A stretch of DNA of 34,149 nucleotides from an uncultured Desulfobulbaceae bacterium (lineage in GTDB: Bacteria; Desulfobacterota; Desulfobulbia; Desulfobulbales; Desulfocapsaceae). This document shows, in pieces, positions 1 through 34,149 of the stretch. The first letter of the stretch is position 1, and every line of letters starts with the position of its first letter. A program made the translations under genes and the position numbers. The notes beneath the pieces were generated by a model, which saw only the letters and a list, made by a program, of their open reading frames with translations, ran no database searches and was not told where the DNA came from. The stretch covers positions 1-34,149 of the forward strand of contig CAMZKN010000173.1 of NCBI GenBank assembly GCA_947311315.1, read 5' to 3'.

Positions 1-103
1 ATCTCACAAGAAGATTTATAGGTCAATTAACTGTATCTTATTTTGAGCAATATGTCCAATTGTAAATGTAACCTTTTAAAGTTGTATAAGAACTGGGTTA
101 GGG

Positions 104-2734
104 TTAAATCACCCTGTCCGTCATATAACTTTTTACCTGATTACGGAAAAACCTGGAATCCTCTGCAATAAGAATAGTAGGTGGTGTTCCTTCTTCTACT
201 GTGTCAATGTCAAACGTCTCTCTTTCTTCGAACCATTGAGGGAAAAGGGTCTGAACCATTTCAAAAACATTAACTAACATGGTTGTTTTCTGGTCAATAA
301 TGATTGACCCCATTATACCGGTCTGGCTCAGGGTTATGTCATCGATATCAGCGGTTACCTCGAGTGCATCAATTGGTCCAATGGCGAGTAAGCCTACTGC
401 ACGTTTTGAAATATTGAAAACGATCACCAGCAGGTTGTCATGATCGGCAAGTGGTTGAACCATAGCGACATCATCGACACAGATGAGGCTGAGGCTTCCA
501 CCTCTGTATTTCATAACTCTTTTTCCGCCAAGGTCTTCAATGTCAGAGCGTTTAATTTTTTCTATGCGTTCAACCTGGTTGAGTGGCACCGCAAAATGCT
601 CGGACTCGGAACTTTTGAAGACAAGGAGCGATTGTTTATCTTTTTTGGAGTTAATTGCATCTTCGGCAGCTTGGGCAACTTCGGCAGCCCGGTCAGAGCC
701 ATCTATTGATGTAAGTTTGGCCATACGGGCAAGGTTGCTTACATCCAGAATGAGAGCGATACGACCATCACCCATGATTGTGGCTCCGGCATATCCTTTA
801 CATTGTTGCAGGTGTCGACCCAGGGGCTTAATAACAATTTCTTCAGAATCCTGAAGTCGGTCAACGATAAGCCCGTATTTCATCGATCCGGTGGATACCA
901 CAACAATATTTAAGGCGCTGGATGCAGAATATCTGCGATCAAGAACCGATCGATGACTGGCTGCAGGATTTTCAGCAGAACCGTTTTCACTCTCCTCGTC
1001 TTTGTTAAAAAGTGGAGAGTCTTTGCCTCTTCGATCAGAAATTTGTTCTCGTCTGTCCGGGTGGGCTTCATCAGAAATGTGATCATAGTAGGTTCGCTCA
1101 ACACCTATGACATCAGCTAGTCTGATAAGGGGTAAAAGAGTGCCTCTTAGACGAACGACCTCTGCATCACCAACGCGCTCAACACGTTCTTTTACTTTAT
1201 TGGCAGGGATGCGTAGAAGTTCTTCAAGATTGACCTGGGGAATTGCATACCGCTCGCCACCTGTTTCGATGATCTGGCAGGGTATTATTGCAAGTGTCAA
1301 AGGCAGCTTAATGGAAATGGTGGTTCCGGAACCTACCTCGGATATGATATCAACATTTCCGCCGAGTTGATCAAGGTTGGTTTTAACAACATCCATTCCA
1401 ACGCCTCGGCCTGACACATCCGTTACTTCTTTGGCTGTCGAGAACCCTGGCAGGAAAATGAGATTGACCTTTTCCTTGTCGGACATTGCCTGAGCCTGTT
1501 CTGCCGTCAGTAACCCTTTATTCACAGCACTGTCCGCCAGAGCCTCGCCATCGAGCCCTTTGCCATCATCACTGATCTCAATAACAACCTGGCCTGCTGC
1601 GTGATAGGCTTTAAGGACGACAACGCCGGATTCTGATTTACCGGCTTTTTTTCTATCGGCCGGCATTTCAATGCCGTGGTCAACGGAGTTTCGAACCAGA
1701 TGCGTAAGAGGATCGTTTATAGCTTCAATAATAGTCTTGTCGAGCTCTACGTCCTTGCCGACAATCGTGAGATCCATGGTTTTGTTTAATTTTTTAGATA
1801 AATCCCTGACGACTCTTGGGAATTTATTAAAAACGTTTCCAATAGGTTGCATCCGGGTGAGCATTATTGCTTCTTGTAGCTCAGAAGTAATAAGATCGAT
1901 TCTTTGGCCAACCGTTTCAGCATTTCTAAGATCATCTGAACCAATGGTTTGCAGGAGCTGGTTGCGGCTGAGCACCAATTCTCCCGCAAGGTTCATCAAT
2001 GAATCGAGGAGGCTGACATGAACCCGTAACGTTGTTTCACCTTTAGCAATCGGATTGGGAGCTGGTTTTTTAGGTGTTGAACCAACAGGTGTCGCGGGCT
2101 TTTTAGGAACCACCGGTGCCTTTGTCGGAGCGGGCGGAGCGGCTGGTGTTACCGGCTCTGGCTCCGGTTCGGCCTCCGGTTCGGGTTCCGGTTCGGCCTC
2201 CGGTTCGGGCTCTGGTTCCGGTTCAGGCTCTGGTTCAGGCTCAGGCTCAGGTGCTGTTTCTGCTTGAGTGCTCTCTTCAGGAACCTCAACTGTTTCAGCT
2301 TCCTGATTTGCAGCGTCCTCAGTTTCCTCAGGGGGCGGTTGGGAGAAAGTCCCATCGGCAATGGCATTAAGAGGCGTGAGGTGAGATGATATGTCAACCT
2401 CATTACTGTTATGCACATCCTCAATCATACTTTGAAGCTGATCGGAAGCAATCAACAGAACATTGATGATTTCAGGAGTAGGAACCAGTTTTTTACTACG
2501 TATCATGCCAAGAATATTTTCTGTGGCATGGGATAATCCCTGGATAGCAGTCAACCCCATAAAACCTGCTCCACCTTTAATGGAATGGGCAGCGCGAAAA
2601 ACTTTGTTAACAAGGTCTTCGTCAATATCTGCTCCCGCTTCTTCAATAGCGAGGAGATCGTTTTCTATGTCTGCAAGATGTTCAAGCGATTCTTCGATAA
2701 ATCCTTGCAATATTTCGTCGTCTTCTATTTCCAT
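104..2734 (-). CDS. cheA: CheA-type chemotaxis histidine kinase with truncated C-terminal receiver
   Basis: Hybrid CheA kinase of about 876 residues that would phosphorylate CheY/CheB-type partners in a chemoreceptor array. An Hpt domain at the N-terminus carries the phospho-acceptor His in AAHSIKGG. It is followed by a Pro-Glu repeat linker, the P3 dimerisation helices (LMNLAGELVLSRNQ), an HATPase domain (HLVRNSVDHG, DDGKGLD, GRGVGMDVV), a CheW-like P5 domain and a second CheW-like domain. The last residues, ILIAEDSRFFRNQVKSYM, are the first strand and helix of a receiver domain. The frame then stops, before the phospho-accepting Asp, so the receiver is missing about 100 residues. I chose the ATG at 2734, which has CGGAGTG upstream; a TTG at 2764 in the same frame has no ribosome binding site. 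Kinase assignment is secure. Whether the truncation is natural or a rearrangement is open. Confidence 0.93.
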   Translation of the reverse strand: MEIEDDEILQGFIEESLEHLADIENDLLAIEEAGADIDEDLVNKVFRAAHSIKGGAGFMGLTAIQGLSHATENILGMIRSKKLVPTPEIINVLLIASDQLQSMIEDVHNSNEVDISSHLTPLNAIADGTFSQPPPEETEDAANQEAETVEVPEESTQAETAPEPEPEPEPEPEPEPEPEAEPEPEPEAEPEPEPVTPAAPPAPTKAPVVPKKPATPVGSTPKKPAPNPIAKGETTLRVHVSLLDSLMNLAGELVLSRNQLLQTIGSDDLRNAETVGQRIDLITSELQEAIMLTRMQPIGNVFNKFPRVVRDLSKKLNKTMDLTIVGKDVELDKTIIEAINDPLTHLVRNSVDHGIEMPADRKKAGKSESGVVVLKAYHAAGQVVIEISDDGKGLDGEALADSAVNKGLLTAEQAQAMSDKEKVNLIFLPGFSTAKEVTDVSGRGVGMDVVKTNLDQLGGNVDIISEVGSGTTISIKLPLTLAIIPCQIIETGGERYAIPQVNLEELLRIPANKVKERVERVGDAEVVRLRGTLLPLIRLADVIGVERTYYDHISDEAHPDRREQISDRRGKDSPLFNKDEESENGSAENPAASHRSVLDRRYSASSALNIVVVSTGSMKYGLIVDRLQDSEEIVIKPLGRHLQQCKGYAGATIMGDGRIALILDVSNLARMAKLTSIDGSDRAAEVAQAAEDAINSKKDKQSLLVFKSSESEHFAVPLNQVERIEKIKRSDIEDLGGKRVMKYRGGSLSLICVDDVAMVQPLADHDNLLVIVFNISKRAVGLLAIGPIDALEVTADIDDITLSQTGIMGSIIIDQKTTMLVNVFEMVQTLFPQWFEERETFDIDTVEEGTPPTILIAEDSRFFRNQVKSYMTDRVI
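2153..2255 (-). repeat. Hexanucleotide-type repeat coding a Pro-Glu linker
   Basis: An imperfect 6-base repeat (units such as ggctct, ggttcc, ggttcg read on the plus strand) inside cheA encodes alternating Glu-Pro with a few Ala substitutions. It forms the flexible linker between the Hpt side and the P3 domain. Such tracts can change length by slippage without breaking the frame. Confidence 0.8.
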
Positions 2735-2965
2735 AAAGCACTCCGGGCAATTGTTTATATTCAAGTTAACTATCTAAGTTTATACATAGGAGACAACGTA
2801 TGTACAGGAGTTTTTGAATATATGTTATCATTTTATGAAGATAAGCATGATGGTACCTTGCACCAGCTGTAGGGATGTCAGGAATGAAGGGGCTTTGGAG
2901 ATGAATTGAATCCTGGTTACAAAAAAGATTTCTGCTCCCGGGTAAGGGTGAATTGAGTATTTCTT
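2735..2965. other. Intergenic gap between slyD-like gene and cheA
   Basis: About 230 bases upstream of cheA and downstream of the SlyD-like gene, both on the minus strand. I see no convincing gene, terminator hairpin or repeat here. It presumably holds the cheA promoter. Confidence 0.4.
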
Positions 2966-3412
2966 TTATTGTTGTTTCTTGATATCTATCAAGGTGACTT
3001 CGTAGGTGAGGTGGTGTCCTGCGAGAGGGTGGTTGTAATCGACCGTAACCTTGGAATCCGAAACTTCAATGACGGTTGCCGGAACTTTTTCTTCTCTGCC
3101 TTCTTTCTCGATTTTAATTGCGATGATCATACCAGGTTTTGGTTGAAGAGAATCGATGATTTCCTGGTTATCTATTGTCTGGATGAGATCTTTCTGTCTT
3201 GGGCCAAAACTTTCGTCAGGAGAAACACGAATTTTCTCTGTTTCACCGATTTTCATTCCAATGATGGCCTGTTCAAGGGTGGGTGGTAGTTCGCTGTTGC
3301 CAATTATTGCCTGCAAAGGTTCTTTTTCATCAATTGTTGAAAAAACTTCACCATTGTCAAGTTTTCCTACGTACGTAATGGAAACAGTGTCATTTGTTGT
3401 TGGGTGTGACAT
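2966..3412 (-). CDS. SlyD-like FKBP-type peptidyl-prolyl cis-trans isomerase
   Basis: A 148-residue cytoplasmic FKBP of the SlyD type, which catalyses prolyl isomerisation and acts as a folding chaperone. The split FKBP fold is visible: the N-terminal part TVSITYVGKLDNGEVF, the core GNSELPPTLEQAIIGMKIGE, the inserted flap (IF) domain around residues 75-120, and the hallmark C-terminal DYNHPLAGHHLTYEV. The His/Cys-rich metal-binding tail of E. coli SlyD is absent; the protein ends in IDIKKQQ, so a nickel-delivery role is not supported. It is flanked by cheA and the oxidoreductase operon but seems to be a separate transcription unit, because a terminator for the upstream operon lies at 3523-3577. 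Confidence 0.9.
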   Translation of the reverse strand: MSHPTTNDTVSITYVGKLDNGEVFSTIDEKEPLQAIIGNSELPPTLEQAIIGMKIGETEKIRVSPDESFGPRQKDLIQTIDNQEIIDSLQPKPGMIIAIKIEKEGREEKVPATVIEVSDSKVTVDYNHPLAGHHLTYEVTLIDIKKQQ

Positions 3413-3522
3413 TGAAAACTCCTTAGTTTCGTCAAATATGAGCTGAAATAATTGTAATTATGATTTGTGTAAGGAAATGACACACATTATAGGGAAAGAA
3501 AAGAACAATGCAAGCGGATATC

Positions 3523-3577
3523 AAAAAAAACACCGGGGTACCTGGCAAATATGCTCTTTTGGCCAGGTACCCTGGTG
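3523..3577 (-). terminator. Intrinsic terminator of the 2-oxoacid oxidoreductase operon
   Basis: A 16-bp stem, arms 3531-3546 and 3562-3577 with one G-U type mismatch, reads CACCAGGGTACCTGGC on the minus strand. It is followed on that strand by eight T residues (A run 3523-3530 on plus). It lies 32 bases after the stop of the beta subunit gene, so it should end that operon. Confidence 0.9.
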
Positions 3578-3608
3578 TGTAGAATGTTTACATGTCAATC
3601 AAGTGGGA

Positions 3609-4499
3609 TTAATATTGCGCCCATTTTGCATTGACCTGATCCTGAACTTTTTTGACTATCTGTTCGTCAAGAGATTTGAATCTGCCCTGGGTTTTAAAAT
3701 AGTCAAGGACGGGAATTTTGTCTTTGCCGATAAGCTTTTTCGATTGACCGGTCAGATTAAATGTACCGTCAATTATTTCGTAAAGGTCAAAGAGACCTGA
3801 TTGTACCGCAAGTTTACCAATTTTAATGGTGAATCTTGCATCAAAACTCCAGCCGGGAGGACAAGGGGTATGGACGTGAATATACCTTGGCCCCGACATC
3901 GTTGTCGCTTTTTTGACCTTATCGTAAAGATCCAAAGGGTAGGCGGCAGATGCAGTTGCCACGTATCCGATTCCATGGGCATCTATAATAGACGGGACGT
4001 CTTTTTTCTCCTGTAATTTGCCTTTAATTGGTGTTGTGGTCGTTAAAACACCTTGGGGAGTTGTTCCGGATCTTTGTACCCCTGTATTCATATAGGCTTC
4101 ATTGTCATAGCAGATATAGATTATATCTTCGCCTCTTTCACATGCACCGGAAAGTGCCTGGATGCCAATATCACCAGTGCCGCCATCACCAGCCCAGGCA
4201 ACGACATTCACGTTTTCTTTTTTCAGTGCTTTCATGGCGGCCCGAACGCCGGTTGCAGCAGCGCCTGTTGAAGCAAAAGTAACATTAACACAGGGGAGTT
4301 TTGTCGAGGCAATCGGATGTAATCCCTGCATAACAGTAAGGCAACTAGGCGGTACCACGAGGATCGTGTCTTTGCCAAGAGCTTTCAGTGCAGTACGGTA
4401 GACAAGAGAGAGACCACAGCCGGAACATGCACGATTCCCAGGGTGGACAAATTCTTCTTTAGTCAGGTTTAGTATAGTTGTTTTGTTTTTGTTATCCAT
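3609..4499 (-). CDS. 2-oxoacid:ferredoxin oxidoreductase, beta (TPP-binding) subunit
   Basis: The 296-residue beta subunit of a four-subunit pyruvate/2-ketoisovalerate:ferredoxin oxidoreductase, which oxidatively decarboxylates a 2-oxoacid to acyl-CoA and reduces ferredoxin. The thiamine-pyrophosphate motif GDGGTGDIG and the downstream NEAYMNTGVQRSG are clear. Cysteines expected to hold the proximal [4Fe-4S] cluster are present: CSGCG (residues 25 and 28), PPSCLT (53) and HTPCPPGW. It is the last gene of the operon, 12 bases after the alpha subunit, and is followed by a terminator. Substrate cannot be read from sequence alone; the adjacent branched-chain aminotransferase favours branched-chain 2-oxoacids (VOR) over pyruvate. 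Confidence 0.93.
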   Translation of the reverse strand: MDNKNKTTILNLTKEEFVHPGNRACSGCGLSLVYRTALKALGKDTILVVPPSCLTVMQGLHPIASTKLPCVNVTFASTGAAATGVRAAMKALKKENVNVVAWAGDGGTGDIGIQALSGACERGEDIIYICYDNEAYMNTGVQRSGTTPQGVLTTTTPIKGKLQEKKDVPSIIDAHGIGYVATASAAYPLDLYDKVKKATTMSGPRYIHVHTPCPPGWSFDARFTIKIGKLAVQSGLFDLYEIIDGTFNLTGQSKKLIGKDKIPVLDYFKTQGRFKSLDEQIVKKVQDQVNAKWAQY

Positions 4500-4511
4500 A
4501 ATAATGTATCC

Positions 4512-5705
4512 CTAAAGCTTTAAACCAATCCAACGGGGAGAGTCGCCAAATGTTTCCGGAGCTGTACACGACTCATTGAGTGCATCAAGCAGGTGCCGGG
4601 TTTTAATTTCTCTTCCCCCAAGCCCTAAAATATAGTTATGCACAAGAGGCTTATCTTTACTGTTGTATAGTGCTGATTTAATATCCGCATATAAGGCTCC
4701 CTGGTTGCCGTAACTCAATGCTTTTTCGAACACAATTGCACATTTTTTACCATCCAGGGCAGCGATGATTGCCTGATTCGGGAAAGGTCTGTACATCTGA
4801 ACCCCCATAACACCAATCTTCACTCCATTATCCCGCATAATATCTATCACGTCGCGAAGCTGGTAAGACAGTGAGCCTATACAGACAGCAACAAAGTCGG
4901 CATCTTCACACTTATATTGTTCTACAAAAGGGTTTCCTCCACGGCCAAAATCCTTTGCGAATGCCGTATCAATTTCTTCATAAACATCAAGAGAGGCGCG
5001 AAGATCTTCCTGTAAGTTATGTCGAATCTCAATGTAGCCCGGGGCCATTTTACCATCAAGGCCTGGCCTGACATCGGGGAGAGTGACGGTGTTGAAGTTT
5101 GCGGGATCGTCAGGGTTCAAGAAATGAGTCGGAGCAAATTTGGGCAGAAAAGTATCAACTTTACTCTGCTCAGGTTGATCAAACGGCATGTAGGTATGTG
5201 ATAGAAGATATCCATCATAACAGACCATTACCGGGATACTTACGCTTTGTGCAAGACGGAACGCCTTTATCACTGAATCGATGATCTGCTGGTGATCGTT
5301 ACAGTAAATCTGTATCCAGCCAACATCTCTTTGGGCGATGGTGTCTTGCTGGTCGTTCCAAACTGTCCAGGGGGCTCCTATGCCACGGTTGGCTACACAC
5401 ATAACAATAGGCAGCCTTGCACCAACTGCCCAATGCAGTTGCTCATTCATGTAAAGAAGGCCATTTGCGCTTGTTGCTGTAAATGCTCTGGTGCCGGCAG
5501 TTGAGGCTGCAATGCAGACGCCCATGGCACTGTGCTCACTTTCAACAGGTATGTATTGTGCGTCGAGTTCTCCGCCTTCAACAAATTCGGATAATTTTTC
5601 TGTAAGGGGAGTCTGGGGAGTAATGGGGTATGCCGCGATAACCTGGGCTCGTGAGAGCTTTACACCTGTTGCAGCTGCTACATTTCCGGATTCAATTATA
5701 TGCAT
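4512..5705 (-). CDS. 2-oxoacid:ferredoxin oxidoreductase, alpha subunit
   Basis: The 397-residue alpha subunit of the same complex. It has the N-terminal pyrimidine-binding fold (GNVAAATGVKLSRAQVIAAYPITPQTPLTEKLSEF split over the first 40 residues), the ESEHSAMGVCIAAS catalytic-Glu region, the TATSANGLLYMNE segment, and a transketolase-C-like domain from about residue 250 (DADFVAVCIGSLS, IGVMGVQMYRPFP). Length matches PorA/VorA proteins. It starts five bases after the delta subunit stop, consistent with translational coupling. POR-versus-VOR specificity is undecided; context suggests branched-chain 2-oxoacids. Confidence 0.93.
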   Translation of the reverse strand: MHIIESGNVAAATGVKLSRAQVIAAYPITPQTPLTEKLSEFVEGGELDAQYIPVESEHSAMGVCIAASTAGTRAFTATSANGLLYMNEQLHWAVGARLPIVMCVANRGIGAPWTVWNDQQDTIAQRDVGWIQIYCNDHQQIIDSVIKAFRLAQSVSIPVMVCYDGYLLSHTYMPFDQPEQSKVDTFLPKFAPTHFLNPDDPANFNTVTLPDVRPGLDGKMAPGYIEIRHNLQEDLRASLDVYEEIDTAFAKDFGRGGNPFVEQYKCEDADFVAVCIGSLSYQLRDVIDIMRDNGVKIGVMGVQMYRPFPNQAIIAALDGKKCAIVFEKALSYGNQGALYADIKSALYNSKDKPLVHNYILGLGGREIKTRHLLDALNESCTAPETFGDSPRWIGLKL

Positions 5706-5710
5706 GATTG

Positions 5711-6016
5711 TTATTTATCCTCCTCGATAGGAGTTGCTTCGTTAACCATGGTAATAGCGCCCGCAGGGCACTCTTCAGCACAGATACCGCAACCTTTACA
5801 ATATTCAAAATTAATGACTGGTGGAATAGTTTTTGATACAACAGAATCCGGACAATACAGCCAGCAGTTAAAGCAGGCTTCTTTGTTCATCTTTACGGGG
5901 ATACAGGCTTTAAGATCTATTACAGGACGTAAAACGCGCCAGGATCCGGTATTGCCACCATCGCCGGGGCCGGGCTTAGAACGTGATATCATTTTACAAA
6001 ATTCTTTGGGTGCCAT
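5711..6016 (-). CDS. 2-oxoacid:ferredoxin oxidoreductase, delta (ferredoxin-like) subunit
   Basis: A 101-residue ferredoxin-like subunit that passes electrons from the TPP/Fe-S core to external ferredoxin. The second cluster motif is canonical, CKGCGICAEECP. The first is unusual: CFNCWLYCP keeps three of the four expected Cys in C-x2-C-x2-C-x3-CP, and the first position is Lys; another Cys sits ten residues upstream (LKACIPV). The ATG directly abuts the TAG stop of the gamma gene (TAGATG), a strong sign of coupling. N-terminal residues are polar and no export signal is seen, so it is cytoplasmic. Confidence 0.9.
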   Translation of the reverse strand: MAPKEFCKMISRSKPGPGDGGNTGSWRVLRPVIDLKACIPVKMNKEACFNCWLYCPDSVVSKTIPPVINFEYCKGCGICAEECPAGAITMVNEATPIEEDK

Positions 6017-6580
6017 CTACATACCTCCAATAGCGGTATTATCATATGCAATCTGTGCTGCTTTTGAATTAAGCTCTGGTCTTTTTGTGGAAAATTCTTT
6101 TTCAATGGCGTCAATGAGCACATCAATATCGACAAGACCACTGGCCTTTGAAAATGCGCCAATTATTCCGGAATTAATAATTCCCGGTGGTAATCCGGCT
6201 TCAACTGAGTGGGTTGTAATGTCAGATACCGCAACCTTCATTCCTTTGAAGGTATACTCTGAAACAGGCTTAGGGCCATTGAGGACTACCAGACCATTTT
6301 CTTTGAGGCCGGCAGTCACATCAACTTCTTCCAAAAGGGTATGATCAAGGACAATGACCATATCTGGTGTTGCGATGGGTGAAAGATCGTAAATCTTATT
6401 TTTAGAAATCTTAAGAGAAGTAAAGATTGCAGCTCCTCTTCGTTCTGTGCCAAATGTGGGTGTCATAACGACTCCCTTATATCCGGAAACAAATGCTGCA
6501 TTGGCAACAATCTTCGCAGCTGTAATAGCTCCCTGGCCTCCACGTCCATGCCATCGTATTTCAATTATGTCTGTTCTCAT
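6017..6580 (-). CDS. 2-oxoacid:ferredoxin oxidoreductase, gamma subunit
   Basis: The 187-residue gamma subunit (domain III), which contributes CoA binding in this enzyme class. The hallmark RWHGRGGQGAITAAKI is at residues 9-24, followed by PTFGTERRGA and PDMVIVLDHTLLEEV. It is the first gene of the minus-strand operon, giving the order gamma-delta-alpha-beta typical of archaeal and thermophile POR/VOR enzymes. Many sulfate reducers instead carry a single-chain pyruvate enzyme, so a separate four-subunit complex beside a branched-chain aminotransferase fits a role in Val/Leu/Ile 2-oxoacid oxidation. Confidence 0.92.
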   Translation of the reverse strand: MRTDIIEIRWHGRGGQGAITAAKIVANAAFVSGYKGVVMTPTFGTERRGAAIFTSLKISKNKIYDLSPIATPDMVIVLDHTLLEEVDVTAGLKENGLVVLNGPKPVSEYTFKGMKVAVSDITTHSVEAGLPPGIINSGIIGAFSKASGLVDIDVLIDAIEKEFSTKRPELNSKAAQIAYDNTAIGGM

Positions 6581-6621
6581 TGGTCACCGTACATGTATCT
6601 GAAGTTTCATTTAAAGTTCAG

Positions 6622-6647
6622 CATTGGCAGGCGTTTGCCAGCCAATG
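6622..6647. promoter_or_regulatory. Near-palindrome in the oxidoreductase operon leader
   Basis: CATTGGC at 6622-6628 pairs with GCCAATG at 6641-6647; after one A-A mismatch an inner GGC/GCC adds three pairs around a GTTT loop. It lies 42-67 bases upstream of the gamma-subunit ATG. It could be a protein operator or a leader hairpin. Confidence 0.5.
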
Positions 6648-6912
6648 ACTTCCCGGTTTACGGACAAAAAACTTTATAGTATAACATTGTTTTTCACAAA
6701 TGCGGAAAATCCAATTTTTTCAAGAAGGAGATCTGACAAAAAAGAGGCAGTATCACAGCGGGAGAAAAAATATGATGCGCAAAATCAATGTATTGTTGAT
6801 TTATTAAAGAATCTTCCTGAAAATTAAAGTTTAAGTATTGCTTCACTATCTCTATAAATACTATACTCAAAATATATAATAATAAATTAACAGGTAGAAT
6901 GCTGTGTTTTTT

Positions 6913-6940
6913 TTGATAAACATTACTATTTTATTAAATT
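6913..6940 (+). promoter_or_regulatory. Possible sigma70-type promoter of ilvE
   Basis: TTGATA at 6913-6918 and TAAATT at 6935-6940 with a 16-base spacer, following a T run. The implied transcript start near 6947 lies upstream of the GTG chosen for ilvE and downstream of the alternative TTG at 6939. Motif match is modest. Confidence 0.35.
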
Positions 6941-6977
6941 GTTAATTGTCAATCCATCCAAAAGAGCAGAGGTTACA

Positions 6978-8048
6978 GTGGAAATTACGATAAAAAAAGC
7001 AGACACACTGAAAAAACACCCCGAAGATTCAGCCCTGGGTTTTGGGACATTCTTTACAGATCATATGTTTAATATGGATTATAATCCCGAAGAAGGGTGG
7101 CATAATCCTCGTATTGAACCATATGGGCCTCTTGAGATGGATCCTTCAACTATGGTGCTGCATTATGGGCAGGCAATTTTCGAAGGCCTTAAGGCGTATA
7201 AAACAGAATCAGGTGAAATTCAACTTTTCAGACCAAAAGACAATCTGAAACGACTTAACACATCGGGCCATATGTTATGCATGCCTGAACTTGATGAGGA
7301 ATTTATTCTTGAAGCTTTGCTCAAACTGCTCAATATTGAGAGGGACTGGGTGCCGGCTGAGTCAGGAACTTCTTTGTATATTCGACCCACTATAATAGCA
7401 ACCGACCCGTACATAGGGCTCCGTTCTTCACATACGTACAGGTTTTTTATCATTCTTTCTCCTGTTGGTGCATATTATCCGGAAGGGTTTGATCCGGTCA
7501 AAATATGGGTAACCACTGACTATGTTCGTGCGGTACGGGGCGGAGTCGGCCAGGCCAAAACTGCCGGAAACTATGCTGCAAGCCTGTATGCTACAGAGCT
7601 TGCCAATAAGGATGGATATACCCAGGTAATGTGGTTGGATGGTGTCGAATTAAAGTATGTGGAAGAAGTGGGATCTATGAATATATTCTTCCTTATTGGC
7701 GATGAACTCATTACTCCGGAATTAAACAGAAGTATTTTGTCTGGTGTAACAAGGAATTCGGTTATAAAACTTGCGAAATCATGGGGTGTAACAGTAGTTG
7801 AAAGAAAAATCAGTATAGATGAGGTTTACGCGGCACATTCAAGCGGAGAGTTGAAAGAGGTCTTTGGTTCGGGAACCGCCGCTGTCATTTCTCCCGTTGG
7901 AAATATTAAGTATAATGGTAAAGAAATAACTATTGGTGATGGTAGTGTCGGATCATTTGCGGCAAAGTTATTTAATGATCTGATGGATATTCAGTATGGC
8001 AAAACAGAAGATTCGTATAACTGGATTGTACCTGTACCTTCCGTCTAA
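6978..8048 (+). CDS. ilvE: Branched-chain amino acid aminotransferase
   Basis: A PLP-dependent fold-IV aminotransferase of 356 residues that interconverts Leu/Ile/Val with their 2-oxoacids using 2-oxoglutarate/glutamate. Family features are clear: LHYGQAIFEGLKAY near the N-terminus, FRPKDNLKRL, YIRPTIIATDPYIGL, the PLP lysine in QAKTAGNYAAS, and GSGTAAVISPVG near the C-terminus. I chose the GTG at 6978 because AGAGG lies five bases upstream and the length matches BCAT type II enzymes; an in-frame TTG at 6939 would add 13 unconserved residues and has no ribosome binding site. It is divergent from the 2-oxoacid oxidoreductase, suggesting joint use in branched-chain amino acid oxidation. Confidence 0.93.
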   Translation: MEITIKKADTLKKHPEDSALGFGTFFTDHMFNMDYNPEEGWHNPRIEPYGPLEMDPSTMVLHYGQAIFEGLKAYKTESGEIQLFRPKDNLKRLNTSGHMLCMPELDEEFILEALLKLLNIERDWVPAESGTSLYIRPTIIATDPYIGLRSSHTYRFFIILSPVGAYYPEGFDPVKIWVTTDYVRAVRGGVGQAKTAGNYAASLYATELANKDGYTQVMWLDGVELKYVEEVGSMNIFFLIGDELITPELNRSILSGVTRNSVIKLAKSWGVTVVERKISIDEVYAAHSSGELKEVFGSGTAAVISPVGNIKYNGKEITIGDGSVGSFAAKLFNDLMDIQYGKTEDSYNWIVPVPSV

Positions 8049-8058
8049 GATCATTATT

Positions 8059-8094
8059 AGAGGGAGAATATCTCTTTGTAGATATTCTCCCTCT
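8059..8094. terminator. Bidirectional hairpin between convergent ilvE and XRE-cupin gene
   Basis: A perfect 15-bp inverted repeat, AGAGGGAGAATATCT at 8059-8073 and its complement at 8080-8094, with a 6-base loop. It sits between two convergent stops, ten bases after ilvE and ten before the regulator's stop. There is no long T run on either side, so termination is inferred mainly from position and stem strength. Confidence 0.7.
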
Positions 8095-8104
8095 GTAAAA
8101 TCTA

Positions 8105-8695
8105 TCAGAGAATTATCATTTCATCCCTGGCATATATGACTGCAAGAATAGTTGCAGGTTTGTCACCATGGCATGAGACAATATGGGGAAGGTTAGAATC
8201 GTAGTAGATTGAGTCTCCGGGATTAAGAATGTCAGTATGGTCGGCCAGGCTAACTTTAACTTCTCCTTCAAGGACGAAAATTATTTCCTCGCCGATATGT
8301 TGATTAGGTTCAGCCTGTGGTGATTCTGAAGGTGTCAGTGTTACCAGGAATGGCTCCATCTGTCTGTTTTTCTTTTGTAATCCAAGGGCTTCATATGTGT
8401 AGCCGCATGATTTACCTTCACTCGAGTTAAAACGGGAAACAGTTTTTCTGCTGTCACCCCTGACGATGCAAAAGGGTGAATCGGCACTGTCTCCGAAACA
8501 TTCCCCAACGGAAACTTCAAAAATTTTTGCCAGACTTATAATATTCCCCAGTGGTGGAGATAACACATTGTCTTCAATTTGAGAGATGGTCGATTCAGGT
8601 ATTCCAGATTGCAGAGAAACATCTTTGATCGACATGTCCTTTGCAACTCTCAGCTCTTTGAACTTTTCACCAATTGTCATATTTTCGTCAGACAT
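8105..8695 (-). CDS. XRE-family regulator with C-terminal cupin domain
   Basis: A 196-residue transcription factor of the XRE-cupin (PuuR/SutR-like) type. The helix-turn-helix is at about residues 8-65 (FKELRVAKDMSIKDVSLQSG, IPESTISQIED). The C-terminal cupin barrel at about 110-190 contains EEIIFVLEGEVKVSL, LNPGDSIYYDSNLPHIV. Such proteins sense a small ligand in the cupin and repress nearby amine or amino acid catabolism genes. Placed between ilvE and the LuxR-type regulator, it may control one of these, but its target is not shown by the sequence. A second protein of the same architecture lies at 25369-25911. Confidence 0.88.
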   Translation of the reverse strand: MSDENMTIGEKFKELRVAKDMSIKDVSLQSGIPESTISQIEDNVLSPPLGNIISLAKIFEVSVGECFGDSADSPFCIVRGDSRKTVSRFNSSEGKSCGYTYEALGLQKKNRQMEPFLVTLTPSESPQAEPNQHIGEEIIFVLEGEVKVSLADHTDILNPGDSIYYDSNLPHIVSCHGDKPATILAVIYARDEMIIL

Positions 8696-9014
8696 CTGTC
8701 ATCTCCTTATAAGATCTTTTGAGGTTTTTTAGTACCTTACTCTATAAAAGCTGTAATAAAAAACAAGAAATTGAGCGAAGTATTTAGCTGGGGAAATAGG
8801 TATATACTTCCAAGGTACTTACTTGCAGTTTACCGCGTTAGCTTATAGTAACTTCTACTGTATCTGAATGCGCATTGCCAACATAAATCCAAACGAGATG
8901 ACATTACAAGGAATTCTGTTTGAAATTTCCTGGATTAAGGTGCTCGGATAGGATAGCCTGAAAACATTACTAATCAAAGATGTGTGTAATCACAACTCCT
9001 GCGATTGACAAAAT
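8696..9014. other. Divergent intergenic region between XRE-cupin and LuxR-type regulators
   Basis: About 320 bases. It contains the first copy of the repeated structured leader element (8731-8828) followed by about 190 bases in which I see no gene or strong hairpin. The XRE-cupin promoter must also lie here. Confidence 0.5.
8731..8828 (+). promoter_or_regulatory. Repeated structured leader element, copy 1
   Basis: AGTACCTT at 8731-8738 pairs with AAGGTACT at 8812-8819 (outer stem). Inside are a small hairpin TATA/TGTA (8743-8746, 8752-8755) with loop AAAGC, and a 7-bp stem GAAGTAT/ATACTTC (8777-8783, 8804-8810). The right arm leads into TTACTTGCAG (8819-8828). The same layout recurs upstream of livG with compensating base changes. 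It ends about 190 bases before the GAF-PAS-LuxR gene. A cis-acting RNA is the favoured reading; paired protein sites are the alternative. Confidence 0.6.
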
Positions 9015-10598
9015 ATGGCTGACAAACCTTCTTACGATGAATTAGTTCTCCAAAACAAAGCATTAAAACTTGAGTCACGACGGTTGAAAGTCGCTGAAGT
9101 TGCATTTAACCGGCAAAATGCGTCGCTCAAAGCGTTGCACGAGATATCTCTTGGCTTAATAGATGAGCTGGACAAAGAAGAGTTACTTGAGAATATTCTT
9201 GAACGGGCTGCATCTATCAGTGGTACTGCACACGGGTTTATCTATCTCCTGGAACCTGACAGGAAACAGATGCAAATGAAGGTGGGAATGGGTTTTTTCA
9301 AAGGACAACTGGGGCGGCTGGTTGTACCCGGTGAAGGAATGGGAGGGTATGCATGGCAGGCTGAAATACCAGTAGTTGTCGATGATTACCAGTTGTGGAC
9401 TAAGCGTATCCCCGATAAAGTGCTTGATGGTCTGAGGTCGATAGTGGGCATACCGCTCAAGAATGAAAATACAGTTTTGGGTGTTATTGCTCTTGCCCAT
9501 GTTGACCAAAAAAAGCGCTTCAGCAGTGAAGATATCATTACCTTACAGCGCTTTGCAGCTCTTGCACTTATTGCACTTGAGAAAGCGCGTCTTTATGCGG
9601 ATGTACTCCATGAACTTGCAGAGAGAAAACGAACCGAAGCAATTTTGAGAGAAAGTGAGAATCGTTACAGGACATTTCTGGAATCTTCTCCAGATCCCAT
9701 TGTCGTGTATGATATGCACGGAGTTGCAACGTATGTTAATCCAGCATTTGAACAGACGTTTAATCTTTCTCGAGAAGAACTTTTAGGTAAGCAGATCGAT
9801 TTTGTTCCTGCTGAAAACGTGCCGGAAACAAAGATTGCCATTCAAAAGATGCTCAGTGGTCAGAAAATACATCTTTTTGAAACGAGAAGATCTACAAAAG
9901 AGGGAAAAACACTGGATGTACAACTCAGTTCAACCCTGTATTTAGATGGAAATGGATTACCTCTTGGTAATATTGTCACCTTAAGAGATATCAGTGGACA
10001 AAAACTGGTTGAAAAAGAGCTTGAAAAACACAGAGACCACTTAGAAGAGCTCGTGGCTGAAAGGACTGCCGAACTTGCAGAGGCAAATAGTCAGTTGGAG
10101 CAGGAAGTCGAAGAGCGTAAACGCGCCGAAAAATCCTTAAAAAAACGAGAAAAAGAGCTTCAGGCTCAATCCCATCATCTCGAAGAGGTGAATACAGCTC
10201 TCAGGGTTCTTTTAAAACAGAGAGATGATGATAAAAAGGAATTGGGAAAAGCTGTATCACAAAATGTACAGGAACTTGTCTCTCCGTATTTGGAGAGGAT
10301 TCTTAAAGGACGTTTAAGTACACAACAAAAAACTCTGGCCCAAATTCTTGCAACCAATCTCAATAGCATTGTTTCACCCTTTGCGGAAAAATTGACATCA
10401 AGTCTGGCCCATCTGACACCCGTTGAAATACGCGTTGCGAGCCTTGTAAAAGAAGGGAAAACTAACAAGGAAATCGCTGAGATACTTTTGGTATCAAAGA
10501 ACACTGTACTCTTTCATCGCCACAACATCCGAACCAAATTAGGTTTGAAAAATAAGAAGGTTAACCTTCGATCTCACCTGCTTACTCTGGCGGAATAG
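9015..10598 (+). CDS. GAF-PAS-LuxR transcriptional regulator
   Basis: A 527-residue cytoplasmic sensor-regulator. Order of parts: short N-terminal coiled coil, GAF domain at about residues 45-195, PAS domain at about 212-330 (FLESSPDPIVVYDMHGVATY, VTLRDISGQK), a long coiled coil at about 335-410 (Glu/Arg-rich), and a LuxR helix-turn-helix at about 460-520 (LTPVEIRVASLVKEGKTNKEIA, LVSKNTVLFHRHNIRTKLGL). This C-terminal arrangement is common in Desulfobacterota. There is no receiver or kinase domain, so the signal probably acts through GAF/PAS ligands. It directly precedes the liv-acyl-CoA ligase operon in the same direction and shares its upstream element, so it may control that operon. No good ribosome binding site precedes the ATG. 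Confidence 0.88.
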   Translation: MADKPSYDELVLQNKALKLESRRLKVAEVAFNRQNASLKALHEISLGLIDELDKEELLENILERAASISGTAHGFIYLLEPDRKQMQMKVGMGFFKGQLGRLVVPGEGMGGYAWQAEIPVVVDDYQLWTKRIPDKVLDGLRSIVGIPLKNENTVLGVIALAHVDQKKRFSSEDIITLQRFAALALIALEKARLYADVLHELAERKRTEAILRESENRYRTFLESSPDPIVVYDMHGVATYVNPAFEQTFNLSREELLGKQIDFVPAENVPETKIAIQKMLSGQKIHLFETRRSTKEGKTLDVQLSSTLYLDGNGLPLGNIVTLRDISGQKLVEKELEKHRDHLEELVAERTAELAEANSQLEQEVEERKRAEKSLKKREKELQAQSHHLEEVNTALRVLLKQRDDDKKELGKAVSQNVQELVSPYLERILKGRLSTQQKTLAQILATNLNSIVSPFAEKLTSSLAHLTPVEIRVASLVKEGKTNKEIAEILLVSKNTVLFHRHNIRTKLGLKNKKVNLRSHLLTLAE

Positions 10599-10716
10599 TG
10601 GTTGTTTCCCGCTATTATACCGCTGTTTAATACACTTGATAAAATTTAGCATTCAATTAAACTGTAATCATGATTTAGCTTGCCTGTCAGTTCTTGAAAT
10701 AAAAACTAATGATTTT

Positions 10717-10807
10717 GTGCCTTACCCACAAAAGCTGTGAAAAGAAAAAGTATGAGTTTGGTTTAACTTAATTTTCTTACATACGGCAACAAGGCACTTA
10801 CTTGCAG
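10717..10807 (+). promoter_or_regulatory. Repeated structured leader element, copy 2
   Basis: GTGCCTT at 10717-10723 pairs with AAGGCAC at 10791-10797. Inside are CACA/TGTG (10727-10730, 10736-10739) with the same AAAGC loop as copy 1, and GTATG/CATAC (10750-10754, 10780-10784). TTACTTGCAG follows at 10798-10807, identical to copy 1. Pair changes relative to copy 1 (A-T to G-C in the outer stem, T-A to C-G in the small hairpin) keep pairing intact. The element ends 22 bases before the livG ATG. Confidence 0.62.
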
Positions 10808-10829
10808 CTCGTCTGCTTTTGAGAGATTT

Positions 10830-11591
10830 ATGACACACCTTATTGTTTCTGATGTTACGCTTACTTTTGGTGGATTACATGCCCTTTCCGGGGTTAATGT
10901 TGATATTGAGCCCGGTCTCATAACATCGATCATTGGGCCAAATGGTGCAGGTAAGACAAGTATCTTAAACAGCATATCAGGTTTTTATCATCCGACAAAA
11001 GGTGAAATTCATTACGGGGACAGATGCTTGACCCATGCCTCTCCTCACCAGATTTCAAATATCGGCATTGCCAGGGCGTTTCAGAATCTTGAGTTGTTTA
11101 GCGGCTTGTCAGTTCTTGACAATCTTCTGCTGGGGCGTCATCAAAATTTAAAATATTCATTCCTTGATGCCGTAATCTATTTTGGTAAAGCGTCGAGACT
11201 TGAGGCTGAAAACCGGGCCTATGTCGAAAAGGTTATCGACTTTATGGAACTCGAACCTTACCGGAAAGAAATGGTGGGTAATCTCAGCTACGGGGTGCAG
11301 AAAAGGGTGGAAGTTGCAAGGGCCCTCACCCTCGCACCTCAATTGGTGCTGCTTGATGAACCTATGGCCGGAATGAATATTGAAGAAAAAGAAGATATTG
11401 TTCGTTTTATTCTTGATCTTAAAAAAGAATGGGGCATTACAATCGTACTTGTAGAACATGACCTAGGCGTTGTCATGGATATCTCGGATCAAATTTATGT
11501 GTTGGATTTTGGCGTACTTATTGGTTCAGGAAAACCGGATGAAGTTGCATCTAATCCCAAGGTGATTGAAGCCTATATTGGAGAAGAGTGA
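10830..11591 (+). CDS. livG: ABC transporter ATP-binding protein, LivG type
   Basis: A 253-residue ATPase of a branched-chain amino acid-type (HAAT) ABC importer. Walker A is GPNGAGKT at residues 36-43, the signature is LSYGVQKRVEVARAL, and Walker B is LVLLDEPMAG, followed by the switch His in VLVEHDLGVV. First gene of the operon livG-acyl-CoA ligase-livH-livM-livK-livF. GAGAGA precedes the ATG by four bases. The acyl-CoA ligase embedded in the operon suggests that the transported substrate might be a carboxylic acid rather than, or as well as, an amino acid. Confidence 0.93.
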   Translation: MTHLIVSDVTLTFGGLHALSGVNVDIEPGLITSIIGPNGAGKTSILNSISGFYHPTKGEIHYGDRCLTHASPHQISNIGIARAFQNLELFSGLSVLDNLLLGRHQNLKYSFLDAVIYFGKASRLEAENRAYVEKVIDFMELEPYRKEMVGNLSYGVQKRVEVARALTLAPQLVLLDEPMAGMNIEEKEDIVRFILDLKKEWGITIVLVEHDLGVVMDISDQIYVLDFGVLIGSGKPDEVASNPKVIEAYIGEE

Positions 11592-11598
11592 TTTTCGA

Positions 11599-13524
11599 AT
11601 GAAAAAAAGAGATCATCTATTACAGTACACTATTCCGCAACTTTTGCGGTGGCGGGTGAAAGAAACCGGAGACAAGGTTGCCCTTAGAGAGAAAGATTTT
11701 GGTTGCTGGAATAACTACACCTGGAACCAATACTATGATTTTGTCAGGAAAACCGGACTTGGTCTGAAAGAAATTGGTTTTGGTAAGGAAGATAAGATCG
11801 CCATAATCAGTGATAATATACCTGAAACACTCTATGTGGCAATCGGCGCTCAAGCTGTAGGAGGTATTTCTGCTGCAATCTATCAAACAAGTCTTCCTGA
11901 AGAAATCGGGCCAATTCTTGAGTATTTGAATGTCAGTGTAGTTTTCTGTAATGACCAGGAGCAGGTGGATAAAGTTGCAGAAGTAAGAGATCAGATACCA
12001 AATGTTAAAAAGGTTATTTACGAAGATCCAAGGGGAATGAGAGGCTACCAATCAGATGACTGGTTTATGTTTATCGATGATCTCTATGCACTTGGAGAGG
12101 AATCTCATAAAAAAGCACCTGAGTTGTTTGATGAGCTTATAGACATCGCCAAACCTGACGATGTTTGCCACTTGTGTCTGACATCCGGTACGACCGGCCT
12201 GCCAAAAGGGACCATGCTCACCCATAAAAACTATATCAGCATGGGTCTGCAAATAACAGAAGTTGATCCGTTGGAACCAACTGATGAATATGTTTCGTTT
12301 CTGCCTTTTGCCTGGATTGGTGAACAGATGAATTCCTTCGGTGTTGCCATGGCTACGGGAATAGCTATCAACTTTCCTGAGTCCGTTGAAACCAGTATGG
12401 ATGATCTGAAAGAGATCGGCCCGCATTTTATGTTTGGTGCTCCCCGTATCTATGAAACTATTCGCTCCCAGATATGGTTGAAAATGGATGAGTCTTATTG
12501 GCTTAATCGGACTATCTATCACTATTTTATGAAAATTGGTGAAGAAGCCGCGAGCTATAGAATGACCGGGAAAAAGATGCCGGGCAAACTGAAATTTCTG
12601 GCATGGCTTGGCAAACAGATGATTTTTCGTCCGCTTATTAACCAGATTGGCCTTCTTCGACTGCGAAGAGCGTATACCGGTGGCGCTGCTCTTGGCCCCG
12701 AACTCTTTACGTTTTATCAGGCTCTAGGTGTAAATCTAAAACAGATATACGGACAGACAGAAATTGTGGGTATTGCCTATATGCACAGGGATGGTGATGT
12801 AAGACCTGATACCGTTGGCAAACCGCTTCCTGGAACAGAATGCAAAATTTCTGAGGAAGGTGAGATTCTGTCGCGATCACCATCCGTTACGCCTGGATAT
12901 TATAAACTTCCTGAAAAAACTGAAGAATTGCTTAAGGGTGGCTGGCTCCATTCCGGTGACGCAGGATATATCGACGAGAATGGACATCTTATTGTTATCG
13001 ATAGGATTTCAGATGTTATGCACAATAAAGATGGCGAAATGTTCAGCCCGATGTTTTTGGAAAACCGCCTGAAGTTCAGTCCGTATATCAAGGAAGCAGT
13101 TATTTTCGGTGATAAAAGAGGTTTTGTCTCGGCTCTCATAAATGTTGATCCTGTTGTTGTAGGAAAATGGGCAGAAGATAAGGGAATATCGTTTAGCACA
13201 TATATGGATCTCTCAGCACAGCCGGAAGTTGCTGAGCTGATCAAAAAAGAGGTTGAAAAGATCAACCAGAATGCAGAGAAACCGCATTTTAAAATCAAAC
13301 GATTTGCGATTCTCTATAAACTGCTCGATATGGATGATGGAGAATTAACGAAAACAGGCAAAATCAGACGAAAGTTTGTTCGCGAAAAATATAATGACCT
13401 GTATGAGGCTTTGTACGATGAAACTATAACAGAACAGAAGGTTGAGGCGTCTTATCAGTATCAGGACGGCCAGACAACTACTGTTGATACAACCATCCAC
13501 TTTTACACAATGGAAGGAGATTGA
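11599..13524 (+). CDS. Long-chain-type acyl-CoA synthetase (AMP-forming) in the liv operon
   Basis: A 641-residue ANL-superfamily ligase that activates a carboxylic acid with ATP and CoA. The P-loop [26 protein letters not shown] (A5), HSGDAGYIDENG and the hinge IDRISD are all canonical, and GELTKTGKIRRKF holds the catalytic Lys near the C-terminus. It resembles FadD15-like proteins commonly found within liv operons. I chose ATG 11599, eight bases after the livG stop, with GGAGAAGAG a little upstream; an in-frame TTG at 11566 would overlap livG by 26 bases. Its last base is shared with the livH ATG. Natural acid substrate unknown: branched-chain or aromatic acids are possible. Confidence 0.9.
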   Translation: MKKRDHLLQYTIPQLLRWRVKETGDKVALREKDFGCWNNYTWNQYYDFVRKTGLGLKEIGFGKEDKIAIISDNIPETLYVAIGAQAVGGISAAIYQTSLPEEIGPILEYLNVSVVFCNDQEQVDKVAEVRDQIPNVKKVIYEDPRGMRGYQSDDWFMFIDDLYALGEESHKKAPELFDELIDIAKPDDVCHLCLTSGTTGLPKGTMLTHKNYISMGLQITEVDPLEPTDEYVSFLPFAWIGEQMNSFGVAMATGIAINFPESVETSMDDLKEIGPHFMFGAPRIYETIRSQIWLKMDESYWLNRTIYHYFMKIGEEAASYRMTGKKMPGKLKFLAWLGKQMIFRPLINQIGLLRLRRAYTGGAALGPELFTFYQALGVNLKQIYGQTEIVGIAYMHRDGDVRPDTVGKPLPGTECKISEEGEILSRSPSVTPGYYKLPEKTEELLKGGWLHSGDAGYIDENGHLIVIDRISDVMHNKDGEMFSPMFLENRLKFSPYIKEAVIFGDKRGFVSALINVDPVVVGKWAEDKGISFSTYMDLSAQPEVAELIKKEVEKINQNAEKPHFKIKRFAILYKLLDMDDGELTKTGKIRRKFVREKYNDLYEALYDETITEQKVEASYQYQDGQTTTVDTTIHFYTMEGD

Positions 13525-14417
13525 TGAGCTATTTTTTCCAACTGGTAGTCAGTGGTATTGTCGTCGGCTCAATTTATGCCTTGTCAGGCCTGGGATTTGT
13601 CTTGATTTACAAATCCAGCAGGGTGTTAAATATTGCCCATGGGCAGATCATAGCAATCGGCGCTTTTATTACCTATGCTTTAACCGTATGGGTTGGGCTG
13701 CCTATTTACGTTTCTTTTCCTATGAGCATGATTATCACCTTTTTCCTGGCCATGAGTGTGGAAAGGGTATTTTTACGACGTTTGATAGGAGAACCAATTA
13801 TTTCTGTCATCATGGTAACCATTGGTTTGATGTCTATTCTCGATGGTCTCATATACCTGACACCTTTTGGAACTGAAAATTTCTCTTTTCCACCATTTCT
13901 GCCTACTACACCAATAGCAATTGGTGGCGTGTCTATCTCATGGACTCAAATGTTGGGTGTCACTGTGACATTTTCTTTAATAGCAGGTTTTTCCTGGTTC
14001 TTTAAAAAATCTACCATTGGTATTTCCATGCGAGCTGTGTCAGATGATCAGCTGGCGTCAATGTCCATTGGTATTTCTGTGCCGCGTGTATTTGGTCTGG
14101 CTTGGGCTATGGCAGGATTAAGCGCAGCTGCAGCTGGTGGCATTATCGGAAATATTACCGGTTTGAATTTCGATACGTTGCAGGCTTTTGGCATTGTTGT
14201 TTTTCCCGTGGTTATACTTGGCGGCCTGGATTCAATTTTGGGTGCAGTAGTTGCTGGTATCATAATGGGATTGATCCAGCAGTTTGCCAGTGGCTACCTG
14301 GATGGTAACTGGGGACTTAATGGGACAGGTGAAGTTCTGCCGTACATTATACTTCTGGTGATCCTTCTTTTTAAACCCCATGGATTGTTTGGAATCCACG
14401 AAATCGAGCGGGTGTAA
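13524..14417 (+). CDS. livH: ABC transporter permease, LivH type
   Basis: A 297-residue polytopic inner-membrane permease of the HAAT ABC family. It has the hallmark N-terminal SGIVVGSIYALSGLGFVLIY, then NIAHGQIIAIGAF, and FPVVILGGLDSILGAVVAGI near the C-terminus; about eight hydrophobic segments are visible. The ATG overlaps the ligase TGA by one base (TGATG) and has AAGGAGA upstream, so I preferred it to the TTG one codon earlier. It is coupled with livM, which starts two bases after its stop. Confidence 0.92.
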   Translation: MSYFFQLVVSGIVVGSIYALSGLGFVLIYKSSRVLNIAHGQIIAIGAFITYALTVWVGLPIYVSFPMSMIITFFLAMSVERVFLRRLIGEPIISVIMVTIGLMSILDGLIYLTPFGTENFSFPPFLPTTPIAIGGVSISWTQMLGVTVTFSLIAGFSWFFKKSTIGISMRAVSDDQLASMSIGISVPRVFGLAWAMAGLSAAAAGGIIGNITGLNFDTLQAFGIVVFPVVILGGLDSILGAVVAGIIMGLIQQFASGYLDGNWGLNGTGEVLPYIILLVILLFKPHGLFGIHEIERV

Positions 14418-14419
14418 TT

Positions 14420-15514
14420 ATGTCAGCAAATCGTTGGTTAGCCACTGGTAACTATTTTACATCATACAGAGAAGAACAGAGAATTTTTTTCACAAGTCTC
14501 GATAAAACAGCCATGCTGCTGTTTATACTCGCACTGTTTGCCTGGCCTCTGTTCTTTCATGTTGGCAACAAATATATGCTGGTTGTGGACAATATTCTTG
14601 TCGCTGTTATTGCAGTCATGGGCTTAAATCTGGTGACTGGTTTTGCTGGACTTATTTCTATTGGTCATGCCGCATTTGTTGGAATAGGTGCGTATACCAT
14701 AGCCTCTTTTGCAAGTGTTCTTGGCGCAAATCACATCCTTCTGACCCATGCCTGGCCTCTTATGATTTTTATTGCAGGCTGTATGGGCGCTCTGTTTGGA
14801 GCTCTGGTCGGATTACCTGCGCTTCGCCTTAAACATCTGTACCTGGCCATTGCCACATTGTCGTTTCAAATGATCTTCCAGTGGGTCATTAATTTCATGA
14901 ATTTTTTCAATCAGGGCCAGACTATTTCCATTGACAGAGTGGTCTGGTTCACTGGGCAGGTGTCTCGTCGTGAGCATTATCTCTTCTGGTATTATGCAAT
15001 TCTTGTTGTCATTGTCATAACGGGTTTTGCTGTTCGCAATCTGTTACGTACCCGTTATGGTAGATGTCTTGTTGCGGTAAGGGACAATGACAGAGCAGCA
15101 GATGCAATGGGGATGCATCCCGGATTGACTAAAGTGTACGCATTCGGACTTGCAGGTTTTTTGGCTGGCGTGGCCGGTGCATTGCATGCATTTCTTTACC
15201 GGGGGGTTGGCATAGAATCATTTACTCTGCACCATTCCATTAATTATCTTGCCATGGCCATTGTTGGTGGTCTTGGCACACTCAACGGTTCATTTTGGGG
15301 GCCTTTTGTAATCCAGGTTCTTGATCTTCAAGTTGAGAGACTTTCGGAATGGGCAGGGGCGCATTTAACATTTGCCGCCAATTTGGCCACTGCTTTAAAG
15401 CCCCTGAGTTTTGGTCTGGTTATAGTTTTATTTTTAATGTTTGAGCCACGTGGAATTGCAAACTGGTGGAGGATTACCCGTTCTTATGTAAAATTGTGGC
15501 CTTTTAGATATTGA
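14420..15514 (+). CDS. livM: ABC transporter permease, LivM type
   Basis: A 364-residue permease partner of LivH. Family features include LNLVTGFAGLISIGHAAFVGIGAYT (given here in part), ALRLKHLYLAIATLSF, RYGRCLVAVRDNDRAADAMG, and AFGLAGFLAGVAGALHAF. A hydrophilic N-terminal stretch of about 30 residues precedes the first membrane segment. It is longer than minimal LivM proteins but in the usual range. Operon position and tight spacing to livH support a heterodimeric permease. Confidence 0.92.
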   Translation: MSANRWLATGNYFTSYREEQRIFFTSLDKTAMLLFILALFAWPLFFHVGNKYMLVVDNILVAVIAVMGLNLVTGFAGLISIGHAAFVGIGAYTIASFASVLGANHILLTHAWPLMIFIAGCMGALFGALVGLPALRLKHLYLAIATLSFQMIFQWVINFMNFFNQGQTISIDRVVWFTGQVSRREHYLFWYYAILVVIVITGFAVRNLLRTRYGRCLVAVRDNDRAADAMGMHPGLTKVYAFGLAGFLAGVAGALHAFLYRGVGIESFTLHHSINYLAMAIVGGLGTLNGSFWGPFVIQVLDLQVERLSEWAGAHLTFAANLATALKPLSFGLVIVLFLMFEPRGIANWWRITRSYVKLWPFRY

Positions 15515-15617
15515 TGATGTCGTTTGTTCGAAAGCGTCAGAGGGGCGTTTTCCTGAAAGATGGCTGTTTTGACATGTATGTCGCAATGGCCTGGCAATAC
15601 AATAGTAGTTTTCAAAA

Positions 15618-15653
15618 GCGTTGTTGGTAAACGCAACCTAACGTTAGGAGGAG
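15618..15653 (+). promoter_or_regulatory. Hairpin and palindrome overlapping the livK ribosome binding site
   Basis: GCGTT/AACGC (15618-15622, 15630-15634) forms one small hairpin. The perfect 12-base palindrome CCTAACGTTAGG (15637-15648) overlaps the strong ribosome binding site AGGAGGAG (15646-15653) of livK. The stem CCTA/TAGG could cover part of the site and tune livK translation. Confidence 0.4.
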
Positions 15654-15655
15654 AA

Positions 15656-16882
15656 ATGAAAAAGAACAACTTGATCAAGTTGACGTTACTGTTGGTAGCA
15701 GCTTTTATGCTAAGCCTTCCCGTCCAGGCACTCGCAGGCAAGGTGTATAAACTCGGGCTGTCGCTGGCGATTACAGGGCCCACTTCCGATGCTGGACATC
15801 CTTATTCCCAGGGGGTTGATGATTACTTCAAATTTGTCAATGATACGAAAATGCTGGGCGATGATACCATTGACTGCACTATTCGGGATGATCAATATAA
15901 AACTGATAAAACAAAACAGAATTTCGAAGATTTTCTCGATCAGGGAATAGTTTTTTATCTCAACTACTCTACAGGTTCTACCCTTGCATTAAAGAAAGAT
16001 TTTGAAGAAGAAAAAATGCCTGTAATTCCAGCATCTTTTCATGCTGGAAATCTGATTGATTCCCATTATATTTTTCTGCCAATAGCGTCTTATTCTGCAC
16101 AGGCTATCGGACTTGCTGAATATGTAGTGAAAAATCACAAAGGAAAAACTCCAAAAGTTGCAATGTTTATTCATCCTTCCGCATTTGGTCGGGGACCGGT
16201 TGAAGATCTGCAGAAAGCTGTTGCAGCGGGTCTCGATATGGAGATTGTTGAAGTTGTAGAACATGGCAAAAATCTTGATAATACTGCTATGTTGAAGCGC
16301 CTTGTTAATAAAGGTGTTCAATATGTGATTAGCCAGACAGTTCAATCACCTGTTGCTACAATGCTCAAAGATGCAACGAGTTTAGGTCTTAAAGCGAATT
16401 CCTTTGGTGAAGAAGGGAAGCTGACTTTTCTCGGCTGCCATTATACTGGTGGCAATGATCTGGTAGCACTTGCAGGACCTGCTGCAGAAAATTTTTACTG
16501 GACAACCTCCTACATAATTACGAACGAACCAAGTCCTGGCGCGACGGAACAGCTCGCACTGGCAAAAAGATATAATCGTGGTGAAAAGGCCGCAAATTCT
16601 CATAATTATGCAAATGGCATGATGGTAGCTCAGGTCGCAACAGAGGTTATCAAGCGCACCAAGGCCAAAGGAAAAGAGATCACAAAAGAAAATCTCTACG
16701 ATGAACTACAGAATATGAACGGGGATAATGCTTTTTTCCCTGGCACGACAGTTGGCCCTGTGACGTATTCCAAGACTGATCATGCGGGTGTTGATTCGTT
16801 ACAGCTCTATGTGGTCAAAAACGGTGCTTTTCAATCAGCCGACAAACCATTTATTCCTGAATACACCTCTAAGATCAAATAA
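15656..16882 (+). CDS. livK: ABC transporter substrate-binding protein, LivK/Peripla_BP_6 type
   Basis: A 408-residue periplasmic binding protein that captures the ligand for LivHMGF. A signal peptide spans about residues 1-23 (positive MKKNNLIK, hydrophobic LTLLLVAAFMLSL, cleavage around ALAG). The mature part begins VYKLGLSLAITGPTSDAG, the usual start of this fold. Start chosen at ATG 15656 because AGGAGGAG lies just upstream and the signal peptide starts there; a frame extending back to 15560 has no signal-like sequence. Ligand not predictable from sequence. Confidence 0.9.
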   Translation: MKKNNLIKLTLLLVAAFMLSLPVQALAGKVYKLGLSLAITGPTSDAGHPYSQGVDDYFKFVNDTKMLGDDTIDCTIRDDQYKTDKTKQNFEDFLDQGIVFYLNYSTGSTLALKKDFEEEKMPVIPASFHAGNLIDSHYIFLPIASYSAQAIGLAEYVVKNHKGKTPKVAMFIHPSAFGRGPVEDLQKAVAAGLDMEIVEVVEHGKNLDNTAMLKRLVNKGVQYVISQTVQSPVATMLKDATSLGLKANSFGEEGKLTFLGCHYTGGNDLVALAGPAAENFYWTTSYIITNEPSPGATEQLALAKRYNRGEKAANSHNYANGMMVAQVATEVIKRTKAKGKEITKENLYDELQNMNGDNAFFPGTTVGPVTYSKTDHAGVDSLQLYVVKNGAFQSADKPFIPEYTSKIK

Positions 16883-16914
16883 GTAATAAAGATTAGAACT
16901 TTTTTGATAAACAG

Positions 16915-16959
16915 CTTCTGTACTTGTTTTGGCTAGATAAGCCAGCGCAGGTACAGAAG
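16915..16959 (+). promoter_or_regulatory. Stem-loop between livK and livF
   Basis: CTTCTGTAC (16915-16923) and GTACAGAAG (16951-16959) form a perfect 9-bp stem; inside, TGGCT/AGCCA adds a second hairpin. No T run follows, so it is more likely an mRNA processing or stability structure protecting the livK transcript than a full terminator. Confidence 0.5.
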
Positions 16960-16996
16960 ATAAAGGAAAATATCATTCCCCTTCGCAAGCCAACTT

Positions 16997-17815
16997 ATGG
17001 ATAAGAAAAAATCAGAGAATCAACTGGAAGTCAACAATATCGAAGTTGTTTATAATGATATTGTTCAGGTGTTGCGTGGTGTCAGCCTCAATGTGCCTAA
17101 GGGTGCCATTGTTGCTCTATTGGGGACGAATGGTGCAGGGAAGACGACAACCTTGAGGGCAATAAGTGGCCTGTTGAAGCCGGAAAACGGTTTTATACGG
17201 GAAGGTTATGTGAAATTCAGAGAAAATGATATTACTAATCTTCTGGGAACCCACGTTGTTAAGCTTGGTGCTGTAATGGTTCCCGAGGGAAGACGTGTGT
17301 TCAAGCATCTCACTGTTGATGAAAACATTCGTGTTGGATCCATTACAAGAAATGATGGACTACAGAAAATACGGGAAGATCATGCCATCATGTACAAACA
17401 TTTTCCCAGGCTATCAAATATTACCAACCGTATGGCCGGGTATTGTTCGGGTGGAGAGCAACAGATGATAGCGATAGCAAGGGCATTAATGGCTTCCCCT
17501 AAAATGCTTATGCTTGATGAGCCTTCACTTGGTTTGGCACCACTACTTGTCAACGAGATATTTGAAAATATTCAATTGATTAATAGAGAGATGAACACCA
17601 CCATTCTCGTCGTTGAGCAGAATGCAAAAATTGCTCTGGGTATTTCTGATTATGCCTATATCATGGAATCTGGAAGGATTGTACTGGAAGGGCCGTCTAA
17701 AGAACTTCAGGAAAATCCTGATGTAAAAGAATTTTATATGGGAATCACGCAGGGTGGAGGACGAAAATCATTTAAAGAAGTGAAATCATATAAAAGACGA
17801 AAACGCTGGATGTAA
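16997..17815 (+). CDS. livF: ABC transporter ATP-binding protein, LivF type
   Basis: A 272-residue ATPase, the second nucleotide-binding subunit of the importer. Walker A GTNGAGKT is at residues 43-50, the signature is CSGGEQQMIAIARAL and Walker B is MLMLDEPSLGL. The C-terminus has an extra basic tail of about 25 residues (KSFKEVKSYKRRKRWM) not usual in LivF. No clear ribosome binding site precedes the ATG, and a 114-base gap with a stem-loop separates it from livK, so its expression may be set separately. Confidence 0.92.
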   Translation: MDKKKSENQLEVNNIEVVYNDIVQVLRGVSLNVPKGAIVALLGTNGAGKTTTLRAISGLLKPENGFIREGYVKFRENDITNLLGTHVVKLGAVMVPEGRRVFKHLTVDENIRVGSITRNDGLQKIREDHAIMYKHFPRLSNITNRMAGYCSGGEQQMIAIARALMASPKMLMLDEPSLGLAPLLVNEIFENIQLINREMNTTILVVEQNAKIALGISDYAYIMESGRIVLEGPSKELQENPDVKEFYMGITQGGGRKSFKEVKSYKRRKRWM

Positions 17816-17860
17816 AGCATGATTTTTTATGACATGCTGAAATTGGGAAAGGAGTAAATA

Positions 17861-18265
17861 ATGAAATTCTTAGTAGGGTATAACGGGTCTGATGTTGCTA
17901 AGGAGGTTCTTGCCCTTGCAGCAGAGCACGCGAAACTCTTTCAGGCCAAGGTGCTTGTTGTTTTTTCTCTGGTTGGAGGAACTGGAGAAAATCCTGCAGA
18001 TATCGATAAGGCACGGCAGGATCTTGTTTTTGCAGAAAAATTTCTTAAAGATAAATCTGTCGCCTGCGAAACTTACCAGCTGGCACGGGGAAGAGCTCCT
18101 GGTGAGGATCTTGTGAATTTTGCTGACGAGCACGAAGTTGATCAGATATATGTCGGTGTGGAGAAAAAATCGAGAACACAAAAAATAATAGTGGGCTCGA
18201 ATGCACAGTATATAATTCTAAAAGCATCTTGTCCGGTTGTCAGTGTAAATAGATCTACTCGTTAA
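17861..18265 (+). CDS. Universal stress protein, UspA family
   Basis: A 134-residue cytoplasmic UspA-fold protein. It begins MKFLVGYNGSDVAKEVLALA and ends with VGSNAQYIILKASCPVVSV, a version of the nucleotide-binding G-x9-G-S/T region (GVEKKSRTQKIIVGSNAQY). AAAGGAG precedes the ATG at good spacing. It sits between livF and a second acyl-CoA ligase in the same direction and is probably transcribed with the transporter. Function in this family is regulatory or protective and cannot be made specific here. Confidence 0.88.
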   Translation: MKFLVGYNGSDVAKEVLALAAEHAKLFQAKVLVVFSLVGGTGENPADIDKARQDLVFAEKFLKDKSVACETYQLARGRAPGEDLVNFADEHEVDQIYVGVEKKSRTQKIIVGSNAQYIILKASCPVVSVNRSTR

Positions 18266-18349
18266 TACCTGTTCTCAGACAAGCTCCTAAAAATTGTAAG
18301 TTACGTTTTGCCAACTGGGCCTTATTGTCAACAAGGTACTCACCCTCTT
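18266..18349 (+). promoter_or_regulatory. Possible third copy of the repeated leader element
   Basis: TACCT (18266-18270) and AGGTA (18334-18338) are complementary. Between them lie CAAGCT, matching the AAGCT of copies 1 and 2, and a weak stem GTAAG/CTTAT. CAACAAGGTACTCAC at the right arm resembles CAACAAGGCACTTAC of copy 2. Pairing is weaker than in the other two, so this copy is tentative. It lies upstream of the second acyl-CoA ligase. Confidence 0.35.
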
Positions 18350-18391
18350 GTGGGGTTTCAGGCAACTTGAAAGGATTCGGGGGAAAATTCC

Positions 18392-19912
18392 ATGGGACTT
18401 TATGATCTCTCTTTTTACGATCTGATAAATCGAAATGCGGTTACATTCGCCGGTTGTACATGCTGGTGTGAGGTTGATGATGATCGACAATTGACCTTTG
18501 CTGAATATAAAAAACAGGTGGATATTCTGGCTGCAGGTTTTGCACAGGCCGGAATTCAAAAAGGCGATCGCATTGGCATTGTAGGCAAAAACAGCCTGGA
18601 ATTTTTTCTTATATATGGTGCCGCCGCCTTCCTTGGTGCTATCGTTTTACCGATCAACTGGCGATTGTCCATTGATGAAATTTGTTACAATCTCAACGAC
18701 TGCGAGGCAAAAATACTTTTTACCGATGAGGAATTTCAAGTCACTCTCAAGGAAAAACGTGAAAAACTGTCTTCAGTTAAGGAAATTTTTAATTTAAAGG
18801 AAGATAAGGGAAATTTTTTACAGTTTGCTTCTTTGATGGATTCATCCTCGCAAACAAAACCAGCCGAAGTTGTGAGTTCAGACGGATTTGTCATTATTCA
18901 TACTGCTGCAGTAGCAGGACAACCGCGTGGTGCACTGCTCAGTCATGCCAATATGCTTAATGCCAATGTTCATTTTGCATATTATCTCGGTTTGACTCAG
19001 GATGATGTCCACTTGAACCTTTTGCCACTTTTTCATGTGGGTGGGTTGTTTATGGCAACAAGCGTGTTCCACGCCGGTGGTTTGAATCTTAATATGAGCA
19101 AATTTGATGCTACAGTCGCTGCAAACCTCATTGAAGAAAAAAAGGTGAGTGTGTTTTTTGATTTTCCTCCAATTTTAGACTCTGTGTTAAAGGCCGCTGT
19201 CTCAGAAAACTGCAATATCTCTTCATTGAATGCTATTGTCGGTCTTGGTACACCCGAGGTAATTGAACAGTTTGAAACTGCCACAGGTGGTAAATATCAC
19301 GTAATGTATGGACAGACAGAGACCTCCTGTCTTGCCACAATGGGAAAATATAGTGATATGCCCGGATCGGCAGGTAAAACAATATTGCTGGCTGATGTAG
19401 AACTCGTTGACGAATTTGACAAACCGGTACCCGTTGGTGAAGTCGGTGAGATAACGGTTAGGGGGCCAATGGTTTTTCTTGGCTATTGGGGACTGGATGA
19501 CGATAACGCCTATACTTTTCGTGATGGCAGACACCATACAGGTGACCTCGGGCGCTTTGATGCGGACGGGTATCTTTTTTATGCAGGTCGGAAGGCTGAG
19601 AAAGAATTAATAAAGCCAGGTGGGGAAAATGTCTATCCCGCTGAGGTTGAGAAGATTGTTCTGCAGCATCCTGCGATTGCCAAAACAGTCGTTATTGGAG
19701 TACCGGATCCCAAGTGGAAGGAAGGAATTAAGGCGGTTTGCCAACTGAATGAAGGCGAGACTGTGACAAGCGAAGAACTGATCAGTTTTGTCGGAGAGAG
19801 GATAGCCCGTTTTAAAAAACCACAATATGTAGAATTTGTGGAAGCCTTGCCTGTGACAAAGGAAGGCTCTATCGATAGAGATGCTGTAAAATCTTTATAC
19901 GGAAAAGCGTAG
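18392..19912 (+). CDS. AMP-dependent acyl-CoA synthetase/ligase with atypical P-loop
   Basis: A 506-residue ANL-superfamily ligase with the usual landmarks YGQTETSC (A5), HHTGDLGRFDADG (A7) and GRKAEKELIKPGGENVYPAEVE (A8), ending in PVTKEGSIDRDAV, where the catalytic C-terminal Lys region is expected. The A3 P-loop, normally TSGTTGxPKG, reads HTAAVAGQPRGALLSHAN: the Ser/Thr-Gly core is changed and Lys becomes Arg. Such variants occur in some acyl-CoA ligase subfamilies and need not mean inactivity. Medium- or branched-chain acids are plausible substrates, given isovaleryl-CoA dehydrogenase directly downstream on the other strand. GGGGGAAA precedes the ATG. Confidence 0.87.
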   Translation: MGLYDLSFYDLINRNAVTFAGCTCWCEVDDDRQLTFAEYKKQVDILAAGFAQAGIQKGDRIGIVGKNSLEFFLIYGAAAFLGAIVLPINWRLSIDEICYNLNDCEAKILFTDEEFQVTLKEKREKLSSVKEIFNLKEDKGNFLQFASLMDSSSQTKPAEVVSSDGFVIIHTAAVAGQPRGALLSHANMLNANVHFAYYLGLTQDDVHLNLLPLFHVGGLFMATSVFHAGGLNLNMSKFDATVAANLIEEKKVSVFFDFPPILDSVLKAAVSENCNISSLNAIVGLGTPEVIEQFETATGGKYHVMYGQTETSCLATMGKYSDMPGSAGKTILLADVELVDEFDKPVPVGEVGEITVRGPMVFLGYWGLDDDNAYTFRDGRHHTGDLGRFDADGYLFYAGRKAEKELIKPGGENVYPAEVEKIVLQHPAIAKTVVIGVPDPKWKEGIKAVCQLNEGETVTSEELISFVGERIARFKKPQYVEFVEALPVTKEGSIDRDAVKSLYGKA

Positions 19913-19914
19913 TT

Positions 19915-19975
19915 AATACAAAAAAACAGGCAGAATACGCATGAATATGCTGCGATACATTCTGCCTGTTTTGAG
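19915..19975. terminator. Bidirectional terminator between convergent ligase and ivd genes
   Basis: AAAACAGGCAGAAT (19923-19936) and its complement ATTCTGCCTGTTTT (19959-19972) form a 14-bp stem; an inner GCAT/ATGC adds to it. A-rich sequence on the left gives a T run for the minus strand, and TTTT closes the plus-strand arm. It lies between convergent stops. Confidence 0.85.
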
Positions 19976-19993
19976 ATGTGGAGGCACTGTTTT

Positions 19994-21163
19994 TCAGTCT
20001 TCAGTATCCCTGAACAGTTCCCTGCCAATCAACATTCGTCGAATTTCACTTGTGCCTGCGCCTATCTCATAGAGCTTGGCGTCCCGTAGGAATCTTCCCG
20101 TAGGAAATTCGTTGATGTATCCGTTTCCTCCAAGACACTGGATTGCTTCAAGTGCCATCCAGGTTGCTTTTTCAGCGGCGAACAGAATAGCCGCAGCGGC
20201 ATCTTTACGTATGTTGCTGCCACTGTCTGCAGCTTTGGCTACAGTGTAAACGTATGCCCTACTCGCATTCCACGTGGCGTACATGTCGGCGAGTTTGCCC
20301 TGCATGAGTTCGAATCGTCCTATTGAATATCCAAATTGTTTTCTGACGTGTACGTAGGGCAGGACAACATCCATACAGGATGCCATAATGCCGAGTGGGC
20401 CGCCAGACAAAACAAGTCGCTCATAGTTGAGACCACTCATCAAAACATCGACACCTCTATCCAATTTGCCGATGATATTTTCTTTTGGAACAGCACAATT
20501 TTCAAAAACCAGCTCACAGGTTGGAGATCCTCGCATGCCAAGTTTATCGAGCTTGGGACTTGTTGAAAAACCGGGCATGCTTTTTTCTATAATAAATGCG
20601 GTTATACCCTTATGGTTCATTTTGGGAGATGTTTTTGCGTAAACCACAAGAACATCTGCATTGGGGCCGTTGGTAATCCACATTTTCGTACCGTTGAGAA
20701 TATATTCGTCGCCATTTTTTACAGCAGCAAGTCGCATTCCCACAACGTCAGAACCTGCATTCGCTTCGCTCATTGCCAGGGCGCCAATATGTTCTCCGCT
20801 AATGAGTTTTGGCAGGTAACGTTTTTTTTGTTCATCTGTACCATTGAGCTTAATCTGGTTTACACAGAGATTTGAGTGTGCACCAAAAGCAAGGCCAACA
20901 GAAGCGGAGCCCCTGCTGATTTCTTCCATGGCGATAGTATGTTCAAGATAGCCCATTCCAGCACCACCGTATTCTTCGGCGACGGTTATTCCCAACAAGC
21001 CCATGGCCCCCATTTTTTGCCAGAGTTCAGGAGGGAAAAAATCATTACGATCAATATCATCAGCTAGAGGGGCAATTTCAGTAGCGACAAAACCCTGTAC
21101 TGATTCCCGCAGTAGATTTGCGGTTTCTCCAAGACCAAAATTCAATTGAGGAAAAGTCTTCAT
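19994..21163 (-). CDS. ivd: Isovaleryl-CoA dehydrogenase
   Basis: A 389-residue FAD-dependent acyl-CoA dehydrogenase that oxidises isovaleryl-CoA to 3-methylcrotonyl-CoA in leucine breakdown and passes electrons to ETF. The match to IVD is close: [60 protein letters not shown]. The catalytic base is at the IVD position, Glu248 in [14 protein letters not shown], whereas the MCAD-type catalytic Glu position is Ala in YEIGAGTSE. Both are diagnostic for IVD over short- or medium-chain dehydrogenases. Last gene of the minus-strand operon, 37 bases after acetoacetyl-CoA synthetase. No ETF genes are in the window. Confidence 0.92.
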
Positions 21164-21200
21164 GGTTTCTCCAGGTTCTCTGTAATGATTTGATTTTTTG

Positions 21201-23150
21201 CTAGGTCATAAGCTCCGGAATGTTTTCAAAGAAATCAAGTGATTCAGGGTTCTTTAAAGCGTCTTTATTTTTAACAATCTTGCCGTGAACAATTTTCTGT
21301 ACAGCAAGTTCGACTTTTTTCATATTCAAGGTGTAAGGAATGTCTGGTACCTTTATGATTTTAGCAGGAACGTGTCTTGGTGAACTGTTCGTTCTTATAC
21401 TGGTTCGTATATGATTTTTTAGAGAATCGGTTAGTTCTTCCCCAGGTTTCATTTTCAGAAAAAGTACTACTCGAGTGTCATTTTTCCATTTCTGCCCTAT
21501 AACAACACTGTCTTCGACTTCCGCCATTTTGTCCATTGTTCGGTATATTTCAGCGGTACCGATTCTTACGCCACCAGGGTTTAGCGTGGCATCCGATCTT
21601 CCATACATGATAAGACCGCCTCTTTCAGTGATTTCTATGTAATCACCGTGTGTCCAGATACCTGGAAATCCCTCGAAATAGGCAGATGTATATTTGGCAC
21701 CATCTTCATCATCCCAGAAGTAAATAGGCATTGATGGAAAAGGTGCGGTGCACACGAGTTCGCCTTGCTCTGCAATAACTGGTTCTCCATCATCGTTATA
21801 GGCAAATACTTTCATGCCAAGGCCACGGCACTGTAGCTCTCCCTCATAGACAGGGCCCATGGGGTTGCCTAGTGCAAAGCAGCCATTCAGATCTGAACCT
21901 CCGGATATGGACGCCAGTTGAAGGTCACTTTTCACCTCATCATAAATATAGTGAAAATCTTCTTTTGATAGAGGAGAACCTGTTGAGAGCAAGGATTTCA
22001 TAGGGCTCAAATTAAACTCCTGACCAGGTTTTATGTCCGCATTTTTCAATGCTGCGATATATCCGGCACTTGTTCCAAAGATAGTGATTTTTTCATCTTC
22101 GGCCATTTGCCATAATGCGGCGGGTGATGGATGAAAAGGATTGCCGTCATACAGGATAAGAGTTGCACCTGTCATAAGAGCACTGGTAAGCCAGTTCCAC
22201 ATCATCCAACCGCAGGTGGTAAAATAAAAAATTGTATCTTCTCTTTTAACGTCGGTATGGAGAAAAAGCTCTTTTGCGTGATGGAGAAGAACTCCACCCG
22301 CACTTTGCACCATACACTTCGGCAGCCCTGTGGTACCCGAGGAATACATGATATAGAGCGGATGTTCAAAAGGGAGCTGTTCAAACTCTATGGTTGTCGA
22401 GTCATTTCTGGTGAAATCATCGTAATGAACACCATTTTTAATACCAGAGATATCCGCACATTCTTTTGTATAGGGAACAACAACGACTTTTTCAATTGAA
22501 GGTATCTGTTCAATAATACCAGCAATTTTTGCCAGGCTGTCCAGCGGCTTACCTTTAAAAAAGTATCCGTCTGCTGTAAATAGAACTTTAGGTCTGGTTT
22601 GACCAAATCTGTCAAGAACACCTTTTATGCCAAAATCAGGTGAACAGGAGGACCAGACAGCTCCAATACTGGTAGCTGCAAGCATGGCAATTATTGATTC
22701 CGGCATATTGGGCATGAATCCTACGACCCTGTCTCCAACTGTAACTCCAGCACTTTTCAAGGCAGTAGCGACCCTGGCTGTTGCGCTGTAAAGTTCGCTG
22801 TAGGTTAAAACTCTACGGATACTGTCTTCACCTTTAAAAATCAGTGCAACCTTATCATCATTGTAGCGCAAAAGGTTTTCAGCAAAATTCAAGCGACTGC
22901 CCGGAAACCATTTCGCTCCTGGCATTTTATTTGGATCATCAATAATCTTATCATACGTTTTCGAGGCCTTGATCAGTGTAAATCGCCAGACTTCAGCCCA
23001 AAATGATTCAAGATCGTCAATGGACCACTGATATAGTGCATCGTAGTCTTTGAAATCTGTGTTGCAGGCTTGGTTCACTTCCTGCATGAATCTGTACATA
23101 TTTGTACTTTGGATTCGTTTTGATGACGGTTCCCATAATGGTTTTGGCAT
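21201..23150 (-). CDS. aacS: Acetoacetyl-CoA synthetase
   Basis: A 649-residue ANL ligase of the acetoacetate-CoA ligase family, converting acetoacetate, ATP and CoA to acetoacetyl-CoA. Visible features: the N-terminal [35 protein letters not shown]-loop [68 protein letters not shown] and a C-terminal [16 protein letters not shown]. Length fits the family. I chose ATG 23150, preceded by AAGGAAAGGA; a longer frame to 23192 runs into a leader hairpin. In leucine catabolism the enzyme rescues the acetoacetate released from HMG-CoA. Confidence 0.92.
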
Positions 23151-23160
23151 AGTCCTTTCC

Positions 23161-23214
23161 TTTTGTACTGAAAAAGCAGTACTAACACCCACATAAGCGG
23201 CAGATGTTAGTACT
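23161..23214 (-). promoter_or_regulatory. Attenuator-like pair of alternative hairpins before aacS
   Basis: On the minus strand AGTACTAACA (23205-23214) and TGTTAGTACT (23178-23187) form a perfect 10-bp stem with an inner CCGC/GTGG helix, followed by GC and five T: a terminator shape. The same GTACTG (from the 3' arm) can instead pair with CAGTAC (23165-23170 region) to give a 6-bp hairpin whose loop CTTTTT contains the T run. The two folds exclude each other and lie just before the aacS ribosome binding site. Confidence 0.55.
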
Positions 23215-23257
23215 TTTACAAAATTATAGTGAAACGTGGTGATGAATTATCAGAGCC

Positions 23258-23848
23258 TTAAAAAGTAAAACCTTCAGGCAGCTGGCTTTCTGATGTTCCT
23301 TTGGGAACCCATGATAAATCAAGTATTGTGAAGGTTGGGCCGGTTGTTTTAAAAATAGGAACAACTTCCATGTTAAATTCCGGCTCTCCAAGGCTTAAAT
23401 AGCTCATTAATATTGTAGCTACGCCATCAAATTCGATGTTGATAAATTTAATGGGTTTTTCCAAAACATTAAAGGCACCAGATCGTTCACATACCATAAA
23501 AGTATGTACTTTTGCGGTTGTTTTGGCGATATCTGTTAAATCAATAACGCTGTTTTTCCCCAGACAATCGGGACAGTGTGTGCGAAAGGGGATATATATA
23601 GTTCCTTTGGAGTCACAACCATCCTGATCGCAGCGGGTGGCCATCAGTTTCCCCTGGCTGAGAGATTCAAAAAATATTGCTTCTCCGCCATAGGAATGGA
23701 TAAATGTCATATCCCTTGGGTTCGTTACCCCAAGCAGCTTCCAGTTGTCATCTGCGTCACGTATTGGTGTATTTGGTGTAAGGTGATGGAATTCACCTTT
23801 AAGCTTATACTTATTGTCTTTGACATAAACCTGTCCGAACATACTCAT
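23258..23848 (-). CDS. DUF35 Zn-ribbon/OB-fold protein (thiolase partner)
   Basis: A 196-residue protein with an N-terminal rubredoxin-like zinc ribbon (Cys pairs in TRCDQDGCDSKG and THCPDC) and a C-terminal OB fold from about residue 110. Proteins of this family form complexes with thiolase-superfamily enzymes: the archaeal acetoacetyl-CoA thiolase/HMG-CoA synthase complex and the steroid aldolase Ltp2. Here it follows the thiolase-like gene by 12 bases with an AGGAGAGAT ribosome binding site, so a stoichiometric complex is likely. It begins with a longer N-terminal region than minimal DUF35 proteins (GEFHHLTPNTPIRDADDNWKL). Catalysis by itself is not expected. Confidence 0.88.
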   Translation of the reverse strand: MSMFGQVYVKDNKYKLKGEFHHLTPNTPIRDADDNWKLLGVTNPRDMTFIHSYGGEAIFFESLSQGKLMATRCDQDGCDSKGTIYIPFRTHCPDCLGKNSVIDLTDIAKTTAKVHTFMVCERSGAFNVLEKPIKFINIEFDGVATILMSYLSLGEPEFNMEVVPIFKTTGPTFTILDLSWVPKGTSESQLPEGFTF

Positions 23849-23860
23849 AATATCTCTCCT

Positions 23861-25297
23861 CTAATCGTCTTTATTTATCAAATGGTCAGGATCCATAAGG
23901 ATGGTTGCAGTGACATGAGACCCTACACCTGCATGACTTATAGCCATGCCACGTTTGGCATCTTTTACCTGGAGGCTGGTCCAATCACTTGGCTTCTCGC
24001 GATTGTACTGTTTCCAGAGCTTATCGTCGCCATGAATTTCATCCCATCTGTTCCAGATATGTGTTGCTATTTCATAGGTCTGCATGATTCCGGTTGCACC
24101 AACTGAATGCATACAGCCTATTAAACCGCCGGAGAGATTTGACGGTAGTTTACCTGGTTCACCTGTATTGGGGTTAGTGTGATAGCAGTCACCCGATTCA
24201 ACATATTCCCTGCCATATCCGTAGGGTCGGATACCAATATCTTCATATGTTTGGACATCGCTGATGGTAAAAGCATCATGAAGTTCGACTACATCAAGAT
24301 CCTCAGTAGGGTCTGTGATCCCGGCCATACCATATCCGTAAAGGGCTGCCATTCTCGCGGCGAGAAAGCCGGTAAAACCTGGATAGCGATCTCCACCAGG
24401 AAAACGTTCGCCAAGATCTTTATACTGATCAGGAGTTTCATTTGGCAGAAGTGGTATATCCATATCAAGTCTATCTGCAGGTCGGAGGGTATGTGAACCG
24501 GCAGATACCCAGATACGTAAAGGTTTATTTTTAGAATTTTTTGTCAGTTGATCGGCTGTATCTTCATCACAAAGGATAGAACACGCTGCTCCAACACTCA
24601 TCAGACAACAATCGAGAGCTCGGAGAGGATATGCAACTACCGGTGAATTCAATACGTCATCAACGGTGATTTTCATTGGTGCCTGAGCAAAAGGATTAAA
24701 CCTTGCGTAACCATGGTGTTTAACAGCAATTTCGGCCAGAGTTCTTCTAAAAGAATCCTCAGATTTACCAAATATCTGCCAATACCGTTGGGCCATAACA
24801 GCGTAGTATCCTGTGTAAATATGACCAAGTGGAGATTCCCAGTCTTTATCTGCGGCACAGGATATCAGGAAGTTACCCTCATCAGTGGGTACCTCGTCCA
24901 TACGTTCCCAACCCATAACCAAAACGCAGTCTGAGTAGCCTGAGGCTACAGCCTTCATGCCTTCCCACATGGTTGAGCCACCGGTTGCTCCCCCGGTTTT
25001 TACACCAACGTTACCAAGTGGATCGAGGCCAAGACGATCATGAATAACAGATTCACCAAGAAGTTGATCACCAAAATGATCTGCGAAATGACCATAATAA
25101 CAGGTATGGATATATTTTTTTAATTCAGCAGGAGAGATGTCCAGTAAACCTGCAGCCATAGTAAAAGAATCAATGCAAAGTTCTTCGGTACGTTTATCTG
25201 GAAAGGCACGGTCAAATTTTGATTGTCCAGCGGTTACCAGGTATACTGGTCTCTGCAATTTTGGAATTTTCAACTGTTGTTTACTGAATTTAATCAT
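23861..25297 (-). CDS. Thiolase-superfamily protein lacking the nucleophilic cysteine
   Basis: A 478-residue protein of the SCP-x/thiolase superfamily. Alignment without gaps to the SCP-x active-site block (NNNCATGSTAL ... CVLALGFEKM) puts glycine (Gly103 in KTGGATGGST) where thiolases have the nucleophilic Cys. The HDAF segment (ELHDAFTISD) and the His of the NxSGG...GHP block (NLSGGLIGCMHSVGATG) remain, and the second catalytic Cys is replaced as well (GATG). A normal Claisen thiolase mechanism is therefore unlikely; retro-aldol activity as in the Ltp2-DUF35 pair is an attractive alternative. Start chosen at ATG 25297 with AAGGAG upstream; the frame extends back to 25327 without a ribosome binding site. 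Database names such as acetyl-CoA acetyltransferase may be misleading. Confidence 0.85.
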   Translation of the reverse strand: MIKFSKQQLKIPKLQRPVYLVTAGQSKFDRAFPDKRTEELCIDSFTMAAGLLDISPAELKKYIHTCYYGHFADHFGDQLLGESVIHDRLGLDPLGNVGVKTGGATGGSTMWEGMKAVASGYSDCVLVMGWERMDEVPTDEGNFLISCAADKDWESPLGHIYTGYYAVMAQRYWQIFGKSEDSFRRTLAEIAVKHHGYARFNPFAQAPMKITVDDVLNSPVVAYPLRALDCCLMSVGAACSILCDEDTADQLTKNSKNKPLRIWVSAGSHTLRPADRLDMDIPLLPNETPDQYKDLGERFPGGDRYPGFTGFLAARMAALYGYGMAGITDPTEDLDVVELHDAFTISDVQTYEDIGIRPYGYGREYVESGDCYHTNPNTGEPGKLPSNLSGGLIGCMHSVGATGIMQTYEIATHIWNRWDEIHGDDKLWKQYNREKPSDWTSLQVKDAKRGMAISHAGVGSHVTATILMDPDHLINKDD

Positions 25298-25319
25298 ACC
25301 TCGATCTCCTTGTTTGGTG

Positions 25320-25335
25320 GTGTCCAATGGGACAC
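25320..25335 (-). promoter_or_regulatory. Small hairpin before the thiolase-like gene
   Basis: GTGTCC (25320-25325) and GGACAC (25330-25335) form a 6-bp stem with a 4-base loop directly upstream of the AAGGAG ribosome binding site of the thiolase-like gene. On the plus strand it is followed by five T, but no plus-strand gene ends here. Possibly translation or mRNA-end control. Confidence 0.35.
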
Positions 25336-25368
25336 TTTTTAAGGTTGAGCTACGCTATCAAGCATTTT

Positions 25369-25911
25369 TTAAAGAGTTCCAACCCATAAGACAAAACTGA
25401 TCTTTTTACTGGTATTGGAAATTCTCTGACTTTCAGGGTTTGACCAGAAATGAACAGAATCACCTGTTGTAAGAGAGACTTTTTCATCACTCAGCATTAG
25501 TTCTACATTCCCTTTCAGCACACAAAGGACTTCCTGGCCATTTTTAATATTTTTTCGAACAGGAATAGATTTCCCGGGTTCAATAACGAGAACTGAAGAA
25601 TCTATAACGGTTCTATCCTCAGGCGGAAAAAATCTGCGAGTCACAAAACCGGTATGGGAGAGGTCAATATCATCCCATTCTGATTTTTTAATGAGAATTA
25701 TTTTTTCCTGTTTGCTTACCTGAGTGAGAAGATCCCCTGCATTGACATCTATTGCGCTGCAGATACGCATCAGGGTTTCAACAGATGGAGAATTAACATC
25801 GTTTTCTACCTGGCTGAGAAAACCTTCAGAAATAGAGGCTTTTTCCGCAACGGCTTTCAGTGTCAGTTTCTTTTCTTTTCGATACCTTCGAATCAGAGTG
25901 CCAATATTCAT
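25369..25911 (-). CDS. XRE-family regulator with C-terminal cupin domain
   Basis: A 180-residue regulator with an N-terminal helix-turn-helix at about residues 5-60 (TLIRRYRKEKKLTLKAVAEKAS, ISEGFLSQVENDVNSPSVETL) and a C-terminal cupin at about 100-178 (VLCVLKGNVELMLSDEKVSL, GDSVHFWSNPESQRI). It is the first gene of the minus-strand operon with the thiolase-like, DUF35, acetoacetyl-CoA synthetase and ivd genes (71-base gap), so it is the probable local regulator of that pathway. Palindromic AT-rich sequence 66-80 bases upstream of its ATG is a candidate self-operator. Confidence 0.88.
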   Translation of the reverse strand: MNIGTLIRRYRKEKKLTLKAVAEKASISEGFLSQVENDVNSPSVETLMRICSAIDVNAGDLLTQVSKQEKIILIKKSEWDDIDLSHTGFVTRRFFPPEDRTVIDSSVLVIEPGKSIPVRKNIKNGQEVLCVLKGNVELMLSDEKVSLTTGDSVHFWSNPESQRISNTSKKISFVLWVGTL

Positions 25912-25977
25912 ACACGACCATTATGTGTGTTAAACGAGCAATAGTAAAAAAGAGGAGAAATATAAATATTAGTTATT

Positions 25978-25991
25978 GGTTAATATTAACC
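25978..25991. promoter_or_regulatory. Candidate operator of the XRE-cupin gene
   Basis: GGTTAATATTAACC is a perfect 14-base palindrome, set within a larger imperfect one (AAATATTAGT on the left, ACTAAATATTT on the right). It lies 67-80 bases upstream of the regulator's ATG, a common place for autoregulation by this family. Confidence 0.5.
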
Positions 25992-26191
25992 TATACTAAA
26001 TATTTTTAGACTGTCAACAAGAAAGAGCATAACCAGGTACAAAAGCTGGAAGACAAGAAGGTAGGGCGGATGGAAGAGGTTGTGAAAAACGGGACAGACT
26101 GCTGTTAAGACATCTTTATGAGTCATCATGTTTAACCTATAGAAGACCTCTGTTCTATCGTTTTTTCCTATTTGTAGGATTTGCATATTTC

Positions 26192-26224
26192 GATTACTAC
26201 TGTGCCCTAAATACAGTAGTAATC
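26192..26224. promoter_or_regulatory. Candidate operator of the TusA/DsrE/OsmC/MetE operon
   Basis: GATTACTACTGT (26192-26203) and ACAGTAGTAATC (26213-26224) form a perfect 12-bp inverted repeat with a 9-base spacer, 46 bases upstream of the first ATG. No T run follows. A shorter repeat TCCTA/TAGGA lies at 26166-26179. Likely a repressor or activator site for the operon. Confidence 0.5.
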
Positions 26225-26270
26225 CAAAAAACATATCATTATTACAATAATTTGCAAATAAGTTCATAAA

Positions 26271-26531
26271 ATGTATCTTGAAAACAATATACCGAATTGG
26301 CAATTTGATGATGAGTTTGATGGCGGTGAGGAGAGTTGTGGCAGGGTCATTGTTAACCTCTATCTCTACATCAGAAACCAACCATCTGATTACCGAATAC
26401 TTGTCATTTCAAGAGATCCAGGTGCACCTGTCGAAATACCTGCCTGGTGCCGGATGACAAAAAACGAGCTCACATCCATGCAACACCCCTATTATCTAAT
26501 CACTCTTAAACCAGTTTTAAAGAAGAGGTAA
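26271..26531 (+). CDS. TusA-like (SirA/YedF-type) small protein
   Basis: An 86-residue protein homologous to the N-terminal part of the TusA-OsmC fusion encoded two genes downstream. Both share an acidic start, a FDGG...CG motif (Cys23 in EESCGRV) in place of the TusA CPxP sulfur-carrier site, and IPAWCRMT (Cys60). TusA proteins carry persulfide sulfur and pass it to partners; the CP dipeptide is changed to CG here, so this is a divergent subfamily. No strong ribosome binding site precedes the ATG. It is the first gene of a tight operon, with four bases to the DsrE-like gene. Confidence 0.7.
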   Translation: MYLENNIPNWQFDDEFDGGEESCGRVIVNLYLYIRNQPSDYRILVISRDPGAPVEIPAWCRMTKNELTSMQHPYYLITLKPVLKKR

Positions 26532-26535
26532 AAAC

Positions 26536-26901
26536 ATGTCGAATACATTCTGCGTTACAATCACTCACTGCAAAACTGATCCAGACAAGGCAACTCTAGG
26601 ATTTGTGGTTGCTAATGCAGCCCAGGGTAGTGAGAAAGAAACCATGGTTTTTCTCAGCTCTGATGGGGTCTATTGCGCTGTGTCCGAAGAGATAGCCAAA
26701 GTGAATGAAGGTGCACCTTTTGCACCTCTAAAAGAATTGATTGATAAGTTCATTGAAGCAGGCGGCAAGATTTATGTTTGTACGCCCTGTATGAAAAAAC
26801 GCAGAATATCAGAGACTGACCTTATCGCCAGCGCAACTCCCGCCGGAGGTGCCGCTCTGGTTGAATGGCTATCTGCCGGTTCGCCGGTAGCCAGTTACTA
26901 A
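26536..26901 (+). CDS. DsrE-family protein
   Basis: A 121-residue cytoplasmic protein of the DsrE/DsrF-like fold. It begins with the beta strand FCVTITHCKTDPDKATLGFVV, has the KETMVFLSSDGVYCAV strand-loop and the conserved Cys region GGKIYVCTPCMKKRR (Cys82, Cys85), where Cys82 aligns with the sulfur-accepting position in DsrE-type proteins. Family members transfer sulfur as persulfide, often with TusA, or act in selenium metabolism as YedF does. AGAGG precedes the ATG. The TusA and OsmC neighbours support a sulfur or selenium relay. Confidence 0.85.
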   Translation: MSNTFCVTITHCKTDPDKATLGFVVANAAQGSEKETMVFLSSDGVYCAVSEEIAKVNEGAPFAPLKELIDKFIEAGGKIYVCTPCMKKRRISETDLIASATPAGGAALVEWLSAGSPVASY

Positions 26902-26928
26902 AGTTCCGCTGCTTAAGGAAAAACCATA

Positions 26929-27666
26929 ATGGAATTCGACCAAAATGGGTTTACACCCGATAATATTTTTGATGGTGGTGATCTGGATTGTGGTTCAGGT
27001 CTGATCCTCCTTATCCGACAACACATGCAACAGACTCCGGTTGGCGGAACCTTGGAGATGCGCAGTCGTGAGCCATCCGTGGCCACCGACCTGCCGCCCT
27101 GGTGCAGGATGGCAGGCCATGAATATCTGGGGCAAGCGGAAGGGGATGGATTTAGCAGATATTTCATTATGAGGGGAGGCAGTGTCACGAACGAAAAGGA
27201 GGCCCTGGAAAAGGATAAAGAGGATGCACAAAATTATCAGTGGCGATTGCGTGCAAGGGCTAAAGGTCACCTGACATCAGCTATTTACTGCCGTAATTTT
27301 TCTTTTGATACAGGACAATCTGCAAGCTTTGAGAAAAAAGATCACAACCCCTGTGCCATAGAATATCTACTTGCCGCCCTTGCTGGTTCTCTCAGCACCG
27401 GTTTTGCCACTGAATGTGCCAAAGCAAACCTGGAGATCGATGACATTGAACTGTCTCTTAGCTGCACACTGCACAATATTCTGGCCCATATGGGCCTGGA
27501 GGATGGCGATCCATCTCTGCAAACGATAGATTTGAAATGTTTCGCCTCGACTTTTGCCGACGAAGACAAGATCAGGCAGGCCTGGCAAAGAACAGTTGAT
27601 CGCTCACCAATCTCTGCAACCCTGCAAAAAGCTGTAAGTCTCCACCTTAAACTTGTAATTGTATAA
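26929..27666 (+). CDS. TusA-like/OsmC-like fusion protein
   Basis: A 245-residue fusion. Residues 1-85 are TusA-like (FDGGDLDCGSG with Cys21, and LPPWCRMAGHEYL with Cys59), and residues 100-245 form an OsmC/Ohr fold (RLRARAKGH, NPCAIEYLLAALAGSLSTGFATECA). In canonical OsmC proteins the peroxidatic Cys follows the AxAA/AG motif; here that residue is Ser154, and another Cys (163) lies nine residues on. Peroxidase activity is therefore doubtful, and the domain may instead hold a thiol, persulfide or acyl-type ligand. AAGGAA lies eight bases before the ATG, and the MetE-like gene begins four bases after the stop. Confidence 0.82.
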   Translation: MEFDQNGFTPDNIFDGGDLDCGSGLILLIRQHMQQTPVGGTLEMRSREPSVATDLPPWCRMAGHEYLGQAEGDGFSRYFIMRGGSVTNEKEALEKDKEDAQNYQWRLRARAKGHLTSAIYCRNFSFDTGQSASFEKKDHNPCAIEYLLAALAGSLSTGFATECAKANLEIDDIELSLSCTLHNILAHMGLEDGDPSLQTIDLKCFASTFADEDKIRQAWQRTVDRSPISATLQKAVSLHLKLVIV

Positions 27667-27670
27667 AAAT

Positions 27671-28837
27671 ATGCGTGAAAATAGAAGCTTTATCACAACC
27701 CAAGTCGGTTCATGGCCCCGTTCAAAACAGATGCTCAAGGCCCTGCGCTATTATCAGATGAATAAGATTAACCGTCGGGATTTTAATGCAGTTGCCGACA
27801 ACGAGATTAAAAGGACGGTCGCTCTGCAAGAAAAAGCAGGCCTGGATATCCTTGTTGATGGCGAGCACAGACGGGAGAGTTTCTACGCCTTTATCACCGA
27901 TAAGGTGGCGGGCACACAACTTATGTCTCTTGCCGAGATGCTTGATTATGTTGAGGATAAAGCCGAATTCGAAGAGATGCTTCGTACTATGGACATGCCG
28001 GCATCTGCGATAAAAAACCCGACCTGTGTAGGCAAGATCACCAGGCGTGAGCCCCTTGCTCTTGCAGATTATCACTTCCTGCGCACCCTCACCAGCAAGC
28101 CGATCAAAATCACCCTGCCTGGTCCCTACCTCCTCACCCGCTCCATGTGGATTAGTGCCTTGACCCGTAAGGTCTATCGAAATCATAAAAAAATGGCCAA
28201 TGATATTGTGCGGATTCTGCGGGCAGAACTCATCGATCTCCGGGATGCTGGATGTGATTTTGTCCAGTTCGACGAACCGGTACTGACCGAGGTCGTGATG
28301 TCTGAGGACTGTGAGCGACGCACTTTTATGTGAGCCACCCTGGCCACCCGCCGTGATGCGGGTAAAGAACTTAAATTTGCAGCCGAGCTGATCAACCGAA
28401 TCACCAAGGGCGTTGATGGTATCCGTATTGGGGTTCATGTCTGCCGTGGCAACTGGAGCAAGGACGAAGACGTTTTGCTCACCGGTGACTATACCCCTTT
28501 ATTACCGGCCCTAAAACGTATGAAGATCAAACAATTCGTGCTCGAATATGCGACTCCAAGGGCTGGCGATATTGAGGTCGTAGGTAAAGCGCTCTCAGAC
28601 CACGAATTAGGCCTGGGCGTTGTTAATCCTCGTACAGACGCAGTCGAGTCGGTTGACACAATTATCGCGGGGGCCGAAAAAGCCCTGGAATTTTACCAAC
28701 CGGGCAAGCTCTTTCTTAATACTGACTGCGGTTTCGGCTGCTTTGCCAGTCGCTCGGTCAATGTGGAGCAGGTGGCTTTTAAAAAACTCTGCGCCATGGT
28801 GGAGGCAGCAAAAATCTTGCGCAGGCGACATGGTTAA
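27671..28837 (+). CDS. MetE-like methyltransferase domain protein, probable selenoprotein (UGA at codon 221)
   Basis: A 388-residue protein of the cobalamin-independent methionine synthase catalytic (Meth_synt_2) family, without the MetE N-terminal half. Predicted zinc ligands are His256 and Cys258 (GVHVCRGNW), Glu292 (VLEYATP) and Cys353 (NTDCGFG); the Glu-to-Cys spacing of 61 equals that of E. coli MetE. Codon 221 is an in-frame TGA (28331-28333) in CERRTFM-U-ATLATRRD. The frame remains open and conserved for 167 further codons. A hairpin at 28346-28363 has bacterial SECIS geometry, so TGA is read as selenocysteine rather than stop. From memory, relatives have Cys at this site. Start ATG 27671 lies four bases after the fusion gene; no ribosome binding site, so coupling is likely. 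Methyl acceptor unknown; a core-MetE-type methionine synthase or selenium/sulfur methyl transfer is possible. Confidence 0.8.
28331..28363 (+). promoter_or_regulatory. UGA codon with candidate bacterial SECIS hairpin
   Basis: After the TGA at 28331-28333, ACCCGC (28346-28351) pairs perfectly with GCGGGT (28358-28363) around the loop CGTGAT. Counting the T of TGA as 1, loop G is position 23 and U position 24, the SelB-contact positions in the E. coli fdhF SECIS. The UGA-to-loop distance of 18 bases is in the usual bacterial range. Confidence 0.75.
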
Positions 28838-28949
28838 AGCAAATTTCGTGCATTCCAGACTCGATACTCTTTCTCCTGCAGGTGGCGGGATCCTACTTGA
28901 AGGCGTCAGAGTATGCATCGTGTAGGCTAAGTGCAGCATCAAGGCGCTT

Positions 28950-28977
28950 ATACCCCCTTGTGGGTATCATTGTTTTT
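28950..28977 (+). terminator. Intrinsic terminator of the TusA/DsrE/OsmC/MetE operon
   Basis: ATACCC (28950-28955) and GGGTAT (28962-28967) form a 6-bp stem with loop CCTTGT, followed by CATTGTTTTTC. It lies 113 bases after the MetE-like stop and overlaps the stop of the convergent PliI-like gene. Confidence 0.65.
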
Positions 28978-29416
28978 CTTGCAACTTCTCCTTCAAATTT
29001 ACTAATGGATCTGCATCCGGCTGTAATCCTTCAACACTGGTGAGAAAGATCAGTTCGTTCTTCGAATACATAAATGCATAGGCGGCAAGATAGCCTCCTG
29101 TTCCAACAGAACGTGTGGTAACAATGATTTCAGTTTGTTGATCATTATTTAAATCGTTAAGGATTATTTTTTCGATTGAACCATCGCGAGCATGGATAAG
29201 TCCAGAGATAAAAAATGTTGTTTCATCTGGTTGCGATGCAGGTTCATAAACACGTACATTTATACTACCAAGAGATCTCGCTTCGAAATCACCTTCGGTA
29301 ACAACGACCATCTCTCCAGAAGGGAGTTTCGTTTTTTCTACAAATCTGACTGAGTCTGCAGCAAAAAGCTGGTATGATGTTAAAAGAATGACAATCGCTG
29401 GTAATAAAATTTTCAT
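28967..29416 (-). CDS. PliI-like periplasmic I-type lysozyme inhibitor
   Basis: A 149-residue exported protein. A signal peptide covers about residues 1-20 (MKILLPAIVILLTSYQLFA). The mature part contains EMVVVTEGDFEARSLGSINVRVY, DLNNDQQTEIIVTTRSVGTGGYLAAYAF and SVEGLQPDADPLVNL, which I recognise as the core of PliI-type proteins, inhibitors of invertebrate-type lysozyme in the periplasm. It is a single gene converging on the MetE-like operon. Assignment rests on remembered family motifs, so the inhibitor activity itself is inferred. Confidence 0.75.
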   Translation of the reverse strand: MKILLPAIVILLTSYQLFAADSVRFVEKTKLPSGEMVVVTEGDFEARSLGSINVRVYEPASQPDETTFFISGLIHARDGSIEKIILNDLNNDQQTEIIVTTRSVGTGGYLAAYAFMYSKNELIFLTSVEGLQPDADPLVNLKEKLQEKQ

Positions 29417-29794
29417 ATGTATTCACATAGGTTGACTTTGTAATGGGATCTTGGCGTCAAACACATTATCATCTGATTATCTGATATTTTTTCTGTTACC
29501 AACATCACACATCCCTCGTCAAATTTTTCAACAGCATAGTCTGGATTTACTATGGGGAGTTATGTGTTGTTCTGATATGTGTCACAAGATTGCCCATGAC
29601 ATCTCTATTGCTTAATATTCAGACCTTCGTATAATGCAAGGGATTTTACTTTACCCTCTACTTTTCAAAACTCTCTCCAGAGTACTCGGAGTCGGAGTTT
29701 ATGTCCTGTTATTTAAGGATGCTTTTCCGCCCTTTATCCTGGATTTTATATATTAACGTGCTACTCACCGTTTGTACCGAAAGGTTATCCCCAT
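29417..29794. other. Divergent intergenic region between PliI-like and efflux genes
   Basis: About 380 bases with no convincing gene. The only structure I see is a dyad at 29668-29700: AAACTC on the left, GAGTTT on the right and a central GAGTACTC at 29680-29687, about 95 bases upstream of the efflux gene ATG. It may be an operator for that gene. Confidence 0.4.
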
Positions 29795-31018
29795 ATGCGA
29801 TTAAATACAAAGGGTGGATTGGAATTCATCTTACTTGTTGTACTCATTACATCGATAACACCCCTTAGCTTAGATGCTCTACTACCAGCCCTTACAGCAA
29901 TTGGTACCTCTCTTTGTGTTAAAGACAGTAATGATTTACAGCTCATCATCTCTATGTTCGTTTTTGGGATGGTTTTCGGAGAGCTTATTTTTGGGCCACT
30001 TTCAGATGCCATCGGTCGCAAAATTGCAATTTTACTAGGTATTATTATCTATTGCGGTGGAACAATCTGCGCCATGGAAGCACAATCCATGGCGCAGATG
30101 TTACTTGGGCGAGTAATTCAGGGTATCGGTGTTTCAGGGCCCAAAATTGCCTCCAGGGCGATGGTTCGTGATAAATTCGAAGGGAACAAAATGGCCAGGG
30201 TGTTGTCTTTTATCCTGATATTTTTCATCCTTGTGCCAATGTTTGCCCCTGCCATAGGTCAGGGAATATTGCTTATTGCAGATTGGCGGGCAATTTTCAT
30301 ATTTTTCCTCATCATTGCCGGAAGTTCTACGTCCTGGCTCTTTTTACGGCAACCTGAAACTTTGGATCCAGCACTAAGACGACCACTTGCACTGAAACCT
30401 CTACTTGAGGCAAGTGGGTTAACTTTGCGACATACTAGGGTTATGTCCTGTACAGTTATTGCCGGGTTGATATTTGGCTTACTGCTTGTCTACATCAGTA
30501 CCTCGCCTTCAATGTTTCAACATCTGTACGACAAGGGGACTAGTTTTCCTTTTTATTACGCAATTCTGGCTTCAGGTTTTGGTTTTGCAGCGCTTCTCAA
30601 CAGCCATTTTGTTATGCGGTATGGTATGCATCGCCTTATGTTCTGGGGGCTTATTGGCCTGATCACCCTGGGCTTCTATCTGCTTTTTGGCGTAGTAATG
30701 TATAGTGGGGTTCCGCCCTTTCTCTATTTCATGATAGGCTGTTTCTGTCTGCTTTTCTGCCTTGGGATACTCTTTTCAAATGTCAATGCTATGGCAATGC
30801 AGTCACTTGGGAAAATCGCTGGTCTCGGCACCTCGATTACGTCAGCGTTTTCCAGCATCATTGCCGTAGCTCTTTCAATGGTTATTGGCAGTTTTTACAA
30901 TAACACACTCTACCCGTTAACCATTGGTATTTTGATCTGTTCCGTTCTCTCCCTCCAACTTCTGAGACTAGCCCACCGTAGTTCTGAAGAGGAGGTCAAT
31001 CCTCTTCAGAACCAGTAG
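29795..31018 (+). CDS. MFS multidrug efflux transporter, Bcr/CflA family
   Basis: A 407-residue inner-membrane major facilitator with about 12 hydrophobic segments. The MFS loop 2-3 motif appears as GPLSDAIGRK at about residue 68, followed by GRVIQGIGVSGPKIASRAMVRD, which is typical of Bcr/CflA drug:H+ antiporters, and an APAIGQGIL motif in helix 5. Length fits the family. A weak GAAAGG lies upstream of the ATG. The gene stands alone between the PliI-like gene and a restriction-modification locus. Drug specificity cannot be predicted. Confidence 0.88.
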   Translation: MRLNTKGGLEFILLVVLITSITPLSLDALLPALTAIGTSLCVKDSNDLQLIISMFVFGMVFGELIFGPLSDAIGRKIAILLGIIIYCGGTICAMEAQSMAQMLLGRVIQGIGVSGPKIASRAMVRDKFEGNKMARVLSFILIFFILVPMFAPAIGQGILLIADWRAIFIFFLIIAGSSTSWLFLRQPETLDPALRRPLALKPLLEASGLTLRHTRVMSCTVIAGLIFGLLLVYISTSPSMFQHLYDKGTSFPFYYAILASGFGFAALLNSHFVMRYGMHRLMFWGLIGLITLGFYLLFGVVMYSGVPPFLYFMIGCFCLLFCLGILFSNVNAMAMQSLGKIAGLGTSITSAFSSIIAVALSMVIGSFYNNTLYPLTIGILICSVLSLQLLRLAHRSSEEEVNPLQNQ

Positions 31019-31067
31019 AGATATCGCTTTGATGTTTTTCCACTTACAATTGTTTTGTAAGTGGAAA
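30981..31067 (+). terminator. Two hairpins at the end of the efflux gene
   Basis: A perfect 13-bp stem (30981-30993 with 31000-31012, loop of six) overlaps the last codons of the gene. A second 13-bp stem, TTTCCACTTACAA (31037-31049) with 31055-31067, follows the stop. Neither has a clear T run on the plus strand, so termination is likely but not certain. Confidence 0.5.
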
Positions 31068-31233
31068 CTTCATCGTAAGGTAAAAAAGACCGTAAAAGCA
31101 CGTAATGTAACTTGGAGTGATAATATAATAATGCAATTGGCACCAAATTGGTTAAGATTCGAATCTTCATATATTTACCGTGGATTTTGAATGGAATCTC
31201 TTTCCAAAATAATAAAATATTCCCAGAATAAAT

Positions 31234-34035
31234 ATGTCACTTTTCCAGAAAAAAATACTCGCAAAGGCACTTACCAATAAGAAACTCTCTATTCCGGAAA
31301 CACATCTTGAGATTCTGGAGAGTTGGAAAATAAGATTGAATCAGGCAACCTTCTTAAACAGACAGAGGTGGCGATTCACGCACCATTCACCCAGAATATC
31401 ATGGCCGGAGTGTTGGGCTATACGCCGTTTGGGACAGATGAGAGTTGGACTGTTTCACGGGAGTATGGGGCCGCCAGCGGGGCAGTTGATTTGGCTCTGG
31501 GCCATTTTAGTGATGATAAGGCAAGTGATAATGTGATTGCTCCTTTTGAACTGAAGGGTGCCAAAACCAGAGATCTTGATGCCATTATGCCCGGTCGTCA
31601 TAAAACTCCGGTTCAGCAGGCCTGGGATTATGCCCGTGATATTAAAGGTGCACAGTGGGTGTTGGTCTGCAACTATGTGGAGCTTCGCCTTTATGCTGTC
31701 AGTGAAACATCGCTGATTTATGAGCAGTTCAACTTAGCTGAATTAACCAACCCGCAACAATATGCCCGGTTTGTTCTGCTGCTTCATGCCGATAATTTCC
31801 TTACTGGAAAGACCGCAAAATTATTGAATCAGAGTCTGCTCGCTGATAAGGAAATAACGGTTCAGCTCTATGATGATTATAAAACACTGCGTGAGTTGCT
31901 TATCATTCATTTAATTGAGGGAAATCCTGATAAGGCAGCAACTCGCCTTATTGCCCCTGCACAAAAATTACTTGATCGTTTTCTTTTTGTTGCTTTTGCA
32001 GAAGATAAGGGGCTTATCCCTGAAACAAGTATCGGGGATGCATTTGAACATGCAGATCCCTATAATCCCAGGCCCATCTATGAAAACTTCAAAGGGCTTT
32101 TTCGTGCCATCGATTCAGGGAATAGTTCTCTTGGGATTCCTGCCTATAACGGAGGCCTTTTTGCAACTGACGATGAGTTGGATCAACTCAATATTTCCGA
32201 TGAAGTGTGCCATGCAGTAAATGAACTTGCCAGGTACGATTTTGATTCAGAGGTCTCTGTGACTGTGCTGGGGCATATCTTTGAACAATCAATTGCCGAT
32301 CTTGAACTGCTAACAGCCAAAATTGAAGAGGGTGACCTTCTGGTTCCGCCGCAAAAATCCTCTGCGGCGATGTCCAGGGATGGACGAATATCGCACAAGT
32401 CCGGGAAGGCGAGAGCGACAAGTGGTAAACGCAAACGACAGGGTGTCGTGTATACTCCTGATCATATCACTGCTTTTATTGTAGAGCATACACTCGGCAG
32501 TCATATCAGTGGTCTTTTTCAGGAATTGCTCAGCGGTTATGGCAAGTTTAAAAAGAATGGTTCAATTCAATGGAAGAAGGGAAAGAAGACAGAAGTAAGA
32601 TTCTGGAACGGTTGGAAAGATATCTTGCAAAAGATAAAAATAGTTGACCCGGCTTGTGGCTCAGGAGCTTTTCTGGTTGCCGCATTCGATTATCTCCATA
32701 GTGAATACAGGCGTGTAGATGGGAAAATAGCCAGGTTGACTGGTACGAGTTACTCGATGTTTGATCTGAATAAAGAGATCCTGATCAATAATCTCTACGG
32801 TATAGATATTAATCCGGAATCCATCGAAATTTCCAAACTGTCCCTCTGGTTAAAGACGGCAGAACGGGGAAAATCGCTCACCTCACTTGATGAGAATATT
32901 ATTGTAGGAAATAGTTTGGCTGTGGATACACCAGCACCGGGTGAGAGTTTTTGCTGGAAAAATGCATTTCCTGAGATCATGGAACAGGGCGGTTTTGATG
33001 TGGTGCTCGGAAATCCTCCGTATGTGCGGCAGGAACTGTTTAGTGACTTGAAACCGTGGCTTGCGAAAAATTACGAAGTGTATAACGGGGTAGGGGATCT
33101 TTACACTTACTTTTTTGAGCTTGGTTATAAAATGCTTAAAGATGGTGGTCGTATGGGCTATATTTCCTCTTCCACTTTTTTCAAAACCGGTTCGGGAGAG
33201 CAGTTACGCCGTTATCTTGCCGAAAAAGCAACACTGGAAAAAATTGTTGATTTTGGAGATCTGCAGGTATTTGAAGGGGTGACAACCTATCCTGCCATTC
33301 TGGTGATAGAGAAAGCTCAACCCCAGGCTGAGTCTTCCCTGGCGATTCTCGAGTTGCGTAAGAGTCTCCCTGATAATCTTAATCTATGTTTTGCCCAGGA
33401 GCATGGCATCATGCCGCAGTCACGGCTTGGTACACAAAGTTGGCAGTTGGAGGATGAGGTACTTGCCAGATTGCGGCAAAAACTGGTGCAGGGATACCCA
33501 ACGTTGAAGGAAGTGTATGGATCACCACTTTATGGAATTAAGACTGGCTTGAATGCTGCCTTTGTTATTGATAACAAAACCCGGGATATGCTCATTGAGG
33601 AAGACCCCCGGTCAATAGAGATACTCAAACCGTTTCTTGAAGGGAAGGATTTGAAGAAGTGGCATGCGGAATCAAGGGGTTTATGGCTAATTGCCATACC
33701 CAAATTATGGACACGCCGGATGATGGGTAAAAAAACCGAAGAGATGCTCAGCGAAGATGACGCTTGGGTTTGGTTGCAGCAACAATACAGTGCTGTGGCA
33801 AATTGGTTGGAACCTTTTGCAGATAAAGGACGTAAGCGGGGAGATAAAGGGGAGTTTTTGTGGGAACTTCGGGCTTGTGCCTATTATGAAGAATTTGAAA
33901 AACAAAAGATTTTCTATCCAGACATAACGGATTCACCAAAGTTTCATTTAGATATTTCAAAGTCATATTCTGGGAATACAGGCTATTTCTTACCTATACA
34001 TGATCTGTTTACATTGGCACTATTGAATTCATGTA
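31234..34035 (+). pseudogene. Class IIG (Eco57I-like) restriction-modification enzyme, frameshifted and interrupted
   Basis: A large restriction endonuclease-methyltransferase. Residues from the ATG at 31234 (MSLFQKKILAKAL ... HLEILESWK) belong to the N-terminus, then the frame breaks near 31327-31331 and continues one frame over, IESGNLLKQTEVAIHAPF onward. A PD-(D/E)xK-like block (VIAPFELKGAK) is followed by the N6-adenine methyltransferase: DPACGSGAF for SAM binding near 32645 and GNPPY near 33010, then a target-recognition region. One missing A in GGAAAAT would explain the break. After LFTLALLNS (about 34032) the sequence no longer looks like the family, suggesting an insertion. The right-hand reading frame stays open to the window end. 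Probably inactive unless the break is a sequencing error. Confidence 0.8.
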
Positions 34036-34101
34036 ACTTCTCCAAAAGTGTTGGTAAAATAAAGCGTGCGTTCGAACCCCTGCCCTTGTATGATGGGAAG
34101 C

Positions 34102-34149
34102 ATGAAAAGCACATTCGATCAACTCACCAAAAACATTCCCAAAGAAGAC
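34102..34149 (+). CDS. Start of an unidentified gene, possibly of an inserted element (partial)
   Basis: An ATG at 34102 (alternatives 34090, 34093) opens MKSTFDQLTKNIPKED to the window edge, in a different frame from the restriction gene. It begins just where that gene loses family resemblance, so it could be the first codons of a transposase in an insertion sequence whose left end lies around 34032-34040. Sixteen codons are too few to name it. Confidence 0.3.
   Translation, partial: MKSTFDQLTKNIPKED

Follow-up and report, generated by a model that had tools for sequence, protein, structure and literature searches.

A predicted selenocysteine-containing MetE-like protein encoded with TusA-, DsrE-, and OsmC-family proteins in an uncultured Desulfobulbaceae bacterium

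Results and discussion

The MetE-like gene and its operon

The DNA analyzed here (the window) is a stretch of 34,149 nucleotides from an uncultured Desulfobulbaceae bacterium. It contains an operon of four genes on the forward strand, the last of which encodes a MetE-like protein and includes an in-frame TGA, putatively a selenocysteine (Sec) codon, and a hairpin:

26271-26531, + strand: small TusA-like protein of 86 amino acids, first gene of the operon; PF01206 at 26.5 bits, just below the gathering score; conserved
26536-26901, + strand: DsrE-family protein (PF02635) of 121 amino acids with a CTPC motif; conserved upstream of the Sec gene
26929-27666, + strand: TusA-OsmC fusion of 245 amino acids; PF02566 above and PF01206 just below the gathering scores; conserved
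27671-28837, + strand: MetE-like (PF01717) predicted selenoprotein gene, 388 amino acids, Sec at codon 221
28331-28333, + strand: in-frame TGA, predicted to be read as Sec; codon 221, motif TFM-U-A-T-L; TGA in 27 relatives, Cys in 8 homologues
28346-28363, + strand: putative bacterial SECIS hairpin with a 6-bp stem (ACCCGC/GCGGGT) and a 6-nt loop (CGTGAT)

The frame of the MetE-like gene opens with an ATG at 27671, 4 bases past the stop of the upstream gene, and ends with a TAA at 28835-28837, giving 388 amino acids when the TGA is read through. The original prediction described a lone TGA at codon 221 with 167 codons behind it, and we confirmed both, with the TGA at 28331-28333 and the frame continuing to 28837. 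The gene order small TusA, DsrE, TusA-OsmC, MetE(U) was kept at the intact Sec loci that extended far enough, and it held also at the Sec loci of an Eisenbacteria and a Myxococcota metagenome-assembled genome (MAG). Among the loci of homologues with Cys in place of Sec, L024, L026, L081, and L082 had a similar order, and four of the eight (L025 and L078-L080) had an OsmC-like neighbor alone, without DsrE and TusA. The TusA, DsrE, and OsmC families are thiol and persulfide carriers. The TusA-OsmC fusion gave a weak match, below the cutoff, to NF041052 (OsmC-related (seleno)protein). No Sec codons were found in the neighboring DsrE and TusA/OsmC genes, and the two stops seen in relatives were TAA: one lies within the OsmC domain of a TusA-OsmC relative (L010:856-1566), and the other right before the TusA domain (L030).

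Fold and active site

PF01717, the MetE catalytic domain, was the single domain detected in the protein (127.6 bits against a gathering score of 21, E = 8e-37). None of the NCBIfam methionine synthase cutoffs was reached, the best match being PRK04326 with 184 bits against 406. The structure model (mean pLDDT 86.5, pTM 0.89) matched MesD (3rpd) with a Z of 37.4 (2.5 A over 325). It also matched the zinc- and homocysteine-bound MetE of Thermotoga maritima (1xdj), with a Z of 36.1 (2.7 A over 334). Residue roles were assigned by alignment to those given in PMC7857596. The zinc ligands that the original prediction had placed downstream of the TGA (His256, Cys258, Glu292, and Cys353) are indeed there, and both they and the homocysteine residues Ser14, Glu65, and Asp201 were invariant in a 25-sequence alignment; the substrate residues are encoded 5' of the TGA.

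In the model, Sec221 sits in a loop between strand 197-201, which carries Asp201, and helix 230-245. This loop is missing from the two other PF01717 proteins aligned, to which the MetE-like Sec protein is ~30% identical, and its residues 220-224, the sole stretch of the model below pLDDT 50, may be mobile. Loops that follow the strands of a TIM barrel face its catalytic side, and the model accordingly places Sec221 on the catalytic face of the zinc-thiolate barrel. MesD has an insertion of its own, a tyrosine of which (Tyr226) touches the substrate carboxylate (PMC7857596). Given this precedent and the position of the loop on the catalytic face, Sec221 is likely to be close to the substrate. 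The protein thus shares with MesA-MesD (PMC7857596) and core-MetE a single catalytic MetE domain, the His-Cys-Glu-Cys zinc ligands, and the Ser/Glu/Asp homocysteine residues, and with MesD an insertion bearing a residue that contacts, or here may contact, the substrate. In contrast to these families, which are not described as selenoproteins, it has its own TFM(U/C) loop with Sec or Cys, and its gene lies in a TusA-DsrE-TusA/OsmC operon.

According to one reading, the protein is a Sec form of core MetE/Mes that serves as the methionine synthase of the organism, its Sec loop binding the substrate as Tyr226 of MesD does; this competes with the function proposed below and not with the Sec reading itself. 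It draws on the retention of every zinc and homocysteine residue, on the fact that MesD, too, has a substrate-contacting insertion (PMC7857596), and on the source genome, in which no match to the MetH homocysteine domain PF02574 was found. However, that genome encodes another MetE-like protein (L089), the operon partners are carriers of the persulfide type, and matches at E <= 1e-20 occurred in only 17 of the 93 genomes of the bacterial family, and two of the 17 matched at just 32-33% identity and hence lie outside the MetE-like Sec family. Moreover, no characterized Mes enzyme is known to require Sec. We consider this reading unlikely. Because the genome has the second MetE-like protein, the Sec enzyme is probably something other than the housekeeping methionine synthase, and the carrier-family operon, taken together with that protein, suggests a specialized transferase.

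Codon 221 across relatives

Relatives were collected from GTDB species genomes and from 93 genomes belonging to the bacterial family of the source organism. Close relatives were 76-85% identical to the MetE-like Sec protein, and a single MAG each from Eisenbacteria and Myxococcota added a further Sec-form relative, at 63% and 61% identity, respectively. Cultured carriers include Desulfopila sp. IMCC35008 and Desulfobulbus alkaliphilus DSM 24258. Every relative whose sequence spans codon 221 had TGA there. The 27 that were aligned, representing 26 distinct sequences from Desulfobulbales and these two MAGs, all had the common context ...TFM-TGA-ATLATRRDAG.... All eight distant homologues (L024, L025, L026, and L073-L077; 42-52% identity) instead had Cys (TFMC) and no stop, their genes being one unbroken open reading frame (ORF) across both halves; they came from Poribacteria, Dehalococcoidia, and a Bacillaceae MAG and, within the phylum of the source bacterium, from three further families. 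A sequencing error at the TGA, which the original prediction had listed as a way to refute it, is ruled out, since the same TGA recurs in some 26 genomes. In a phylogenetic tree whose rooting has long branches, the Sec forms grouped in a single clade (support 93/99) that excluded the Cys forms. A single Cys/Sec exchange accounts for the data.

We compared substitution rates on the two sides of the TGA for eight pairs of sequences. The dN values were about equal 5' and 3' of the codon (e.g., 0.115 versus 0.126), and dS was near saturation. Purifying selection is equal on both sides of the TGA, and these values together exclude a pseudogene or a noncoding 3' half.

The SECIS hairpin and the selenocysteine machinery

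The perfect 6-bp hairpin with loop CGTGAT that had been predicted 3' of the TGA is present at 28346-28363 (stem ACCCGC at 28346-28351, loop at 28352-28357, and stem GCGGGT at 28358-28363). Published constraints for bacterial SECIS elements are a loop of 3-9 nt, a stem of 4-16 bp, a distance of 16-37 nt from the UGA, a minimum free energy (MFE) <= -7.5, and a G as the first or second nucleotide of the loop, usually with a G or U after it (PMC13188914). When checked against them, the hairpin lay within every limit (a 6-nt loop with G as its second nucleotide, a 6-bp stem, a distance of 18 nt from the UGA, and MFE -14.2 kcal/mol for the 45-nt fold, z -2.07). An equally good hairpin at an allowed distance followed just 5 of the 1,359 TGA triplets on both strands of the window. 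The claim that the loop G and U fall at nucleotides 23 and 24 from the T of the TGA holds for this gene, but U24 varies among relatives: the dinucleotide from nucleotide 23 was GU in 13 and GG in 14 of the 27, both of which satisfy the G[G|U] rule. No equivalent hairpin formed in the three Cys genes that were folded.

We also evaluated codon entropy at 106 columns where the amino acid was invariant and 4- or 6-fold degenerate. The zero-entropy columns were Arg227 (CGC) and Ala230 (GCG), both within the stem, and Thr226 (ACC) was joint third lowest, while Ala and Arg codons close by the stem varied freely; counting against this argument, the ATRRDAG residues encoded over the hairpin are themselves invariant among the Sec forms. 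The core stem was near-invariant among relatives and thus offered zero compensatory changes to count, and in some relatives (L016 and L020) the lowest-energy fold was without the hairpin. A bulged U17 is a feature of E. coli-type SECIS elements; it is absent from this hairpin, where nucleotide 17 is a paired C. An Rfam scan of the window gave zero matches.

If the TGA were a true stop, the gene would encode a 220-residue N-terminal protein, and the 3' half would be either a gene in its own right or a remnant undergoing decay; an internal ORF of 120 amino acids with a TTG start is open at 28475-28837. Such a stop would, however, part the zinc ligands from the substrate residues, and the unbroken ORF of the Cys homologues, the equally low dN on both sides in all eight pairs, the recurrence of the same TGA across phyla, and the special conservation of the hairpin codons make it highly improbable.

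All four of selA, selB, selC, and selD were found in the source genome, which carries SelA, SelB, a tRNA-Sec (anticodon TCA), and two SelD genes, each with an in-frame TGA of its own. Decoding of codon 221 as an amino acid other than Sec (Trp, Gly, or that of a suppressor) is scarcely credible: although the inserted residue cannot be named from sequence alone, the homologues have Cys rather than Trp or Gly, the Sec machinery is complete, TGA is the ordinary stop of 6 of the 25 genes in the window, and a SECIS hairpin lies 3' of the codon. SelB was present in all 26 of the searched genomes that carry the MetE-like Sec family; as a link to selenium use, this co-occurrence is uninformative within the phylum, because SelB occurs in 333 of the 395 genomes sampled from the phylum in any case.

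The Sec interpretation of the codon 221 TGA is thus supported, as all checks proposed with the original prediction that we ran favored it. The comparative evidence for Sec at this position is strong, and from it we infer that Sec is incorporated. The gene very probably encodes a selenoprotein, with UGA 221 decoded by SelB and tRNA-Sec under the control of the hairpin at 28346-28363, and its product would be a MetE-fold zinc-thiolate enzyme.

Proposed function and relation to known selenoproteins

For this selenoprotein, we suggest a role as a zinc-dependent methyl (alkyl) or sulfur transferase whose Sec/Cys lid would handle a thiol, persulfide, or methyl group. Zinc would activate a thiol(ate) resembling homocysteine, while Sec (Cys in relatives), located on the mobile lid, would either serve as the nucleophile or accept a methyl or sulfane-sulfur group. 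The enzyme would have as its partners the sulfur carriers encoded in the same operon (TusA, DsrE, and TusA-OsmC), and the operon would shuttle methyl groups or sulfur (or selenium) between the zinc-bound thiol and a carrier. We offer this mechanism tentatively, as plausible but somewhat short of probable. Held with the same reserve is the broader idea that the lid might relay methyl, sulfane sulfur, or selenium from the TusA-DsrE-OsmC chain in a new sulfur/selenium pathway of anaerobes and not in methionine synthesis.

The original prediction took a Sec form of MetE-like proteins to be undescribed, and our searches agree. No MetE or PF01717 selenoprotein is present among the 119 families of prokaryotic selenoproteins inventoried in May 2026 (PMC13188914, whole table), among the nine new families of the deep-Sep set, in which Desulfosediminicola genomes were included (PMC12013277), in NCBIfam, or in text searches of the open-access literature. 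On this comparison, the MetE-like Sec proteins appear to be a new selenoprotein family in a fold unusual for Sec. The prediction had also stated that the neighboring families have known Sec members, which is correct for DsrE and OsmC; TusA was not found among the known Sec families. DsrE-like and OsmC-like selenoproteins (PMC13188914, Table 1) belong to the families of the operon neighbors and share their sulfur/thiol chemistry, but the neighbors here use Cys, and Sec is predicted in the MetE-like enzyme instead. The arsenite methyltransferase selenoprotein NF008823 (PMC13188914, Table 1) is likewise a methyltransferase in which Sec replaces Cys; unlike it, the MetE-like Sec protein is predicted to be a zinc-dependent TIM barrel. 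The MetE-like Sec proteins would add a selenoprotein family beyond the thioredoxin-like redox folds, in which Sec would lie next to a methyl-transfer site of the zinc-thiolate type. The arsenite methyltransferase is SAM dependent and has a Rossmann fold. Standard annotation would truncate the MetE-like gene, and the enzyme and its sulfur-carrier operon may therefore be overlooked in sulfate reducers. The natural Sec and Cys forms of one enzyme make the benefit of selenium in methyl/sulfur transfer directly testable.

Other features of the operon and its surroundings

In both TusA modules (26271-26531 and 26929-27666), a conserved cysteine pair, CG and WC(R/K/N), replaces the usual CPxP. In the MAG GWB2_56_26 (L032, about 5001-5793, and L049), frameshifts or deletions disrupt both the MetE-like gene and the gene for the TusA-OsmC fusion, and the TGA and hairpin are retained despite this. 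Directly upstream of the operon, a genus mate (L083:1192-5555; the same in L002) has genes for an NMT1-type ABC transporter, whose permease is nearest to SaoP but below the cutoff, an MtaA-like methylcobamide:CoM methyltransferase, and an MtbC-like corrinoid protein. We rejected a link to corrinoid methyltransferases, as these upstream corrinoid genes are confined to the L083/L002 genome. Downstream in the window, an Eco57I/MmeI-type restriction-modification methylase occupies 31323-34149 and runs off the window end.
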